Source of the DNA: Cytobacillus oceanisediminis 2691
GTDB taxonomy: Bacteria > Bacillota > Bacilli > Bacillales > Cytobacillaceae
DNA: 64,000 nt
Direction of reading: 5' to 3'
NCBI RefSeq assembly: GCF_000294775.2
Contig: NZ_CP015506.1
Location: forward strand, 2,579,501-2,643,500
Every line of letters begins with the position of its first letter. The stretch's first letter is position 1. Positions 1-64,000 of the stretch are shown one piece after another. The notes below the pieces were generated by a model. It saw only the letters and a list, made by a program, of their open reading frames with translations. It was not told where the DNA came from and made no database searches. The translations under genes and the position numbers were made by a program.

Positions 1-2633
1 CGAGCAAGCTTGAGGGCTTTGCCAAGGAAGGCTGGCTGAATATCGTAGGCGGCTGCTGCGGAACCACCCCTGAACATATTCAGGCGATTGCTGAATCGGT
101 TAAAGATTATAAACCCAGAAATTATGAGGGGAATTCAGTGCATAAAGTTTCCGGAATTGAACCTCTGATTTATGATGACCCGACATTAAGGCCCATTATG
201 GTCGGCGAGCGCACAAATGTAATTGGCTCACGCAAGTTTAAAAGACTGATTGCTGAAGGAAAGTTCGAGGAAGCTGCTGAAATAGGCCGGGCGCAAGTAA
301 AAGGCGGAGCCCACGTAATTGATATTTGCCTTGCAGATCCTGACCGTGAAGAAATGCAGGATGTTGAAAACTTTATCAAGGAATTAGTAAAAAAAATTAA
401 GGTTCCGCTGGTCATTGATTCAACTGATGAAACGGTTATCGAGAAGGCCCTCACCTATTCACAGGGTAAAGCCATCATAAATTCCATTAATCTGGAGGAT
501 GGCGAAGAAAGATTCGAAGCTATTGCCCCACTGATCCATCGATATGGTGCAGCTGTGGTAGTAGGTACTATAGATGAAGCCGGAATGGGTGTTACGGCTG
601 AAAGAAAACTGGAAATTGCAAAGCGTTCGTATGATTTGCTTGTAAATAAGTATCAAATTCCGCCTGAGGATCTTATTTTTGACCCCCTCGTCTTTCCTGT
701 CGGCACAGGGGATGAGCAATACATCGGGTCTGCAAAGGCAACGGTAGATGGGATAGGACTTATTAAAGAGGCTTTACCGGAGGTTCAAACCATATTGGGA
801 ATCAGTAATGTTTCATTTGGCCTCCCTCCTGTCGGCAGGGAGATATTAAATTCAGTATTCCTTTATCACTGTACTCAAGCAGGACTCGATTATGCGATAG
901 TGAATACGGAAAAGCTCGAAAGATTTGCCTCCATTTCAAAGGAAGAGGTCTTAATGGCTGAAAAGCTTCTTTTCGAAACTACTGATGAATCACTTGCCAT
1001 TTTCACTGATTTTTACCGGGATAAGAAGAAAGAAAGTAAAAGTGTCCTCCCGGATATGACGCTTGAGGAACGCCTCGCCTATTATATTCTGGAGGGAACA
1101 AAAGAAGGGCTGCTGCCTGATCTTGAACTGGCCCTGCAAGCATACCCTGCTCCGCTTGATATCATTAATGGGCCATTAATGAATGGAATGAAGGAAGTAG
1201 GAAGATTGTTCAATGATAACCAGCTGATTGTTGCAGAAGTCCTTCAAAGTGCAGAGGTTATGAAAGCATCTGTTGCATATCTGGAGCCATATATGGAAAA
1301 GGATGCTGCACAATCTTCATCCAAGGGGAAAATCATCCTGGCAACCGTTAAAGGGGATGTCCATGATATAGGGAAAAACCTTGTGGATATTATTTTAAGC
1401 AATAATGGATATGAAGTGATAGACCTGGGAATCAAGGTCTCCCCTGCTGAATTGATTGAAAAAATCAGGCGTGAGAATCCGGATATGGTCGGCCTTTCAG
1501 GTCTGCTTGTTAAATCCGCACAGCAGATGGTCATTACGGCACATGACATGAAACAGGCAGGAATCGATATTCCGATATTAGTAGGCGGCGCTGCATTGTC
1601 GAGAAAGTTTACAGATACTAAAATTTCCAAAGAATATGATGGACTCGTGCTATATGCCAAGGATGCCATGAATGGACTTTCTCTAGCCAATCAGCTTCAG
1701 GAGCCAGAAGAAGTGGAGAAACTGCGGATTCAGCAGGCAGAAAAACAGGCAGCGGTCCTGAATGCAGTCCCTTTTGACCGCGGATCGGTTGCAGTTGCAG
1801 TAAAGCCTAAACCAACAGTCAGCACAAAAGTGCCAGTTTATGTTCCAAAAGACTTAAAGCGGCATTTGCTGAAAACATATTCCCTCTCACATATTGAGCC
1901 GTATATAAATAAGCAAATGCTGATTGGCCATCACCTTGGCTTAAAAGGAAACTTGCAAAAGCTGCTTGCAGAAAAAGATGAAAAAGCGATTAAGATTAAC
2001 ACAATGGTTGATGAACTGATTGCTGAAGCAAAAGAGAAAAACTGGATTGAACCAAAAGCAGTTTATCAATTCTTCCCTGCCCAGTCAGATGGCGATAAGG
2101 TGTATATCTATGATGAAGATGAAAAAACGATCATTGAAACGTTTGAGTTCCCGCGCCAGGAAACGGAGCCATTCCTATGTCTGGCGGACTTCCTTAGATC
2201 AAAAGAAAGCGGTCAAATGGATTATGCTGCCTTCTTTACTGTGACTGCCGGAAAAGGTATACGCGGTATAGCAGACCGTTTAAAAGCCGAAGGCAGATTC
2301 CTGGAAAGCCATGCCCTGCAGTCGCTCGCTTTGGAGACAGCTGAAGGGCTTGCCGAGCTGATCCATCGTCAGATACGGGATCGCTGGGGATTCCCTGATC
2401 CAGTTGAAATGACTATGAAGGACCGTTTTGCGGCGAAGTACCAGGGACAGCGCTTTTCTTATGGATATCCTGCGTGCCCTGATCTAGAGGACCAGAAGAA
2501 GCTATTTAAGCTTATACAGCCTGAGGATATCGGGGTTAAGCTAACAGAAGAATGCATGATGGAACCGGAAGCATCTGTCTCTGCAATGGTCTTTGCTCAT
2601 CCGGAAGCAAGATATTTTAATGTATTAAGATAG
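1..2633 (+). CDS. metH: Methionine synthase, cobalamin-dependent (5' end outside window)
   Basis: This enzyme transfers a methyl group from methyltetrahydrofolate to homocysteine through cob(I)alamin. The reading frame is open from base 3, so the protein starts upstream of the window. The first residues hold GGCCGTTPEH, the end of the homocysteine-binding domain with its zinc cysteine pair. Counting from the GTG at 138, the pterin-binding domain opens with VGERTNVIGS near residue 22. The cobalamin domain carries DVHDIG (axial His at bases 1362-1364), and the C-terminal reactivation domain carries GYPACPD. The C-terminus ends naturally in YFNVLR. The GTG at 138 is internal and not the start. 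A hairpin terminator follows directly. Confidence 0.96.
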   Translation, partial: SKLEGFAKEGWLNIVGGCCGTTPEHIQAIAESVKDYKPRNYEGNSVHKVSGIEPLIYDDPTLRPIMVGERTNVIGSRKFKRLIAEGKFEEAAEIGRAQVKGGAHVIDICLADPDREEMQDVENFIKELVKKIKVPLVIDSTDETVIEKALTYSQGKAIINSINLEDGEERFEAIAPLIHRYGAAVVVGTIDEAGMGVTAERKLEIAKRSYDLLVNKYQIPPEDLIFDPLVFPVGTGDEQYIGSAKATVDGIGLIKEALPEVQTILGISNVSFGLPPVGREILNSVFLYHCTQAGLDYAIVNTEKLERFASISKEEVLMAEKLLFETTDESLAIFTDFYRDKKKESKSVLPDMTLEERLAYYILEGTKEGLLPDLELALQAYPAPLDIINGPLMNGMKEVGRLFNDNQLIVAEVLQSAEVMKASVAYLEPYMEKDAAQSSSKGKIILATVKGDVHDIGKNLVDIILSNNGYEVIDLGIKVSPAELIEKIRRENPDMVGLSGLLVKSAQQMVITAHDMKQAGIDIPILVGGAALSRKFTDTKISKEYDGLVLYAKDAMNGLSLANQLQEPEEVEKLRIQQAEKQAAVLNAVPFDRGSVAVAVKPKPTVSTKVPVYVPKDLKRHLLKTYSLSHIEPYINKQMLIGHHLGLKGNLQKLLAEKDEKAIKINTMVDELIAEAKEKNWIEPKAVYQFFPAQSDGDKVYIYDEDEKTIIETFEFPRQETEPFLCLADFLRSKESGQMDYAAFFTVTAGKGIRGIADRLKAEGRFLESHALQSLALETAEGLAELIHRQIRDRWGFPDPVEMTMKDRFAAKYQGQRFSYGYPACPDLEDQKKLFKLIQPEDIGVKLTEECMMEPEASVSAMVFAHPEARYFNVLR

Positions 2634-2640
2634 TATTAAA

Positions 2641-2670
2641 CCCGGCAATTAAAAGATTGCCGGGTATTTG
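2641..2670 (+). terminator. Intrinsic terminator of metH
   Basis: CCCGGCAAT pairs with ATTGCCGGG across a 6-base loop, followed by a T-rich but interrupted tail. It lies 7 bases after the metH stop. Confidence 0.75.
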
Positions 2671-2725
2671 CCTTTCCCCTTTAAATACCTATACAATGGT
2701 TACATAGCAAGGAGGTGAGATTTTT

Positions 2726-3280
2726 ATGAATGTTCTCTGGGATTTAGATGGCACCATTCTAGATACATGGCCCACATTGGTTCAGGCTTTTATTCGCATA
2801 TCCGGTAAAGAGCTGAATCCTCATGAAGTACTTATGCCTCTTAAAAACGGGACAGCCTATCAGAAATTTAATGTTTCTCCGGATAAAATTGCGGATTTCC
2901 GTCAAATGGAAGCTACTTTTAAGCATGATGAGAAGCCATTATTCCCATATGTAAGGGAAATATTAGAGCAAAATAATGTAAACGTGCTGGTAACCCATCG
3001 GAACCGGCAATCAACTGAGGAGCTGCTCGAGTATTGGAAACTCACTTCCCATTTTGAAGAAGTTATCTGCCCTGAATTTGATGGTTTCTCCTTAAAGCCG
3101 CATCCGGAATCCTATGAATATCTTCATCGGCGTTATCATATTGATCTGGCCATTGGCGACCAGGATACAGATTTAATGCCTGCCAGACAGATCGGCATCA
3201 GCACCTGTGCATTCCGCAACCCTAACCCCTATGCAGACTTCGCGATTGATTGTTATTCAAAATTTGAATTTGAGAAATAA
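2726..3280 (+). CDS. HAD-superfamily phosphatase (phosphoglycolate phosphatase-like)
   Basis: Probable small-molecule phosphatase of 184 residues, cytoplasmic. Motif I is WDLDGT with nucleophile Asp6 and acid/base Asp8. A threonine motif follows at VTHRN, and the C-terminal IGDQDTD supplies the Mg-binding aspartates. A helical cap sits between motif I and the Thr motif (type HAD-IA). The start is fixed by AAGGAGGTGAG about 7-8 bases upstream. It is a single gene between two terminators. The substrate cannot be read from the sequence. Confidence 0.87.
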   Translation: MNVLWDLDGTILDTWPTLVQAFIRISGKELNPHEVLMPLKNGTAYQKFNVSPDKIADFRQMEATFKHDEKPLFPYVREILEQNNVNVLVTHRNRQSTEELLEYWKLTSHFEEVICPEFDGFSLKPHPESYEYLHRRYHIDLAIGDQDTDLMPARQIGISTCAFRNPNPYADFAIDCYSKFEFEK

Positions 3281-3281
3281 G

Positions 3282-3320
3282 AAACCAGGGACTTTATAAT
3301 ATCATAAAGCCCCTGGTTTT
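3282..3320. terminator. Bidirectional intrinsic terminator
   Basis: AAACCAGGG pairs with CCCTGGTTT. T runs on both strands serve the HAD gene (plus) and the DUF3889 gene (minus). Confidence 0.8.
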
Positions 3321-3332
3321 ATTCTGATCAAG

Positions 3333-3668
3333 TTAATTAGCTGATCTTCGCGTATTGATCCTGATGACTCTGTCAGTTTTTGAATCAAATTCAATATCAA
3401 TGTATAGACCGAATTCTTTGCCCTCATCTTCTATCCATAGCTTGAACTTTTCGATGTCTGTTGTTTGTCTCCTTTCTCTGCCGATATGCAAGTAGTCAAG
3501 AATTTTAGCTTTAGGATATTTCTTTTTTGCTGTTTCCATAGCAAGTCTGCCCCATTTAGCATAGGCTGGTTCTGGTCTTTCAGCATGCGCTTCTACGGAC
3601 AATGCCCGAATGGGATTGTATTCTGATAAAGCAATCAAAACCATAAGGCTGACAATTATTTTTTTCAT
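3333..3668 (-). CDS. Secreted YqzG/YhdC-type protein (DUF3889)
   Basis: Small exported protein of 111 residues, function unknown. It has a Sec signal peptide (MKKIIVSLMVLIALS core) followed by an AKWGRLAMETAKKKYP segment and an alternating hydrophilic/hydrophobic C-terminal half typical of the YqzG/YhdC family of Bacillus. The ribosome binding site AAAGAGGTGG precedes the ATG. It is the third gene after the two coupled minus-strand genes upstream, although a gap of about 25 bases separates it from the 47-residue gene. The family assignment is from recall. Confidence 0.75.
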   Translation of the reverse strand: MKKIIVSLMVLIALSEYNPIRALSVEAHAERPEPAYAKWGRLAMETAKKKYPKAKILDYLHIGRERRQTTDIEKFKLWIEDEGKEFGLYIDIEFDSKTDRVIRINTRRSAN

Positions 3669-3693
3669 TTTCCACCTCTTTCAGTAAAAGATC

Positions 3694-3837
3694 TTAATCG
3701 TTATTCCCGTTATTCATGGTTTCTTCCTTCATTCGTTCTTCTTCTTCCTCTACACAGATATAAGCAATTTGTTCTTCCATTAGATGATGGAGAATATCTT
3801 TATCATCTGTACAGGACATGTCTCTTCTTTTTTCCAT
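3694..3837 (-). CDS. Small acidic protein, 47 aa, translationally coupled
   Basis: Unrecognised small protein of 47 residues with a Glu-rich centre (VEEEEERMKEE) and a single predicted helix. The case for its being real is the start: its ATG overlaps the stop of the upstream membrane-protein gene in TAATG, and GGAGAGGGG lies just before it inside the upstream gene. It holds two cysteines. The role is unknown; the coupling suggests 1:1 synthesis with the membrane protein. Confidence 0.6.
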   Translation of the reverse strand: MEKRRDMSCTDDKDILHHLMEEQIAYICVEEEEERMKEETMNNGNND

Positions 3838-4361
3838 TATCCCCTCTCCTCTCTCTCATTCATTCGGAATTTATTAAAATAATTCCTAAATCCGCCAACT
3901 GCCGCTGATAATATTTTTTTATCCACAAATGCCATATGAAAAACATACATGAATATTGACTTCATTATGAAAAGCATAAATAGCTTCAGCTGTGTAAAAC
4001 GGAGAAGCCTCCAAATCCCAATCTTTTTGAACCAAGTATAAAAAGGGTAGGCGAAAAAGGCATCAACAACTGAATTCAAAAGGATATACAGCAAGGGCCT
4101 GCCATAAGTTAATTTTAATATCCATATAGATCCCGCAAAAAACGGCCCTAATATCAATGGGAGTTCACCACTGAGCTTTGGAAGTAATCTTTCCTTAATA
4201 GTCCACCATTTGTTTTTTTCAGCGATAAACCCTTCTATCAGAACATAAAGGCACATAAAAATGGCTGCTGGATAAAAACGTTTAAAATCCCTTTTGCCTA
4301 TGAATGGAACAGTCAGCCAGGAAAGGAGAATTATAAGCACCAAATATAGCTTCTTTTTCAT
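3837..4361 (-). CDS. Integral membrane protein, unknown function
   Basis: A 174-residue polytopic membrane protein with about four to five hydrophobic segments: residues 4-20, a stretch after FKRFYPAA, one around GPFFAGSIWI, one around LLYILLNSVVDAFF, and one at LFMLFIMKSIFMYVF. It has several Trp residues and a charged C-terminus (NEREERG). AGGTGGGGTAAG precedes the ATG. The gene overlaps the following 47-residue gene at TAATG. It resembles small Bacillaceae membrane proteins of unknown role; no catalytic motif is visible. Confidence 0.7.
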   Translation of the reverse strand: MKKKLYLVLIILLSWLTVPFIGKRDFKRFYPAAIFMCLYVLIEGFIAEKNKWWTIKERLLPKLSGELPLILGPFFAGSIWILKLTYGRPLLYILLNSVVDAFFAYPFYTWFKKIGIWRLLRFTQLKLFMLFIMKSIFMYVFHMAFVDKKILSAAVGGFRNYFNKFRMNEREERG

Positions 4362-4515
4362 CTTACCCCACCTTTTTTTAAAGGTTTTGTATTTAAAGGA
4401 AAATTATTCATTCTTTCCGCAAGAACGGCAGATATTTTTAAATTTGCTTAAAATATGTGTTTTGAACATTCCAATAGGTGTAATAGATTAACAAGCATAG
4501 AAGGAGCTGATCAGC

Positions 4516-4824
4516 ATGTTAACAATGTATAAATGCAAAAACTTCAATAAAACTGGTAAAATTCTGCTCCCAAGCAAGTGGCGCAGCCAATTTGGACTTA
4601 TGCCGGGAAAACTGGCTGATCTTCGCTTCGACCAGGATCAAATTATTATTGAGAAGGCTGATTTGGAATCAACCCATAATAAAAGACTTATATCTGAAAA
4701 TGGCTCTATCCATATTCCAAAAGAACTTCAGCATCTTCTTGACATAACAGAGGAAGAAGAATATTGCCTTTTCATTGATGAGGAGGATAAGAGTTTTGTC
4801 CTTAAGATGATTTCAGAACGCTAA
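4516..4824 (+). CDS. Tandem SpoVT/AbrB-type swapped-hairpin DNA-binding protein
   Basis: A 102-residue probable transcription factor. It carries two copies of the swapped-hairpin motif in one chain: KTGKILLPSKWRSQFGLMPG (residues about 12-31) and ENGSIHIPKELQHLLDI (about 60-76), each followed by a beta-rich arm. Classical AbrB has one such motif per chain and dimerises to form the fold, so this may make the fold intramolecularly. The ribosome site AGAAGGAGCTG precedes the ATG. It stands alone, and no target is visible. Confidence 0.7.
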   Translation: MLTMYKCKNFNKTGKILLPSKWRSQFGLMPGKLADLRFDQDQIIIEKADLESTHNKRLISENGSIHIPKELQHLLDITEEEEYCLFIDEEDKSFVLKMISER

Positions 4825-4858
4825 AAAAGCTGCAGCTATTCCTTAGCAGCAGCTTTTT
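4824..4858. terminator. Bidirectional terminator between convergent genes
   Basis: AAAAAGCTGC...GCAGCAGCTTTTT hairpin. It reaches the stop codon of the minus-strand gene that ends at 4857. Confidence 0.75.
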
Positions 4859-5429
4859 AGCATATATATTTTCCTGTCAGCTTTGAAAGTGCCTTACAAA
4901 ACTTTTCCCAGCCCTCAGGGAATGCCTGTATCCCCTGACTCTCAAAAATATTCTCCTTTGTAATCAGCTTTATGGACCACGTCACACTATCCAATATGAT
5001 TCCAGGGTTTTGGTATTCCTTCTGCCACTTCCAAATTTTCAGCCGATATAATTCCTTTTTAAATTCCTCAATGCTGCCTGATGCTGCAGGCAGTTCAGTT
5101 CTATGTGAGAACGAGCTTAAATGCCATTCAAAGTATACAAAACGTCCATTGATAAAATCCACTTCGACTTTGTACCAGGGTCCGGGATAACCGCCGAGGC
5201 TGACACTCAAAAGGATGGGCTCTTTATCAGGGTCAATCGTGACAATATTATTTTTTATATGGAAAATTTCTCTTTTTCTGCTGATGACAGATTTTACATG
5301 TGATAATTCAAGCGGTTTTCGGCTGGTATTCTGAGAGTTACTTAGTTTATTCATTTCATCAAGCAAAGAAGGGATTGATATAGCTCCCTTTTTCTCCAAA
5401 ATATCCAAAATATTCTCGAAAATACTCAT
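4857..5429 (-). CDS. Hypothetical protein, winged-helix-like N-terminus
   Basis: Unrecognised cytoplasmic protein of 190 residues. The first ~70 residues (FENILDILEKKGAISIPSLL ... HVKSVISRKREIF) read like a small helix-turn-helix or winged-helix unit. The rest is a mixed alpha/beta region rich in Trp and aromatic residues (GGYPGPWYKVEV, KIWKWQKEYQN, FPEGWEKFC). The start at 5429 is preferred over upstream codons because GGAGGAAGAAAC lies just before this ATG. It is followed by a shared terminator. Function unknown. Confidence 0.65.
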   Translation of the reverse strand: MSIFENILDILEKKGAISIPSLLDEMNKLSNSQNTSRKPLELSHVKSVISRKREIFHIKNNIVTIDPDKEPILLSVSLGGYPGPWYKVEVDFINGRFVYFEWHLSSFSHRTELPAASGSIEEFKKELYRLKIWKWQKEYQNPGIILDSVTWSIKLITKENIFESQGIQAFPEGWEKFCKALSKLTGKYIC

Positions 5430-5589
5430 TGTTTCTTCCTCCATCAAAACACGGTCGTTTTATCTGCCTAAGAATGTTTTCTTCCCTAATAACCTTTTTT
5501 TCCTCTATGCAAACATTCTTTAGCTTTTAAGGAACGTATGTGAATAAATTCCGCCTGCTCATTGCACGCTATTGATGGGAGGTGCAGCC

Positions 5590-5790
5590 ATGGATCCAAT
5601 AAAACCAGGAAGCAAAAAGCTGCCGGATTTCGAAGAACTGGATGATCGGATGATTGCCGGGCATACTTCGGGGCCAACACTTGTGATAAAGACAAATCTC
5701 GATCCGGAAAATTCGACTGAAGATAACCCTTACTTTAAGAATAAAGCCGAAACGGATACAGAAGAATTTCGGGATTATTTTGAGGAGTAA
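5590..5790 (+). CDS. Small acidic hypothetical protein, 66 aa
   Basis: Unrecognised, strongly acidic, low-complexity protein with a C-terminal DTEEFRDYFEE stretch and no membrane segment. The ATG at 5590 is preceded by GGGAGGTGCAGCC, a better start than the ATG at 5572. A strong terminator follows directly, which supports a real transcription unit. Confidence 0.6.
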   Translation: MDPIKPGSKKLPDFEELDDRMIAGHTSGPTLVIKTNLDPENSTEDNPYFKNKAETDTEEFRDYFEE

Positions 5791-5791
5791 A

Positions 5792-5826
5792 AGGAAACCG
5801 GCAGGCTTTTTGCCTGCCGGTTTCCT
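5792..5826. terminator. Bidirectional intrinsic terminator
   Basis: Long GC-rich hairpin GGAAACCGGCAGG...CCTGCCGGTTTCC between the convergent small acidic gene and the aldo/keto reductase gene. Confidence 0.8.
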
Positions 5827-5833
5827 GCATTAT

Positions 5834-6661
5834 TTAGAAATCGAAGTTGTCAGGGTCCGGACCTACTCGTCTATTTTCATTTAAGCCGCTGATTTTGTCC
5901 ATATCTTCTGAAGAAAGCTCAAAGTCAAATACATCAGCATTTTCAATGATGCGATGTTCTTTCACTGACTTGGGTATTGTTACAATTTCATTCTGAAGAT
6001 CCCATCTTAAGATCACTTGTGCAACCGATTTGCTGTACTTTTGGGCAATTTCCTTCAATGCTTCGTTTTCAAGAAGCTCTCCCTGTGCCAGCGGTGACCA
6101 TGCTTCTATTTGAATGTCCTGCTTCTTGCAGAAGTCCCTAAGCTCTGTCTGGTTCAGCAAAGGATGAAGCTCAACCTGGTTAACCATAGGATTTATTTCA
6201 GCATCCTGCATCAGATCTTCGAGGTGATGGATCTGGAAGTTGCTCACACCAATTGCCTTTACTCTTTTTTCTTTATAAAGAGTTTCAAGGGCTTTCCATG
6301 TTTCTTTATATTTCCCCTTCACAGGCCAATGGATCAGGTAAAGGTCGATATAATCGAGGCCCAGCTTTTCAAGGCTGGTTTCAAATGCATTGATTGTAGA
6401 ATCATAGCCCTGGTCAGAATTCCAAACTTTTGTGGTAATAAAAAGTTCTTCACGAGGTACGCCTGCTTCCTTGATTGCCTGGCCTACACCTTCTTCATTC
6501 TGATAGACTGCAGCCGTATCAATGCTTTTATATCCTGCTTTAAGGGCTGATTTCACTGACTGAACCACTTCGTCTCCGTCCTTAACTTTAAAAACACCCA
6601 GTCCCAGCCACGGCATTTTGACACCGTTATGTAATGATACAGCAGATTGTAAATTTTCCAT
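5834..6661 (-). CDS. yvgN: Aldo/keto reductase, YvgN-type (methylglyoxal/glyoxal reductase)
   Basis: NADPH-dependent reductase of 275 residues, with the usual length and (beta/alpha)8 fold of the AKR5G group. The catalytic tetrad is visible: Asp48 and Tyr53 in [13 protein letters not shown], Lys78 in TTKVW, and His111 in LIHWP. The NADP-binding segment [10 protein letters not shown] is present near the C-terminus. It follows B. subtilis YvgN almost throughout, including [15 protein letters not shown] and the RVGPDPD end. Its likely role is reduction of methylglyoxal and other reactive aldehydes in the cytoplasm. Single gene, with its own ribosome site GAGGTGAAAG. Confidence 0.9.
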
Positions 6662-6737
6662 TCTTTCACCTCTTTTTATTAATTAGGGTACTGGATAATT
6701 TTCTCACATTCCATTCAGCTAACAAAATTTTTTGCCT

Positions 6738-6771
6738 AAAAAAGAAAAACATTGCCGCATGATGGGCAATG
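6738..6771 (-). terminator. Intrinsic terminator of the Zn-ribbon gene
   Basis: On the minus strand CATTGCCCATCATGCGGCAATG forms the hairpin, followed by TTTTTC and a T-rich run. Confidence 0.75.
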
Positions 6772-6786
6772 CATGATCCGTTACTT

Positions 6787-6993
6787 TTATCCGCCGAAGA
6801 AAAAATCCAGAACATTTCCTGCAGTGGAAGAGTTTTTATTATAGAATTCTGAGTATCCGCAGTTTTTACAGTAAACTACCAGAAAACGGTTATGCTGAAT
6901 ATCAAACATTTTGGAAAGTCCTGTACCAGTCATGGCAACTTCTTTTTGACCGGCATCACTGCTGCCGCATTTAATACAGCCTTTTTTGCCCAT
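6787..6993 (-). CDS. Zinc-ribbon protein, predicted nucleic-acid binding
   Basis: A 68-residue protein with two CxxC knuckles, CIKCG (residues 6-9) and CKNCG (near residue 43), spaced as in a zinc ribbon, and a glycine/phenylalanine tail (LDFFFGG). It resembles the COG3478-type predicted nucleic-acid-binding Zn-ribbon proteins. Ribosome site AAAGGGTGAGAAG. Role unknown. Single gene with its own terminator. Confidence 0.75.
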   Translation of the reverse strand: MGKKGCIKCGSSDAGQKEVAMTGTGLSKMFDIQHNRFLVVYCKNCGYSEFYNKNSSTAGNVLDFFFGG

Positions 6994-7063
6994 CTTCTCA
7001 CCCTTTCGACTTCTTACTTTAATTTACGTTCACAGCTGAAAAAAGTTTCGCCAATAATCATAC

Positions 7064-7079
7064 TGTGATTTAAATCACA
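7064..7079. promoter_or_regulatory. Fnr/Crp-type operator (perfect palindrome)
   Basis: TGTGATTTAAATCACA is a perfect 16-bp palindrome matching the Bacillus Fnr pattern TGTGA-N6-TCACA. Its centre (7071.5) is about 41.5 bp upstream of the start expected from the -10 box at 7101-7106, the class II activator position. Confidence 0.75.
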
Positions 7080-7100
7080 TTTAAGTTAGTATAACTTCTA

Positions 7101-7106
7101 TATAAT
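7101..7106 (+). promoter_or_regulatory. -10 box of the haemoglobin gene
   Basis: Consensus TATAAT, with no good -35 hexamer 17 bp upstream, as expected for an activator-dependent promoter with a bound protein at -41.5. Confidence 0.65.
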
Positions 7107-7142
7107 GAAATTAAAAAAATGTAATTCAAGCAGGTGAGAATC

Positions 7143-7526
7143 GTGAATGATTTTAAGACACTTTTTGAAGAAATAGGCGGAACTGAAACCATTAAGAAGC
7201 TAGTGGAGGCGTTTTATCCCCGGGTTTATGCAGATCCTGTATTAAGTCCCCTTTTTGAAGGTGATATAGAGGACATTAAGAGAAAGCAAAAAATGTTTCT
7301 TACGCAATTTCTTGGAGGACCGCCACTTTACAGCCAGGAGTTTGGACCGCCGGCCATGAAACAAAGGCATCTGCCATTTGATATTACACCTTTAAGAGCA
7401 CAAAGATGGCTTGCCTGCATGAAAGATGCTTTCAAGGAAACGGAGCTGGATCAAAACCCTGCATCCGCTCTATTCTATGATCGGCTTTTGCAGGTGGCGG
7501 CCATTATGGTAAATAGTCCAGAATGA
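7143..7526 (+). CDS. yjbI: Truncated haemoglobin, group II (YjbI type)
   Basis: Haem protein of 127 residues of the two-over-two globin fold. The B-helix Tyr is in AFYPRVYADP, the conserved FLTQFLGGPPLY loop is intact, the proximal His is in MKQRHLPF, and the group II Trp is in RAQRWLACM. It closely follows B. subtilis YjbI. GTG at 7143 is chosen because CAGGTGAG lies 4-5 bases before it; a GTG at 7134 is inside that site. Here it is a single gene rather than beside yjbH as in B. subtilis. The promoter has an Fnr-type box, suggesting induction at low oxygen and a role with O2 or NO. Confidence 0.92.
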   Translation: MNDFKTLFEEIGGTETIKKLVEAFYPRVYADPVLSPLFEGDIEDIKRKQKMFLTQFLGGPPLYSQEFGPPAMKQRHLPFDITPLRAQRWLACMKDAFKETELDQNPASALFYDRLLQVAAIMVNSPE

Positions 7527-7530
7527 GAAA

Positions 7531-7552
7531 AGACCTTCCATCCGGAAGGTCT
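7531..7552 (+). terminator. Hairpin after yjbI
   Basis: AGACCTTCC/GGAAGGTCT stem directly after the stop. The following tract is not T-rich, so termination may be weak. Confidence 0.5.
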
Positions 7553-7609
7553 ACTATCAGTTGGGTTAGAAATTATTATTTTGTTAGGTAAGCTCCAGCA
7601 CTTTTCCAG

Positions 7610-8017
7610 TTACAGAGATTCAAAATATTCTTTTGCATGTTCTACTGACTGGAACATTTTAACTTCTGTCACCTCTTTTTCATCATATGCTACTCCGAGA
7701 AATCCATCCGCAAGCTGCAGGATATCAGCAGATGATGTGTTTTCATCTTCGACGGTAACTGTTTCTTCCATTTCAAGCTGCCCTTTTTCCGCCCAAGATT
7801 GAACTTCGGCCGAGTAAGTATCAATATTCATTCCCTCATCAATGCGGTCATCCAATTCAGCAACTGAGAGAGGCTTTTCTTCACCTTCTGTATTCACAGC
7901 TTCATTATATTCCTGGCTATTAGTTGAATCATTCTTTGCTCCTTCCTTATTTTCTTCCTCTGCACTGCATGCTGTCATCAGTATGCAGGCGGTAAAAACA
8001 AGCATCCATTTTCGCAT
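7610..8017 (-). CDS. Lipoprotein, unknown function
   Basis: Secreted lipid-anchored protein of 135 residues. It has a type II signal peptide (MRKWMLVFTACILMTAC), with the lipidated Cys at residue 17. A low-complexity acidic linker (EEENKEGAKNDSTNS) follows, then a C-terminal region with two amphipathic stretches that ends in VEHAKEYFESL. The ribosome site AAAAGGAGATGAAC precedes the ATG. Family not recognised. Confidence 0.75.
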   Translation of the reverse strand: MRKWMLVFTACILMTACSAEEENKEGAKNDSTNSQEYNEAVNTEGEEKPLSVAELDDRIDEGMNIDTYSAEVQSWAEKGQLEMEETVTVEDENTSSADILQLADGFLGVAYDEKEVTEVKMFQSVEHAKEYFESL

Positions 8018-8091
8018 AAGAGTTCATCTCCTTTTTTAATTCTTCTAAGCTAGTAATCTATTACCCCAATTTTTGGTCTGCATTCATCATA

Positions 8092-8120
8092 AAAAAATAA
8101 AGCACCCGCAAAAAGGTGCT
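8092..8120 (-). terminator. Intrinsic terminator of the DUF3231 gene
   Basis: On the minus strand AGCACC...GGTGCT stem followed by TTATTTTTTT, 5 bases after the stop codon. Confidence 0.75.
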
Positions 8121-8124
8121 TCAG

Positions 8125-9129
8125 CTACTTATTTCTGAGCTTTTCTCTATCAAGTGATTGAGGCGGCTTTTCCAGCCAGCCGTTGTCAATCATAATTTTT
8201 GCTCCTTCATCTGCAAAATTTCCGACTTTGATCATCATATTAGCATATTGAATAGCCAGGTCTTTTCGAATGCTTGCCCCGATGGCTATTCCAAAGTCCA
8301 TTACGCCGACCGCAGTTATGCTGGCGATCAGAAACATCATTAATCTATCCGAAAAAGGTGAGATGGTTGAGTCTGTAATAGACCCATCCCATGTGCTTGG
8401 ATATGCCACATCGTCATTTTTTAAGACATTGAGAAAATATTCCGCATGCTCCAGGCTCATATCATAGCCTCTTTTGAAATAATCGCTTATGACTTTTTGT
8501 TTAGCTACCTGGCTGAATGCCAAAAGCATAGTTTTAGCAATATTGGATAACTCGATATTCGTACCCAGATGGGCGATTTCGATGGCCAGCAGCTGCCTCT
8601 TTTTGCCTGCAATTCCGCCAAGGAAACGATGGTCTGATACATATTCTACTTTTTTAGGATAATCTATATATGGTGATCGAATGAATATTCCCTTTTCCTC
8701 CATGGCCTCAGCGGCCATATCAAAAAGTTTCTCTGTTTGCTCATAGTATTTTTTAAACATGCTGCGAATGTCTTTTCTTGCAGAAACTGATTTAGCAAGT
8801 GAATAGGCATTCAATCCGGTTCTTCCTAAATGATGCATGAATCTAATATAGGTTACGTCTGAAAATAACCTGGGTGTGTCATTGTGCAGGTCTTTTTCAT
8901 TGAATCCATCAGGTATGGGAAAATCTTCTTTTTGAAAGAGTGAGGAAATGTCGTCTATGTGATCCTTGGCGATGGATAGCGCATATTTCAAAACCGGCAA
9001 GACATCCGGATCTTCATTTGTTTTTATATAGTGTTTTATGCAGCAGACTGCTGCTGTATCAGCTACATAGGTGTTCCAGAGCATGGCCATTTCAGAAGAT
9101 ATTAATTTAGGGGTACTCCCGCCTTTCAT
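8125..9129 (-). CDS. DUF3231 family protein, internally duplicated
   Basis: A 334-residue protein of two similar halves. Each begins with a segment like SSEMAMLWNTYVADTAAVC (first half) or AIEIAHLGTNIELSNIAKTM (second half) and continues through a helical region with a His-Ala-Glu/His-Ile-Asp pair (KDHIDDISSLF and LEHAEYFLNVL) and a conserved S/T-rich patch. It is mostly helical and lacks a signal peptide. The family is common in spore-forming Bacillaceae and has no settled function. Ribosome site GGTGAGAAT. It is flanked by terminators as a single gene. Confidence 0.8.
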   Translation of the reverse strand: MKGGSTPKLISSEMAMLWNTYVADTAAVCCIKHYIKTNEDPDVLPVLKYALSIAKDHIDDISSLFQKEDFPIPDGFNEKDLHNDTPRLFSDVTYIRFMHHLGRTGLNAYSLAKSVSARKDIRSMFKKYYEQTEKLFDMAAEAMEEKGIFIRSPYIDYPKKVEYVSDHRFLGGIAGKKRQLLAIEIAHLGTNIELSNIAKTMLLAFSQVAKQKVISDYFKRGYDMSLEHAEYFLNVLKNDDVAYPSTWDGSITDSTISPFSDRLMMFLIASITAVGVMDFGIAIGASIRKDLAIQYANMMIKVGNFADEGAKIMIDNGWLEKPPQSLDREKLRNK

Positions 9130-9254
9130 ATTCTCACCAGCCGTTTTAGTAAAATTATATTTATATACTATCAGCTTTATATTAGCCTTTATTCGACATT
9201 TTCATTCTAATATGTGGTAATTCATTTCCATTATTGTTTTTCAGTGTGCGCATA

Positions 9255-9284
9255 AAAAAGAACCGGCCAGAAAATGGCTGGTTC
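9255..9284 (-). terminator. Intrinsic terminator of the beta-propeller gene
   Basis: On the minus strand GAACCAGCCATTTTCTGGCC-GGTTC hairpin with a TTTTTT tail. Confidence 0.85.
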
Positions 9285-9290
9285 CTCCAA

Positions 9291-11459
9291 TTAATTTAAC
9301 TCAAGTTCTCCTGCTTTTTTGAATCCATCTATATGGTAGGCATCCACTTTTTTAGGGGAAATGCTATATATGTGGTCGCCGATATAGATAAGCCTTTCAA
9401 TTGTATCTTCCCATTCTTCATAAATTGCATTTTCTGTCTGATGGGTTATTTGTCTTTGAAGCTCGATTCCATTTTGGGCAGTAATTTTGTATATTAACGC
9501 ACCCTGGTAGTCGAAATTTGATTCAAACTGGCTTCCTTCTTTATTTTGATAGATTGAAATCGGAAATCCATATAGATTTTTCTTTTTATGGATAAACAGA
9601 GCTTTGTGATCGTGATTTAAAGGTGAATATGTTCCGCGTCCTCCTATTATTTCTGTATCTTTTTCAACTGGCTTATTGGTATTGCTTACATCGAATAAAG
9701 ATATTTTTACACCGTCTGTTGTAATAACAGGCTGGCTGCCTGCTCCTTTGCCTCCTGTTATCTTCGTATCATGTCCGAAGCCAATGAGGTGGTTTTCATC
9801 TAATGGGTGCAGGTAATTGCTGAAGCCGGGAATTTTTAACTCACCCAGAACAGAAGGTTTTTCCGGATTTGATCCATCAATGACAAAGAGCGGGTCCGTT
9901 TCCTTAAAAGTAACCATATAAATACGGTCATTCATAAACCTTGCAGAATAAATCCGTTCTCCTCTAGCCAGGTTTTCCAGCTGTCCAATCTTTTTTAAAT
10001 TCTTATCCAGAATATAAAGGCTGTTGGAAGAAGGGGTTCTTTCGTCCCTGGCCTCTCCTTTGGTTGTTACCACTCTGAAGTTTTCATTATATTCATCCAT
10101 TGAAAACTGGTTTAAAACGGTGCCTTTTATTTCAGTTGATGTCTGGAACTCTACTTTTCCGTCTTTTATATTGAATTTATAGATGCTCGTATCCGGATGG
10201 GGCATCTGTCTGTCTCCGATTGTTTCATTATTGTAATTGGCTGCTGATAAATATAGATTATTATGGGACATATAGAATTCATTTCCGCTGCCTAAGTAGC
10301 TTGTGACTGATAGTGGCTCTTTGTCGGCTCTTAAATTCAATACAGCTATATTAATATAATTTGCGTTTTGGGAACCTGGAAAATATTTTATCTCATTATA
10401 ATCGACGATCTGCTGCTCCCTGCTCTCGGCAGTATCAAAATAACGGGGACGCATATCTGCATTTTTATTTCTTTCCAAAATCCAATATTCGGGAAAATGA
10501 CTTGTAATCAAATATACCTTTCCATCCATTAGCCTGGAAGCAAGCAAACTGCCTTCGATATCTGCTTCTCTGATTTGTGCTGGATTTTGTTTATTATCGA
10601 TATTGAAAACAATCGTTTTTGTGGAATGAAATGCAGGTGCAATCTTTTTTTCTGAAGCAGGTTTTCCTATGTGAACAGGAGCATCTTTATAGCTGTGGCC
10701 CATAACAATTAATTGATTGCCTTCTATAAATAGCTGATAGGGAGAGAATTCCTGATTGAATGATAATTCAGATTCCATCTTCATTTTGTCAGCCGGGATG
10801 GCCTTAATAATCTGGACTTTATTATCAGTAATTTTGTATATATGCGTACCATCCGTTTTTATCAGATCAGCTTCATCTATACCGGCTACTTGAACATTTG
10901 TTGCGGAAAAGTCTGCACCTGCAGAATCTGCTGAGCTCTTTTCACTGCTGCTCTCCTCGCTCACTGCCATATCCCTTCCAGCAAGGAATGTCCTTTCTTC
11001 ATTGAGCATTTTTGAAAAGTAATCGTTCAATTTATTTCTTGAGCCGATTGCCGGCAGAGTATCTATAACTTTGAAAGCAGTTTTTACTGATTGATTCAGG
11101 TTTTGTCCGCCCTTTGTTTTGATATCTTTAGTAAGGACCAATGTATAGTTTGGAGAATTTAGATTATATCCTTCATCAGGCGGTTGAATTTCGATGGATT
11201 TATTATTATTTTCCAGTGAGACTTTAACCTGCTCTTTTCCGCCCTCCTCATTCAAAATATAAACGGAGCTGTTGTTCACACTATCTGGATTAAGTTCTTT
11301 TGAAAACGTAACTTCCCATACCTTATTCTTTAAAACTGTCACTTCTTCATTATTTTCTGCCAGGTTACTGACAATTTTTAACCTGTTAAGAAACGAGAAG
11401 TATGCCAATAAAATAATGATTAGTGTGATTCCGCCCAGAAAAAGCCATTTCTTCTTCAT
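9291..11459 (-). CDS. Membrane-anchored beta-propeller protein with N-terminal Ig-like domain
   Basis: A 722-residue surface protein. It has an N-terminal membrane anchor (WLFLGGITLIIILLAYFSF), then an SbsA-type Ig-like domain (residues ~35-130, VWEVTFSKELNPDSV). A Ser/Ala-rich linker follows, then a large C-terminal beta-propeller that opens with the family signature ATNVQVAGIDEADLIKTDG. The propeller holds repeated blades of the IYKITDNKV/LYILDKNL type. Proteins of this COG4880 type are common in Bacillus and methanogens, and their function is unknown. ATG at 11459 is preferred because AAGGGGTG lies before it; an in-frame GTG lies within that site. Confidence 0.85.
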   Translation of the reverse strand: MKKKWLFLGGITLIIILLAYFSFLNRLKIVSNLAENNEEVTVLKNKVWEVTFSKELNPDSVNNSSVYILNEEGGKEQVKVSLENNNKSIEIQPPDEGYNLNSPNYTLVLTKDIKTKGGQNLNQSVKTAFKVIDTLPAIGSRNKLNDYFSKMLNEERTFLAGRDMAVSEESSSEKSSADSAGADFSATNVQVAGIDEADLIKTDGTHIYKITDNKVQIIKAIPADKMKMESELSFNQEFSPYQLFIEGNQLIVMGHSYKDAPVHIGKPASEKKIAPAFHSTKTIVFNIDNKQNPAQIREADIEGSLLASRLMDGKVYLITSHFPEYWILERNKNADMRPRYFDTAESREQQIVDYNEIKYFPGSQNANYINIAVLNLRADKEPLSVTSYLGSGNEFYMSHNNLYLSAANYNNETIGDRQMPHPDTSIYKFNIKDGKVEFQTSTEIKGTVLNQFSMDEYNENFRVVTTKGEARDERTPSSNSLYILDKNLKKIGQLENLARGERIYSARFMNDRIYMVTFKETDPLFVIDGSNPEKPSVLGELKIPGFSNYLHPLDENHLIGFGHDTKITGGKGAGSQPVITTDGVKISLFDVSNTNKPVEKDTEIIGGRGTYSPLNHDHKALFIHKKKNLYGFPISIYQNKEGSQFESNFDYQGALIYKITAQNGIELQRQITHQTENAIYEEWEDTIERLIYIGDHIYSISPKKVDAYHIDGFKKAGELELN

Positions 11460-11606
11460 GAAAGACACCCCTTTTTAAGTAAGTTGACGGGTTGAATCTT
11501 CCAATAGTTACAAATTAATTTTTATAAAATTTCTGAAATTAATGAATTTTCCTGGAGGTAAAGGTAAAATTTAATTTATTACAGTGCAGGAAGAAGGTTT
11601 TCTCAA

Positions 11607-12545
11607 ATGCTGGATGGGACAAACAAAAAGTATGGTTTTTTAATGCTGATTTTAGCGAACATGATTTGGGGAGGGAATTTTGTTATAGGGAGAATTGGTG
11701 TCGATTATTTTCCGCCGCTGCTCTTTTCCCTAATGCGATGGATCATTGCATTCTTGCTTTTAACTCCTTTTATGGTCAAGAAGCTAAAAAGAGATTGGAA
11801 CATAATTTGGGAGCATAAGCGGATACTTTTGCTATTGGCGGTGACAGGTGTTGCCGGTTACAACACAATCATTTATTTTGCGCTGCAATACACCACATCC
11901 ATTAATGCATCTGTGGTAAATAGTACTACACCGCTTTTTATCGCCATTCTAGCCATATTTATTTTAAGAGAAAAACTTCTAGCCCACCAGGCAGCAGGAA
12001 TTCTCCTGTCAGTCTTTGGAATTTTATATATTATTTCAAAGGGATCGATTGAAATGTTTCTTTCATGGAAAATAAATGCCGGAGATCTATACGTATTGGC
12101 AGCAGTCATTATGTGGGCATCGTATTCGGTAATTGGGAAAAAATATTCAAACGTTTTGCCTGTGCTAACTTCTTTTTATGCATCATCATTTATCGGCATT
12201 TTACTATTGGTGCCTTTAAGCCTTATTGAATATCTAGTGATGGAAAAAACCCCTGTCTTCACCTTAACCTCCGCAGGAATCTTGCTGTATGTTGGTTTTC
12301 TGTCTTCAATTATGGCTTTTCTATCCTGGAATTTTGGAGTTTCCTTAATAGGAGCAGCCAAAGCAGGGGTTTTCCTGAATCTTCTCCCTATTTTCGCTAT
12401 CATTTTCGCATTGTGTTTTACGGAGGAAAAATTGTATTTGTATCAGATAATCGGCGGAGGCATTGTCACCTTGGGGGTAGTTATATCTTCTAAAAAAACT
12501 TTGCGATTTAAGAACCATGTTCAAGAAAATAAGTCTTCAGCATAA
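11607..12545 (+). CDS. EamA-family (DMT) transporter
   Basis: Ten-helix inner-membrane carrier of 312 residues, made of two EamA repeats. The first holds ANMIWGGNFVIGR and ends in GIL...FGILYIISKG. The second starts with AVIMWASYSVIGKKYS and ends with GGGIVTLGVVISS. Members of this family export metabolites or amino acids; the substrate is not visible. Ribosome site GAAGAAGG 8-9 bases before ATG. Single gene with a terminator. Confidence 0.85.
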   Translation: MLDGTNKKYGFLMLILANMIWGGNFVIGRIGVDYFPPLLFSLMRWIIAFLLLTPFMVKKLKRDWNIIWEHKRILLLLAVTGVAGYNTIIYFALQYTTSINASVVNSTTPLFIAILAIFILREKLLAHQAAGILLSVFGILYIISKGSIEMFLSWKINAGDLYVLAAVIMWASYSVIGKKYSNVLPVLTSFYASSFIGILLLVPLSLIEYLVMEKTPVFTLTSAGILLYVGFLSSIMAFLSWNFGVSLIGAAKAGVFLNLLPIFAIIFALCFTEEKLYLYQIIGGGIVTLGVVISSKKTLRFKNHVQENKSSA

Positions 12546-12546
12546 A

Positions 12547-12577
12547 AAATCCCCTCAGTTCCTGACTGCGGGGATTT
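12547..12577 (+). terminator. Intrinsic terminator of the EamA gene
   Basis: AAATCCCC ... GGGGATTT hairpin with an inner CAGT/ACTG stem, then TT. It also faces the small minus-strand gene and may act both ways. Confidence 0.75.
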
Positions 12578-12587
12578 TCCATATATA

Positions 12588-12716
12588 TTACCAATCCTGG
12601 GTTCGTTCTAATAAATGATCAATTTCTACATGTCTGATCATATAGCCAAGATCTTCTTCGGCAATTTCCGATGTGGCTTCCAATAGCTGATCAATATCCA
12701 TTTGCACCAATCTCAT
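12588..12716 (-). CDS. Small acidic protein, 42 aa
   Basis: Unrecognised. It has AGGAGGTCTGGTT before the ATG, an excellent ribosome site, and then 42 codons coding for an acidic, helical peptide (MDIDQLLEATSEIAEEDLGY, ending LLERTQDW). The shared terminator lies at its 3' end. The strong ribosome site and helical composition argue for a real gene; no membrane segment. Confidence 0.55.
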   Translation of the reverse strand: MRLVQMDIDQLLEATSEIAEEDLGYMIRHVEIDHLLERTQDW

Positions 12717-12997
12717 AACCAGACCTCCTGATTTAATTAATGAATGAATGAATCTATAATCTCTTTCCTGCTATACTATTCGCTTTGTATTAGACAGGTA
12801 TGGGGGCAGCTGAGAAATTTATCAGTATTAATTACCCAGATTTCTTAGGACCTAAACATTCATACAAAGAACAAGATTGAATGGCTGTTCACTATTCGTC
12901 ACACCTCAGCCGGAAAATTAATAATATATAATGAGTTTTAAAAAATCTTATCAGGGAATAGAGTCATAAAATACATTGCAATTTGAAGGTGTCTATT
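12717..12997. other. Intergenic region
   Basis: About 280 bases. Upstream of the 42-residue gene there is a short GAAT/ATTC microsatellite (near 12740-12755). The remainder is AT-rich and should hold the divergent promoters of the two flanking small genes. Nothing else was seen. Confidence 0.4.
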
Positions 12998-13144
12998 ATG
13001 AAAACTAACTTTAATGATTTTGCAAAGCTTTTGGAATCCGCTCTTGATAAAGGACAAACAGATAATGAAGTGACCATTCATGAATTGCTTGATGATATAA
13101 AAAATCAGCTTGAACCTTTAATCAACAAAAAGGAAATCGGCTAA
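12998..13144 (+). CDS. Small hypothetical protein, 48 aa
   Basis: Unrecognised 48-residue helical, acidic protein (FNDFAKLLESALDKGQTDNE, then LLDDIKNQLEPLINKKEIG). The ATG follows TTTGAAGGTGTCT, a moderate ribosome site. The strong terminator hairpin includes its last codons and stop, supporting a dedicated transcript. Confidence 0.55.
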   Translation: MKTNFNDFAKLLESALDKGQTDNEVTIHELLDDIKNQLEPLINKKEIG

Positions 13145-13162
13145 TGCGCCGATTTCCTTTTA
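13128..13162 (+). terminator. Intrinsic terminator overlapping a stop codon
   Basis: AAAGGAAATCGGC-TAAT-GCGCCGATTTCCTTT followed by TATTTTC. The 5' arm is inside the coding region of the 48-residue gene. Confidence 0.85.
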
Positions 13163-13225
13163 TTTTCTTATAACCATTTGTGTGCTTTTTGAGCCATCTA
13201 AGCTGAGATATGCGATTCATTTGAA

Positions 13226-13262
13226 ACGGAAAAACGCTTGCTGCAGAAAACATGCGTTTTTA
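13226..13262 (-). terminator. Intrinsic terminator of the threonine aldolase gene
   Basis: On the minus strand AAAACGC ... GCGTTTTTCCGTTT, 8 bases after the stop codon. Confidence 0.7.
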
Positions 13263-13269
13263 TTTGCAG

Positions 13270-14301
13270 TTAGATCATTTGACCAGCTGTTCTGTGTATG
13301 GCTATGACTGCATCTTCAAGCTGCTTTTTAGTAACATCATAGTGAGTGACAAAACGCACATAAGAAGGTCCGAAAGTTCCTGAAAGCACTCCCTCAGCTT
13401 TTAACTTTTCAACAAATTCCGATGAGTTCATTTTAAGGTTTTTTACATCAGCCACAATGATATTTGTATCTACTTGATTTACGATTTCAATCCCTTTGAT
13501 TTGTCCAAGCTGCTGTGCAAGATATTGAGCATTTTCGTGATCCTCGGCTAAACGCTCTCTCATATTCGTTAATGCAACAATTCCCGGGGCTGCTATGATC
13601 CCAGCCTGGCGGAGTCCCCCTCCCAATCTTTTGCGCCATTTTCTTGCTGCAGCAATAAATTCTCTGCTGCCTGCAAGAATGGAACCAACAGGTGCTCCGA
13701 GCCCCTTAGAGAGGCATACTTGCACAGTGTCGCAATGATTGGCCATTTCAGAAGCCGGCAGGTTTAAGGCTGCGGCTGCATTAAACAGTCTTGCCCCATC
13801 AATATGTACGGGAATATTATTCGTTTTGGCAATTCTGTATATTTCTTCCATATTATCAATAGGTATTACGGCACCGCCAGCTCTGTTATGGGTATTTTCC
13901 AGACAAATCAATCCTGTTTCCGGATAATGCTGATCTTCTCCCCTAATGGCATACTCCACTTCTGAAGGATTCATTGCACCTCTTATCCCATTTAGCGTCC
14001 TTGTCTGGACTCCGGCAAAGGCAGATGAAGCGCCGCTTTCATAATAAAAAATATGGCTTTCTGCTTCAAGAATAATTTCATTGCCCGGACGGCAATGTGT
14101 TAAGATGGCAATCTGGTTTCCCTGTGTGCCGCTCGTTACAAACAGAGCTGCCTCCTTACCAAGCACCTCAGCAGCTGTCTCTTCCAATTTATTTATTGAT
14201 GGATCCTCTCCGTATACGTCATCCCCAACTTCAGCTTCATAAGCAGCTTTCCTCATTTCTTCAGTTGGCTTTGTAACCGTATCACTTCTTAAATCAGTCA
14301 T
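13270..14301 (-). CDS. ltaE: Low-specificity L-threonine aldolase
   Basis: PLP enzyme of 343 residues that splits threonine or allo-threonine into glycine and acetaldehyde. It opens with DLRSDTVTKPT, the family hallmark. His83 in ESHIFYYESG stacks on the cofactor, Asp168 in HIDGAR contacts the pyridine nitrogen, and Lys199 in CLSKGLGAPVGS forms the Schiff base. Length fits the family. Ribosome site GGGTGAGG before ATG. Single gene with its own terminator. The 350-base gap upstream is shared with qoxA's promoter region. Confidence 0.93.
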   Translation of the reverse strand: MTDLRSDTVTKPTEEMRKAAYEAEVGDDVYGEDPSINKLEETAAEVLGKEAALFVTSGTQGNQIAILTHCRPGNEIILEAESHIFYYESGASSAFAGVQTRTLNGIRGAMNPSEVEYAIRGEDQHYPETGLICLENTHNRAGGAVIPIDNMEEIYRIAKTNNIPVHIDGARLFNAAAALNLPASEMANHCDTVQVCLSKGLGAPVGSILAGSREFIAAARKWRKRLGGGLRQAGIIAAPGIVALTNMRERLAEDHENAQYLAQQLGQIKGIEIVNQVDTNIIVADVKNLKMNSSEFVEKLKAEGVLSGTFGPSYVRFVTHYDVTKKQLEDAVIAIHRTAGQMI

Positions 14302-14759
14302 TTCCTCACCCTGTCCTTCTCTATTATTAGTCCATGTTACTGTACTATTCAGTATTTTTCAACAAAGAGAGAATTCATTTAATTAATTCTTGTATGGAGA
14401 ATTTTATTTGGTGGTTTTTTGCTTGAATATGGATGTAACATAAGATAATTAGGGTGTCGCATTAAAGTTCAAAATTTGTTCAAAAGTTGTTTTGATGACC
14501 AAAACCCTGTAATAATGCTATTTGAACAAAAATATAAGCTGTCCAAATAGCTTACATTTATTTCCTTCCCACTTTTGTCACAACTTTTCACATTTGCTTA
14601 TGTTAATATCATTTACACAGTGATAACTAAGTTAAATAAAGGTTTTTAAGGATGCTTATGTTTACCAGCTATATATTTTTTTGGCATCTTTGTGAAAACC
14701 CGCACATTGTTTGTGAATTATTTAACAATAGTTTTTGTCAAAAGGAGATGAAACATCAG
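14302..14759 (+). promoter_or_regulatory. Long upstream region of the qox operon
   Basis: About 450 bases with no convincing gene. It is AT-rich, with repeated TTGTCACAA, TTCACA, TTGTGAAAAC and TTGTGAATTA words between about 14570 and 14730. The in-frame ATG at 14652 would add a Cys-containing segment with no ribosome site, so this is read as leader and promoter, not coding sequence. Confidence 0.5.
14711..14728. promoter_or_regulatory. Rex-like operator candidate
   Basis: TTGTGAATTATTTAACAA is one mismatch from the palindrome TTGTGAA-N4-TTCACAA recognised by the NADH-sensing repressor Rex. It sits 13 bases before the qoxA ribosome site, where a repressor could block transcription. Confidence 0.4.
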
Positions 14760-15749
14760 ATGAAGAAAATGCTGCTCTCTTTAACAGCCCTATTGCCCTT
14801 AATGGTTTTAAGCGGCTGCAATATGGTTGTATTTGAACCTCAGGGCCCCGTTGCAAGAAGCATTACCGAATTAATTAACTGGTCCCTGATCTGGATGCTT
14901 CTTGTCGTTGCAGTCGTGTTTGGATTATTCGGCTACATTGTCTGGAAATACCGTGAACGACCTGAGAATAAAGATTATGAACCCCCTGAGGAGCATGGAA
15001 GTACACTACTTGAAATTATTTGGACCGGGATTCCGATTTTAATTGTCATCGCCCTAACAATCCCGACAGTAAAAACACTTTATGCGCTGGAAGAAACACC
15101 TAAGGGCTATGAAGAAAAAGAACCTATTACAATACATGTAACATCTGCTGACTGGAAATGGATCTTCAGCTATCCTGAAGAAGGCATTGAAACAGTGAAC
15201 TATGTCAATATTCCTGAAGATACGCCGGTTCTCTTTAAAATGACATCTGCCAGCACTATGCAATCTTTCTGGGTGCCTGCACTTGGCGGACAGAAATATA
15301 CGATGCCCAAAATGGAAACTGAAATGTATCTTGTCGCTGATAACCCTGGATCATATGAAGGACAGAACACGAACTTTAACGGCCGCGGCTATGCGGATAT
15401 GAAGTTTGAGGTTCTTGCTCAAACACAGGAAGATTTTGACCAATGGGTTGACGACGTTAAAGAAACAGCACCTAAACTGACTGAGAAAGAGTATGAAGGG
15501 CTGCTGAAGCCTACGCATTTAGGAAGACTGACATATTCCAATACTCATTTAGAATGGGTTAACCATGCTGATCCAAATTCGAAGGCTTATACAAATCCTG
15601 AGCTCTACAGAGGCCATGGATATCAAGGTAAAACATTCGAAGAAGATGACAATTATAAAAATGAGAATCCAAACGTAATTGAAGGTCATGGTGAAGAAGA
15701 GAGCCATGATAGTCAAGAAAACCATGGAGGTGGCCATCATGGGCATTAA
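14760..15749 (+). CDS. qoxA: Cytochrome aa3-600 menaquinol oxidase subunit II
   Basis: Membrane lipoprotein subunit of the quinol oxidase, 329 residues. It has a signal peptide with lipobox LSGC near residue 19, two membrane helices (LIWMLLVVAVVFGLFGYIVW and ILIVIALTIPTV), then a cupredoxin domain. The CuA ligands of cytochrome c oxidases are absent: the region reads NTNFNGRGYADMKF without cysteines, so it takes electrons from quinol. Unlike B. subtilis QoxA it ends in a His/Glu-rich tail (last ~25 residues). ATG at 14760 follows AAAGGAGATG. It overlaps qoxB by 11 bases. Confidence 0.93.
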   Translation: MKKMLLSLTALLPLMVLSGCNMVVFEPQGPVARSITELINWSLIWMLLVVAVVFGLFGYIVWKYRERPENKDYEPPEEHGSTLLEIIWTGIPILIVIALTIPTVKTLYALEETPKGYEEKEPITIHVTSADWKWIFSYPEEGIETVNYVNIPEDTPVLFKMTSASTMQSFWVPALGGQKYTMPKMETEMYLVADNPGSYEGQNTNFNGRGYADMKFEVLAQTQEDFDQWVDDVKETAPKLTEKEYEGLLKPTHLGRLTYSNTHLEWVNHADPNSKAYTNPELYRGHGYQGKTFEEDDNYKNENPNVIEGHGEEESHDSQENHGGGHHGH

Positions 15750-17715
15750 ATGGGATGAGTTTTTTATTACTGGGGACCCCCTTATACTAGGTTCACAGAT
15801 TGCTATTTTATTAACGATGATTGGTGCAGTCGCTGCCATCACGTATTTAAAAAAGTGGAAATACCTCTGGACCGAATGGCTGACTACAGTTGATCATAAA
15901 AAAATCGGTATCATGTATATCATCTCCGCAGTATTGATGTTTTTCCGCGGCGGGATGGACGGCTTGCTGATGAAAGCTCAGACAGCACGCCCTGAAATGG
16001 AATTTCTGAATTCACAGCACTATAATGAAATTTTTACAACACACGGCGTTATTATGATTCTTTTCATGGCAATGCCATTCTTGATTGGATTAATGAACGT
16101 TGTCATTCCGCTTCAAATTGGTGCGCGTGACGTTGCCTTTCCGCAGCTGAATGCACTTAGCTTCTGGCTGTTCTTCAGCGGAGCTATGCTATTTAATATT
16201 TCTTTTGTTATCGGGGGATCGCCTGATGCAGGCTGGACATCTTACTTCCCTCTTGCAGGCAAGGAATTCAGCCCTGGAATCGGCAATAATTTTTACGCAG
16301 TCGCGCTGCAAATTGCTGGTATCGGGACACTGATGACAGGTATAAACTTTATCGTCACGATTTTGAAAATGAGAACAAAAGGCATGACACTAATGAAAAT
16401 GCCGATGTTCACTTGGACTACCTTTGTAACATCCATTCTGATTGTGGCAGCTTTCCCTATTTTCACAGTTGCATTGGCACTGATGACATTCGACCGTCTG
16501 TATGGAACACACTTCTTTACAGTATCAGGCGGAGGAATGGATATGCTTTGGGCTAACCTGTTCTGGCTTTGGGGACATCCTGAAGTTTACATTGTTGCCC
16601 TTCCTGCATTCGGGATTTTCTCAGAAGTTATTGCCACTTTCTCAAGAAAATCATTGTTTGGATATAAATCAATGGTATTTTCCATCCTTGGAATTGCCCT
16701 TTTAAGTATGGTTGTCTGGGTCCACCATTTCTATACAATGGGATCAGGCCCTGCTGTAAACTCTTTCTTCTCCATCACGACGATGGCGATAGCCATACCG
16801 ACTGGAGTCAAGATGTTTAACTGGCTGTTTACGATGCGTAAAGGCCGCATAAAAATTACTTCCGCCATGCTTTGGGCACTTGCATTCGTCCCATGCTTCG
16901 TCATAGGCGGGGTTACTGGCGTAATGCTTGCAATGGGTGCAGCGGATTATCAGTATCACAATACATTATTCCTGGTTGCCCACTTCCACTATGTATTAAT
17001 TCCAGGTGTCGTATTTGCGGTATTTGCAGGTCTTTACTACTGGTGGCCAAAAATGTTCGGCTTCATGCTGAATGAAAAAATCGGTAAATGGCATTTCTGG
17101 CTATTTGTTATCGGCTTTAACGTAACATTCATGCCTATGTTCTTCCTTGGATTAAACGGAGCTGTAAGACGTGCATACACATACTCTGCCGAGTCTGGAT
17201 TTGCACCACTCTTTATGCTTTCGGCAATTGGTTCCATCATTCTGGCAGCCGGATTCGCGGTGTTCTGCTACAACATTTACTGGAGCATCCGCTATGCCGA
17301 CAGAAACATTTCAAGCGACCCATGGGACGCAAGAACATTGGAATGGTCTACTGCGTCACCTGTTCAATTCTATAACTTTGCAAAACTGCCGGAAGTTAAA
17401 TCCCTTGATCCTTTCTGGCACATGAAAAAAAAGAATGAAGGCTTAACGTTATATGACAGTGAAATCGAAGAGATTCATATGCCAAGCAATTCCTGGCTTC
17501 CGATTTATATGGGTGTCATCTTTGGCATCGCAGGCTTCCTCCTTGTATTTGAATGGCACATCGCTGCAGCTGTAGCTGCCATCGGCATTTTTGCTGGATT
17601 GATCATTCGTTCATTCGATTACAATGAAGGCTTCCATGTTACAAAAGATGAAATCCACAGAATTGAAAATGCGTGGAGAAAAACAGAAGGAGAGGTGCAC
17701 GATCATGTCAGCTAA
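15739..17715 (+). CDS. qoxB: Menaquinol oxidase subunit I
   Basis: Catalytic haem-copper subunit of 658 residues with about 14-15 membrane helices. It is a proton pump that reduces O2 to water. Metal ligands are seen in FTTHGVIM (low-spin haem), WGHPEVY (CuB His cross-linked to Tyr), HHFYTMG (CuB pair) and VAHFHYVL (haems). It follows B. subtilis QoxB from IKWDEFFITGDPLILGSQ to the C-terminus. The ATG at 15739 has GGAGGTGGCC before it and lies inside the end of qoxA. It overlaps qoxC by 11 bases. Confidence 0.96.
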   Translation: MGIKWDEFFITGDPLILGSQIAILLTMIGAVAAITYLKKWKYLWTEWLTTVDHKKIGIMYIISAVLMFFRGGMDGLLMKAQTARPEMEFLNSQHYNEIFTTHGVIMILFMAMPFLIGLMNVVIPLQIGARDVAFPQLNALSFWLFFSGAMLFNISFVIGGSPDAGWTSYFPLAGKEFSPGIGNNFYAVALQIAGIGTLMTGINFIVTILKMRTKGMTLMKMPMFTWTTFVTSILIVAAFPIFTVALALMTFDRLYGTHFFTVSGGGMDMLWANLFWLWGHPEVYIVALPAFGIFSEVIATFSRKSLFGYKSMVFSILGIALLSMVVWVHHFYTMGSGPAVNSFFSITTMAIAIPTGVKMFNWLFTMRKGRIKITSAMLWALAFVPCFVIGGVTGVMLAMGAADYQYHNTLFLVAHFHYVLIPGVVFAVFAGLYYWWPKMFGFMLNEKIGKWHFWLFVIGFNVTFMPMFFLGLNGAVRRAYTYSAESGFAPLFMLSAIGSIILAAGFAVFCYNIYWSIRYADRNISSDPWDARTLEWSTASPVQFYNFAKLPEVKSLDPFWHMKKKNEGLTLYDSEIEEIHMPSNSWLPIYMGVIFGIAGFLLVFEWHIAAAVAAIGIFAGLIIRSFDYNEGFHVTKDEIHRIENAWRKTEGEVHDHVS

Positions 17716-18310
17716 AGTGGATACTTCTTTGCCCCTTGAATATCAAACTGAACAGGACCGGATGAATATTCTTGGCTTCTGGGTTTTCCTTGGCGCTGAA
17801 ATCGTTCTATTTGCCACTCTGTTCGGAGTATATGGAGTTTTATATGAACGCTTTGCTGGAGGGCCAACACATAAAGACATTTTTGTGATCAAGGATGTCT
17901 TGATTCAGACAGTCCTCCTTTTGACAAGCAGCTTTACAATGGGCATCGCCATTTTTGAAATGCGCCGCCATAACCTGAAAGGGCTAATCACCTGGCTGGT
18001 GATTACCCTTGCACTTGGCGCAGGATTCCTATTCATGGAGATTAATGAGTTTATCCATTATGCCCATGAAGGTGCAACGATGCAGACAAGTGCGTTCCTA
18101 TCCAGCTTATTTGTCCTGCTGGGTACACACGGAGCCCATGTTACATTGGGAATTGGCTGGGCAACTATGGTCATTATCCAGCTTTTAAAAAGAGGCCTTA
18201 CCCCTACTACAGCAAGAAAAACGTTTATTATCGGCCTTTACTGGCACTTCCTTGATGTGGTCTGGATCTTTATTTTCACATTCGTGTATTTGAAAGGACT
18301 GGTGGCTTAA
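17705..18310 (+). CDS. qoxC: Menaquinol oxidase subunit III
   Basis: A 201-residue subunit with five membrane helices, homologous to cytochrome oxidase subunit III. Conserved parts are FWVFLGAEIVLFATLFGVY near the start, ELNEFIH-like EINEFIHYAHEG in the centre, GTHGAHVTLGI, and the end YWHFLDVVWIFIFTFVYL. ATG at 17705 follows AAGGAGAGGTG and overlaps the end of qoxB, so translation is coupled. It abuts qoxD with no gap. Confidence 0.95.
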   Translation: MSAKVDTSLPLEYQTEQDRMNILGFWVFLGAEIVLFATLFGVYGVLYERFAGGPTHKDIFVIKDVLIQTVLLLTSSFTMGIAIFEMRRHNLKGLITWLVITLALGAGFLFMEINEFIHYAHEGATMQTSAFLSSLFVLLGTHGAHVTLGIGWATMVIIQLLKRGLTPTTARKTFIIGLYWHFLDVVWIFIFTFVYLKGLVA

Positions 18311-18616
18311 ATGGAACATCATCAATCAAAAAGCTTCCCTATAAGCCATGTCATTGGATTTGTTGTTTCCCTTGTGCTGACATTTGCAGCAGCAGGTATT
18401 GCCCTAAAAACGAACCTCTCTTTTAAAGTGATCATGTGGATCATCGGCTCGCTGGCTGTCATTCAGGCAGGCATGCAGCTGTTCATGTTCATGCACTTAA
18501 GAGAAGGAGAAGACGGCAAAACGAACTTAGTTAATATGATTTATGCCGTATTTATGGTTATTGTAATTGTAGTAGGTTCTATTTGGGTTCTCACTTCTGG
18601 GCACGCGGCTCATTAA
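18311..18616 (+). CDS. qoxD: Menaquinol oxidase subunit IV
   Basis: A small subunit of 101 residues with three membrane helices (SHVIGFVVSLVLTFAAAGIAL, IMWIIGSLAVIQAGMQLFMFMHL, MIYAVFMVIVIVVGSIWVL), the subunit IV fold that stabilises the oxidase core. The conserved FMFMHLREG motif is present. The ATG directly follows the qoxC stop. It ends the operon; a repeat fragment and a bidirectional terminator follow. Confidence 0.92.
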   Translation: MEHHQSKSFPISHVIGFVVSLVLTFAAAGIALKTNLSFKVIMWIIGSLAVIQAGMQLFMFMHLREGEDGKTNLVNMIYAVFMVIVIVVGSIWVLTSGHAAH

Positions 18617-18618
18617 TT

Positions 18619-18641
18619 CAAGAAAAGCGGAATCGCCTTGT
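18619..18641 (+). repeat. Fragment of dispersed repeat (AAGCGGAAGCGCCTTG family)
   Basis: AGAAAAGCGGAATCGCCTTG matches the first ~20 bases of the repeat at 61968 (one base different), 3 bases after the qoxD stop. The rest of the element is missing. Confidence 0.65.
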
Positions 18642-18662
18642 CCATCCCATGAGCCAGATAAT

Positions 18663-18693
18663 AAAACCGGTCTCCCTTTTGGAGGCCGGTTTT
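18663..18693. terminator. Bidirectional terminator after qoxD
   Basis: AAAACCGG...CCGGTTTTA with inner CTCC/GGAG pairing. It also reaches the stop of the minus-strand gene. Confidence 0.85.
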
Positions 18694-18931
18694 ATTTGTA
18701 TTGTCTGATTCCCTTGCTGCCCTTTGTCATTTCTTCCATCATATTAATAAAAAATCCGAATCCAAAAATTAGCATGGATGATACCATAATGCTTAAACCG
18801 ATTGATAAAACATACTCACCCGTGAGACCGCTTACAAAAAAGCTTGAAATAAAGACAATTAACCCTAAAAGAATACCGGCCGCAGTAACATTTCTAAAAA
18901 AATGCAGCACCTTTTGCTGTTTTAAAGTCAT
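18692..18931 (-). CDS. Small two-helix membrane protein
   Basis: A 79-residue protein with two membrane helices (AAGILLGLIVFISSFFVSGL and VLSIGLSIMVSSMLIFGFGFF) and a basic start and end. It resembles small YrhC-like Bacillus membrane proteins in layout, but the identity is not certain. Ribosome site AAAGGGGATG. Its promoter carries repeated TTTGACA/TTGTGACA words. Function unknown. Confidence 0.65.
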   Translation of the reverse strand: MTLKQQKVLHFFRNVTAAGILLGLIVFISSFFVSGLTGEYVLSIGLSIMVSSMLIFGFGFFINMMEEMTKGSKGIRQYK

Positions 18932-18954
18932 ATTTTCATCCCCTTTTATTTAAT

Positions 18955-18982
18955 ATTCTAACTATGTTCACAAATTTGTCAA
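18955..18982 (-). promoter_or_regulatory. SigA-type promoter with repeated TTTGACA words
   Basis: On the minus strand TTGACA (18977-18982), 16-base spacer, TAGAAT (18955-18960). Two further TTTGACA/TTTGTGACA words lie just upstream to about 19007. Confidence 0.5.
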
Positions 18983-19017
18983 ACTTTTTGTCACAAAATT
19001 GTCAAATTTATTTATGC

Positions 19018-19043
19018 AAAAAAAGCTTTGCAAAGGTGCAAAG
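19018..19043 (-). terminator. Intrinsic terminator
   Basis: On the minus strand GCTTTGCACCTTTGCAAAGC followed by TTTTTTT. Confidence 0.85.
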
Positions 19044-19050
19044 CAATTTT

Positions 19051-19320
19051 CTACTGATATAGCTTTTTAATGTTCTCCAAATCTTTCTTTAAATTGCCTA
19101 TTTCCTGCCTGGTCAGCATTAATGGCATTTGATCGTAAAGTGTAATAATCTGTCCTCCCTCATCCTCTTCATGAAGGGATAAATAGTTATACAAATTTTC
19201 ACATTGATTTTTGTTAAGGACAGACTGGGTGCTGAAATTTTTAACCTTCTGGATCTCAAAGGCACTGGTTTCTGCATCATATACACCTGTAATAATATTG
19301 CCCTGCAATGTGTTTGACAA
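19051..19320 (-). CDS. Hypothetical protein, 89 aa
   Basis: Unrecognised soluble protein with alternating beta-like N-terminal part (GNIITGVYDAETSAFEIQKV) and a C-terminal helix rich in Lys/Leu. The TTG at 19320 is favoured because AAAGGGGAGTGA lies just before it. Starting at the ATG 33 bases upstream would place this site inside the gene. Own terminator. Confidence 0.6.
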   Translation of the reverse strand: MSNTLQGNIITGVYDAETSAFEIQKVKNFSTQSVLNKNQCENLYNYLSLHEEDEGGQIITLYDQMPLMLTRQEIGNLKKDLENIKKLYQ

Positions 19321-19381
19321 ACAATCACTCCCCTTTTTGAGTAATATACCCATTTTTCAGGAGCAGTTTCCTAAAATAAGA

Positions 19382-19410
19382 AAAAACCTCTTTGGAAATT
19401 TCCAAAGAGG
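19382..19410 (-). terminator. Intrinsic terminator of thiT
   Basis: Perfect 24-base palindrome (positions 19387-19410) followed on the minus strand by TTTTTTC. Confidence 0.88.
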
Positions 19411-19419
19411 CTGATTATA

Positions 19420-20019
19420 TTAGGAAGCGCGTTTTTGTGATTGAATAACTTCATCCGTTTTTCTTATGATCAATCTTGGAGCTGAAGATATAATTAATAC
19501 TGCTAAAATCGAGCAGAGAATAGCTGCTCCGAGCATGGTTGCACCGTTTGCCAGAAAGGAAAAGAGAACCGGTGACATCCCTTCCGGCGCATAGCTCCCA
19601 AAGAAAAGGACACCTGCTATGAAATGCCAGAAATACCGGGCAAGGCTTCCGGCAAACACAGCTAAAACAACCCAGCCCAATGCCTTTTTCTTGTTTCCGC
19701 TGCGCAGCTGATTTTGAATTGGTCGGAAAAACAAACCGGCAAAACCGATACAGGCAAATGCCACAAAGTACTCAATAAATGCCTGAAGCGGAGTCGCAAT
19801 CCAGGCATCACCCATGGCAATCTGCAATATTCCCCATAATAGACCGGCAATGAAGCTGACTTTAAAGCCCCATCTGAATGCCAAAATGAATATGGGAATC
19901 ATCGCAGCAGAAATCGAAATGGAAGGCGACAGCTTAATAGATGGAAGGAAATCCAAAATAATAGCAAATGCTGCAAAAAATGAAGCTTCAATCATCGCCG
20001 TCAGGCTTAATTTTTTCAT
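19420..20019 (-). CDS. thiT: ECF transporter thiamine-binding S component
   Basis: Thiamine-specific membrane subunit of 199 residues with about six helices. It captures thiamine and works with the shared EcfAA'T energising module, encoded elsewhere. Diagnostic stretches are SISISAAMIPIFILAFRWG, GLLWGILQ, EYFVAFACIGFAG and SLARYFWHFIAGVLFFG, with the Trp/Tyr/Glu cage around the ligand. A TPP riboswitch in the leader confirms the assignment. The ribosome site AGGGGGA lies in the region controlled by that element. Confidence 0.92.
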   Translation of the reverse strand: MKKLSLTAMIEASFFAAFAIILDFLPSIKLSPSISISAAMIPIFILAFRWGFKVSFIAGLLWGILQIAMGDAWIATPLQAFIEYFVAFACIGFAGLFFRPIQNQLRSGNKKKALGWVVLAVFAGSLARYFWHFIAGVLFFGSYAPEGMSPVLFSFLANGATMLGAAILCSILAVLIISSAPRLIIRKTDEVIQSQKRAS

Positions 20020-20097
20020 AAAAAAATCCCCCTATAATCGTATGACGATACCCCAAGGGAGAACAAGCAGGCAGAAAAACCCCTTCCGCCTTTTATT

Positions 20098-20183
20098 CCA
20101 CATTCCTGCGCTAGCATTATCTAACAGGTTCAAAGGGTCAGAACAGCGAACTATTCACTCTCAGCAGAATGCTCCCCTTGTGG
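20098..20183 (-). ncRNA. TPP riboswitch controlling thiT
   Basis: On the minus strand the consensus parts occur in order: P1 arm CCACA, AAGGGGAGC, CTGAGA, GACCCTTTGAACCTG, ATAATGCTAGCGCAGGAA, and the closing TGTGG. Downstream a TCTCCC stretch can pair with the GGGGGA ribosome site, which suggests control of translation initiation rather than a terminator; no T-run hairpin was seen before the ATG. Confidence 0.93.
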
Positions 20184-20239
20184 CACGTTATTGTATTATC
20201 CAATTTTAGTATAAATGAAATAAATGAAAGTGAAAAGGA

Positions 20240-21580
20240 TTATTTTCCCTCTCCAAATATAGCCTGTTTATCCCACTTTCCGATACGGTAATACATAAAG
20301 GCGATGACACTGCTTATAGCAAAGCTTATCGCCATGCCTGCAGCAATTCCTTTATCACCCATAAACTTTGAAAATAGGAATGTTAAAGGATAGCGCAGGA
20401 TCCAGAATGAAATGATATTCAGTATGAGCACTTGAAACATCGCACCGGAAGCTCTTACCACACCATTCAATATAAAATTAATGCCCAGGAGCGGATAAAA
20501 AAAGGCAATGATCTTTAAATAGTCAGTGCCATACTGAACTGATTCTTTATCCTGTATAAACAGGCGCACCCCGTGTTCTGCAAATAGGACCGTACCAAAA
20601 GCGATGATAAACATGATTCCAAGATTGTAAATGACTCCGTACAAGGCGATTTGATGAACCCGTTCCCATTGATTTCTCCCTATATTTTGACCGGCCATAC
20701 TGTTGACTGCAGTCCCCAATGCCATCGCAGGAAGCATAATGATGCTGTCAATACGCTGAGCTGCACCAAATCCCGCAACCACGTCATCGCCAAAAGAGGT
20801 GACGACAGACATAATAGCCATAACACCAGCCGATATAACGGTCATTTGAAGTCCAGAAGGGATGCCGAGCTTGAAAATTAATGCCGCTTCCTCTTTATGC
20901 GGCCAAGAAGGAATAGTGAACGGCGCCAGCTTTTTGCGGAGTATGAATATCATTCCGATCATAAATGCGAACCCCTGTGAAAGGATCGTAGCACAAGCTG
21001 CCCCATCAATACCAAGCTGGAATACAGATATAAAAAGAGGGTCCAGGATTGCATTTAATACGACTGCTATCAGGACAAAGTACAGTGGACTCTTGCTGTC
21101 TCCGAGCGCCCTGAGTACGGTTCCTATAAAATTGTATCCAAATAAAAACAGAATACCAATGAAGTTAATCTGCAAATAGGATGCTGCACCTTCAGCCATT
21201 CCTGCAGGTGTGCCCATTATGGCCAAAATTCTTTCTGCAAACAGGAATCCGGCTATTCCAAGAGCAACTGACATAATTGTCTGAATGACGGTAAAGGCAT
21301 TCAAATATTGTTTCAGCCCCTCTTCATGATCCCCACCCTTTTGCTGGGATAAAATCGTTAACGCCGCATTGTTTATTCCAATGATAAAAGAAAGAACTGT
21401 AAAGATTACAGTGCCGGACACCGCCACAGCTCCCAATGCGTCGGCCCCAAGCAGATTCCCAACCCACAGACTATCAATAAATTGATAGGAAACCTGCAGA
21501 AAATTAGTGAGCATGATTGGAGTTGAGAACACCAAGAGCTGTTTGAATATATTTCCTTTTGTAAAATCCTGCTGTGCCAT
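20240..21580 (-). CDS. MATE-family efflux transporter
   Basis: A multidrug/toxin exporter of the MATE family, 446 residues and twelve helices in two homologous halves (each with a PTIMLTNFLQ/GIPSGLQM-type start). Conserved spots are QFIDSLWVGNLLG, GTVLRALGDSKSP, GFGAAQRIDSI and NGVVRASGAM. Ribosome site AAAGGTGTAAAG supports the ATG at 21580 rather than the one 30 bases upstream. Substrate unknown. It follows the thiT leader on the same strand but is upstream of it, with its own promoter likely. Confidence 0.88.
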   Translation of the reverse strand: MAQQDFTKGNIFKQLLVFSTPIMLTNFLQVSYQFIDSLWVGNLLGADALGAVAVSGTVIFTVLSFIIGINNAALTILSQQKGGDHEEGLKQYLNAFTVIQTIMSVALGIAGFLFAERILAIMGTPAGMAEGAASYLQINFIGILFLFGYNFIGTVLRALGDSKSPLYFVLIAVVLNAILDPLFISVFQLGIDGAACATILSQGFAFMIGMIFILRKKLAPFTIPSWPHKEEAALIFKLGIPSGLQMTVISAGVMAIMSVVTSFGDDVVAGFGAAQRIDSIIMLPAMALGTAVNSMAGQNIGRNQWERVHQIALYGVIYNLGIMFIIAFGTVLFAEHGVRLFIQDKESVQYGTDYLKIIAFFYPLLGINFILNGVVRASGAMFQVLILNIISFWILRYPLTFLFSKFMGDKGIAAGMAISFAISSVIAFMYYRIGKWDKQAIFGEGK

Positions 21581-21865
21581 CTTTACACCTTTTTCCCATA
21601 TTTTTTTCACAGTTTCTATTATTCACTATTTCATATCCAGTTTCCAATTTTATAGTTTTGATTGTTATTATGTTTTATAATTTTATTTGCTTCATCTCTG
21701 TCACATTTTTATCATAAATTGATGCACCTGGAATGCTGTTATAGCACAATTCCTCTAAGGAGATATTATTTTTCCATAATTTACAACGTTTAAAAAGTGT
21801 AAAACCCTGTAATTAACAATTCTTTTTCCTTATAATGTAGGTATGTTTAATGAGGAGGGAAATAG

Positions 21866-23596
21866 TTGAAATCACGTCTTAAGAAGCCTTCGACGATTGT
21901 TTCTATTGCATTGGTGATCACGGTGATTTTGGCGGCGGTTATTTGGACCGTACAAGCAGGAAAAAAGGATGTGACAGTCCCGTTTTCTTCTGTGGAAAAA
22001 ATTATTGCCTCCCAGGATGGGAAGACTGTTGCAGTACAGGAATATAAAAATGGGAAACTGCTGATCACAGCCCCTGATGGCGAGTACATCTCCCATGTGC
22101 CCCCCAACAGTGAGATGGTTGATAAATTAGTAGAAACCTATAATATACAATATACGTTCGCAAACACAGGACCTTATACCCCTTGGATTCTGGGCGGTGT
22201 AGTCCTTTTGTTTATAGCCATTGGCATTTACCTGTTTAAGTCAGGAAAAGGCGGAATGGGCGCTACAAATACTATGAAGCAAAGTGTATCTAAGCCAAAG
22301 GCCCTTCCTTCCATTTCACTTGAGGATGTTGGCGGAATTCAGGAAGAAATGAAAGAGGAAATCATGCAGACTCTTTCAATTTTAAAAGAACCTGAGCGCT
22401 CCCTGAAGATGGGGATTAAGCCGCCAAAGGGAATTCTGTTATACGGGCCTCCTGGAACGGGGAAAACGTTGCTGGCTCAGGCAATCGCTAAAGAGCTTGG
22501 AGCTACTTTTTTCTCAACCAGCGGTTCCGGTTTTAATGAATTGTTCGTTGGTGTGGGAGCATCCCGTGTAAGAAATCTTTTCCAAAATGCCAGAAAGCAT
22601 GCCCCTGCTGTTGTCTTCATTGACGAAGTAGATGCACTGGCAGGCAGAAGAAAGCAGCATGGCGGGGAAGAAAGTGAAAAAACATTAACTGAGCTGCTAG
22701 TTCAGCTTGACGGCGGATATTCCAATGATGGAATACTATTTATTGCAGCGACAAACAGGAAGGATATGCTCGATGAAGCCTTCCTCCGTCCTGGGCGTAT
22801 TGACTTCTCCTTCAATGTCCCTCTTCCGGATACAAAGGGCCGAAGAGAGATTATCAATATTCACACGAAAAATAGATTACTTGCTGAGGATGTCATGACA
22901 ACACTTGGCGATCTGGCAGAAAGCACTTCTGGATTCTCGGGAGCAGATCTTCATTCCCTTTTTGAAACGGCAAGCCGCAGAGCTGTCCGTAACGGCCAGG
23001 AAATTATCTCTAAGGATGATTTGGATTATGCGCTGGATCGGACCATTTTGGGAACTACCACCCGTGCATTGCAGGATCCCGGCACGAAGCAGCGGGTGGC
23101 CATACACGAAGCTGGCCATGCTTTAGTGGCTGCTTTAACAAAACCAGGATCCGTCCGAAAAGCAACCATCATTCCCCGAGGTGAAGCTCTTGGTTACGTG
23201 GCCCCCATTCAAAAAGAACTTCACTTATCGACAACAAGTGAATTGCTTGATCAAGTTGCCATGATTCTCGCTGGCGGTGTATCAGAACGAATGATTCTTG
23301 GCGAGCATAGCATTGGAGTAAGCGGTGACGTAAAACAAGCCAAGCATATCATTGAGCAAATGGTTGATACCGGGTTACTGGATAACGGCTTTGAGCTTAC
23401 TTTTAACAAAGGTCAAAAAGAAGCAAAAATGCAGGATCTTTTCCAGAAAGCACTGGAAAGATGCGAATTGATCATCGCAAATCATCAGCCTCAATTTGAA
23501 ACGCTGGTAGAGGCCCTTCTTGAAAAAGAAACTCTTGAAGGCAGTGAAGTCCAGAAGATTGTTGGAGAATTGAAGACTGAAATGGTACTGGCATGA
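21866..23596 (+). CDS. FtsH-like membrane AAA+ metalloprotease (paralogue)
   Basis: A 576-residue protein with two membrane helices (residues ~10-29 and ~106-124) around a ~75-residue extracytoplasmic domain. An AAA+ module follows with Walker A GPPGTGKT (194-201), pore loop FVGVG, Walker B VVFIDE (249-254) and arginine fingers. The M41 peptidase has HEAGH (414-418) and a possible third zinc ligand Asp488 in GVSGDVKQA. All catalytic parts are intact. It is shorter than housekeeping FtsH (~640 residues) and its extracytoplasmic domain differs, so it is probably a second, specialised copy. TTG start with GAGGAGGG before it. Confidence 0.88.
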   Translation: MKSRLKKPSTIVSIALVITVILAAVIWTVQAGKKDVTVPFSSVEKIIASQDGKTVAVQEYKNGKLLITAPDGEYISHVPPNSEMVDKLVETYNIQYTFANTGPYTPWILGGVVLLFIAIGIYLFKSGKGGMGATNTMKQSVSKPKALPSISLEDVGGIQEEMKEEIMQTLSILKEPERSLKMGIKPPKGILLYGPPGTGKTLLAQAIAKELGATFFSTSGSGFNELFVGVGASRVRNLFQNARKHAPAVVFIDEVDALAGRRKQHGGEESEKTLTELLVQLDGGYSNDGILFIAATNRKDMLDEAFLRPGRIDFSFNVPLPDTKGRREIINIHTKNRLLAEDVMTTLGDLAESTSGFSGADLHSLFETASRRAVRNGQEIISKDDLDYALDRTILGTTTRALQDPGTKQRVAIHEAGHALVAALTKPGSVRKATIIPRGEALGYVAPIQKELHLSTTSELLDQVAMILAGGVSERMILGEHSIGVSGDVKQAKHIIEQMVDTGLLDNGFELTFNKGQKEAKMQDLFQKALERCELIIANHQPQFETLVEALLEKETLEGSEVQKIVGELKTEMVLA

Positions 23597-23600
23597 TGAG

Positions 23601-23629
23601 AAACCGGCCCACTATGGGCCGGTTTTTTA
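23601..23629 (+). terminator. Intrinsic terminator of the FtsH-like gene
   Basis: AAACCGGCCC-ACTAT-GGGCCGGTTTTTTA, 5 bases after the stop. Confidence 0.92.
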
Positions 23630-23797
23630 TAATGGAACTGCGGGTCATTTGTAAATAATCAAATTAACCCATAATAATGTTATGTAAACAAATGGTTCTT
23701 TCATATAACCAGAATAAATAAATGTTCCCATATAAAGGATTCTTCCTTTCTTTTGTTTAATTACTAATATTACCTACATAATGGAGGAATGGTTCTT

Positions 23798-25102
23798 TTG
23801 TATGATTTTACAGCTGACTTGATTTTTCACTTTCTGATTATGATCATGATCCCTTTTATCCATAAAATCTCTTCTTATCGGGGGGATTACTGGAAGACTT
23901 CTGCCCCGCTTTTATCTGTTCTTTTTTTAGCACTTTTCCTCACTATGACTTTTCCTGTGGAAATTGCAGGCGGTCAGTTTTTTGACTTGAAATTTATTCC
24001 TGTTTTTGTCGCCTATTTTTACATTAAGCCCCGTGCAGGCTTCCTGACTATTTTTGTATTGATTTCTTTTAAGGGCTTTTTTTCACCAGGAGATATTTGG
24101 ATTGCGCTTGTAAATTACACAATAATTTCTGTGCTTTTTTTCTATGCGTCAAAAATCTATAAAAAATGTACATTTAGGCAAAAACTCAGTATAGCAGTTT
24201 TATTTTATCTTCCCATTACGATAACCAGGTATGTTATTTTCCTCCAAAAGGATATAAACGAAGACGCTGTATACTTACTATTGTTTTCAGCAGTTTCCAT
24301 TATGACGCTTTCTATAATCATCTATTTGATTGAAATGAATCTGGTTCAGGAAAATATGATGGAAAAACTGAGAAATGCCGAAAAAATCAATGCAATCAGT
24401 CAGCTGGCTGCGTCAGTCGCCCATGAAATTAGGAATCCAATGACTACTGTAAGAGGTTTTCTGCAAATGCTTAAAAATGAAAAAAACCTGACTGCAGATC
24501 AAAAGACATTTATTAAAGTTTCTTTGGAAGAGCTGGACAGAACCAATCATATTATTAGTGATTTCCTCTTACTTGCACGCCCGGAAACTTCTGTTACCAG
24601 TAAAGTTTCACTTTCCGGATTATTATTGGAGGTGGCTGATTTTATGCGGCCATATGGACTGATGACAAAGGTTGAAATAAGGACAAGTATTTTTGAAGGC
24701 ATTTTTATCATGGGTAATCCGAATGAAATAAAGCAATTATTTATAAACTTAATGAAAAATAGTATAGAAGCCATGCCTGATGGCGGTATTCTAGAGGTTT
24801 CAGCATTCAAAAGAAATACTACAGCAGATATACAAATTAAAGATGAAGGTGTCGGAATGTCGAAAGAAAAGCTTCAAATGCTCGGTCAGCCCTATTACTC
24901 AACGAAAACAAAAGGAACCGGCTTAGGATTAATGATATCTTTTGACATCATCAATCGTTTGAAAGGAAAATATTTAATAGAGAGCACACAGAATAAAGGA
25001 ACCAGCTTTACTATTTCGCTGCCTCTATATTACTCGCCTGAAGAGATACGGCAGCCTTCTTTCCAGAACATGTCTGGAGGTCAGCGTATGAATGAGAGTT
25101 AA
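23798..25102 (+). CDS. Sensor histidine kinase, KinB-like
   Basis: A 434-residue kinase with about six N-terminal membrane helices of the 5TM-LYT type (residues 1-180), then a HisKA domain with phospho-acceptor His209 in VAHEIRNPMTT. The HATPase domain has an N box (NLMKNSIEAMP), G1 (DEGVGMS) and G2 (GTGLGL). The layout matches sporulation kinases KinB that feed Spo0F. No cognate regulator is adjacent, as usual for orphan sporulation kinases. TTG at 23798 is preferred: GGAGG lies 10 bases upstream but only 1 base before the ATG at 23789. Confidence 0.85.
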   Translation: MYDFTADLIFHFLIMIMIPFIHKISSYRGDYWKTSAPLLSVLFLALFLTMTFPVEIAGGQFFDLKFIPVFVAYFYIKPRAGFLTIFVLISFKGFFSPGDIWIALVNYTIISVLFFYASKIYKKCTFRQKLSIAVLFYLPITITRYVIFLQKDINEDAVYLLLFSAVSIMTLSIIIYLIEMNLVQENMMEKLRNAEKINAISQLAASVAHEIRNPMTTVRGFLQMLKNEKNLTADQKTFIKVSLEELDRTNHIISDFLLLARPETSVTSKVSLSGLLLEVADFMRPYGLMTKVEIRTSIFEGIFIMGNPNEIKQLFINLMKNSIEAMPDGGILEVSAFKRNTTADIQIKDEGVGMSKEKLQMLGQPYYSTKTKGTGLGLMISFDIINRLKGKYLIESTQNKGTSFTISLPLYYSPEEIRQPSFQNMSGGQRMNES

Positions 25103-25192
25103 CTCCATATTCATTGAATGGGAATCTTTCCGAAAATAAATGATCGCCAGCACAGGGTAGCTTAATCGTGATGGATCAAATACATTAACTTT

Positions 25193-25226
25193 AAAAAAAG
25201 CCTCCAAAATCTGAAGGCTTTTTTCA
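25193..25226. terminator. Bidirectional terminator
   Basis: AAAAAGCCTCC-AAAATCT-GAAGGCTTTTTT between the kinase and the small membrane protein. Confidence 0.8.
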
Positions 25227-25227
25227 T

Positions 25228-25380
25228 TTATCCCCTGCCGGATGCACGGCCTCTTATAAAGTTTACAACAAAGATGATCGCTGCTATTACCAGCAGTATA
25301 TGAATGATGCCTCCTGCTACTTTAAATATTAATCCGAGTATCCATAATACAAGCAAAATACCTGCTATAGTCCAAAGCAT
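25228..25380 (-). CDS. Lmo0937-family small membrane protein
   Basis: A 50-residue protein beginning MLWTIAGILLVLWILGLIFK, with two hydrophobic segments separated by VAGGIIH and a basic tail (RGRASGRG). It fits the lmo0937 family of small Firmicute membrane proteins, function unknown, often stress-linked. The strong ribosome site GGAAGGGGTGA precedes the ATG. Confidence 0.82.
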   Translation of the reverse strand: MLWTIAGILLVLWILGLIFKVAGGIIHILLVIAAIIFVVNFIRGRASGRG

Positions 25381-25451
25381 GCAATTCACCCCTTCCTGTT
25401 AATTTAATATTTACATACCCCTAACAACCGGGACAAAATCATGAGTAAATG

Positions 25452-25494
25452 AAAAAAAAAACATTGCCGCACTTTTTACAGTTCTGACAATGTT
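25452..25494 (-). terminator. Intrinsic terminator after the broken gene
   Basis: On the minus strand AACATTG ... CAATGTT with a run of nine or more T. It lies about 25 bases after the end of the frameshifted gene at 25519. Confidence 0.8.
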
Positions 25495-25518
25495 ATGTTT
25501 TGCAGTGGATGGATATTT

Positions 25519-25732
25519 TTATTCAGAGAGTATTGCATTTTCCAATTCTTTTGCAGCAGCCCCGATTGGCAATTTCTTTTAATGAGGATGCTTCACCTTT
25601 TTTCAAATCCTTAAGCTCGTGATAAAACGTTTTCCATGCCTGCTCCCTTTTCTCAAAAGAAATAAATGCACCATCTTTGCCATTTCAACAGCAAAATCCA
25701 TTAACATCTCAGGCATCTTTTTTCTCGGTCAT
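25519..25732 (-). pseudogene. Frameshifted small gene (~75 aa)
   Basis: Reading the minus strand from ATG at 25732, sensible protein is spread over three frames: MTEKK, then MPEMLMDFAVEMAK, then DGAFISFEKREQAWKTFYHE continuing to SSLKEIA, and finally GAAAKELENAILSE before TAA at 25519-25521. At least three frame changes are needed to join them. The segments have coherent, charged-helix composition and the terminator behind them is intact, so this looks like a recently broken gene. Family not recognised. Confidence 0.6.
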
Positions 25733-25768
25733 TCTAACCCTTATCATTGTTACAATGATGTATCTCTT

Positions 25769-25906
25769 TTAAAAAGGTGCCGGACACCCATGCCACACAA
25801 GTTCAGTAAGATCATACAAAACCTTCCTGTATTCAGGGAAGTTTTGCTGCATCCTTTTTGCATCACTGCATATACTATATTCACGGTCGCCCACCTCTTC
25901 TAACAT
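25769..25906 (-). pseudogene. Possible remnant or truncated small gene (45 aa)
   Basis: The minus strand holds 45 codons with coherent composition (EVGDREYSICSDAKRMQQNF, then PEYRKVLYDLTELVW). The last residues (HGCPAPF) run into GGTGTCCGGCACC, a short self-complementary sequence, so the original C-terminus may be lost. No good ribosome site is seen. It could be a decayed gene truncated by a repeat, or a real small gene. Confidence 0.4.
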
Positions 25907-26005
25907 CGCTTCGTTGCGGGACTAACCAGACCGGAATGTGGGCGGCCACCTTTTAGGATTTAAGCCGTATTTCACCATTGCACCGTTTTATTACACACCA
26001 TGAAC

Positions 26006-26038
26006 AAAGCTGCAAACCACACCAGGCTTGCAGCTTTT
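26006..26038 (+). terminator. Orphan hairpin terminator
   Basis: AAGCTGCAA ... TTGCAGCTT followed by TTATTTAT. No intact plus-strand gene precedes it. Confidence 0.5.
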
Positions 26039-26089
26039 ATTTATAGTAAATTATAAAATGGAACTGTGTGAATTACTCTGTGGAAAGAT

Positions 26090-26326
26090 TGCATCTACCT
26101 CCAGCGCCTAGCCCCTCGGGTCATAAGCCAAATCACTCCAGAAATCAGGACAAGGAACGCTTCGTCATCGGATACATCGCCCGACCAAAGCTGCTTTGGA
26201 AGGTTTCCTGCGTGATTCGTCATATGCCTGTCGGACTTGCACAGGATGTGCCGGCTTCAACGTTCGCCACAGGACGTGGCGGTTTTTAGTTGACGTTTAC
26301 CCTGATCAAGGAGCTTCCGCTTTAGT
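26090..26326 (-). repeat. Dispersed repeat element, long copy
   Basis: On the minus strand it opens with AAAGCGGAAGCTCCTTG and continues through CGCCACGTCCTGTGGC and GGCACATCCTGTGC hairpin modules. It ends near AGGGGCTAGGCGCTGGAGG. It shares its opening and the GCCACGTCCTGTGGC module with the copy at 61968. It begins immediately after the stop codon of the broken deacetylase gene. Confidence 0.75.
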
Positions 26327-27099
26327 TCAAGGACCTTCGTCAATAAGTTCATAGCCTGGAATCAGTTCTGAGAGCGGCACTATTTCTGCTTTCTCTTTAT
26401 AAACAGGTATATACTCTTTAAGCACATTAACCATCTTTGTACCTGTGATGCCGACATGGCCAATTGCGATAATGCGTTCATTTTTCACCAGTTTTTCTGC
26501 AAGTCTGTCAGCCTGTTTTGTAATATGGGCAGTAGTGTATATGTCATCGAAGAAAATATTGTTTTCTACATATGGTACACCGATTTCTTTTGCCAGTTTG
26601 CCGACGACGCTTTTGCCGGTTGTTTTGCTGTCAAGATAAAATAATCCGTGTTCTTTGCATACTTTAAGGACAATTCTCATGACCCGCTCATTCTCAGTGG
26701 CTCTTGAACCCATATGTGATTCATCCCGACCGCATGCGGCACTTCTTTGATGGCACTCTCTACCCTGCTGCGGATTTCTTCATCAGTTAAATCTGTTGTG
26801 ATTGCCCCCGGACCAAGCCAGCTCCTCTTTCCTCTTTTCGGCTCCATTGGCATATGAACGATCACTTCATGTCCATTTTCACTTGCCAGTTCTGCATCTT
26901 CTTTTGTCGTTGGCATGAAAGGCATGATGGCAACTGTTAAGGTCACCGGAAGCTCCATCATTTCTGCTGTTCCCTTCATGTTGTTTCCCAGATCGTCAAT
27001 GACAATCGCCAATTCAGGTTTTAGCGGGGCAGCACTTATGGAATTCCCTATACTTGCGAATGAAAAAATCAATAAAAATATACTGATGAATATTTTCAT
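26327..27099 (-). pseudogene. Divergent polysaccharide deacetylase, broken by a frameshift
   Basis: The first part (27099-26677) has a signal peptide (MKIFISIFLLIFSFASIG) and the family sequences LAIVIDDLGNN, VAIMPFMP and VIVHMPMEPK. The frame is lost at AVGMNH, where the family continues MNxHMGS. The sense then resumes one base out of step as MGSRATENERVMR, YLDSKTTGKSV and IAIGHVG up to a normal end at 26327. A single-base deletion near 26714-26722 explains this. The intact protein would be about 255 residues, a secreted sugar-deacetylase-like protein (COG2861). It could be a sequencing error. AAAGGAGGATG precedes the start. Confidence 0.82.
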
Positions 27100-27153
27100 T
27101 TTCCATCCTCCTTTGAGCTAGCATTCCCTGATTCTTTAAAACAGTTCCAATGC

Positions 27154-27181
27154 AAAAACTGCCAGGAATTGATCCTGGCAG
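27154..27181 (-). terminator. Intrinsic terminator of the pot operon
   Basis: On the minus strand CTGCCAGGA-TCAAT-TCCTGGCAG then TTTTTGC. Confidence 0.88.
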
Positions 27182-27185
27182 CACT

Positions 27186-28259
27186 TTATTTTTTATGCAT
27201 TTTAAATTCAAGGAAAAGCTCGTTATAATAAGCAAGCATTCTTTTTCCCAGGTTCTCATAAACCTCCAGCCGAGCTGTCATTTCTTCATCCGGATAGAAT
27301 CGTTCATCTGAAATTGTTTCTTCGTCCATATATTTCAGCGCTTCTTTATTCGGCGTTGAATATCCAACGTATTCTGTATTTTGTGCCGCATTTTCCGGGT
27401 CAAGGATGAAATTCATAAACTGGTGGGCTGCTTCCGGGTTTTTGGCAGTCTTAGGGATGACCATATTATCAAACCAAAGATTGGAGCCTTCTTCCGGAAG
27501 TACATATTCCAGATTATCCTTCTCCCACATGAGTTCCTGAGCCGTGCCGGACCAGACCACCCCAATGCCGGCTTCATCATTTTCCATCAGCATTCTGATT
27601 TCATCACCGACAATGGCTTTAATGTTAGGAGTAAGACTATCGAGCTTTTGTTTAGCTTCGACCAAATGGTCTCTATTTTTGTCATTCAGCGAATAATGGA
27701 GACTGTTGAGACCCATGCCCATTACTTCCCTTGCCCCATCTATCAGCAGGATCTGGTTCTTTAATTCAGGGTCCCATAAATCATTCCAGCTTGTGATTTT
27801 TTTATCTCCTAAAATATCGGTGTTATAAAGAATTCCGACAGTACCCCAGAAATAGGGAATTGAATATTCATTCCCGGGATCAAAAGGCAGGTCCATAAAA
27901 CGCTGATCGATATATTTCAGGTTCGGAATTTTTGAATGATCAACCGGCAAAAGCAGGTCTTCCTCTTTCATTTTTTCAATCGCATATTCAGATGGAACAG
28001 CAATATCATAAGCTGTGCCACCCTGTTCAATTTTCGTCATCATCGCTTCATTGGAATCGAATGTCTCATAGATGACTTTTATGCCTGTTTCCTGTTCGAA
28101 TTTGTCCACCAAGTCTGCATCTATATAGTCGCCCCAATTAAAAATGGTCAAAGTATTTCCGCTTGTGTAGCCCTGGGAGGAATTCAGCCCTGAAGCGATG
28201 TACAATAAGGCAAATGAAACAATTAATACCGCGGCGAGTGCCTGAACAAGCTTCTTCAT
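27186..28259 (-). CDS. potD: Spermidine/putrescine-binding protein
   Basis: Extracytoplasmic polyamine receptor of the ABC importer, 357 residues. The periplasmic-binding fold starts at LTIFNWGDYIDADLVDKFEQ, a hallmark, and includes YDIAVPSEYAIEKM, SIPYFWGTVGILYN and VVWSGTA. Unlike the usual Gram-positive lipoprotein there is no cysteine at the end of the signal segment (LLYIASGLNSSQG), so it is likely held by an uncleaved N-terminal helix or released. The start overlaps the potC stop in ATGA. Last gene of the operon. Confidence 0.92.
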   Translation of the reverse strand: MKKLVQALAAVLIVSFALLYIASGLNSSQGYTSGNTLTIFNWGDYIDADLVDKFEQETGIKVIYETFDSNEAMMTKIEQGGTAYDIAVPSEYAIEKMKEEDLLLPVDHSKIPNLKYIDQRFMDLPFDPGNEYSIPYFWGTVGILYNTDILGDKKITSWNDLWDPELKNQILLIDGAREVMGMGLNSLHYSLNDKNRDHLVEAKQKLDSLTPNIKAIVGDEIRMLMENDEAGIGVVWSGTAQELMWEKDNLEYVLPEEGSNLWFDNMVIPKTAKNPEAAHQFMNFILDPENAAQNTEYVGYSTPNKEALKYMDEETISDERFYPDEEMTARLEVYENLGKRMLAYYNELFLEFKMHKK

Positions 28260-29059
28260 TGCCTTACCCCCATTCCATTCGGCTTATCATTTCGTTTCGT
28301 AATAAAGTAATAGCCTATTACCAGAATGATTGTAAATAGGAAAAGCAAAGCAGATAAAGCATTAATATTTAAAGAAACTCCCCGTCTTGCCAGTGAATAA
28401 ATCTCAACAGACAAAGTGGTAAAGCCGTTGCCTGTAACAAAGAAAGTTACCGCAAAATCATCCAGGGAATACGTCAGGGCCATAAAAAAGCCAGCGAAAA
28501 TTCCAGGAGTAATATAAGGGAGAATGACTTTGGTCAGCACATCGAATCTGCTTGCCCCAAGATCCATGGCTGCATAAATCATGGACGTGCTCATTTCTTC
28601 TATTTTAGGCAAAACCATCAGCACAACAATCGGTACACTAAAGGCTATGTGAGCAAGCAAAACAGATACAAATCCAAGCTTAAGTCCGATCATTGTAAAC
28701 AGAATCAAAAACGAGGCGCCTATAATGACATCCGGACTGACAATCAGCACATTATTCAGTGACAGGAGCGTATTTTTCACTCTGCGTTTTCTAGCATAGG
28801 CAATGGCTAGTCCTCCAGCCACTCCAATAATGGTCGAAATCGCTGCAGATAAAAGGGCAATAATAATGGTGTTAAGGACAATGATGAGTAATCGGGCATC
28901 AGCAAACAGCTCCCGATACCAATCCAGGGTGAAACCTTCGAATTGATACATGGTCCCTCCGCTGTTGAATGAATAAAATATCAAGTAAAAGATCGGGGCG
29001 TACAGGATGATAAAGATAAGTGCCAAATAAATCGCCGGCCATTTCCTGTTCTTTTTCAT
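28256..29059 (-). CDS. potC: Polyamine ABC transporter permease
   Basis: Six-helix permease of 267 residues that forms the channel with PotB. The ABC-contact loop is AAMDLGASRFDVLTKVILPYI. Opening helices read YLALIFIILYAPIFYLIFYSF. The ATG overlaps the potB stop (TAATG) and the stop overlaps the potD start (ATGA), so the genes are translationally coupled. Confidence 0.93.
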   Translation of the reverse strand: MKKNRKWPAIYLALIFIILYAPIFYLIFYSFNSGGTMYQFEGFTLDWYRELFADARLLIIVLNTIIIALLSAAISTIIGVAGGLAIAYARKRRVKNTLLSLNNVLIVSPDVIIGASFLILFTMIGLKLGFVSVLLAHIAFSVPIVVLMVLPKIEEMSTSMIYAAMDLGASRFDVLTKVILPYITPGIFAGFFMALTYSLDDFAVTFFVTGNGFTTLSVEIYSLARRGVSLNINALSALLFLFTIILVIGYYFITKRNDKPNGMGVRQ

Positions 29060-29862
29060 TATAGGATCCCCCGCTTTCTTCTGCCTGTCAGCACCATAAT
29101 GAACACCATTGCGATAATCAGAAATACGGCAATGGTCGAGCCCATTCCCCAGTCCTGTGTCACAAGGAAATGCTGTTCAATGGCTGTTCCAAGAGTGATG
29201 ACACGGTTTCCTGCAATCAGCCTTGTCAGCATGAATAATGACAGTGCAGGGATAAAGACGATCTGGCATCCCGATTTCACGCCATCAAGTGTCAAAGGAA
29301 AAATTACGCGTTTAAATGTTACCCAGGAAGACCCGCCTAAATCATTGCTGGCATCAAGAAGGGTTGGATTCAGTTCATTCAGAGAATTAAATATCGGCAA
29401 AATCATGAAAGGAAGAAAGATGTATACTGACACAAAGATAAAGCTGAAATCAGTGAACAGAATTTGCCTGCCACCTATTCCCATTGCATCCAAAAAGCTA
29501 TTCGCTGCACCATATGTTCCAAAGATACCCAGGAATGCATAGGCTTTTAAAAGCAAATTAATCCACGATGGCAGTATAATTAATAAGAGCCACAGCTGCT
29601 TATGTTTCGTCTTAGTAAGCAAATAAGCTGTCGGATAAGCGATCAGCAATGAAAATAACGTTATTAAAAAGGCATACCAAAAGGAGCTTAAAGTCATTTT
29701 TAAATAAACGGGTGTAAAGAACTTTCTATAATTCTCCAAAGTGAAGTGCCCTTCAATATCAAAAAACGAATAATACAGAACAAGAAGCAATGGCGCTACT
29801 ACAAAGAGAGCAATCCAAAGGACATAAGGAATTAAATAAAAGTTGCGGGAATTAGTTCTCAT
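29059..29862 (-). CDS. potB: Polyamine ABC transporter permease
   Basis: Six-helix partner of PotC, 267 residues. Its ABC-contact loop is [20 protein letters not shown]. The ATG at 29862 is favoured because AGAGGAAAG lies before it. Upstream in-frame codons fall deep inside potA. It overlaps potA by 11 bases. Confidence 0.93.
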
Positions 29863-30958
29863 GGCTTTCCTCTTCATAAGCTTCAAGACGCTTATCAAAT
29901 TCCTCTTCTGTTTCCCCGTGCCTCATGACGTGTATTGCTTCGGGATCGAAATGAAGGCCAATTTGATCCCCGACTGTCGCCTTTTTCGTTGAATGGACCA
30001 GCCACTCATTGCCATCGCTGTCATAGCAGCTGATTTCATAATGGACTCCCCTAAAGAGCTGGGAGTCAACTTGTACCTTCAGTTTCCCATCTTCCGGTGC
30101 GGTAATAGCCAGGTCTTCAGGGCGGATGACGATCTCAACATCTTCGTTTGGCTCAAAGCCCCCATCAACACACTCAAATAATTTGCCGGCAAACTTCACC
30201 AGATAGTCTTGGATCATCGTTCCAGCAACGATATTTGATTCCCCAATAAAATCTGCTACGAAACGATTGATCGGCTCATCATAAATATCAGTAGGAGTTC
30301 CGCTTTGCTCGATGCTTCCGCTGTTAAGTACGAAAATTTCATCTGACATGGCTAATGCTTCTTCCTGGTCATGTGTGACGAAAATAAACGTAATGCCCAG
30401 ATTTCTCTGCAGTTCCCTCAGCTCATATTGCATTTCGGTCCGCAGCTTTAAATCAAGTGCGGATAAAGGTTCATCAAGGAGAATAACCTCTGGTTCATTG
30501 ACAATGGCACGCGCGATGGCAACACGCTGGCGCTGTCCACCTGACATTTCTTTGATTTCACGATTTTCGTAGCCTTCAAGGTTTACAAATCTTAGCGCTT
30601 CCTTTACTTTCCTCTCAATATCGGCATTCTTCATTTTTTTGATTTTTAAACCGAATGCAATATTTTCATACACATTCAAATGCGGAAATAGAGCGTAATC
30701 CTGAAAAACGGTGTTTACTTGCCTTTTGTTGGCTGGAACATTATTTATTATTCGCCCATTAAAATAAATGTCCCCTTCGGAAGGTTCAGTAAATCCGGCA
30801 ATCAATCGCAATATGGTCGTTTTCCCGCAGCCCGATGGCCCTAAAAGGGTATAGAACTTCCCGCGCTCAATTTCAAAGCTGACATTTTTTAAAACTGGCG
30901 GATCATTATCATATCTTTTTGTAACGGAATTAAATCGAATAATGGTGTTATCTGTCAT
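29852..30958 (-). CDS. potA: Polyamine ABC transporter ATP-binding protein
   Basis: ATPase of 368 residues that powers PotBCD. The N-terminal ABC domain has Walker [11 protein letters not shown]-loop [10 protein letters not shown], signature [14 protein letters not shown], Walker B VILLDEP and H-loop [13 protein letters not shown]. The C-terminal TOBE region ([10 protein letters not shown]) is typical of the PotA/MalK group. It is the first gene of the operon. No HTH regulator precedes it, unlike in some relatives. The leader to 31067 is short, with no riboswitch seen. Confidence 0.95.
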
Positions 30959-31066
30959 CTAACTCTCCCTATCTATAGAAATTTACAGCACTAATGTATT
31001 GTTAAGTTCAAACGTATAATATCATAAATTTCTCGGAATCTGTCATAAATTGTTGAACATCCTTTA

Positions 31067-31094
31067 CAAAAAAAACCGCACCAATTGGTGCGGG
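31067..31094 (-). terminator. Intrinsic terminator of queCDE
   Basis: CCGCACCAATTGGTGCGG perfect palindrome followed on the minus strand by TTTTTTTT. Confidence 0.92.
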
Positions 31095-31105
31095 ATTAGC
31101 AGATA

Positions 31106-31837
31106 CTACACTCCCCGCTTATTGCCCCATACATATGTATGCAGCTGCGGAAGTACTTTAACATCTGTCAAATCATTGTCATGTATCGTTTTTTCAATGA
31201 GCCAATCATATTTGTCAAGCAGTTTCTGCAATAAATTTCGGTCGTCAGCTGTAACAGTGTCATCATTTCCCACCTGCAGATAAAACGGAACACCGGGATA
31301 GCGCTTATGAATGTTTTTAGCGTATTCATAATCCTTATCATCAAAAACAACAATCTTCAGTGAGACCTGCTGTTCTGCCTTTCTTTTGGTCTGAAGATTA
31401 TTCACAATATAACCGAGCACATCGAAGTCTGTTTTCATGCCTGAGCTCGGCGGTTTTGGGGATAGGGTCAGTTCATCAATTTCATAAAACCAATCCTGCC
31501 AGCGGCTCCCCTGTGTTTCCAAGCAGATCTTAATTTTTTCTGCTTTGAGCAAAGAAATGAGTTCACTCAAATTTTTTAAAAGTGCAGGATTACCCCCGGA
31601 TATGGTCACAAAGGAAAATCCATCCCCACCCAGCTCTTTAAGCTCTTTCCAAATTTCATCCGGTTCCATTTGGCGGATGCTGTCTTTCGCACTTCCATCC
31701 CAGGTAAAGGATGAATCACACCAGCTGCATGAATAATCACATCCTGCTGTACGGACGAACATCGTTTTCTGGCCGATCACCATTCCTTCACCCTGAATGG
31801 TTGGTCCGAATATTTCGAGAACAGGAATCTTACTCAA
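31106..31837 (-). CDS. queE: 7-carboxy-7-deazaguanine synthase
   Basis: Radical SAM enzyme of 243 residues, the same length as B. subtilis QueE. It contracts 6-carboxytetrahydropterin to 7-carboxy-7-deazaguanine in preQ0/queuosine synthesis. Its cluster motif is CDYSCSWC, preceded by IFGPTIQGEGM, and TISGGNPALL binds SAM. The TTG at 31837 overlaps the queD stop, with GGGAG 5-9 bases upstream inside queD. It is the last gene. queF, present after queE in B. subtilis, is not here. Confidence 0.95.
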   Translation of the reverse strand: MSKIPVLEIFGPTIQGEGMVIGQKTMFVRTAGCDYSCSWCDSSFTWDGSAKDSIRQMEPDEIWKELKELGGDGFSFVTISGGNPALLKNLSELISLLKAEKIKICLETQGSRWQDWFYEIDELTLSPKPPSSGMKTDFDVLGYIVNNLQTKRKAEQQVSLKIVVFDDKDYEYAKNIHKRYPGVPFYLQVGNDDTVTADDRNLLQKLLDKYDWLIEKTIHDNDLTDVKVLPQLHTYVWGNKRGV

Positions 31838-32306
31838 CCTCCATCCACTCCCTTCTTGCTTCCGCATAGCTTGTAGGAGTTTCAAAAAGGCGCACAAATT
31901 CTACTCTTGCACCAACATATTGCTCTTTTCTGTTTTGGAGGCTTTGTGCCATTTTTTCATAAATCCAGACAACCATATTCTCTGCTGTCGTATTCATTGG
32001 CGGCAGCGTTTCATTCAGATACTTGTGGTCAAGGAATATTTCAATTTCGTTTTTCCAAATTTTTTTAATGTCGCCGAAATCAATCATTAATCCTCTGTCA
32101 TCCACGAATCCGCTTATGCCAAAAATCACCTTGTAGGTGTGCCCATGCAGGTTTTTGCATTTGCCTTCATAGCAATGCAGATGATGGGCTGAATCAAAAG
32201 TGAATTCCTTGCTGACCATTACACGCTTATGGTGGTATTTCAGCTGATCGGGTTTGATATCCTCATTTATCTTCTGCAGTTTATCAACAATCCTGAAACC
32301 GTACAT
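31830..32306 (-). CDS. queD: 6-carboxy-5,6,7,8-tetrahydropterin synthase
   Basis: A 158-residue enzyme of the T-fold superfamily that converts dihydroneopterin triphosphate to 6-carboxytetrahydropterin. Zinc ligands sit in DSAHHLHCYEGKCKNLHGH (three His), with the catalytic Cys in the same stretch. The substrate-anchoring Glu is in FVRLFETPTSYAE. Ribosome site GGAGGAGC overlaps the end of queC; the gap is 3 bases. Confidence 0.95.
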   Translation of the reverse strand: MYGFRIVDKLQKINEDIKPDQLKYHHKRVMVSKEFTFDSAHHLHCYEGKCKNLHGHTYKVIFGISGFVDDRGLMIDFGDIKKIWKNEIEIFLDHKYLNETLPPMNTTAENMVVWIYEKMAQSLQNRKEQYVGARVEFVRLFETPTSYAEARREWMEVE

Positions 32307-32309
32307 GGC

Positions 32310-32969
32310 TTAAAGCTCCTCCTTTTCCTTGAGGTATTCTTCAAGGCCATTTTTCCTTAAATGGCATGCTGGACACTCACCGCAGCCATCAGCCGGAATT
32401 CCGTTATAGCATGTCAGTGTTTTCTCACGCACATAATCAAGGGCATTTAATTCATCTGCCAGCTTCCATGTCTCTGCTTTGTTGAGCCACATTAATGGTG
32501 TATGGATCACAAACTGTTCATCCATTGATAGATTAAGGGTGACATTCAATGATTTTATAAAAATATCCCTGCAGTCTGGGTAGCCGCTGAAATCTGTTTC
32601 ACACACCCCGGTTATAATATGCTTTGCATTAATCTGACTGGCCAGCACACCAGCAAATGACAGGAATAAAAGGTTTCTCCCAGGCACAAATGTGGATGGA
32701 AGCCCGCCTTCCTCCCCATCCTTTACTTTAATCTCATCACGGGTTAGTGCATTTGGTGCCAGCTGATTCAATAGGGACATATCTAGAATGTGGTGCCTGA
32801 TCCCCAGTTCTTTTGCTATTTGCTGTGCACATTCGATCTCCAGCTTATGACGCTGATTATAATTAAAAGTGACGGCTTCCACTTCTTCAAAACGTTCCTT
32901 TGCCCAGAATAAGCAAGTTGTACTATCCTGACCGCCACTGAACACAACGAGTGCTTTATCATTTTTCAT
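32310..32969 (-). CDS. queC: 7-cyano-7-deazaguanine (preQ0) synthase
   Basis: ATP-dependent nitrile-forming enzyme of 219 residues, identical in length to B. subtilis QueC. P-loop-like SGGQDSTTC is near the N-terminus, and the C-terminal zinc site is [16 protein letters not shown]. The ATG at 32969 follows AAAGGAGAATTTTT. Starting upstream would run through the terminator of the riboswitch. It is the first gene of the queCDE operon. Confidence 0.95.
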
Positions 32970-32991
32970 ATAAAAATTCTCCTTTAAATAG

Positions 32992-33026
32992 AAAAACAGG
33001 ACCACTAAGAAAGCAGACCTGTTTTC
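32992..33026 (-). terminator. Attenuator terminator of the preQ1 riboswitch
   Basis: On the minus strand AAAACAGG ... CCTGTTTTTC. A competing CTAAG/CTTAG pairing with the end of the aptamer can act as antiterminator. Confidence 0.85.
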
Positions 33027-33059
33027 CTTAGTTTTTTAAAGAGGGTAGCTAGAACCTCT
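33026..33059 (-). ncRNA. preQ1-I riboswitch controlling queCDE
   Basis: The minus strand reads AGAGGTTCTAGCTACCCTCT then TTAAAAAACTAAGG: the P1 stem AGAGG/CCTCT, the conserved TTCTAGCTA loop and the A-rich tail that forms the pseudoknot. The operon that follows makes preQ1 precursors, in agreement. Confidence 0.95.
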
Positions 33060-33216
33060 ACCGTGTACACGGATTTAGCTATTGAACTATCAGTTTATAT
33101 TATCATCTTTATTGGCTTTTTAGAAGGCTTAAATTTATACAGTAAAAAAGTTTTATTATTCAAAATCGCGGGAAAGTAATAATGCAGCGCCAATTTCATA
33201 AGGAGGGACTGAAGCC

Positions 33217-33345
33217 ATGATCAGGTTTACATCGACTTCACGCTATTCCTTTGGCATTGCAAAAAAAGGGACATTTATAAGAAGGTCTGCAGGAATGAAT
33301 ATTCAGGATAGGTCTACTCTGATGCGTCTGGGACTGCTGCAATAA
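33217..33345 (+). CDS. Small basic hypothetical protein, 42 aa
   Basis: Unrecognised. ATAAGGAGGGACTGAAGCC precedes the ATG, a very strong ribosome site. It codes for 42 residues, Arg/Ser/Thr-rich and basic (MIRFTSTSRYSFGIAKKG, later LMRLGLLQ). A terminator lies after the stop. The ribosome site and terminator favour a real gene. Confidence 0.5.
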   Translation: MIRFTSTSRYSFGIAKKGTFIRRSAGMNIQDRSTLMRLGLLQ

Positions 33346-33356
33346 TCGGAACCGGC

Positions 33357-33387
33357 AAAAAAGGTGCAGCTATTGCTTGCACCTTTT
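33357..33387. terminator. Bidirectional terminator
   Basis: AAAAAAGGTGCA-GCTATTGCT-TGCACCTTTTTT. Confidence 0.88.
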
Positions 33388-33394
33388 TTGCGTT

Positions 33395-34117
33395 TTAATT
33401 TTCTGAATCGGCTTCCAGGAGGTCCCACGCTGTTATGATGCCTTTTGGTTTTTCAGTCGGCTTTCCGTTCTCGGTAACTATGATCCCTTCAACCTTTTCA
33501 TTTTTATTTCGGCAGTCCTCAAACATATCCTCTAATTCAAAGATAGATGTATGTTTGCCTGCAAACGAGATTTGATCCTTTGATTTCTTGCTGAAAAGCT
33601 CTTTAATTCTCACCTTTATCAACTGGATTGTTTCTTCTGCAAAGTGCTCTGCCATCCATTTCACGATATCTGCCGAAGTTAATAGCCATGAGTATTCCTC
33701 TTTTCTCGAGTAAATGGGGAATTGGGAGTGTGAAAATTTATTAATTATGGCCAGTACATCCGTTAGCTTGCCATCTTCATAAAAATAAAATACCGGAGTT
33801 GCAGCTATGGAAAGTGCGGTTTTTGGCTTTTCAAAATGGCCGGCAATCCTTTCAATCTTTTCTACCGTCTCGAGATGAGGCTCCGCAATATAATAATCAA
33901 GGTCTATTTTTTCATGGACAATGGCATTTCGCAGCTTGGCAAACTGATGCAAATCATCTTCATATAATCGAATCAGCGAATGATTTTTCTGTATTTCTAT
34001 AAGTTTATAAAATCTATCTGTTCTGGCGTTTTTAGCAGATTGTTTTAAGGCTTTGTGAATACGGTTAAAGGCAGCCTCAAATCTTTCTGATAAGTTCATT
34101 TCTAAATCTGCTTCCAA
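33395..34117 (-). CDS. HEPN-like domain fused to CBS domains
   Basis: A 240-residue cytoplasmic protein. The N-terminal ~90 residues are helical and contain LRNAIVHEK (about residues 63-71), which fits the RX4-6H motif of HEPN domains, many of which are ribonucleases. The rest is a CBS pair. The first CBS repeat covers FEKPKTALSIAATPVFYFYE..., and the second ends VEGIIVTENGKP...GIITAWDLLEAD, a typical CBS end. CBS pairs bind adenine nucleotides and often regulate the attached domain. TTG start with GGGAGAG before it. It is not beside a toxin or antitoxin gene. Nuclease activity is an inference. Confidence 0.7.
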   Translation of the reverse strand: MEADLEMNLSERFEAAFNRIHKALKQSAKNARTDRFYKLIEIQKNHSLIRLYEDDLHQFAKLRNAIVHEKIDLDYYIAEPHLETVEKIERIAGHFEKPKTALSIAATPVFYFYEDGKLTDVLAIINKFSHSQFPIYSRKEEYSWLLTSADIVKWMAEHFAEETIQLIKVRIKELFSKKSKDQISFAGKHTSIFELEDMFEDCRNKNEKVEGIIVTENGKPTEKPKGIITAWDLLEADSEN

Positions 34118-34202
34118 TATGATCTCTCCCTAAATGGTGATGTACCTCCTCTATTCCCAAAATGATGGACAAACTAAACTTTGAAGATATTGGTACGCCT
34201 TC

Positions 34203-34265
34203 TAGCAGAATAATTTGCACAAATAGAATTTTCAGTCTATTATATAATATTATATTCTTCTGCTA
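34203..34265. promoter_or_regulatory. Inverted repeat upstream of pxpB
   Basis: TAGCAGAA (34203-34210) and TTCTGCTA (34258-34265) flank an AT-rich segment that holds an inner ATTTGCACAAAT palindrome. Possible regulator sites or a long hairpin. Confidence 0.35.
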
Positions 34266-34450
34266 AGGACATTGCATAAATATATAACATTACTAATAAA
34301 TGTTTTTCATTCAAGCATTAGAAGACATGATTTTCCCTTTTTTCAGAAAGAATAATGAATGAAATTCTTTTGAATAAAAATGAAGATTTATTATTACCAA
34401 ATAATATTTTATTCCTCAGTACAAACAAATTTACTGCGAAAGCTGGTGAA

Positions 34451-35164
34451 ATGATGAGATACACCCTTCACCCATTAGGGGATGATGCTGTTCTTGTTGA
34501 GCTTGGGAAAGAAATCAGCAAGGAAACTCATCAGAAAGTTCAGTCGCTGACTGCCTTTCTTGAAAAGTACCCTCCCGAATGGATGATTGAATACATACCT
34601 GCTTACACAACTGTAACCATTTTTTATAATCCATTTAAGGCCTATCAGCTTTCAAATGGCCAGCTCCCGTTTAATTTCGTGTGTTCACTGATTAAACCGC
34701 TTATTGAAGAGATGACGGAAAATAATATGCCGGAACCTGAAATTGTTGAAATCCCGGTATGCTATGGAGGAGAATTTGGGCCGGATCTTGATTTTGTGGC
34801 AGAGCATAATGGGATTACCCCCGAAGAAGTTATTGAAATTCACTCCTCAGGCAGCTACCTGGTCTATATGATTGGATTTGCACCAGGATTCCCTTTTATT
34901 GGCGGAATGTCAGAACAAATTGCCGCACCAAGACGGGATACGCCGCGTCTAAAGATTCCCGAGAGAACAGTGGGGATTGCCGGGATGCAGACGGGTATTT
35001 ACCCCATCGAGACGCCAGGCGGCTGGCAGCTGATTGGGCGTACTCCTGTTAAATTGTTTCGGCCGACGGATGACTCCCCTACCCTACTCAAAGCAGGCGA
35101 CCAAATCAAATTCAAGCCAATCAGTCTGGAAGAATACCATCATTGGGAGGAGACGGAACAATGA
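34451..35164 (+). CDS. pxpB: 5-oxoprolinase subunit B (KipI family)
   Basis: A 237-residue subunit of the ATP-dependent 5-oxoprolinase PxpABC. The KipI-like start YTLHPLGDDAVLVELG is followed by IPAYTTVTIFYNP, FAPGFPFIGGM and TPGGWQLIGRTP, the cyclophilin-like C-terminal part. In B. subtilis the same protein, KipI, is also known as an inhibitor of kinase KinA. The start is uncertain: ATG at 34451 or 34454 follows GGTGAA, while 34355 would add a low-quality AT-rich stretch. The stop overlaps the pxpC start (ATGA). Confidence 0.9.
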   Translation: MMRYTLHPLGDDAVLVELGKEISKETHQKVQSLTAFLEKYPPEWMIEYIPAYTTVTIFYNPFKAYQLSNGQLPFNFVCSLIKPLIEEMTENNMPEPEIVEIPVCYGGEFGPDLDFVAEHNGITPEEVIEIHSSGSYLVYMIGFAPGFPFIGGMSEQIAAPRRDTPRLKIPERTVGIAGMQTGIYPIETPGGWQLIGRTPVKLFRPTDDSPTLLKAGDQIKFKPISLEEYHHWEETEQ

Positions 35165-36171
35165 TTAACGTTTTAAAGCCTGGACTCCTTTCTAGCATTC
35201 AGGACCTGGGGAGAACCGGCTATCAAAAGTTTGGCGTGATTTCCAGCGGGGCCATGGACCCATTTTCACACCGGATGGCCAATCTGCTGGCTGGAAACGA
35301 AGAAAATGATCCTGTTTTAGAAATAACGATGATGGGTCCAATTTTAACATTTGAAAAAGATACCCTCATTTCGATTTGCGGCGGTGACCTTTCCCCTTCC
35401 ATCAATGGCCAGCCTGTTCGGACATGGAGATCCGTTTTTGTGAAAAAAGGCAGTGAACTTAAATTCGGCCGGTGCCGTAAAGGGTGCCGAGCCTATCTGG
35501 CTGCTGCGGGCGGATTTGCCGTACCTGATGTAATGAACAGCAAATCCACCTACCTGCGTGCAGGAATTGGCGGTTATAAAGGCAGAGCATTAAAGTCAGG
35601 AGACCTGCTGGAAACCGGCAAACCTTCTCTCCAATCATTGAAAATAACGGAGTATTTGACAAAACAGATTCTTGATAGGACTTTTGTTGAAAACGACTGG
35701 GGTATTGCATCAGAACTCATACCGGACACAGCGGCAAATCCAGAAATCAGAATAACAAGGGGCCGCCAATTTGATTTATTTTCCGAAGCAAGCCAGGTTC
35801 AGCTTTTCAAACATGCCTTTGAAGTTACCTCACAATCGGACAGGATGGGATATAGACTGAAAGGCCCTGCTCTTTCGCTGTCAGAACATGCTGAGCAAAT
35901 ATCTGAAGCCGTAAATTTTGGTTCCATTCAAGTTCCTCCGGATGGAAATCCGATTGTATTGCTGGCTGACCGGCAAACAACTGGAGGTTATCCAAAAATT
36001 GGACAGGTTGCTGCTGTCGACCTCCCCCTTCTGGCGCAGGCCAAACCCGGAGACTCCTTAAGTTTTGCAGAAATATCAAATGAACAGGCGCAGCAGTTAT
36101 TAATTAATAGAGAAATGAAATTAAGTGAATTAAAGCAAGGCATATTTTTAAAAACAAGAGGAGGAAATTAA
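35161..36171 (+). CDS. pxpC: 5-oxoprolinase subunit C (KipA, biotin-dependent-carboxyltransferase-like)
   Basis: A 336-residue partner of PxpB and PxpA. The family start is [21 protein letters not shown], followed by [14 protein letters not shown], the GGFAVPDVM segment and [11 protein letters not shown]. The C-terminal [14 protein letters not shown] is the strongest signature of KipA. GGGAGGAGACGG before the ATG, inside the end of pxpB, gives coupled translation. Confidence 0.93.
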
Positions 36172-36172
36172 G

Positions 36173-36943
36173 ATGCACATTGTAGACATTAATTGTGATA
36201 TGGGAGAAAGCTTTGGTTCATACAAGATGGGGAGCGATGAGGAAATACTTGATTATATTACTTCTGCCAATATTGCATGCGGCTTTCATGCCGGCGACCC
36301 TGCGACCATGCGAAAAACAGTTAAGATGGCACTTGAGAAGAATGTTGGCCTGGGTGTCCATCCGGGACTCCAGGATCTGCATGGATTCGGCCGGAGGGAT
36401 ATAAACATAACCCCTCAGGAAGCTTATGACTTAGTGGTCTATCAAATTGGTGCTTTGTATGCCTTTGTTAAATCTGAAGGCGGAAAGCTTCAGCATGTAA
36501 AACCGCACGGTGCATTATTCAACATGGCCTCAAAAAGCGCACCATTATCAGAAGCAATCGCAGAAGCGGTTTATAAAGTGGATCCTGAACTGATTCTTTT
36601 CGGGCTCTCAGGAAGCGAATTAGTAAAAGCCGGCAGGAAAATTGGACTCCGCTCTGCAAATGAGGTGTTCTCAGACCGCACGTACCAGGAGGATGGAACT
36701 CTTACTTCAAGAAGGGAACACAATGCACTTATTACAGATCATAGCGAAGCTGTAAATCAGGTAATCCGCATGGTCAAGGAAGGAAAGGTTCATTCTGTCC
36801 AGGGTACTGACGTTTCCATTGAGGCCAATACGATATGCATCCATGGTGACGGGGAAAGCGCACTTGAATTTGCCCAATATATTCCGAAGGCACTGAATGA
36901 AGCAGGAATCCAGGTAGCGAAAATCAGCGAGTTTTTGAAATAA
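36173..36943 (+). CDS. pxpA: 5-oxoprolinase subunit A (LamB/YcsF family)
   Basis: A 256-residue subunit of PxpABC, which hydrolyses 5-oxoproline to glutamate with ATP. Signatures are [11 protein letters not shown] at the start, [20 protein letters not shown] and [20 protein letters not shown] precedes the ATG and only 1 base separates it from pxpC. In B. subtilis ycsF lies upstream of kipI; here the order is B-C-A. Confidence 0.95.
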
Positions 36944-37212
36944 AACCGATATTCGTGGAAGTAATGAAAAGTTGGTGCCCCTTTAAGGAGACTTATTTAT
37001 CTTGCGGGGATTCCGATGTTCTCATCGGGTTGAAATAGTGCATATGAGGTTTTAAAAAATAGCGTGCAGGCTTTTAGGGGCGATTGTCGGGAATAGTTCT
37101 GTTGAAGAAGAATACTCTAGCGCGAATGGAACTCAATCATTACAAATAGTGCTGATGCAAGGTAAAAGAAGCACGAAAGATAACCACAAATAGAATTATT
37201 GGGGGAAAATGA
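36944..37212 (+). other. Intergenic region within the pxp-ycs locus
   Basis: About 270 bases without a credible gene. A small hairpin CCGATG-TTCT-CATCGG lies at about 37014-37029, and an AAGGAG sequence at 36987 is not followed by a long open frame. It may be a leader or a second promoter for ycsG-ycsI. No known riboswitch class was recognised. Confidence 0.4.
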
Positions 37213-38403
37213 ATGAAAAAGCAATCTAATGCCAGTCTTTTGCTGGGTGCCGCATTCCTTATGGCCACTTCTGCCATTGGACCAGGCTTTCTGACACAAA
37301 CGACAGTATTTACAGAAACCCTGCTTGCGAGTTTTGGATTTGTAATTTTAATTTCTATTATTATCGATATTGGGGCACAGATGAATATCTGGCGAATCAT
37401 AGCCGTTTCTGAAAAGCGCGCACAGGATATTGCCAACGATGTCCTTCCGGGACTGGGATATTTCCTTGCTGCCCTGATTGTCATGGGCGGTCTTGCTTTT
37501 AATATTGGGAATATTGCCGGTGCCGGGTTAGGTACAAATGTTATTTTCGGTATATCCCCTGAATTGGGCGCCCTTCTAAGCGGAATTTTGGCAATCGGCA
37601 TCTTTCTTGTAAAAGAAGCGGGCAGATTAATGGACCGTTTCACACAGATTTTAGGATTTGTCATGATTGGATTAACTCTTTATGTAATGTTTACTGCACA
37701 GCCTCCTGTTGGTGAAGCTGTTGTCAAAACGTTCGTGCCGGATAAAATTGATATTCTGGCCATTATTACACTAGTCGGCGGAACGGTTGGCGGTTATATT
37801 ACCTTCGCTGGCGGGCATCGTTTAATTGATGCTGGAGTCAAAGGAAAAGAAGCTCTGCCGGAAGTCACAAAGAGCTCTGTCAGTGCAATCGGGATTGCTT
37901 CCATTATGCGTATCTTCCTGTTCCTTGCCGCACTGGGTGTGGTTTCACAGGGCCTTGCACTCGATCCATCCAACCCTCCTGCTTCTGTCTTCCAGCTGGC
38001 AGCGGGGAATATTGGATATAAGATGTTTGGAGTAGTTATGTGGGCAGCTGCCATAACTTCTGTTGTCGGTGCAGCTTATACATCGGTCTCATTCATTCGG
38101 ACATTGAGCCCTGCTGTCGAGAAATATCATAAATGGGTCATTGTCGGTTTTATCGCCATTTCTACATTTGTTTTTGTTTTGATTGGAAAACCGGTAAAAA
38201 TATTGGTTTTAGTTGGTTCATTAAACGGGCTTATCCTGCCGATTGCACTAGGTGTAATGCTGATTGCTGCCTATAAAACCAAAATTGTCGGTGATTATAA
38301 ACATCCCCTTTGGATGACGATTTTCGGAGTCATTATCGTGATAGCCATGTCTTACATGGGGGTTTATTCATTAATCAATGGTATCCCCGAGCTATTTAAA
38401 TAA
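37213..38403 (+). CDS. ycsG: NRAMP-fold transporter, YcsG type
   Basis: Membrane transporter of 396 residues and about eleven helices in the NRAMP/LeuT fold. Its opening [18 protein letters not shown] sits where metal carriers have DPGN; that motif is altered here, so a divalent metal substrate is doubtful. Constant company with pxpABC and ycsI suggests transport of 5-oxoproline or a related compound, which is inference. GGGGGAAA precedes the ATG. Confidence 0.85.
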
Positions 38404-38423
38404 GCATGAAAGGAGATTTTCAT

Positions 38424-39215
38424 ATGATCACCCCTTCTCAATTGAATCCCGAAGAGGCGCGCAAATTAATCCGTGTAAAGGATTGGGATGATCCAACTGC
38501 AGGAATGGCTAATGGCTTTATTCAAGCTAAGCTGGCTATATTGCCAAAGGAGCTGGCCTTTGAATTTCTGCTCTTCTGCCAGCGTAATCCTAAATCATGT
38601 CCAATCATTGATGTGACTGAACCAGGTTCACCAGTGCCAATGCTGTCAGCTCCAAATGCTGATATTAGAACCGACCTGCCAAAATACAGGGTATATAAAA
38701 ACGGAGAGCTCGCTGAGGAACTTTCAGATATAACATCTTATTGGAATGATGATATGGTAGCATTTCTGCTCGGATGCAGTTTTACATTCGAAGACGCATT
38801 GCTCAAAAATAATATCCCTATCCGCCATATTGAGGAAAATCGGAATGTCCCGATGTATAAAACCAATATTGGCTGTGTGGGTGCAGGCCGGTTTGAAGGC
38901 CCGATGGTAGTGAGTATGCGTCCGATGACAGAAAAGGAAGCCATTAGGGCTGTACAGGTGACAAGCCGCTTCCCATCTGTCCATGGGGCCCCTGTCCATA
39001 TTGGAAATCCAGAAGCAATCGGCATTAGCAATATCCAACGCCCAGATTTTGGGGACCCTGTGACCATTAAAGATGGAGAGGTACCGGTTTTCTGGGCCTG
39101 CGGGGTAACACCCCAGGCAGTTGCCATGCATGTGAAGCCGGAAATTATGATTACACATGCTCCGGGACATATGTTTATTACTGATTTGAAAAATGAGGAG
39201 TTTTCGGTTTTATAG
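38424..39215 (+). CDS. ycsI: YcsI family hydro-lyase / D-glutamate-cyclase-like protein (DUF1445)
   Basis: A 263-residue protein of the DUF1445 family. Visible conserved parts are [31 protein letters not shown]-like [41 protein letters not shown], and the end GVTPQAV...[13 protein letters not shown]. The mammalian relative is a D-glutamate cyclase that interconverts D-glutamate and 5-oxo-D-proline, consistent with the pxpABC neighbours. AAAGGAGATTTT precedes the ATG at 38424. Last gene of the locus. Confidence 0.88.
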
Positions 39216-39218
39216 GAA

Positions 39219-39243
39219 AAAGGCGTCCCATGGGCGCCTTTTA
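39219..39243. terminator. Terminator of ycsI and opposing gene
   Basis: AAAAAGGCG-TCCCATGGG-CGCCTTTTA. Its 3' arm touches the stop codon of the minus-strand gene. Confidence 0.82.
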
Positions 39244-40383
39244 CTTTTTATTTTTCAAATAATTCAGGGCATCATGATGATCTTTTTTCATAATCTGCTC
39301 AATTATTGGGTCTGCGGGTATTACTTCCCTGCTTTTTTTATTGATTGTCCGGTAAACGGGCCTGATCGACGAAAGACTGCTTTTAACTTTCCATTCGCTA
39401 TCCTGGAAAACAATTTTCAAATCGATGAGACCAAGATGATTGCCCCAATATCCAGCTTGGACTGCAGCAGTTCCGTTAATGGTGCCAGTCTTTAAGTCGA
39501 TTCCAGGCAGCTTTTGCAGTTCATCTTTGACAGGAAAAACAGAATGGCTGTGCCCGAATAGAATGGCATCTAATCCTTTAACCTTGCTGAGGGCATGAAC
39601 TGAGTTGCCCTTTTTTTCATCCAGTCCTTTATCGGACTCTAGACCTGTATGGGCAAGAGCCACAATAATATCTGCCCCTTTGCTTTTCATAATAGGGATA
39701 AAATGCTCGGCAGTTTCCTTTATATTTTTCACTTTAAGGTTTCCGTGAAAATACTCCTTATTCCATTCCGCAACAATCGGTGTGATAAAGCCGATGACTC
39801 CAACTTTCAGCTTATGCTTCTCCCCGGCTGTATCTGTCACTTCTTTCTCTATAATGGTATAGGGATTAAAATAATTCAAATCATCCTCATCGAGCTGATT
39901 GCTGTCTTCAACATATATATTGGCATTGACATAAGGAAAGTTAGCCCCCCTGAGGCTTTCTTCCATAAAATCAATTCCGTAATTAAATTCATGATTTCCC
40001 ACCGTAGCAGCATCATAAAGCAGAGTATTCATGGCTTTAAAAACAGGATGGACATTAGCCATGTCAAGCGGATGGCTTCTATAGGCATACTCATCGAGTC
40101 CGTTGCCTTCAAGAATGTCCCCATTATCAAATAGAAGGGAATTAGGAGACTCATTTCTTGCCTGTTTAATTAAGCTGGCCGTTCTTGAAAGCCCAAACTC
40201 CACTGTTTTCTTGCGGTCTTCGTAATCATAACCAATCATATTTCCATGCAAATCCGTTGTTTCCATCAGGCGCAGATGGATGGTTGGCGGTCCGGAGACT
40301 TCAGCTTCCGTCTGGTTCCAGACAATCAGCAGGGCTATGAATAATAACAGCGTGATTAAGTATTTTTTCATTCCCTTTTTCAT
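39241..40383 (-). CDS. Secreted 5'-nucleotidase-type metallophosphatase lacking the C-terminal domain
   Basis: A 380-residue exported protein. A signal segment (YLITLLLFIALLIVW) is followed by a calcineurin-like phosphoesterase domain of the CpdB/YfkN group: METTDLHGNM, FDNGDILEGNG, TVGNHEFNYG, ALAHTGLES and FGHSHS supply the two-metal site. Full-length relatives continue with a ~250-residue substrate-binding 5'-nucleotidase domain. Here the chain stops just after the linker helix (IIEQIMKKDHHDALNYLKNK). It is either a natural one-domain form or an old truncation. GGGGGAG precedes the ATG. Confidence 0.82.
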   Translation of the reverse strand: MKKGMKKYLITLLLFIALLIVWNQTEAEVSGPPTIHLRLMETTDLHGNMIGYDYEDRKKTVEFGLSRTASLIKQARNESPNSLLFDNGDILEGNGLDEYAYRSHPLDMANVHPVFKAMNTLLYDAATVGNHEFNYGIDFMEESLRGANFPYVNANIYVEDSNQLDEDDLNYFNPYTIIEKEVTDTAGEKHKLKVGVIGFITPIVAEWNKEYFHGNLKVKNIKETAEHFIPIMKSKGADIIVALAHTGLESDKGLDEKKGNSVHALSKVKGLDAILFGHSHSVFPVKDELQKLPGIDLKTGTINGTAAVQAGYWGNHLGLIDLKIVFQDSEWKVKSSLSSIRPVYRTINKKSREVIPADPIIEQIMKKDHHDALNYLKNKK

Positions 40384-40547
40384 TCCATCTCCCCCAGATG
40401 ATCTAAGATAAGTTTTCTTATTTTCTCTCGATACATGAAAATTAATCAGAGATTGGGGGCTTAAGAAAAAAGAAGAAAAAAAGGAAAATTTTGAAACTTT
40501 TTATCATCCTATTCGTTATAAAAGAAAACAAAAATAGGAGGTCCTGC

Positions 40548-40745
40548 ATGGTTAGACAAAAAAAATTCTGGGTTTGGGCATTGTTGTTCTTTATTTTAGA
40601 ATCAATTTTAGCAGCGGGTATTTCGTTTTTTCTTCACTTCCCTCTGCTTGATACCATTGCCTACAGCAGCTTTATTCTTTTTGCATTAAGCCTATTTGCT
40701 TTTTCACAGGATGATGCCTGGACAAATAATGTGATTGCTGATTAA
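40548..40745 (+). CDS. Small two-helix membrane protein, 65 aa
   Basis: Unrecognised. ATAGGAGGTCCTGC precedes the ATG. Two hydrophobic segments (VWALLFFILESILAAGISFFL and IAYSSFILFALSLFAF) have basic residues before the first and an acidic tail (QDDAWTNNVIAD). The ATG at 40491 has no ribosome site and is disregarded. Confidence 0.65.
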   Translation: MVRQKKFWVWALLFFILESILAAGISFFLHFPLLDTIAYSSFILFALSLFAFSQDDAWTNNVIAD

Positions 40746-40752
40746 GCTAAAT

Positions 40753-40878
40753 ATGATGACTCATATGAATGAAGAAGAAAGAGCTGAATTTTTCATTCAT
40801 ATCAATCCGTTTCTTTCAGGGACATTTGCTTTTTTTATCGTTGGGATAATAATTACGGTGTATTTGTTTATAAGTTAA
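40753..40878 (+). CDS. Possible small membrane protein, 41 aa
   Basis: It lies 7 bases after the previous gene. The 41 codons have a charged start (MNEEERAEFF) and one membrane helix (LSGTFAFFIVGIIITVYLFI). The ribosome site is poor, so it may depend on coupling with the gene before it. Unrecognised. Confidence 0.4.
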   Translation: MMTHMNEEERAEFFIHINPFLSGTFAFFIVGIIITVYLFIS

Positions 40879-40897
40879 TTTGTTGTTGTTTTAGTGT

Positions 40898-41075
40898 TTA
40901 ATGATGTCCGTTGCTTTCCGCGGGGAGGCATGAGAGCCTCCTTTGCTTCGCTTGTGGGGTCTCTTACTCCCTCTCCTCCCGAAGGACTTTGAATTGTCTT
41001 CCTTGAATCATCACCGCACGAAGAAAATGCGTATGCATTTTCAAGGATCAAGTGCCCACAGCGAAGATCAACTCA
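40898..41075 (+). repeat. Dispersed Bacillus repeat (CTTTCCGCGGGG type)
   Basis: The stretch from GTCCGTTGCTTTCCGCGGGG through a GAGGC/GCCTC hairpin, CTTCGCTTGTGGGGTCTC and CTCCTCCCGAAGGA has the look of a known Bacillus intergenic repeat. TTGTTGTTGTTTTAG on the left and AAAACAACAA on the right (41096-41110) form an inverted pair outside it, as if the element had split a convergent terminator. Confidence 0.65.
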
Positions 41076-41128
41076 GCAGATTAAATAAAATTTGGAGTAA
41101 AAAAAACAACAAACTTTGAAAAAAACTT

Positions 41129-41974
41129 CTATTTTTTGTAAAGAGTTTTTATTATGATTTTCTCCCAGCTTTTCCAGTTCAGTACGTTTTTCAGGCGTAT
41201 TCTTGTGCGTACACCCTTTCCTACCGGGTACCTGAGTGAAGGTTCTTTTTCCCTGAGAATGCTCACTGCTTTTTTCGCTACGATTAGCGGATCTTCATAA
41301 AAGGGCTCGCCTTGTTCAAGGTAATTTTGAATTTTTGTCATATATGGATAATAAGGTGAATCTTTTTTCAAGGATGGTTCCGCTATCTTTTTCCCTGTTG
41401 TCCAGATGCCAGTCCTGAAAGATCCTGGCTCAATCAGGACAACATTTACGCCAAACGGTTTCATTTCAAGTCTAAGTGATTCACTCCACCCTTCTACAGC
41501 AAATTTTGATGCGGCATATGGCGATAAGCCTGGAAACCCGATTCTTCCGCTGATGGAACTTACATTTAAGATGGTTCCTGTTCTTTGTTTTCGCATAAAT
41601 GGCAGAACCGCTTGTGTTACTGCAAACGTTCCAAAAACGTTTGTCTCAAATTGATTTCTATACTCCTCCAGCGGTATTTCTTCCGCAAATCCTGCTCCTG
41701 CATAGCCTGCATTATTGATTAAAACATCAATTGAAGGCAATTGAAGGATCAGGTTTTTAAAAACTTCTATGGATGAGGACGAGGTGACATCCAATTCGTG
41801 AATGGATATCTGTTCATGAACTCCCTCTCGTCTAGCTTTCTCCATTAATAATTTGCTTTTATTCGTATTTCTCATTGTTGCAATAACTTGAAAATCATTC
41901 TTAGCCAGCTCAATGGCCATCAAGGTTCCAAACCCGCTGGAACAGCCTGTAACGGCAGCATATTTCCTATCCAA
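41129..41974 (-). CDS. Short-chain dehydrogenase/reductase
   Basis: NAD(P)-dependent oxidoreductase of 281 residues, classical SDR. It has the nucleotide motif TGCSSGFG, structural NNAG, a catalytic Ser in NVSSISG, and Tyr/Lys in YAASK. The C-terminal ~70 residues form a substrate lid ending in a basic tail. It resembles the YusZ group of Bacillus; substrate unknown. TTG start with AAAGGATGATG before it. Confidence 0.85.
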   Translation of the reverse strand: MDRKYAAVTGCSSGFGTLMAIELAKNDFQVIATMRNTNKSKLLMEKARREGVHEQISIHELDVTSSSSIEVFKNLILQLPSIDVLINNAGYAGAGFAEEIPLEEYRNQFETNVFGTFAVTQAVLPFMRKQRTGTILNVSSISGRIGFPGLSPYAASKFAVEGWSESLRLEMKPFGVNVVLIEPGSFRTGIWTTGKKIAEPSLKKDSPYYPYMTKIQNYLEQGEPFYEDPLIVAKKAVSILREKEPSLRYPVGKGVRTRIRLKNVLNWKSWEKIIIKTLYKK

Positions 41975-42090
41975 CTATCATCATCCTTTCTTCGTAATGA
42001 TTTTTTCCAATTCGACTGTAAATAGATATATAATTAAATGAAAAAGTATTATAAAATAGTAAATATATTGATAATAAGAGGATGAACAAG

Positions 42091-42396
42091 GTGGCACACA
42101 TATTTTTCAGCATTTTCCTGCTTGTATCCGGTTTGTCTTCATCATTGCAGCAAAGCCAGGAGCCGATTGATTTAAATGTGCATTTGAAGGGAAATGCCAT
42201 TGTTATTGATTCACCTGCCCTTAAAAGCCCTGCATTGAGCAGCACATTAGCAGCTGCAGTAAAATTTACGGCGAAGCTGACCTATTATAAAGAATACCGG
42301 ATCCATTTTCAGGCGCTAAACTCCCATGCAATTCACAGAAGCAATGAATACATGATCCCATATATGTTCCAGAGTAACTATCTCCGCATTTCATGA
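42091..42396 (+). CDS. Small secreted hypothetical protein
   Basis: Unrecognised protein of about 101 residues with an N-terminal signal (HIFFSIFLLVSGLSSSLQ) and an extracytoplasmic part (PIDLNVHLKGNAIVID ... HAIHRSNEYMIPYMF). GTG at 42091 is preferred because AAGAGG lies 9 bases upstream; the ATG at 42082 directly abuts that site. It lies 37 bases ahead of the AI-2E gene and may be co-transcribed with it. Confidence 0.55.
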   Translation: MAHIFFSIFLLVSGLSSSLQQSQEPIDLNVHLKGNAIVIDSPALKSPALSSTLAAAVKFTAKLTYYKEYRIHFQALNSHAIHRSNEYMIPYMFQSNYLRIS

Positions 42397-42433
42397 AATT
42401 TTAAAGAAACTTAAAAAGTGTGGAGGAATGAAA

Positions 42434-43447
42434 TTGGAAACGATAAAATCATTTTTAAATAATAACAGCATCAAACGATTCATTATTTTTGGAATTATTG
42501 TCCTGGCTCTTTACCTGCTGAGGAGCATGATTAATTTAATTCTGATTACATTTATATTTTCATTTTTGATGGATAGGCTTGTGAAGCTTGTCCTCTCGAG
42601 ATTTAAACTGAATAGGAAACTGACGGTCATAACCCTTTATATGGGAATTATCGGCCTGCTTTCTATAGGGATTATCAAGTACCTCCCTTTAATTGTATCT
42701 GAAATATCACAGCTGTTTAAACAGGTTGAAAGCTTTTACACCCAAAAACATGACAATATCGTAATTACATATATTGTTCAAATGCTCGAAACAAATGAAA
42801 TTACGAAATATCTTGAACAGGGCTTTGCGTTCCTGCTTCAATATTTTTCCGATATTAGTCATATTGCCGTACAGGTATTGCTGTCTCTAATCCTTAGCTT
42901 GTTTTTCCTGCTTGAAAAACCGAAACTGATTGAATTCACCTTGAAATTTAAGCACAGCAAAATCGCTGACTTTTATAATGAAATCGAGTATTTTGGAAGT
43001 AAATTTGTGCAAACATTCGGGAAAGTAATCGAGGCGCAGTTTGTCATTGCCACAGTCAATTGCATCCTGACAACACTTGCTCTATGGATCATGGACTTTC
43101 CACAGCTGATGGGATTGTCAATTCTGATTTTCCTGCTGGGATTAATTCCTGTAGCAGGTGTCATTATTTCGCTTGTCCCGCTCTGTACAATCGCCTATTC
43201 TCTCGGCGGATTCATCCAAGTATTTTATATAGTACTGGTCATTATGGTGATCCACGCCATTGAAGCGTATATTTTAAATCCGAAGCTTATGTCTTCCAAA
43301 ACGGATTTGCCGGTCTTTTATACCTTTATTGTCCTGATTTTCTCTGAACATTTCTTCGGTGTTTGGGGATTAATCGTCGGTATACCAGTGTTTGTATTTA
43401 TGCTGGATGTTCTTGAAGTCAAGAGCAATCCGCCGAAAATTCAGTAA
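42434..43447 (+). CDS. AI-2E family transporter (PerM-like)
   Basis: A 337-residue membrane protein with about eight helices. The family features are the large soluble segment between helices 3 and 4 (SEISQLFKQVESFYTQ ...), LILSLFFLLEKPK, and the C-terminal block GLIPVAGVIISLVP ... HAIEAYILNPKLMS. The family name is historical; various members export AI-2 or exchange sodium and protons, so the substrate is open. TTG at 42434 is 7 bases after GGAGG. The ATG at 42428 is 1 base after it. Confidence 0.85.
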   Translation: METIKSFLNNNSIKRFIIFGIIVLALYLLRSMINLILITFIFSFLMDRLVKLVLSRFKLNRKLTVITLYMGIIGLLSIGIIKYLPLIVSEISQLFKQVESFYTQKHDNIVITYIVQMLETNEITKYLEQGFAFLLQYFSDISHIAVQVLLSLILSLFFLLEKPKLIEFTLKFKHSKIADFYNEIEYFGSKFVQTFGKVIEAQFVIATVNCILTTLALWIMDFPQLMGLSILIFLLGLIPVAGVIISLVPLCTIAYSLGGFIQVFYIVLVIMVIHAIEAYILNPKLMSSKTDLPVFYTFIVLIFSEHFFGVWGLIVGIPVFVFMLDVLEVKSNPPKIQ

Positions 43448-43450
43448 TTT

Positions 43451-43480
43451 AAAAACACACAGTCCCGCTGTGTGTTTTTT
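43451..43480. terminator. Bidirectional terminator
   Basis: AAAAACACACAG-TCCCG-CTGTGTGTTTTTT. Confidence 0.9.
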
Positions 43481-43890
43481 CATCTTTTCAGAATCCCCCT
43501 TTTATTATCGGGCTGCTTCAGCCAATGCCTGAGCCCTTTTCCTGCGTGTGGTTCATCATTATATCTGGGAATGACGTGCAGATGGCTGTGAAGAATGGAT
43601 TGATTTGAAGCATCGCCCACATTCCAGCCAAGCGTATATCCATCTGGTGCATACTTTTTATCTAAATAATCCTTAGCTTTTTGCAAAAGTACATATGTAT
43701 CATTCCATTCTTCCGCTGTCAGGTGAAAAGCATCGGAATGGTGCGCTTTTGGCACTATGACCCCACAGCCCTCCAATACGTCCTGTTCTTTATCGTGCTG
43801 AAGAAAATAACAAGTGCTGTTTTCAAAAATGATATTTTGAAGAGGGTCCTTGTGCGGACTGCAAAAAGGACAATGATCCTGATGCGGCAT
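43480..43890 (-). CDS. HIT-family nucleotide-binding protein
   Basis: A 136-residue protein. The histidine triad is in SILHSHLHVIPR, preceded by the HIT N-terminal strand and a CPFC zinc-like start (DHCPFCSPHKDP). HIT proteins hydrolyse nucleotide-phosphoramidates or dinucleotides. It starts directly after the stop of the P-loop kinase gene (TAAATG) with GAAAGG upstream, so the two are co-translated. Confidence 0.88.
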   Translation of the reverse strand: MPHQDHCPFCSPHKDPLQNIIFENSTCYFLQHDKEQDVLEGCGVIVPKAHHSDAFHLTAEEWNDTYVLLQKAKDYLDKKYAPDGYTLGWNVGDASNQSILHSHLHVIPRYNDEPHAGKGLRHWLKQPDNKRGILKR

Positions 43891-44739
43891 TTAATTTTTT
43901 CCTTTCTTTGCGGGGTGATTTATCAACAACTTCTCCAAAGCGGCTTTATGTGAATGCTCATCAAATGCAGAGTTATTGATTACAGCCTTTCGAATGGACA
44001 GCTTCTTCAAGATTTCCTCTTCTGCCTGCCTCCTGGCTTTAAGAACCTTTAAAGTGCCATCTTCCCCGCTTAAATGATTTTTCTTTCCATATCCTTGATC
44101 GGTATAATAATGGATAAAACCTTCAGACCAGGATTGCGGCCGTTCTTTTATCGCTTTCCTGAAAGAGTAGTCAAGGTTATCCTGACTGATATAAATTAAT
44201 ATCGGATTCAGCTTTTTCACGGAATTTTCCAATGCCAATACATAATTCCGAACCTTTGTAAGCGGAGCTCCATATTTAATCATACCGACTGTAACAGGAT
44301 TCTGTATAAAACAGCATTCAAAAATATGTACTTTTTTGCCGCTGGCAGCTCGCGTTGAAAATCGTTCCCAATTATTGATTATAAGTTTCATATTTTGATC
44401 CAAAGGAAGCTCATAGATATCCTTTTTAGATACTTTCTCATAAAATGTGTCTGGAATGTCAGGTACAAGCTTTTTATAAGGCAATAAATAGCCATTATCT
44501 TCCGGAATGCAATTTTCGATAATTTGGTCTCTGAATGCACTATATTCTTCCAGTAATCGATGCCACTGGTCATTTTCAAAATAGGCGACGCTCTCATAAT
44601 CTGCCGGATGATTCAGATCCCCTTCGCAGTACAGCTCTGACTCAATACCGTTTTGCATCAAAATTTCATGAACCAATCTTGCAGTAGTAGATTTGCCTGA
44701 ACCAGGCAGACCCTCGATTAAAATTAATTTTGTATCCAT
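43891..44739 (-). CDS. P-loop kinase-like protein
   Basis: A 282-residue protein with Walker A EGLPGSGKSTTAR at residues ~9-21 and an HIFECCFIQNPV segment that resembles a Walker B/lid region. The rest is helical and Lys/Glu-rich. Related to small nucleoside- or aminoglycoside-type P-loop kinases; the substrate is not recognisable. AAGGTGATTCG precedes the ATG. It is the first gene of a two-gene operon with the HIT protein, a pairing that suggests nucleotide chemistry. Confidence 0.78.
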   Translation of the reverse strand: MDTKLILIEGLPGSGKSTTARLVHEILMQNGIESELYCEGDLNHPADYESVAYFENDQWHRLLEEYSAFRDQIIENCIPEDNGYLLPYKKLVPDIPDTFYEKVSKKDIYELPLDQNMKLIINNWERFSTRAASGKKVHIFECCFIQNPVTVGMIKYGAPLTKVRNYVLALENSVKKLNPILIYISQDNLDYSFRKAIKERPQSWSEGFIHYYTDQGYGKKNHLSGEDGTLKVLKARRQAEEEILKKLSIRKAVINNSAFDEHSHKAALEKLLINHPAKKGKN

Positions 44740-44892
44740 CGAATCACCTTCACAATATTTAGAATTCGCATTCTATTGTAATGCATAAAAAGAAAAACAA
44801 ACAGCATTATTAACTGTTTGTCGTTTGGAAGAGGTTTATTTTATTGCTGAATTTTTTTATGGGAAATTGTCTTGGATATTAATAGCTTTTTG

Positions 44893-45085
44893 GTGAGCCC
44901 ACCAGTTTTTGTCGCCATAAACGGACTATGTCGACCTTTTTTTGTGTGGCACTAAATTTTGTTTTTTTATGAACACTTCATTGAGACCTTTTTAAGGTGA
45001 GCCACTGAATTTTCGTCTTCATGAAGGTTCTATGGACGCCCATATGTTCGTGAGCCACTGAATTTCCGTCGCCAAGATCATATAA
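44893..45085. repeat. Degenerate tandem repeat, four units of ~51-53 bp
   Basis: Units start with GTGAGCC or close variants at 44893, 44944, 44997 and 45050 (spacing 51, 53, 53). Each continues CACTGAATTTTCGTC and an ATGAA/CATAAA word. The last two units are most alike and the second is most decayed. No gene covers this stretch. Confidence 0.75.
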
Positions 45086-45101
45086 AAGCCTGCACTTAAA
45101 A

Positions 45102-46172
45102 TTATCTGCGGTGTTTGTTAATTTCCTTTATCAAAACCGTTAGTGCATCGCTCATTGGCGAGGCTTGCATGTTATTGATGATTTGTCCTCGTTTTTTTTC
45201 AAGTTTATCCAGGGATTCAAGAAGGCTTTCTTTTGTTAAGTTCTCCTCTTCCAATGTAAGGGAGAATCCTTTTTTTAAGAAGGATTCTGCATTTTGTATT
45301 TGGTCCCCCCTGCTTTGTTTTTTGGTTAGCGGGATGATGAGCATAGGAAGCTTCAAAGCAAGGAATTCAAAAATGGCATTGGATCCTCCTCTGGTGACGA
45401 CTGTATCTGTAGCAGCGAGGATATCAGCAAGCTCGTTGCTGATGTACTCAAATTGTCTGTAGCCTTTAATGTTTATTAAACTCTCATCCTTTTGACCTTT
45501 GCCGCATAGATGAACAATTTGGTATATAGAAGTCAGCTCCTGAAGGGATTCCCGGATCGTTTCATTCATTTTCTTAGCCCCCAGACTGCCGCCCATTACA
45601 GTCAAGATTGGCCTTTCATCCGTAAACCCTAGAAGCGCCCTTCCCCTCTCCTTTTCACCGGAGAAGATTTCCCTTCTGATCGGAGATCCTATAGCCGTAG
45701 TCTTTCTTGCAGGAAAATGCGACGCAGCTTCATCGAATGAAGTAAAAATCCTGTCTGCAAACCGCTGAGAAATTTTGTTTGCAAGTCCTGGAGTCAGGTC
45801 ACTTTCATGAATATATATTGGTATTTTTAATGAGCTTGCCGCAATTATAACAGGGACCGATACAAATCCGCCTTTTGAAAATACAAGCTTTGGCTTCAGC
45901 TTTTTAAGCAGCTTTCGTGCTTCGATAATCCCTTTTAATACACGAAAAAGATCTTTTATATTTTCTTTATCCATGTAGCGGCGGAGTTTTCCGCTGCTAA
46001 TTCCGTAATAAGGTATGTTCATTTCAGAAATCAATTCTTTTTCGATTCCCTTTATTGAGCCGATATAGTGAATATCCCATTCCCCTTGGGAAAGTTCATT
46101 TATTATGGCGATATTTGGAGTCACATGGCCGGCAGAGCCGCCCCCTGTAAAAACAATCGTATTTTTTTTCAT
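45102..46172 (-). CDS. MurG-like UDP-GlcNAc glycosyltransferase (second copy type)
   Basis: A 356-residue GT-B glycosyltransferase of the MurG family, which adds GlcNAc to lipid I to make lipid II on the inner membrane face. The signatures are GGGSAGHVTPN at residues 10-20, SKGGFVSVPV, HESDLTPGLAN, VMGGSLGAKKMNE, and the UDP-GlcNAc-binding TRGGSNAIFEF with the following PLTKKQSRGDQ. Several bacilli carry a second MurG outside the dcw cluster, and the setting here (no mur or fts neighbours) fits that. TAGGAAATG start. Confidence 0.88.
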   Translation of the reverse strand: MKKNTIVFTGGGSAGHVTPNIAIINELSQGEWDIHYIGSIKGIEKELISEMNIPYYGISSGKLRRYMDKENIKDLFRVLKGIIEARKLLKKLKPKLVFSKGGFVSVPVIIAASSLKIPIYIHESDLTPGLANKISQRFADRIFTSFDEAASHFPARKTTAIGSPIRREIFSGEKERGRALLGFTDERPILTVMGGSLGAKKMNETIRESLQELTSIYQIVHLCGKGQKDESLINIKGYRQFEYISNELADILAATDTVVTRGGSNAIFEFLALKLPMLIIPLTKKQSRGDQIQNAESFLKKGFSLTLEEENLTKESLLESLDKLEKKRGQIINNMQASPMSDALTVLIKEINKHRR

Positions 46173-46211
46173 TTCCTACCTGCCTAAACCAATTTTAATT
46201 ACATTATACAT

Positions 46212-46526
46212 CTAAGATACAAGTTTAAGTCCGATTGCAGCACTTAATACCATTGCAATAAAAAATATCCGTTTTACATCTTTGGGCTCTCCGTACAGAA
46301 TCATGCCAAGAATGGCTCCTCCAGCGGCACCAATTCCAGTCCAGACCGCATAGGCTGTCCCCATCGGCAGTTCTTTCATGGCCAGCGCAAGAAATATGAA
46401 GCTGGCGCCAAAACCGCCAATCAGCAGGAAAAATGATTGCCAATTCCTTTTTTTGTGCCAGCTGTTAATCATGGTGACACCTGTCATTTCAAAAAGCCCA
46501 GCCAGAATAAGAAACACCCAGCTCAT
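46212..46526 (-). CDS. ykkD: Guanidinium exporter subunit (SMR family)
   Basis: A 104-residue small multidrug resistance protein with four helices. Glu13 in [14 protein letters not shown] is the proton/substrate-coupling residue. It ends like B. subtilis YkkD ([17 protein letters not shown]). It forms a heterodimer with YkkC. The start overlaps the ykkC stop (ATGA), with AAAGGAGC before it. The guanidine riboswitch upstream identifies guanidinium as the exported ion. Confidence 0.93.
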
Positions 46527-46855
46527 GAAGCTTCAGCTCCTTTATCTTCGTTTGTCACCAGCTTTAAGCCTAAAACACCTAATAACAAAATAAGAACAAG
46601 AATTATTTTAGATAATTTCAAAGGCTCTCCGAAAAATACAATTTCAGATAAAACTGTACCAGCAGTGCCCAAGCCCACAAAGACCGCATATACCGTTCCC
46701 ACAGGCAGGACTTTGCCAGCCATTATCATCAAATAAAAACTGACTGCTATGCATAAGATGGTCCCTGCCCATGATAATGGATCATCCGCATGCTTTAACC
46801 CAATCACCCAAAACACTTCAAAAAATGCGGCTATAAATACCTTCAGCCACTGCAT
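46523..46855 (-). CDS. ykkC: Guanidinium exporter subunit (SMR family)
   Basis: A 110-residue partner of YkkD with four helices. Glu13 in [19 protein letters not shown] is the coupling residue; [15 protein letters not shown] is the conserved third-helix part. The ATG at 46855 follows AAAGGGGCTG. A longer reading frame that extends upstream through the riboswitch is not real. First gene of the pair. Confidence 0.93.
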
Positions 46856-46895
46856 GAAATCAGCCCCTTTTTTACGAATATTATTCCCGGAAAAA

Positions 46896-46938
46896 GAAAA
46901 AAGCCCGGAAGATATCTGATGAACAGTATCTCCCAGGC
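46896..46938 (-). terminator. Attenuator terminator of the guanidine riboswitch
   Basis: On the minus strand the AGCCTGGGAGATA end of the aptamer pairs with TATCTTCCGGGCT, followed by TTTTTC. Its 5' arm is part of the aptamer, so ligand binding prevents termination. Confidence 0.88.
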
Positions 46939-47022
46939 TTTTATCCTTCCGTGGCATAGCTTTTATAGCTATGAGTTTTCTCTCGGACCAGGCCAGCAGC
47001 TGCTGCGGAACCCTAGAAAACC
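46924..47022 (-). ncRNA. Guanidine-I (ykkC) riboswitch
   Basis: On the minus strand the class's conserved blocks appear in order: CTAGGGTTCCG, GGCCTGGTCCGAGAGA, a variable hairpin, CCACGG, and AAAGCCTGGGAGA. It precedes the ykkC-ykkD exporter pair that expels guanidinium, in full agreement. Confidence 0.95.
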
Positions 47023-47093
47023 TTTTTATTAGATTTACTGGCATTATAACAAAATAAAAGCCCCTTTTCCATAATAATAAATGGAAATAGATA

Positions 47094-47372
47094 TCAAGAC
47101 ACATGATTAGCAAGGACATATTCTTTTTCCCAATTCCGGCTGTCTGATATTTCAGCTGATAAAGAATGCAATGAGCATCTCGATGCAATATGACTGAGTG
47201 ATGGCGGATAGGGGCTTTTTCTTATATGACCTATTATGCAGCTCAGAGCCATCTCATAGTCGAATTGCTGGCAATAATTAAAATAATAATTAACGATTTC
47301 GTTTTTGATCCGAAAAGGCGGATATATTCTTTCAATAAGAACAAAAAGCGTCAGCATCTCTGTTTTGTTCAT
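47094..47372 (-). CDS. Orphan helicase-loader/inhibitor-like protein (phage G39P type)
   Basis: A 92-residue protein. Its first 65 residues ([20 protein letters not shown], then [27 protein letters not shown]) follow the N-terminal domain of phage replicative-helicase loaders/inhibitors such as SPP1 G39P, with the TKxE start, ~25-residue helices and the KSPYPPSxxxIA end. The C-terminal third is unlike that family. GGATGGGGTAA precedes the ATG. No phage genes are near, so it may be a relic or a domesticated copy. Family call moderate. Confidence 0.55.
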
Positions 47373-47428
47373 TTACCCCATCCTTTATGATTAACGTTAA
47401 TTCAATTATTGCCTTTTTTACTAAAACA

Positions 47429-47452
47429 ATACCCCTGCAACTGGCAGGGGTT
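47429..47452 (-). terminator. Intrinsic terminator of exoA
   Basis: ACCCCTGC-AACTG-GCAGGGGT, 6 bases after the exoA stop; the T tract is broken. Confidence 0.65.
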
Positions 47453-47457
47453 TCGCT

Positions 47458-48213
47458 TTATATTTCCAATTCAAGAGCTACCGGGCAATGATCGCTGCCC
47501 ATAATGTCGCAGTGGATCTGTGAATCTAGTATTCTTTCTTTTAGCTTTTCGGACACAATAAAATAATCAATCCGCCAGCCGATATTCCGCTCTCTTACCT
47601 TGGCCATGTAGGACCACCAGGTATATGCTCCTTCCGCTTCGGGATATTTATAGCGGAATGCATCAACAAACCCGGATCCAAGCAGTCTGGTCATTTTTCC
47701 ACGTTCTTCATCAGTAAAGCCTGAGTTGCCCCTGTTGGATTTAGCATTTTTTAAATCTATTTCGAAATGAGCCACGTTTAAGTCCCCGCACATGATCACA
47801 GGCTTAATCTGATCCAGGCCGAGTAAATACTCCCGGATCCGCTCTTCCCACTCAAGACGGTTTGGAAGCCGGGCCAGGTCACGCTGTGAATTCGGAGTAT
47901 AGACATTAACAAGATAAAAGCCTTCATACTCAAGCGTGAGAATCCTGCCTTCAGGTTCTGTTTCGTCATCGCCCAATCCATAGCGAACAGAGAGCGGCTC
48001 TTTTTTTGTAAATACAGCTGTACCGGAATATCCTTTTTTTATCGCATAATTCCAGTATTGGTGATAGCCTTCCAGTATGAGCTCGATCTGTCCTTCCTGC
48101 AGTTTGGATTCCTGAATGCAAAATATGTCTGCATCCACTTCTTTGAAGTAATCCATGAATCCTTTTTTCACACATGCCCTTATGCCATTCACATTCCATG
48201 AAACGAGTTTCAT
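47458..48213 (-). CDS. exoA: Exodeoxyribonuclease III / AP endonuclease
   Basis: Base-excision-repair nuclease of 251 residues that cuts 5' to abasic sites. The fold's signatures are SWNVNGIRA (Asn), CIQESKL (metal Glu), YTPNSQRDL, GDLNVAH (Asp/Asn), WRIDYFIVS, and the catalytic pair in GSDHCPVAL (Asp-His). Length and sequence follow B. subtilis ExoA. AAGGAGATATAATAGC precedes the ATG. Single gene with its own terminator. Confidence 0.96.
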   Translation of the reverse strand: MKLVSWNVNGIRACVKKGFMDYFKEVDADIFCIQESKLQEGQIELILEGYHQYWNYAIKKGYSGTAVFTKKEPLSVRYGLGDDETEPEGRILTLEYEGFYLVNVYTPNSQRDLARLPNRLEWEERIREYLLGLDQIKPVIMCGDLNVAHFEIDLKNAKSNRGNSGFTDEERGKMTRLLGSGFVDAFRYKYPEAEGAYTWWSYMAKVRERNIGWRIDYFIVSEKLKERILDSQIHCDIMGSDHCPVALELEI

Positions 48214-48359
48214 TGCTATTATATCTCCTTATGTTAAAAAATCTGTCTGAATACAACATTACCACGGATATTCAATACTTGCACAGTTAAAGTACTGTAA
48301 CGGGAATGGCAAACAACAAAAATTACTGGCAAATGCAGCATACTTTAATTAGCGGTGCT

Positions 48360-48674
48360 CTATTGCCTGAATATCATGGTACCGGCATTCATTTGCACTA
48401 ATTTGACCTTTTCACCCCGCTTAATACTTTCATATAATGATGCCGTCAGCTCAAAGGCTTTGCCATTATCCAGCCGAATCCAATATTCTTCATGCGTGCT
48501 GAAGTTGCTCAAGTAATTATCAACCGAGGTCTGCCGATATTTTTCCTCTATTCTACCTTCGAATTCTGCGATATGAGTTTCCTCAGCCACAAGACCTGAA
48601 ATGAAGCCATAATAGACGACCAGCATGAAAGCTGCCACTTGAACATAGAGGCCTGATTCCATCCACTTTTTCAA
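48360..48674 (-). CDS. Small membrane-anchored hypothetical protein
   Basis: Unrecognised, 104 residues. It has one N-terminal membrane helix (VQVAAFMLVVYYGFISGLV) and then an extracytoplasmic domain of about 70 residues (FEGRIEEKYRQTSVDNYLS; RLDNGKAFELTASLY), beta-rich towards the end. The pattern of a single helix followed by a short OB- or SH3-like beta domain is seen in many small bacilli proteins. Ribosome site GGGATGAAC. Confidence 0.6.
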   Translation of the reverse strand: MKKWMESGLYVQVAAFMLVVYYGFISGLVAEETHIAEFEGRIEEKYRQTSVDNYLSNFSTHEEYWIRLDNGKAFELTASLYESIKRGEKVKLVQMNAGTMIFRQ

Positions 48675-48761
48675 TTGTTCATCCCTCTGTTTCTATTGTT
48701 TGTTAGTGAGCTATCCTCAATAGATTGGGATAAACCTTAGAATTTCAAACATGCATACAAT

Positions 48762-48786
48762 AAAAAATGCCCAAATCAATGGGCAT
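48762..48786 (-). terminator. Intrinsic terminator of the thi operon
   Basis: On the minus strand ATGCCC-ATTGATTT-GGGCAT then TTTTTTA. The 5' arm overlaps the thiE stop. Confidence 0.82.
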
Positions 48787-49444
48787 TTCTCATTATTCTA
48801 TTTACTGAATCATATAACTTGGCGGCTGCTTTTTCTGGTGAATCCGCCTGGCTGATTGCAGAAATGACAGAAACACCGTCTGCTCCTGCCTCAATTAGGG
48901 GAGATGCATTTTCAGAAGTAATTCCGCCTATTCCTACAACAGGAATTTGGATGTCGGCAGATCTTAATTCTGTCAAAAAAGTAAGTCCCTGTACTGCTTT
49001 GGCATCTGCCTTTGTGGATGTCGGATAAATAGGCCCTATGCCAATGTAATCTGCGCCTTGACGGATCGCTGTTTCCGCTTCCTGCATGCTGTGCACTGAG
49101 ACTCCCAGGATTTTGCTGCCAATTTTCCTGCGGACCACATCGGCTGCTTCATCGTCCTGGCCTATATGGACACCATCTGCATTTATTTTAACTTCCAATT
49201 CAATATCATCATTGACAATAAAAGGGATATTGCTCTGTTTGCAGATTGCTTGAAGCTTTTTTGCGAGCGATTCCTTTTCTTTACCATGAAGGCATCCTGC
49301 TCCTTTTTCACGGAATTGAAATAACGTAATGCCTCCCTTGATGGCTGCTTGAAGGACATTTTCAGGATTCTGGCAGCAATTTGTGCTGCCCATTATGAAG
49401 TATACTTTTAATAAGCTTCTCATTGCCTGCGGATTAACAGCCAT
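48776..49444 (-). CDS. thiE: Thiamine-phosphate synthase
   Basis: A 222-residue TIM-barrel enzyme joining HMP pyrophosphate and thiazole phosphate. Signatures are [29 protein letters not shown] (Mg2+/PPi), [13 protein letters not shown] and VGIGGIT. ATG at 49444 follows AAGGAGGCTGAAG and overlaps the thiD stop. Last gene of the TPP-controlled operon. Confidence 0.95.
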
Positions 49445-50258
49445 ATACTTCAGCCTCCTTCTTCCTTTTATTGAACGCCCAGTGATTGGTAGGTCCATGA
49501 CCGCTGCCAATTCCTAAATCATTTTCAATTGCTGCCTGGATGAATTTTTTTGCCCGATCAACAGCCTCTGGCACGGTAAGACCGTCAGCGAGGCCAGCGG
49601 TGATGGCAGCCGAGTAAGTGCAGCCTGTTCCATGTGTGTTGGCTGTTTGTATTCTGCTGCTTTTAAATTCCGAAAAACTTTCTCCGTCAAAAAGAAGGTC
49701 TGCTGCTATGTCTTTTGCTTCATCATGGCCGCCTTTTATGATGACATTTTTCGCTCCAAGGTGATGCAGTTTTTTTGCTGCTTCTCTTTTATCCTCTAGT
49801 GAACGAATTCTTATGTCCGTTAAAACCTCTGCTTCTGGAATATTCGGGGTAATCACCAGAGAGAGAGGGATAAGATGCTTTTTCATCGCTAATATCGCTT
49901 CATTCTGAAGAAGACTTGCTCCTCCCTTTGCTATCATTACTGGATCTATGACGACATTTTTCCAGCCGTATCTCACAATTTCATTGGAAACACTCTCGAT
50001 TATATCTGCACTAAAAAGCATTCCTGTCTTCACAGCGTCAGGTCTGAGGTCTTCTCCTATCGACTGAATTTGAGCAGAAACTGCCTCTGCTGTCATTGGA
50101 TAAACTCCTTGAACACCCTTGGTGTTTTGAGCCGTTACCGCAGTTAAAGCAGACATGCCGAAAACACCGAGTTCCTGAAATGTTTTTAAGTCAGCTTGAA
50201 TGCCCGCGCCGCCGCCGCTATCAGAACCCGCTATGGTTAAAGCTTTGTTCACTTTCAT
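49434..50258 (-). CDS. thiD: Hydroxymethylpyrimidine (phosphate) kinase
   Basis: A 274-residue ribokinase-like enzyme that makes HMP pyrophosphate. It carries [37 protein letters not shown] and the anion-hole [11 protein letters not shown]. It overlaps thiM (ATGA) and thiE (11 bases). Fully coupled operon. Confidence 0.96.
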
Positions 50259-51082
50259 TTATATTGCCTCCTAACTGGTCGTTTTTCAAAAGAGCCATAT
50301 GATTCAACATCTGCAGCTGAAATGTTATATAAGCTATTCAAAAACTCTATTTGGAAAGTGCCTGGTCCTTTGCCATCCGATTTTTCTGCTGCGATTTCGG
50401 CTGCAGAGCCATAAACGACCAATGAAGTTACTGCCGCTTTTACAGGATCCTTTTCAATAGCAGCGAAAGCTCCTATTATTGAAGTAAGAAGACATCCGGC
50501 ACCCGTTACTTTCGTTAGAAGAGGATGGCCATTGTTAATGGCAAAAGTGGATTTTCCATCTGAAACGATATCCTGTTTTCCTGTAATAACGGTTACTGCA
50601 CCAAGTTCTTTTGCTGCCGACTTAGCAAGCTCTGAAGTGTTACCTGCTGCTTCAATTGCATCTACGCCCTTTATACTCCATTTCTGTCCTGCCGCGTTGG
50701 CAATTTCTGCAGCATTCCCTCTTATGATGGTAATATCTAACTCTTCTAATATTCTTTTAGCTGTATCTGTGCGATAAGCCGTGGCGCCGACACCAACCGG
50801 GTCGAAAATGACTGGAACCCCATGCTGATTTGCTGATTTACCCGCTATGAGCATACTTTTTACTTCTTTTTCTGTCAGTGTTCCCATATTGAGAACCAAT
50901 GCACCAGCTATTTTAGCCATTTCAGCTGCCTCTTCATGTGCATATGCCATTACTGGTGATGCCCCAATTGCCAGCAGGCCATTTGCAGTAAAGTTTGTTA
51001 CCACCACATTTGTAATGTTATGTACAAGTGGGTTTGACACTCTTACTTTTTCCAATAGACTGCTAAACTCCTGAATGTTCAT
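50255..51082 (-). CDS. thiM: Hydroxyethylthiazole kinase
   Basis: A 275-residue salvage kinase that phosphorylates hydroxyethylthiazole. It carries [35 protein letters not shown] and the catalytic TGAGCLLTS near residue 190. It marks the operon as salvage rather than de novo, since no thiC or thiG is present. The stop overlaps the thiD start. Confidence 0.95.
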
Positions 51083-51095
51083 CTAAAATCCTCCT

Positions 51096-51857
51096 TTAAT
51101 TCATAACTAATCCGCCATCTACAACCAGATTTTGTCCAGTAACTGCCCTTGCCCATGGAGAAGCGAAGAAGACTATCGCATCAGCCACTTCTTGAGGATC
51201 TGTGACTTTTCTTAATGGAGTCGAGTTTTCGATAATTTTAAAGACTTCCTTAGAGGTCGAAGCACTGGCATCTGTCGTTTTTAACAAACCTCCCGATACC
51301 ATATTTGCAGTAATTCCATATTGGCCCAGCTCATTCGCCATATTTCTGGTGAAGCCTAATAAAGCAGCTTTGCTGGTCGTATAGTCATGATAGGGTACAA
51401 CTGGATGCTGGAATAGATTGGTGCCGACCGAGATTACCCTGCCAAACTCCAGTTTTTTCATATCTTCAAGACCTGCCTGAACTGTGTTCAATGCTCCCAG
51501 AATTGCACCTTCCAGCTGGCTTTTGTAATCATCCCATTTAATTGTTTCTGCATCTTTTTTCGAAATAGGGTCAAATTGAAAGTTTACCAGTGCATTATTG
51601 ACTATGGTTGTAATAGGAGCTCCAAAGTGTTCCTTCGTCTCTTGAAACATGGAGTTCACTTGAACACTGTCCCTAATATCAGCACGAATGGCAATGGCTT
51701 TTTCGCCAATTTCCTTCTGCAGAGCATGGGCTTTTTCCTCGCTATGGAAATAGTTAATGACAACTTTCGCTCCTTCTCTCGCGAATGCTTTTGCGGTTTC
51801 TTTGCCCAGCCCTCTGCTGCTGCCTGTAATGATGACAATCTGATCGTTAAGATTCAT
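51096..51857 (-). CDS. SDR reductase heading the TPP operon (FabG-like)
   Basis: A 253-residue classical SDR. The nucleotide motif GSSRGLG, a variant NNALVN in place of NNAG, a catalytic Ser in SVGTNL, and Tyr/Lys in YTTSK are visible; the end GQNLVVDGG is typical of FabG-like enzymes. It is the first gene after a TPP riboswitch and precedes thiM by 13 bases, so it is expressed with thiazole salvage. Its substrate is unknown; an alcohol or aldehyde side chain of the thiazole would fit, which is inference. Ribosome site AAGGAGGATTTTC. Confidence 0.87.
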   Translation of the reverse strand: MNLNDQIVIITGSSRGLGKETAKAFAREGAKVVINYFHSEEKAHALQKEIGEKAIAIRADIRDSVQVNSMFQETKEHFGAPITTIVNNALVNFQFDPISKKDAETIKWDDYKSQLEGAILGALNTVQAGLEDMKKLEFGRVISVGTNLFQHPVVPYHDYTTSKAALLGFTRNMANELGQYGITANMVSGGLLKTTDASASTSKEVFKIIENSTPLRKVTDPQEVADAIVFFASPWARAVTGQNLVVDGGLVMN

Positions 51858-51901
51858 AGAAAATCCTCCTTATTGATAGCCAATTCATCTGTTTTAGAGA
51901 A

Positions 51902-51934
51902 CAAAATAAAAACCAGATCCGCAATTGGACCTGG
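51902..51934 (-). terminator. Attenuator terminator of the TPP riboswitch
   Basis: On the minus strand CCAGGTCC-AATTGC-GGATCTGG followed by TTTTTATTTTG. Confidence 0.88.
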
Positions 51935-51970
51935 CTGAATAATCTAAGAGAATTAGTCGTTCCCCGCAAT

Positions 51971-52068
51971 TACTACTTTCCTACGCTGGTATGATCCAGA
52001 TCAGGTCCGAAGGGTAAAAAACAGTCCGGTTTCTTTCTCAGCCCGCGCATCGGGCACCCCTAGCAGTA
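51971..52068 (-). ncRNA. TPP riboswitch controlling SDR-thiM-thiD-thiE
   Basis: On the minus strand: P1 arm TACTGCT, AGGGGTGCCCG, GGGCTGAGA, TACCCTTCGGACCTGATCTGG, ATCATACCAGCGTAGGAA and the closing AGTAGTA. A terminator follows, so it acts by transcription termination, unlike the thiT element. Confidence 0.96.
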
Positions 52069-52187
52069 AAACTATTAAGTTGGCTGTTTTCATCTTAGCC
52101 TGAAACGTTAAATCTGTAAAGTCTTGCAATTCTGCCTGTTCCTCTTTATGGTGTAAATAGGAATACATAACTTGGAGGAATTAAAGA

Positions 52188-52649
52188 ATGGCTGAACACC
52201 AATTCCAATTAAAAGCATATTGGCCAGGACTTCGGAATGATGTTGGAGAAATTGAAACAGGCGGGCTTAAAACAAAGGTTTCCATTCCGCCAGAAATGGA
52301 AGGACCCGGAATCGGAACAAATCCGGATGAAATGCTGCTGGGGGCAGCGGCAACTTGTTATATTATTACCCTGGCAGCTATGATGGAACGAAGTAAACTC
52401 GAGAAAGAAAACCTTACGATGGAATCAACCGGTATTGTAGATGTAACTAAAGGTGTGATTACATACAAGAAAATTATTCATCGCCCTGTTATCTTGTTAC
52501 AGGCGGATGCGACTGAAAAGGATCATTCACTTGCGCGCAAGCTGGCGCAAAAAGCTGAAGCATCCTGTATGATTTCCAGGGCGATTAAAGGTAATGTAGA
52601 GGTAGAATTGGAAGAAACGATTCTAACTGCCAAAAACACTTCGAAATAA
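52188..52649 (+). CDS. OsmC/Ohr-family peroxidase
   Basis: A 153-residue OsmC-type protein of the SACOL1771/YmaD subgroup. The two redox cysteines are in GAAATCYIITLA and in KAEASCMISRAIKG. Conserved PDEMLLGAAA precedes the first. It probably reduces organic hydroperoxides in the cytoplasm. GGAGGAATTAAAG precedes the ATG. Confidence 0.88.
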   Translation: MAEHQFQLKAYWPGLRNDVGEIETGGLKTKVSIPPEMEGPGIGTNPDEMLLGAAATCYIITLAAMMERSKLEKENLTMESTGIVDVTKGVITYKKIIHRPVILLQADATEKDHSLARKLAQKAEASCMISRAIKGNVEVELEETILTAKNTSK

Positions 52650-52651
52650 CC

Positions 52652-52678
52652 AAAAACCGGCATGATTGCCGGTTTTTA
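52652..52678. terminator. Bidirectional terminator
   Basis: AAAAACCGGC-ATGATT-GCCGGTTTTTA. Confidence 0.92.
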
Positions 52679-52682
52679 TTCT

Positions 52683-53432
52683 TTAAAGAGCCCACTTTCG
52701 GATTGCCTGTGCAACACCAGCTTCATCATTAGTTCCAGTAATAGCATTCGCTGTTTCTTTCACAATATCCTGCGCATTTCCCATTGCTACACCCCAGCCT
52801 GATTCCTCGATCATGGCAATATCATTTAAGCTGTCACCCATCGCCATTACATTTTCCATCGAAATGCCAAGAAGCTCTGTTACCTTCTGGATACCTTTGG
52901 CTTTATTGATTCCAAGAGCATTTACCTCAATATTAGTTAAGCTGGAATTTGTAATCTCCAGATCCCCTTTTGTTTGAAGCTCTTTATGAATGAGTTCCCT
53001 GATTTCATCATCTGATATATCAAATCCAAATTTAAGCCATTCATGGTCATGAATATTTTCAGGCATTTCATTCCTCCAAACCCGTTCACAGCTTGTTGCC
53101 CAGAAATTAGTCTTATGTGACTGGGATAGGTTCCACATCCACTCCATTATTTTTGAATCAACTGGAGTCCTTGAGATTGATTCACCATGAGGGCCAAATA
53201 TTTCACTGCCGTTGACTGTGATCAAGTAGGAGTTTAATTCCAAAGAATCGGAATGGTCGCCTGCCGTAAGCCTGGATCTTCCAGTGCTCAAAATAACTTC
53301 AATTCCTTTTTCCTTTGCCTCTCGTATGGCCTTACGGTTTTCATCAGGAATTTCCCCTCTGGAATTCAACAAGGTTCCATCCATATCAAGAGCGATTAAT
53401 TTGATCTGTGGAGCAATATTTGATTGTGACAT
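52683..53432 (-). CDS. Cof-type HAD phosphatase
   Basis: A 249-residue sugar-phosphate-type phosphatase, HAD class IIB. Motif I IALDMDGTLLNS (two Asp), STGRS motif II, a C2B cap, and the C-terminal MAMGDSLNDIAMIE motif IV are visible, with a conserved Lys in NKAKGI. ATG at 53432 follows AAGGGAG. A longer reading frame upstream lacks a ribosome site. Substrate unknown. Confidence 0.87.
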   Translation of the reverse strand: MSQSNIAPQIKLIALDMDGTLLNSRGEIPDENRKAIREAKEKGIEVILSTGRSRLTAGDHSDSLELNSYLITVNGSEIFGPHGESISRTPVDSKIMEWMWNLSQSHKTNFWATSCERVWRNEMPENIHDHEWLKFGFDISDDEIRELIHKELQTKGDLEITNSSLTNIEVNALGINKAKGIQKVTELLGISMENVMAMGDSLNDIAMIEESGWGVAMGNAQDIVKETANAITGTNDEAGVAQAIRKWAL

Positions 53433-53594
53433 AATAATCTCCCTTCTTTCTTGCACAATATAGCCATTATATAAATAAACAATCCTCCCATCAAAAACAA
53501 AGCACTTGGGCAAAATCATTTTTTCAATATAGGGGTTATTATTCCCAATCTAAATGTAAAGGCTGGAATTACTCAATAAGTGAGGTGATGATGA

Positions 53595-53648
53595 ATGCCT
53601 CCCATATTATTTTTGCTCCTACTGTTCTTAACCTATGCATTGATGTAG
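53595..53648 (+). CDS. Candidate hydrophobic micropeptide, 17 aa
   Basis: TGAGGTGATGATGA precedes ATG and then codes MPPILFLLLLFLTYALM and TAG. The sequence is a single membrane helix. Peptides of this size are common accessory or sporulation factors in bacilli, but chance is possible. Confidence 0.35.
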   Translation: MPPILFLLLLFLTYALM

Positions 53649-53719
53649 ATTTATTTATATAGGAGCCTACTTAATGGTTTCCGCTTTTTTTGTATAAGCT
53701 TAATAAATGCCAAAAAGTT

Positions 53720-53748
53720 GAAGCGATTTTCTTGCATCTGTCGTCTAA
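53720..53748 (+). promoter_or_regulatory. ECF-type promoter of the sigma/anti-sigma operon
   Basis: TGAAGC (53720-53725), 17-base spacer, CGTCTA (53743-53748). This is close to the GAAAC/CGTC pattern of ECF sigma factors and about 60 bases before the GTG, consistent with self-activation. Confidence 0.6.
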
Positions 53749-53810
53749 CTGTCAGTCAAACAAAAGGCAGCCGGAATAGGCAGCTGGCATTTTAGCAAGG
53801 AGGCAGTCAT

Positions 53811-54377
53811 GTGAGCTCTGATGAGTATGTAAAGCGGTCAATTGCTGATCAAGTAGACCGTGCTCTCGTTCTTGAAATGATCATGGATGAGTATGGTACC
53901 GTTTTGAAAAGATTGATATATAGCTATGTGAATGATTGGAATGCGGCCAGTGATTTAACACAGGATACCTTTATTACTGTTTATGAAAAGCTGGAAAGTT
54001 TCCAGCAAAGATCTTCCTTTAAAACATGGATTTTCACAATTGCTATTAATAAAAGCAAAGACTATCTTAAAAGCTGGCATTACCGCAATATGGTCATGAA
54101 TGAAAAGGTTTTTTTCCTGAAAAAGGCTAGAGAAAAAGATCCGGAAGCATCATTTCTTGAACGGGATGAACATCAAGAATTGCTGAAAACGATAGAATCC
54201 CTCACAGTAAAATACCGGGAAGTCTTCCTTCTCCATTATTACCAGGATCTCAGTCTGGCAGAAATAAGTGAGACCCTTAATATCCCTATTTCTACTGTTA
54301 AAACAAGGCTGTACAGAGGACAGGAAAAAGTGAAGAAGATACTATCTGCTTCAGAAAGAGGTGAACAGCATGGCTGA
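53811..54377 (+). CDS. ECF-family RNA polymerase sigma factor
   Basis: A 188-residue sigma factor. Region 2 includes NAASDLTQDTFITVYEKLESF for -10 recognition, and region 4 has LSLAEISETLNIPISTVKTR, a helix-turn-helix, then LYRGQEKVKK. There is no region 1 or 3, as in ECF factors. GTG at 53811 follows AAGGAGG by 7 bases. The gene overlaps its anti-sigma by 8 bases. The signal that activates it is unknown. Confidence 0.92.
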   Translation: MSSDEYVKRSIADQVDRALVLEMIMDEYGTVLKRLIYSYVNDWNAASDLTQDTFITVYEKLESFQQRSSFKTWIFTIAINKSKDYLKSWHYRNMVMNEKVFFLKKAREKDPEASFLERDEHQELLKTIESLTVKYREVFLLHYYQDLSLAEISETLNIPISTVKTRLYRGQEKVKKILSASERGEQHG

Positions 54378-55449
54378 TCTGAATCAGGAAGTGAAGAAAG
54401 TATTGAAGGCTGCATGGACGAAAGAATCTGTTTTCACAGAAGAGGAAAAACAGAGAGTTAGAAACCGGATCGGCACTTCTGCTGTTAAAAACAGAAAAAA
54501 AGACTATGTTCCAAAACTTCTTTCTGCAGCTGCAGCTGCCGGGTTTGTCATACTGATAGGCGGGATTGCCGGGATTCAGACAGATGTATTGAACAAGCAA
54601 AATGGACAGGAGACCGCCATTGCAGATAAAGGTTTTTATCCCGGCCTTGCAGATGGCGCTATGCTAAACAACTGGAAATTGAATAGTTTCGAGAAGGACT
54701 CATACGGGCACCTTTCTGCAGCTTTTACTGGGAAGGCAGAGGTCACAGGCACTCTGGATTTCCAGGAAGAAATTGTATACTTTCTGCCTGATCATGATTC
54801 CTTAAAAGTACTGCCGCTCATGGATGGCAAGAACATAAAAATAACTTTTAATGAGACGGATCAGGAGAAGCTAAAAAAGGTGTTCGGTGTAACCGAACCA
54901 ATTACAGAAGAGAATGCTTCTTTAATTATAGGTGGATATCGCGCTGGGGAAGGCTCTGTACATCAGGCTGAAGTCTTAGAGGTGGCAACTCCAAAAGATC
55001 CTCAAGTGGAAGCTGTTCCATTTCAGCTGTCCCTAAATAATAATACGGAACTGGTCCTTCGGGAGCCATTAAACCATGTGTTTAAAGAATTTTCTTTAAG
55101 AGGAACGGATGAAATCTTAAGAGGTTTAAGCCCGGCAGAAGTATTCCAGCTCTATTTGTTTGCAGAGGAAATTGAGGATTATTATACTCAATATGCATTG
55201 TTTAACCATGATCAGGATATCGGAAAACCGTTTCCTACCCTGAATCATTACCTTGATGCTATAAACGAGTCTTCATCTATGCCAGAAGAACAGACATTAT
55301 TGCATCGAGTGAAGAACGCCCGTTTAGAAGAAGTCATTATCGATGACTCTTCAGCTTATATTTCCATATCTGAAGAGGATGGGTTTGGCTTCGGCCTAAG
55401 CAAAAACAGTGAAGGAATATGGAAAGTAAACTGGATGCCAATCCAATAA
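54370..55449 (+). CDS. Membrane anti-sigma factor (no zinc motif)
   Basis: Predicted partner that holds the ECF factor inactive, 359 residues. An N-terminal cytoplasmic ~50-residue segment (KEVLKAAWTKESVFTEEE-like) lacks the HxxxCxxC motif of ZAS anti-sigma factors. It is followed by one membrane helix (LLSAAAAAGFVILIGGIAG, residues ~49-67) and a large ~280-residue extracytoplasmic domain, probably a sensor. ATG at 54370 follows GAAAGAGGTG and overlaps the sigma stop. Role inferred from position and topology. Confidence 0.8.
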   Translation: MADLNQEVKKVLKAAWTKESVFTEEEKQRVRNRIGTSAVKNRKKDYVPKLLSAAAAAGFVILIGGIAGIQTDVLNKQNGQETAIADKGFYPGLADGAMLNNWKLNSFEKDSYGHLSAAFTGKAEVTGTLDFQEEIVYFLPDHDSLKVLPLMDGKNIKITFNETDQEKLKKVFGVTEPITEENASLIIGGYRAGEGSVHQAEVLEVATPKDPQVEAVPFQLSLNNNTELVLREPLNHVFKEFSLRGTDEILRGLSPAEVFQLYLFAEEIEDYYTQYALFNHDQDIGKPFPTLNHYLDAINESSSMPEEQTLLHRVKNARLEEVIIDDSSAYISISEEDGFGFGLSKNSEGIWKVNWMPIQ

Positions 55450-55455
55450 ATTGGC

Positions 55456-55488
55456 TGAGCTTGTACCTCTGATGGTGCAGGCTCTTTA
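55456..55488 (+). terminator. Terminator of the sigma/anti-sigma operon
   Basis: GAGCTTGTACC-TCTGATGGTGCAGGCTC, an 11-bp stem with two G-T pairs, then TTTACA. Confidence 0.7.
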
Positions 55489-55491
55489 CAT

Positions 55492-55782
55492 TTACCTAAA
55501 TAGGCCTCCAAAGAATACGATGATGGCTAATACGGATGAAAGAAACAAGGTGAGGATAATGGAAAATAATACATGAAAGCCCGCCTGCCAGTTTTGGACT
55601 TTCTTTAAGACAAAAACACTCACGAAGAAGACAAGGACTGTCAGGAGCAGGAGGAGCGTAAATGGACGATGGCCTATTTTATTCAGATAAATATCATACA
55701 GAGGCGAAAAACCCAGCATCAAAAATAACCCGAGACATATAAACGATAAGATGAAAACAAAATGGCTTAATTTTTCCGGCAT
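55492..55782 (-). CDS. Small three-helix membrane protein
   Basis: Unrecognised 96-residue protein with three membrane helices (FVFILSFICLGLFLMLGF, TLLLLLTVLVFFVSVFVL, LFSIILTLFLSSVLAIIVF). AAGGGGGACT precedes the ATG. No motif visible. Confidence 0.65.
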   Translation of the reverse strand: MPEKLSHFVFILSFICLGLFLMLGFSPLYDIYLNKIGHRPFTLLLLLTVLVFFVSVFVLKKVQNWQAGFHVLFSIILTLFLSSVLAIIVFFGGLFR

Positions 55783-55923
55783 GGTTAGTCCCCCTTCTCT
55801 AAAATGATCTTCTCTTTAATAAATTGTATGAAAACATTTGATTATATAAAACTTGTAATTCATTCATTGTTTTTATATGGTATAAATATCTTTAGGTATA
55901 CTAAATAAAAAGAAGGTTGTTTT

Positions 55924-56985
55924 GTGAATAAGAATTTATTGATCACCTTTCTAACTGCTGTATTTGGTGCAGTATTATTTTCTTTATTGCATATTCCGGT
56001 CGCCTTTTTGCTTGGTGCATTGACTGCCGTTATGATTGGGAGCCGGCTCAGCAGGATTCCGTTTTATTGGCCAGCAGGATTTCGCGATGCCGGGATTATC
56101 ATCGTCGGATACAGCATCGGCCTTTCTTTTACACAGGAGGCGGTCCTGCTTATCCTGCAGAAGCTCCCTTTTATTTTGCTCATTACCGTTTGCATGGTTC
56201 TCTTTAGCGCCATATCTGCACTTCTTATTGCGAAATTAATGGGCATCGACTATCCCACAGTTTTGATCGGCAGTATTCCCGGAGGTCTGTCCCAAATGAT
56301 TCTTCTGGCAGAGGAAGTCAAAGGAATCGATATCACGGTTGTTACCTTTATGCAGGTCGCACGGCTGACCATGATTATCTTCATCGTCCCTATCCTAGTA
56401 TTCGGACCTTGGCTGAATGTCTCTGGCGGTCCCGGTTTTGAAGCTGCAGAACCTTTATGGGGTGATTTATTCCCTGGTATTTTACTCTTTGTCTTCGTTT
56501 CTTTTGCCGGCATTATCCTAAGCAAACGCCTGAAGCTCCCTACCCCGTACCTTCTCGGTCCGATTATGGGAACAGCGGCCCTTGTCATTTCCGGTATAAA
56601 CGGACCCGAACTCCCGCCACCTGTTTTGGATTTATCACAGCTATTAATCGGGGCTCACATCGGCATGATGATGAAGCCTGAAAAGCTGGCCAATAAATTT
56701 AAAACCATTTCACTGGCTGCCTTAAGCGGCCTGCTTCTCATTACGGGTTCGGTGCTGCTTAGTTTTATGATTATGCACTTTTTTCACCTTTCCCCTGCCA
56801 CCAGCTTTTTGAGTCTTGCACCCGGAGGCATGGACCAAATGGCCATAATCGCCCATGAAACCGGCGCAGACTTAGCCATAGTAACAGGCTATCAGCTATT
56901 TCGGCTGTTTTTTATCTTCTTTGTAGTACCTCCATTTTTAAAATGGATCTTTGTAAAGTTTAAGAAATTAGCATCCTCAAGCTAA
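55924..56985 (+). CDS. AbrB-family permease (putative ammonia monooxygenase-like)
   Basis: A 353-residue inner-membrane protein with ten or so helices in two similar halves, marked by IPGGLSQMILLAE in the first and APGGMDQMAIIAHE in the second. It belongs to the PF05145 group, whose older name as ammonia monooxygenase is not supported; it looks like a transporter of unknown substrate. GTG at 55924 follows GAAGG by 6 bases. Confidence 0.85.
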   Translation: MNKNLLITFLTAVFGAVLFSLLHIPVAFLLGALTAVMIGSRLSRIPFYWPAGFRDAGIIIVGYSIGLSFTQEAVLLILQKLPFILLITVCMVLFSAISALLIAKLMGIDYPTVLIGSIPGGLSQMILLAEEVKGIDITVVTFMQVARLTMIIFIVPILVFGPWLNVSGGPGFEAAEPLWGDLFPGILLFVFVSFAGIILSKRLKLPTPYLLGPIMGTAALVISGINGPELPPPVLDLSQLLIGAHIGMMMKPEKLANKFKTISLAALSGLLLITGSVLLSFMIMHFFHLSPATSFLSLAPGGMDQMAIIAHETGADLAIVTGYQLFRLFFIFFVVPPFLKWIFVKFKKLASSS

Positions 56986-57019
56986 AAAGAAGGGACTGCA
57001 AGCGGCAGCCCCTTCTTTT
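56983..57019. terminator. Bidirectional terminator
   Basis: AAAAAGAAGGG(G)ACTGC-AAGC-GGCAGCCCCTTCTTTT. Confidence 0.85.
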
Positions 57020-57028
57020 GCTATTATT

Positions 57029-57781
57029 CTAGTTAATGACAATGGCCTGTGAACCCATCAGCTCCCAGGCTTCAATAAACTGCGGTTTGGGCACCTTTTT
57101 ATTTTTTGTGCCATACGGGTCGTTAATATAGATATATTCCTCGTCATATCCGGTAATTGCAACACTATGCATCTGGAATGTCACATCAACTGGTCCGCCC
57201 GGTGTATTCCAGGTTTCGAAGGATGCTGCGGGTGATAGGCTTGCAGTTGTTATAATCCAGACCGGCGAACCTTCTGCAATTTTTTCAAGGAGCACTTTAA
57301 AGGGCTTGCCAGTCAGATTCTCTGCACGTTCAGGAAAATACTTTTTCGCGAGTTCGAAAATTGGCCCCTGATAAACGCCTAATCCTGGTCCATCCTCCAT
57401 GTTGCCGACAAAGCCTTCATTTGGATTCCCGTATTCACCTCCGCTATATCTAAGCGGCACCCGGTTAATTTCCTGTGCTAATTTATTTTTAGATACTTGA
57501 ATGCCTTCATAATTTATAATCATTGCTAAACTAGTAATCTCACATCCATTATACAGACGTGGACTATCCATTTGATTGTACAATGGCACATCCAGGAGAA
57601 CGGATTTCTTTTGAATTTCCTGCTTCACAATCGGTACATGGTTTGCCTCCGCATGCGGAATTGCACTATAGTGTATTTTATTTTTTTTTGAAGGTTCACT
57701 GCTCCCCATCTTTATGCTTCCAAAGGTCAGCGTCAATCCCACCCCTGCAGCAACAGACAAAGCAATAATTCTATTAGCCAC
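57029..57781 (-). CDS. Secreted C39-like peptidase
   Basis: A 250-residue exported cysteine peptidase-like protein. An N-terminal signal (ALSVAAGVGLTLTFG) is followed by a C39 domain: VPLYNQMDSPRLYNGCEITS with the catalytic Cys, and MHSVAITGYDEEYIYINDPYG with the catalytic His and Asp. The YvpB-type proteins of Bacillus have the same layout. GTG at 57781 follows AAAGGGAG by 9 bases. An upstream ATG is less likely. Confidence 0.82.
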   Translation of the reverse strand: MANRIIALSVAAGVGLTLTFGSIKMGSSEPSKKNKIHYSAIPHAEANHVPIVKQEIQKKSVLLDVPLYNQMDSPRLYNGCEITSLAMIINYEGIQVSKNKLAQEINRVPLRYSGGEYGNPNEGFVGNMEDGPGLGVYQGPIFELAKKYFPERAENLTGKPFKVLLEKIAEGSPVWIITTASLSPAASFETWNTPGGPVDVTFQMHSVAITGYDEEYIYINDPYGTKNKKVPKPQFIEAWELMGSQAIVIN

Positions 57782-58078
57782 TTTACCTACTCCCTTTAAA
57801 TACTTGCAGTTTTTCAATATTCTAGTTTCCTAAACACAGCTTTCATTGTGACATACACGTCCGTATATGACAAATAACTTGCTGGCTGTCAAATTCTTCA
57901 TGTTTTTTGTCAGAATGGCTCCTTTTTGCTTTTTTCTGATGAATATCGTCTTCTTTTGATAGCTTTTGTCAAGCGGCAGGAAAACACGGGATATCATGCT
58001 GAATAGTTAGTTAGAAGTTGTTTCGGAACTGGCATCCGAAAGTTTCAGAATCTATTTTTTATGAAAGGGCTGAGTAAT
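57782..58078. promoter_or_regulatory. Divergent intergenic region
   Basis: About 297 bases between the C39 gene (minus) and the MerR-like gene (plus). It carries an inverted repeat at 58021-58041 and GACAAATAAC/TTGTCA words; nothing else was seen. Confidence 0.4.
58021..58041. promoter_or_regulatory. Inverted repeat before the MerR-like gene
   Basis: TTTCGGA-ACTGGCA-TCCGAAA, a perfect 7-bp dyad separated by 7 bases, 37 bases before the ATG. Size and position fit an autoregulatory MerR operator. Confidence 0.5.
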
Positions 58079-59014
58079 ATGGATACGCAATATATGAAAG
58101 CTTATACAATCAAAGAGGTTTCGAAAATGCTGAATGTGCCTCCTGGAACATTAAGGCAATGGGAAAAGGATTTAAACGGACTTCTGCTAATTCCCCGTTC
58201 AAAACAGGGAGCCCGCTTTTATACAGACCATGAAATCGCATTGCTTGAAAAGATAAAGCAGATGCGCGATAAAAATTTAAGCAAGGATATGATCCGCGAA
58301 TTAATGCAAAAACATATGGACTTTGCTTCTGAAACTGGTATTGAAGCAAATGAAACATCCTTGGCGGCAGTCAATCAGGAAACAGCATTACATACAGAGC
58401 AACAGGCTGTCATGGACGCCGAACAGTTCATGGCATTGATGGATGGTTTCAGGGACAGTTTAATTGCAGATGTCAGAAATGAAATTCGCAGCGGTGTTCG
58501 AAAGGAAGTTTTAGACGAAGTGAAGAAAGAAATTAGCAAAGGATCATTGCATACTGTTAAAAGCCTGTCGGATTCGATCTATAAATCAGGAGAAAAAACC
58601 AAAGCGGAAATTGAATCACTTGGCGCAAGGATTGAGCAGTCTTCTGAGAATACTTCCGAAGCGTTCGGAACCCTTTCAAAAAGGGTGGCGAAAAGTACGA
58701 AGCGTACTTCTGATCAAATTCACCATTTGACAAACAAGCTGGCAGAATCCTCGGAAGCGTCTTCTGAAGAGTTCAAAACCATGATTCATTACATTTCATC
58801 TTCAGCTGAGGTGACCAGCACCGAAATCAGCTCGCTGATAGAAACGTTAAACACAGACAGAGAAATTTATATCGATACCATTAATAAAGAACGGGAACAA
58901 TACTGGCATGAAGTAAAGCAGCGGGAAGAGATTTTTCAGGATATGATCGTCTCCTTCCGAAGCGCGGCTGCAGCACAGGAACCTGAGAAAAAATGGTGGG
59001 AGTTCTGGAAATAG
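58079..59014 (+). CDS. MerR-type HTH protein with long coiled coil and Trp-rich tail
   Basis: A 311-residue protein. A MerR-like winged helix (YTIKEVSKMLNVPPGTLRQWE, residues ~4-70) opens it, followed by a long helical coiled coil (about residues 95-290, heptad pattern, RNEIRSGVRKEVLDEVKKEI). A short C-terminal EKKWWEFWK looks like an amphipathic membrane-binding tail. The layout is that of RacA-like or phage-type chromosome/membrane tethers rather than a metal-sensing MerR. AAAGGGCTG precedes the ATG. It may bind the inverted repeat upstream of its own gene. Confidence 0.75.
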   Translation: MDTQYMKAYTIKEVSKMLNVPPGTLRQWEKDLNGLLLIPRSKQGARFYTDHEIALLEKIKQMRDKNLSKDMIRELMQKHMDFASETGIEANETSLAAVNQETALHTEQQAVMDAEQFMALMDGFRDSLIADVRNEIRSGVRKEVLDEVKKEISKGSLHTVKSLSDSIYKSGEKTKAEIESLGARIEQSSENTSEAFGTLSKRVAKSTKRTSDQIHHLTNKLAESSEASSEEFKTMIHYISSSAEVTSTEISSLIETLNTDREIYIDTINKEREQYWHEVKQREEIFQDMIVSFRSAAAAQEPEKKWWEFWK

Positions 59015-59062
59015 ATTATGTAATTATTTTTAGGTTGTGCCGTTAATTTATGTACATTTATT

Positions 59063-59101
59063 AAAAGAACCAGGAGAATATAAACTTCTCCTGGTTCTTT
59101 T
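59063..59101. terminator. Strong hairpin terminator
   Basis: AAAAGAACCAGGAGAA-TATAAAC-TTCTCCTGGTTCTTTT, 16-bp perfect stem with T runs on both sides. Confidence 0.93.
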
Positions 59102-59171
59102 AATGTTCCCCTCCATCTGGTACTATTTGTTTTTGGTTTAATAGAGGCCGATTAACTGAGAGCCTTCAGGA

Positions 59172-59999
59172 TCACTCTGATAAAGAACCGGGGTTAATAT
59201 TTTTCCCGTAAAAAATTTCGTCCATCTCCGTTGTAAGCCGCTCAGTGATCTCTTCAGCTTCCTTAGGATCAAGCTTTTCCTTCGTGTATCCGAATAAATA
59301 ATTATCTAAGTCAAAATCCCTTATTTTACATTTGGTGTGAAAGGTATGTGCCTGATAAATATTCACATCGATCATATCAAAATCTTCTTTTACTTCTTCA
59401 GGAATATAATTTTGGATTGAACTGATGTCATGGTCGATATAAAGTTTTCTTCCGTCCGTGTCCCGTGTAAATCCCCTGACTCTGTAGTCGATTGTCATGA
59501 TGTCCGTATCAAAGGAATGGATGAGGTAATTAAGGGCTTTTAGCGGGGAGATTTCTCCGCATGTGGATACATCAATATCGGCCCTGAATGTGCTGATTCC
59601 TTCGTCCGGATGATATTCAGGATAGGTATGGACGGTAATATGGCTTTTATCCAGCTGCATGACTACATTATCAGGCAGCGGGCCAGGTGATTCATCATAG
59701 GATTCATCCGGGACTTCCACTACCGGTCCTTCAGATACCAGGACGGTCACACTTGCACCTTGTGGGACATAATCCTGCTGTGCCACATTTAAGACATGGG
59801 CACCAATGATGTCGGATACATTCTTTAATATTTTTGTAAGCCGCTCCGCACTGTATTGCTCATCAATATAATCTATATAGGCTTCACGCTCTTCCCTCGT
59901 CTTTGTATAACAGACATCATACATATTAAAGCTTAGTGATTTCGTCAAATTATTAAAACCATGGAGTTCAATTCTTTGTTCCGGTGTTAATTTCAACAT
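59172..59999 (-). CDS. speD: S-adenosylmethionine decarboxylase proenzyme
   Basis: A 275-residue enzyme of the long (E. coli-type) class. It makes decarboxylated SAM for spermidine synthesis. The self-cleavage site is Lys118-Ser119 in [13 protein letters not shown], which generates the pyruvoyl group. Other conserved parts are [41 protein letters not shown] and YQAHTFHTK. Bacillus usually has the short SpeH form; this long form is also found in bacilli. ATG at 59999 follows AAAGGGGGAAGC. It stands alone; potABCD at 27-31 kb imports the product. Confidence 0.95.
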
Positions 60000-60231
60000 G
60001 CTTCCCCCTTTGCAGCAGCTATGCATCTGTTCATTTTTATAATTATGTTACCCAAACTATCCTTTTAAAAACGGAAAATATCTAATCACGCAGCCAAAAG
60101 AGTTAGAGAATATGGTAAACAGGGTAGAAAAATAAGGAAGGCTTCAATATTTTGCAATTCCGCATTTTTAAATCTTATAATGAATGGGCATACCTTTGAT
60201 AGGGGTTGAAAGGTATATGGGAGGAGATTTA

Positions 60232-61374
60232 TTGAGGAAGTTTTTATTTATTTTTATCCTGTTATTTATCGGTTTCGCCTTTTCACAGCCTGAAGGGAAA
60301 TTGGCAGATGAATCTAGTTCAGGAACTGTAATTGATAACATAAAATCTGATATTCAGCTTTTTAAAGACAATGAAGAAGTGCTGGCTATAATAAACGGTG
60401 TGATGGATGAGGCACAAAACTGGGCAGATGAATTCCTTCTTACAATCAGGCAATATACCGGCGAAAAAAATCAAACACCAGAGGATAAAGCCGAAAAGCC
60501 GGTTTTAGAAGCCCCAGAAGAGCAAACCTTTTCTATTCATAATATAGAAATAGGCGATGACAAGTCTGAAATCGAGAGCAAGCATGGCTCCTCGAAACGT
60601 TCCTCCGCAAATGAATTTGGAACAGACTGGCATGCTTATCATGATCAATATCAAAATTTTGTAATGGTCGCTTATGACAAGCAAGAAAAAGCTGCCGGCA
60701 TCTATACAAATCAGGATTTGATTTCTTCATCAAAAGAGATTGCCTATGGAACGCCAAAGTCTTCAGTTAGGGAGCAGCTTGGAGAACCGCTGGACAAAAT
60801 GAGAAAGGGATTTGTTATCTATCAGCTCGAAGAGAATCGGGATTATGATCTATACGAATTGGATGGGAATTATGTAACCATATTCTATGATAAGCATCGT
60901 GACAATACGGTAACTTCAATACAAATAATCAGTCAATCACTTGAAGAGCAAAAAGATTCCTTTTATGCCAATGCCAGCAGCTCTCTAAAGGAAGGATTTG
61001 AATATCAGCTTTTCGATATTACAAATGCCGAGAGAGTAAATCACGGAGTTCCAGTTATGGAATGGGATGATACTGTTAAGGAAACGGCGCGAAAGCACAG
61101 CAGCGACATGGCGCAGAACAATTATTTTGATCATACCAACCTGCAGGGCCTATCCCCTTTTGACAGAATGCAGGCGGATGAAGTTTCATTTATGGTCGCC
61201 GGGGAAAACCTTGCTTCCGGTCAATTCAGCAGTATCTTTGCTCATGAAGGATTAATGAACTCACTTGGCCACCGCAAAAATATTCTGCGTGCCGATTATG
61301 AATTTTTAGGTGTTGGCGTTGCTTTTAATTCAAAGTCACAGCCTTATTATACAGAAAACTTTTATGCCAAATAA
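60232..61374 (+). CDS. CAP-domain secreted protein (YlbC-like)
   Basis: A 380-residue exported protein. A signal segment (FLFIFILLFIGFAFS) is followed by a linker, a CAP-associated N-terminal domain (IHNIEIGDDKSEIESKHG, GDNKNAV-like KHGSSKRSS), and a CAP/SCP domain with NAERVNHGVPVMEWD, ARKHSSDM, GENLASGQF and LGHRKNIL, which carries the zinc His and Glu residues. Function unknown. TTG at 60232 follows GGGAGGAG by 5-6 bases. Confidence 0.85.
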   Translation: MRKFLFIFILLFIGFAFSQPEGKLADESSSGTVIDNIKSDIQLFKDNEEVLAIINGVMDEAQNWADEFLLTIRQYTGEKNQTPEDKAEKPVLEAPEEQTFSIHNIEIGDDKSEIESKHGSSKRSSANEFGTDWHAYHDQYQNFVMVAYDKQEKAAGIYTNQDLISSSKEIAYGTPKSSVREQLGEPLDKMRKGFVIYQLEENRDYDLYELDGNYVTIFYDKHRDNTVTSIQIISQSLEEQKDSFYANASSSLKEGFEYQLFDITNAERVNHGVPVMEWDDTVKETARKHSSDMAQNNYFDHTNLQGLSPFDRMQADEVSFMVAGENLASGQFSSIFAHEGLMNSLGHRKNILRADYEFLGVGVAFNSKSQPYYTENFYAK

Positions 61375-61376
61375 AA

Positions 61377-61404
61377 GCTCCCGCTTCTGCAGGAGCTTTT
61401 TTTC
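61377..61404 (+). terminator. Intrinsic terminator
   Basis: AAGCTCC-CGCTTCTGC-AGGAGCTTTTTTT directly after the stop. Confidence 0.85.
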
Positions 61405-61540
61405 GTGGCTGTTATAGTTGTTCCCCTCTAAATTATTATGTTCCTCAGCCTTATGGCAAAATCCCGCATTTAACCTTTCCCCCCTTCAGTGCATACCATA
61501 TATCAGCCTATATAAAATTAGGGAGACGAGGGTGATACAG

Positions 61541-61969
61541 ATGGCAGTTGTGAAGGCACGTGAACAAGATATAGATTTGCTGGCCCGCCTCCTTCGGGCT
61601 GAAGCAGAAGGGGAAGGCCAGCAGGGCATGTTAATGGTGGGTAATGTGGGAATTAACAGAGTCAGGGGCAATTGTTCGGATTTCATTGGAATTCGTACTA
61701 TACCTGAAATGATTTATCAGCCGCATGCTTTTGAAGCTGTCCAGAAAGGCTATTTTTATCAGAGGCCAAGAGAAGTGGAAAGAAGACTCGCACGGAGGGC
61801 TGTAAGAGGGGAACGGATTTGGCCGGCCAAATTTGCTCTATGGTATTTCAGGCCTCCTGGGGATTGTCCAGCTACATGGTATAATCAGCCTTTAGTAGGA
61901 AGATTCAAGCTTCATTGCTTTTATGAGCCAACAGCGGAAGAATGCGAGAACATTTACAATACTTTTTAA
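61541..61969 (+). CDS. cwlJ: Spore cortex-lytic enzyme / germination hydrolase
   Basis: A 142-residue protein, the exact length of B. subtilis CwlJ, needed for cortex breakdown in calcium-dipicolinate germination. It has the SleB/CwlJ catalytic fold: LARLLRAEAEGEGQQGMLMVGN with the catalytic Glu, FIGIRTIPEMIYQPHAFE, FALWYFRPPGDCPATWYNQP and the end CFYEPTAEECENIYNTF. GAGGGTGATACAG precedes the ATG. The B. subtilis partner gene gerQ is not adjacent here. It proves the host forms spores. Confidence 0.95.
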   Translation: MAVVKAREQDIDLLARLLRAEAEGEGQQGMLMVGNVGINRVRGNCSDFIGIRTIPEMIYQPHAFEAVQKGYFYQRPREVERRLARRAVRGERIWPAKFALWYFRPPGDCPATWYNQPLVGRFKLHCFYEPTAEECENIYNTF

Positions 61970-62085
61970 GAAAAGCGGAAGCGCCTTGCCCACTAAAGGA
62001 TCGCAGACTAAGAACGCCACGTCCTGTGGCAACATCTGCATGACCCCCATCCTGGGGGCCTCCTCGAGGGGGTGGGCAAGGTGCT
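61968..62085 (+). repeat. Dispersed repeat element, compact copy
   Basis: It starts with AAGAAAAGCGGAAGCGCCTTG at the cwlJ stop. CCTTGCCCAC (61984-61993) pairs with GTGGGCAAGG (62072-62081), closing a ~98-bp fold that holds GCCACGTCCTGTGGC and CCCCCATCCTGGGGG hairpins. It ends near GGTGCTAG. Same family as at 26090. Confidence 0.75.
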
Positions 62086-62150
62086 AGTAAGTTATCGACG
62101 TTTAAAAATTATCACTGCTACTTAATTTTGGCGGGGGTTAGTCCGGGAGA

Positions 62151-62750
62151 TTAGATTTCCAAATCCATTAGAATGCCCTTTTTCACGTAGTCAATTATTT
62201 TCCGGGCTTCATCAAATGCTCTTTTTCTCCCATAAGGATCCTGCATCCATTGTTCCTTCCCTGTTGCACCATCATCAGAACATACAAGAGAATAGTGAAT
62301 CCACTTCGGCATATACGTCAACAATGTCATGTGCAGCCTTCTCATATGAAAAGGAGCAGTCACAATGATAATATTGGAGATATTCTCCAGCCCGCACATC
62401 CGATCCATAACCAGCATCGAGGCAAGTACATTTTCTTTCGTATGAAGAGAGATATTTTCAATGAAAAGGTCTTTTGGAGGAATTCCGAACCCTATTGCTT
62501 TTTTCATAAGCATTTCTGCTTCAGTCAATTCATGTCCAGACCAACTTACACCGCCGGAGAAAAGTAATTTATTTGCCCTGCCTTTTTGATAAAGTCTGAT
62601 GGCTTCAGGAAGACGATATTCTGCTGCCTTGCTGCTTCCTGGCACAAAGATCAAATCCCCTTTTTGAAGATTATCCTCAATGCCATAGTACAGAAGCATG
62701 GATATATCATTTTCACTTAAATGACTGGGGCTGAATTCTGAGATTTTCAC
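62151..62750 (-). CDS. YdcF-family protein (DUF218)
   Basis: A 199-residue DUF218-type protein. The central VTAPFHMRRLHMTLL and GGVSWSGHELTEAEMLMKKAI segments, with the N-terminal LIFVPGSSKAAEYRLPEAI, are the family marks. YdcF-type proteins may bind SAM or act on sugar-phosphate lipids. Cytoplasmic here; no membrane helix. GGGAGATGTG before the ATG. Confidence 0.82.
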   Translation of the reverse strand: MKISEFSPSHLSENDISMLLYYGIEDNLQKGDLIFVPGSSKAAEYRLPEAIRLYQKGRANKLLFSGGVSWSGHELTEAEMLMKKAIGFGIPPKDLFIENISLHTKENVLASMLVMDRMCGLENISNIIIVTAPFHMRRLHMTLLTYMPKWIHYSLVCSDDGATGKEQWMQDPYGRKRAFDEARKIIDYVKKGILMDLEI

Positions 62751-62846
62751 ACATCTCCCTCCCTTTCACCCTAGCTATATTTACCTTTATTATACTATTC
62801 ATCACGGACAAGAGCTCTTCATACACATGCCTAGAAAAAAATAAAA

Positions 62847-62871
62847 AGCAGCGGAATCCGCTGCTTTTAGT
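62847..62871 (-). terminator. Intrinsic terminator of azoR
   Basis: On the minus strand AAAAGCAGCGGA-TTCCGCTGCTTTT then TATTTTTTT. Confidence 0.9.
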
Positions 62872-63507
62872 TTAGAATGTTTTCGCTTTGTCTTTTGCAC
62901 GTGCAATAGCATCTGCTTTGATTTCTTCGGCTTTATCAGGCATTGCGTTGTGCCCTTCCACAAAAAGTCCTTCAAATGAAGGGACACCGAAGAATTGCAT
63001 TAATACTGTCAAATAGCGGTGACCCATTTCCATCTCTGCTGCAGGTCCTTCGGAATAAATGCCTCCGCGAGCCTGGATGTGAATCGCTTTTTTATCAGAC
63101 AATAATCCAATTGGACCTTCTGCCGTATACTTAAAAGCTTTGCCGGCTACTGCCACAGAATCAAGATACGCTTTCATTACTGGAGGGAACGAGAAGTTCC
63201 AAAGCGGTGTAACGAAAACATATTTATCGGCTGCAACGAATTGTTCGCTTAATTCGGATAAGCGGCCTACTTTCGCCTTTTCATCTTCTGATAGTTCCTC
63301 AAAACCTTTGCCGGACTGAAGTTTACCCCATCCGCTGAATACATCCACATCAATTTGCGGGATATTTTCCTTGTATAAATCAATATGAACTACTTCATCA
63401 TTTGGATTGGCTTCCTTGTAGGAATCAATAAAAGCCTTTCCTGCTGCCATACTATATGACACCTTATCGTCATGAGGGTGTGCTGTAATATACAAAACTT
63501 GAGCCAT
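62872..63507 (-). CDS. azoR: FMN-dependent NADH azoreductase
   Basis: A 211-residue flavodoxin-fold quinone/azo reductase. It opens [20 protein letters not shown], has [19 protein letters not shown] (FMN and quinone contact) and [21 protein letters not shown], and closes with the family's helical end. It matches Bacillus AzoR1/AzoR2 proteins, which detoxify quinones. AAAGGTGATTG before the ATG. Single gene. Confidence 0.93.
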
Positions 63508-63671
63508 AATTCAATCACCTTTCCATTTTGAGTTGACATTTTAGTTTGAATCAGAAATAAAGTATGTATTCATCTGCAGTATGAACATTTTTATTCTTAA
63601 TCCGAGATAATCATATTCAAAATAAAAAAGAAATTCAAATTATCTGCTCATGCTTATCCATCAAAAATAAA

Positions 63672-63690
63672 AAAGACCCACTACGGGTCC
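63672..63690 (-). terminator. Intrinsic terminator
   Basis: On the minus strand GACCC-GTAGT-GGGTC then TTTTTTATTTT. Confidence 0.82.
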
Positions 63691-63695
63691 TCCCA

Positions 63696-63845
63696 TTATT
63701 CTTGTTCTTCAGTTGAGTATGGATTGGTTCCGATATTTTTTCTCATTTCGTCTGTCAGTTCAAAAGGAATGCTTAAACTTGCTTTATCATCTTTTTCATA
63801 ATTGATTTGCACACTTCCATCATAATGGAATGGCTTATTTTCCAT
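63696..63845 (-). CDS. Small hypothetical protein, 49 aa
   Basis: Unrecognised 49-residue acidic protein (MENKPFHYDGSVQINYEKD, later FELTDEMRKNIGTNPYSTEEQE). The start has AGGAGTGATC 8-9 bases upstream, and an intrinsic terminator lies a few bases after the stop, so it is probably real. No membrane segment. Confidence 0.55.
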   Translation of the reverse strand: MENKPFHYDGSVQINYEKDDKASLSIPFELTDEMRKNIGTNPYSTEEQE

Positions 63846-64000
63846 GCGAAGATCACTCCTAATAGTTTGTTTTAATTTATTATATACTGAAAAGGACCTA
63901 TTTTGTCAGAAAAATATAAAAATTATATCTTTATTTTCCTGCTTCTATTGTCCCCATTGAACATCCATTTTTATTCTGATTTCTTAAAAAATAAAAAAGC
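63846..64000. other. Window end, no gene seen
   Basis: AT-rich. It should hold the promoter of the 49-residue minus-strand gene. No open frame of significance; the window stops inside this region. Confidence 0.4.

Follow-up and report, generated by a model that had tools for sequence, protein, structure and literature searches.

The haemoglobin locus and its promoter

As shown in Table 1, the window, by which we mean the whole 64,000-nucleotide stretch of Cytobacillus oceanisediminis 2691 DNA that was analysed, carries a truncated haemoglobin gene and a divergent zinc-ribbon gene, with a Crp/Fnr-type box between them. The GTG at 7143 is the likely haemoglobin start. Domain matches supported the truncated haemoglobin and the zinc ribbon, as well as the hmp, ric, Hcp and Crp/Fnr domains discussed below. 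Among solved structures, the best relative of the haemoglobin was the Geobacillus protein 2bkm, followed by 5v3t and, in third place, YjbI 1ux8 (E 2.7e-31). The nearest protein records, 91-92% identical, were labelled Paenibacillus sp. FSL R5-0490, Cytobacillus firmus and C. oceanisediminis, labels that may be outdated.

Table 1 Features of the haemoglobin locus in window coordinates.
Feature	Position	Strand	Basis or remark
Divergent zinc-ribbon protein (PF09855, DUF2082), 68 aa	6787-6993	-	domain match
Putative Crp/Fnr-type operator TGTGATTTAAATCACA	7064-7079	.	sub-type GTGAT-N4-ATCAC, centre at -41.5
-10 hexamer TATAAT	7101-7106	+	22 nt 3' of the GTGA-N6-TCAC core, without a -35
Predicted transcription start	7113	+	implied by the -10 hexamer
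Ribosome-binding site AGGTGAG	7132-7138	+	sequence
Truncated haemoglobin, group II-like, 127 aa, GTG start, yjbI paralogue	7143-7526	+	PF01152, E 2.1e-31
Terminator-like hairpin directly 3' of the haemoglobin stop	7531-7552	.	T tail on the - strand

Two further haemoglobin matches were found in the genome, yjbI itself and a partial one (44%) elsewhere. The genome's own yjbI lies at C1:1490340-1490699, beside a YjbH-like gene, and is 47% identical to the window haemoglobin; the 350 bp before it hold no box within 2 mismatches. The window gene is therefore not yjbI, as it had been called in the earlier note, which had placed B. subtilis yjbI beside yjbH, and the regulatory rewiring proposed there falls away: nothing is rewired at yjbI, because the boxed gene is a paralogue and yjbI itself has no box. 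B. subtilis YjbI, a group II truncated haemoglobin of the yjbIH operon, resembles the window protein in family and through 1ux8, but the window gene is a paralogue that lies elsewhere, has no yjbH neighbour and carries a box. YjbI is described as acting against protein hydroperoxidation (PMC9536834).

The box is a perfect, two-fold symmetric 16-bp palindrome of the form TGTGA-N6-TCACA, centred on 7071.5, which places it at -41.5 relative to the start predicted from TATAAT. The promoter scan gave no -35/-10 pair that uses this TATAAT, and the hexamers 16-18 bp before it read ATTTAA, CATTTA and ACATTT. Sequence and scan thus agree with the earlier note, which had described such a palindrome about 41.5 bp before the implied start and the lack of a usable -35. 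It had also called this the geometry of Fnr activation; the class II Crp/Fnr-type geometry relative to the -10 holds, but Fnr as the reader is doubtful. Only 0.0375 perfect TGTGA-N6-TCACA sites are expected per dinucleotide-shuffled window, and GTGA-N6-TCAC-N22-TATAAT did not occur in 400 shuffles of the window, while the three one-mismatch boxes in the window are not unusual against a shuffled mean of 1.75. Across the whole genome, 15 perfect palindromes were found versus 2 for the reversed pattern, and TGTGAA-N4-TTCACA, a Rex-like form, accounts for 5 of the 15. Control of the divergent zinc-ribbon gene by this box was rejected, the hexamer at class II distance on that side being TTTTCA, with no -10. 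Elsewhere in the window, a pair of TGTGA-N6-TCACA boxes, each with one mismatch, occupies 14691-14727, with 21 bp between their centres; they stand roughly 28 and 49 bp upstream of the ATG at 14748, the probable true start of an oxidase subunit II gene.

Conservation, inner bases and genes sharing the promoter

The earlier note had proposed a search for the palindrome before the haemoglobin in related genomes. In such a search, the box preceded a TANNNT hexamer in 78 of 80 orthologous upstream regions, taken from records named Cytobacillus, Neobacillus, Lederbergia, Evansella and others; the two box-less loci were L032, with just 99 bp of upstream sequence, and L088. The spacing between core and -10 was 22 in 73 of the 78 and 21 in the other 5; since the loci are related, 78 is not 78 independent events. 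In an alignment of 78 rows, the fixed box positions reached 1.4-2.0 bits and TATAAT 1.3-1.7 bits, versus 0.06-0.90 bits for the gap and the 25 nt upstream, with the box columns inflated because the rows were aligned on their best consensus match. Conservation is the strongest support for the box, which on this ground is very probably a control site.

For the inner bases, only GTGA, TCAC and TANNNT were fixed and the inner bases were left free, and both sets of boxes were collected by protein search. The fifth and tenth bases were T/A in 70 of 78 haemoglobin boxes. In the boxes before a nirJ-like gene beside fnr they were G/T in 26 of 29 and T/A in none (L155, a thirtieth fnr-side locus, gave no box). 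The box at 7064-7079 has T/A and lacks the inner code of the fnr-side boxes. We also looked at genome G076, whose sole Crp/Fnr match is L020-type (see below). In two of its regions, picked for three pattern matches, with the remaining boxes inside not preselected, class II boxes before ric-like, nirJ-like, ywiC and DUF2249/NnrS-like genes all start with GTGAT.

The promoter is shared with hmp, which in the same genome is preceded by TGTGATTTATATCACA-N22-TATAAT (spacing counted from the GTGA-N6-TCAC core). No places in this genome other than those before the haemoglobin and hmp come within one mismatch of GTGATNTANATCAC-N22-TATAAT. At the same tolerance, 44 of 51 genomes had 1-5 such places, and the promoter was present in 156 of 193 family genomes, while this 18-base signature was nearly absent from the reversed control (0/51; one match each in 4/193). 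Among 29 loci examined from the 51-genome search, 13 lay before hmp and 12 before the window-type haemoglobin, and the other 4 preceded a second small globin, a cytochrome c, a HemQ-like gene and an oxidase subunit II gene (301 nt). In Neobacillus dielmonensis, another small globin-like protein (L236; 118 aa) stands behind an exact match to the promoter pattern. This composite pattern is the specific one. When the genome itself was scanned for GTGA-N6-TCAC-N22-TANNNT, one mismatch allowed, no excess appeared (39+35 versus 46+38 in the reversed control). Of the 16 exact matches in that scan, ten stand some 30-80 nt ahead of a start codon and two lie 220-330 nt ahead of oxidase-subunit-II-like genes; another is 194 nt upstream of a miaB-like frame, and three precede no gene start.

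The putative targets, as named from sequence, are NO-defence genes: hmp, hcp, ric-like and globin genes. Among loci chosen by the pattern, hcp beside an L020-type gene has such a promoter in L242, L243, L244 and L247; hcp also adjoins an L020-type gene in L250, but there the nearest box lies past another gene. The hmp gene at L262 sits between ftsZ-like and spoIIGA/sigma-factor-like genes, likewise at L272, L273, L275 and L280, and no Rrf2-type gene was seen among the hmp neighbours, judged by eye. The designations nirJ-like, ywiC, ctaA, NnrS-like, DUF2249, qNor/norB-like, nosZ-like and HemQ-like, and also oxidase subunit II, ftsZ, spoIIGA, lactate dehydrogenase, miaB and YjbH-like, are presumptive and follow the appearance of the sequences; nirK scored below the NCBIfam cut-off (210 versus 296 bits). 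On the 387-kb second contig (G000:C2), the class II box GTGAAATAAATCACT precedes a beta-propeller-like lipoprotein gene (L267) whose -10, TATGCT, is weak.

Crp/Fnr proteins and their co-occurrence with the promoter

The genome's four strongest HTH_Crp_2 matches are L019, L020, L021 and L022, with further matches L023 and L024 and a weaker Crp-like protein, L029. L019 is an Fnr with cluster cysteines in its tail (GCENCPAVYC). L020, encoded at C1:3822681-3823370, contains a single cysteine. L021 has a CxxC tail, and in L022 the final arginine of the R-E-x-x-x-R pattern is missing. This recognition pattern is common to the Fnr, L020 and L021 types, and cross-binding is therefore likely. The 21 L020-type rows have 0-3 cysteines, exactly one in 13 of them, and none has a CxxC in its last 30 residues, where the Fnr rows have CxxC....C. 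In a PDB search, L020 matched 3r6s, 4byy and 4cyd better than DNR 3dkw, a weak match (E 6.9e-10) behind many Crp/Fnr proteins. In the regulator tree, the Fnr, L021 and L020 rows group apart, with weak deep joins; two long rows, L253 and L254, were unplaced and left out of the L020-type counts. Among the relatives examined, an L020-type gene lies next to hcp in five loci, next to a qNor-like gene in one and next to ric together with a nosZ-like operon in one. In its own genome, L020 adjoins none of hcp, qNor-like or ric, and no class II box precedes it. For the L021 type, a class II GTGA-N6-TCAC box lies before the regulator gene itself in 27 of 30 loci (L175-L204), many of which also have a divergent cytochrome-c-like gene with a second box; this is apparent self-control or Fnr control.

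We then compared the presence of the promoter alone with that of the regulators in the 193 family genomes, at a threshold of E <= 1e-60 (for Fnr-like proteins also 1e-40). The promoter was found in 155 of 173 genomes with an L020-type protein and in 1 of 20 without. It likewise tracks Fnr, being present in 150 of 167 genomes that have Fnr and in 6 of 26 that do not, a result that is confounded with the L020 type. In genomes having only one of the two, the promoter occurred in 4 of 5 with L020-type and no Fnr-like protein and in 1 of 13 with an Fnr-like protein (E <= 1e-40) and no L020-type, a contrast with Fisher p 0.008 if genomes are treated as independent of descent; they are not independent, and 11 of the 13 belong to one genus. 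With Fnr called at 1e-60, the counts were 5 of 8 for L020-type without Fnr and 0 of 2 for Fnr without L020-type. G066, G219 and G222 combine an L020-type protein with just a distant Fnr-like one, and the promoter is present in 1 of the 3.

In a second set of 50 searched genomes having the window-type haemoglobin, 47 had an Fnr-like protein. Three of the 50 (G036, G044 and G045) have an Fnr-like protein and no L020-type, and retain 11, 12 and 11 of the 12 box positions. Loss of the box with loss of Fnr was not seen in this set, as all three Fnr-less genomes keep it, two in weaker form: G040 at 12/12, G047 at 11 and G046 at 9 with a poor -10. In G040 (Cytobacillus depressus) the L020 gene may be cut short, the match ending at residue 207 with a stop, and G047, G048 and G050, which have just 39-40% L020 relatives, were counted as L020-like. 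Co-occurrence alone cannot separate Fnr from the L020 type, because in the 50 genomes the box survives the loss of either.

The reader of the box

We regard it as moderately probable that the box is the class II activator site of an NO-defence regulon, read mainly by the cluster-less L020 rather than by the iron-sulphur Fnr. In the mechanism we infer, an L020-type dimer would bind GTGAT-N4-ATCAC at -41.5 and, when NO is present, contact or recruit RNA polymerase from there. The second truncated haemoglobin and hmp would be switched on at once, with hcp joining in some relatives, and ric/ScdA and other NO-related genes would belong to the regulon behind looser boxes. The haemoglobin itself would help to bind or oxidise NO.

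The earlier note had named Fnr, and in that form the reading is that L019 activates the haemoglobin at low oxygen, the T/A inner bases being a promoter-specific variant. The genome does have an Fnr with a C-terminal cysteine cluster, PMC8151001 (Table 1) gives the B. subtilis Fnr box as TGTGANNNNNNTCACA, an Fnr-like protein accompanies the haemoglobin in nearly all of the 50 genomes, including the three L020-less ones in which the box persists, and promoter presence tracks Fnr across the family. Against this, the T/A code is absent from all 29 boxes beside fnr, the box is kept in each Fnr-less genome of the 50, and in the family set the promoter occurs in four of the five genomes that have an L020-type but no Fnr-like protein. 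Bacillus Fnr shares box class, class II geometry and taxon with the present case and differs in its C-terminal CxxC....C and in the G/T fnr-side inner code. Fnr is probably not the main reader, and we consider its activation of the haemoglobin at low oxygen unlikely. Of the earlier note, then, the box observation was right and the gene name wrong, and its Fnr reading is possible as second best; oxygen-dependent induction may occur, with Fnr sharing the site.

Such sharing could go further, the L020 type serving for NO and Fnr for anoxia, each able to replace the other. The box stays whichever of the two is missing and their recognition-helix pattern is common, yet the sub-codes differ between the two gene groups, suggesting some separation, and we think this improbable. 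It is very improbable that the reader is an L021-type paralogue or the redox repressor Rex. The L021 type has the same helix motif and similar general boxes before its own gene, but it is missing from 17 of the 50 genomes, 16 of which keep the box at at least 9 of 12 positions, and it was dropped on that absence. Rex sites are likewise TGTGA-N6-TCACA, with the consensus TTGTGAAW4TTCACAA (PMC2883068). Rex was dropped because the inner bases are T/A here, not A/T, so that TTGTGAA-W4-TTCACAA is not matched; the -41.5 position also suits an activator. Three Rex-like TGTGAA-N4-TTCACA sites do occur in the genome, before a lactate-dehydrogenase-like gene (L013-L015, G000:C1:5358115-5358249).

Among known systems, NssR of Campylobacter jejuni would by analogy be the closest working model for control by L020. 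NssR is described as a Crp/Fnr-family activator for nitrosative stress with a single cysteine and a small regulon that includes the globins cgb and ctb, one of them truncated (PMC4601167), and its site is given as TTAACnnnnGTTAA (PMC1274295). Compared by description only, the two cases share Crp/Fnr-type control, two globins of which one is truncated, and the single cysteine, as in most L020-type rows. They differ in phylum, in the site, which here is TGTGAT-N4-ATCACA, and in the regulon, where here the partner globin is hmp and hcp and ric seem to be included. HcpR, with the consensus wTGTGAnnnnnnTCACAw, and DNR/NnrR are reported to control hcp, nor, nir and dnrN (PMC1274295). These regulators of anaerobes (HcpR) and proteobacteria (DNR/NnrR) are likewise Crp/Fnr-type, but L020 has better PDB matches than DNR; HcpR was set beside L020 by description.

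NO sensing in Gram-positive bacilli is ascribed mainly to NsrR and ResDE (PMC8139620). NsrR is an Rrf2-family repressor with sites of the form gATGyAT-N5-ATrCATc and has hmp as a core target in NO defence (PMC1274295). Control of hmp by NsrR in Bacillus resembles the system proposed here in serving NO defence with hmp at its centre, and differs in that hmp here has a Crp/Fnr-type box and ftsZ-like/spoIIGA-like flanks. At the level of titles and abstract openings, and in a collection that lacks most subscription papers, no paper came up that links a Bacillaceae truncated haemoglobin with Fnr or with an NO regulator of the Crp/Fnr family.

We tentatively suggest, at somewhat less than even confidence, that the Cytobacillus/Neobacillus family has its own cluster-less NO regulator, which reads GTGAT as opposed to the fnr-side GTGAG, took hmp from NsrR, recruited a duplicated truncated haemoglobin and so reached the NssR globin pair independently. 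With a candidate regulator, a sharp signature of 18 promoter bases and a difference of two letters from the fnr-side boxes, the idea can be tested directly, and the promoter offers a regulatory clue to the role of the second truncated haemoglobin.
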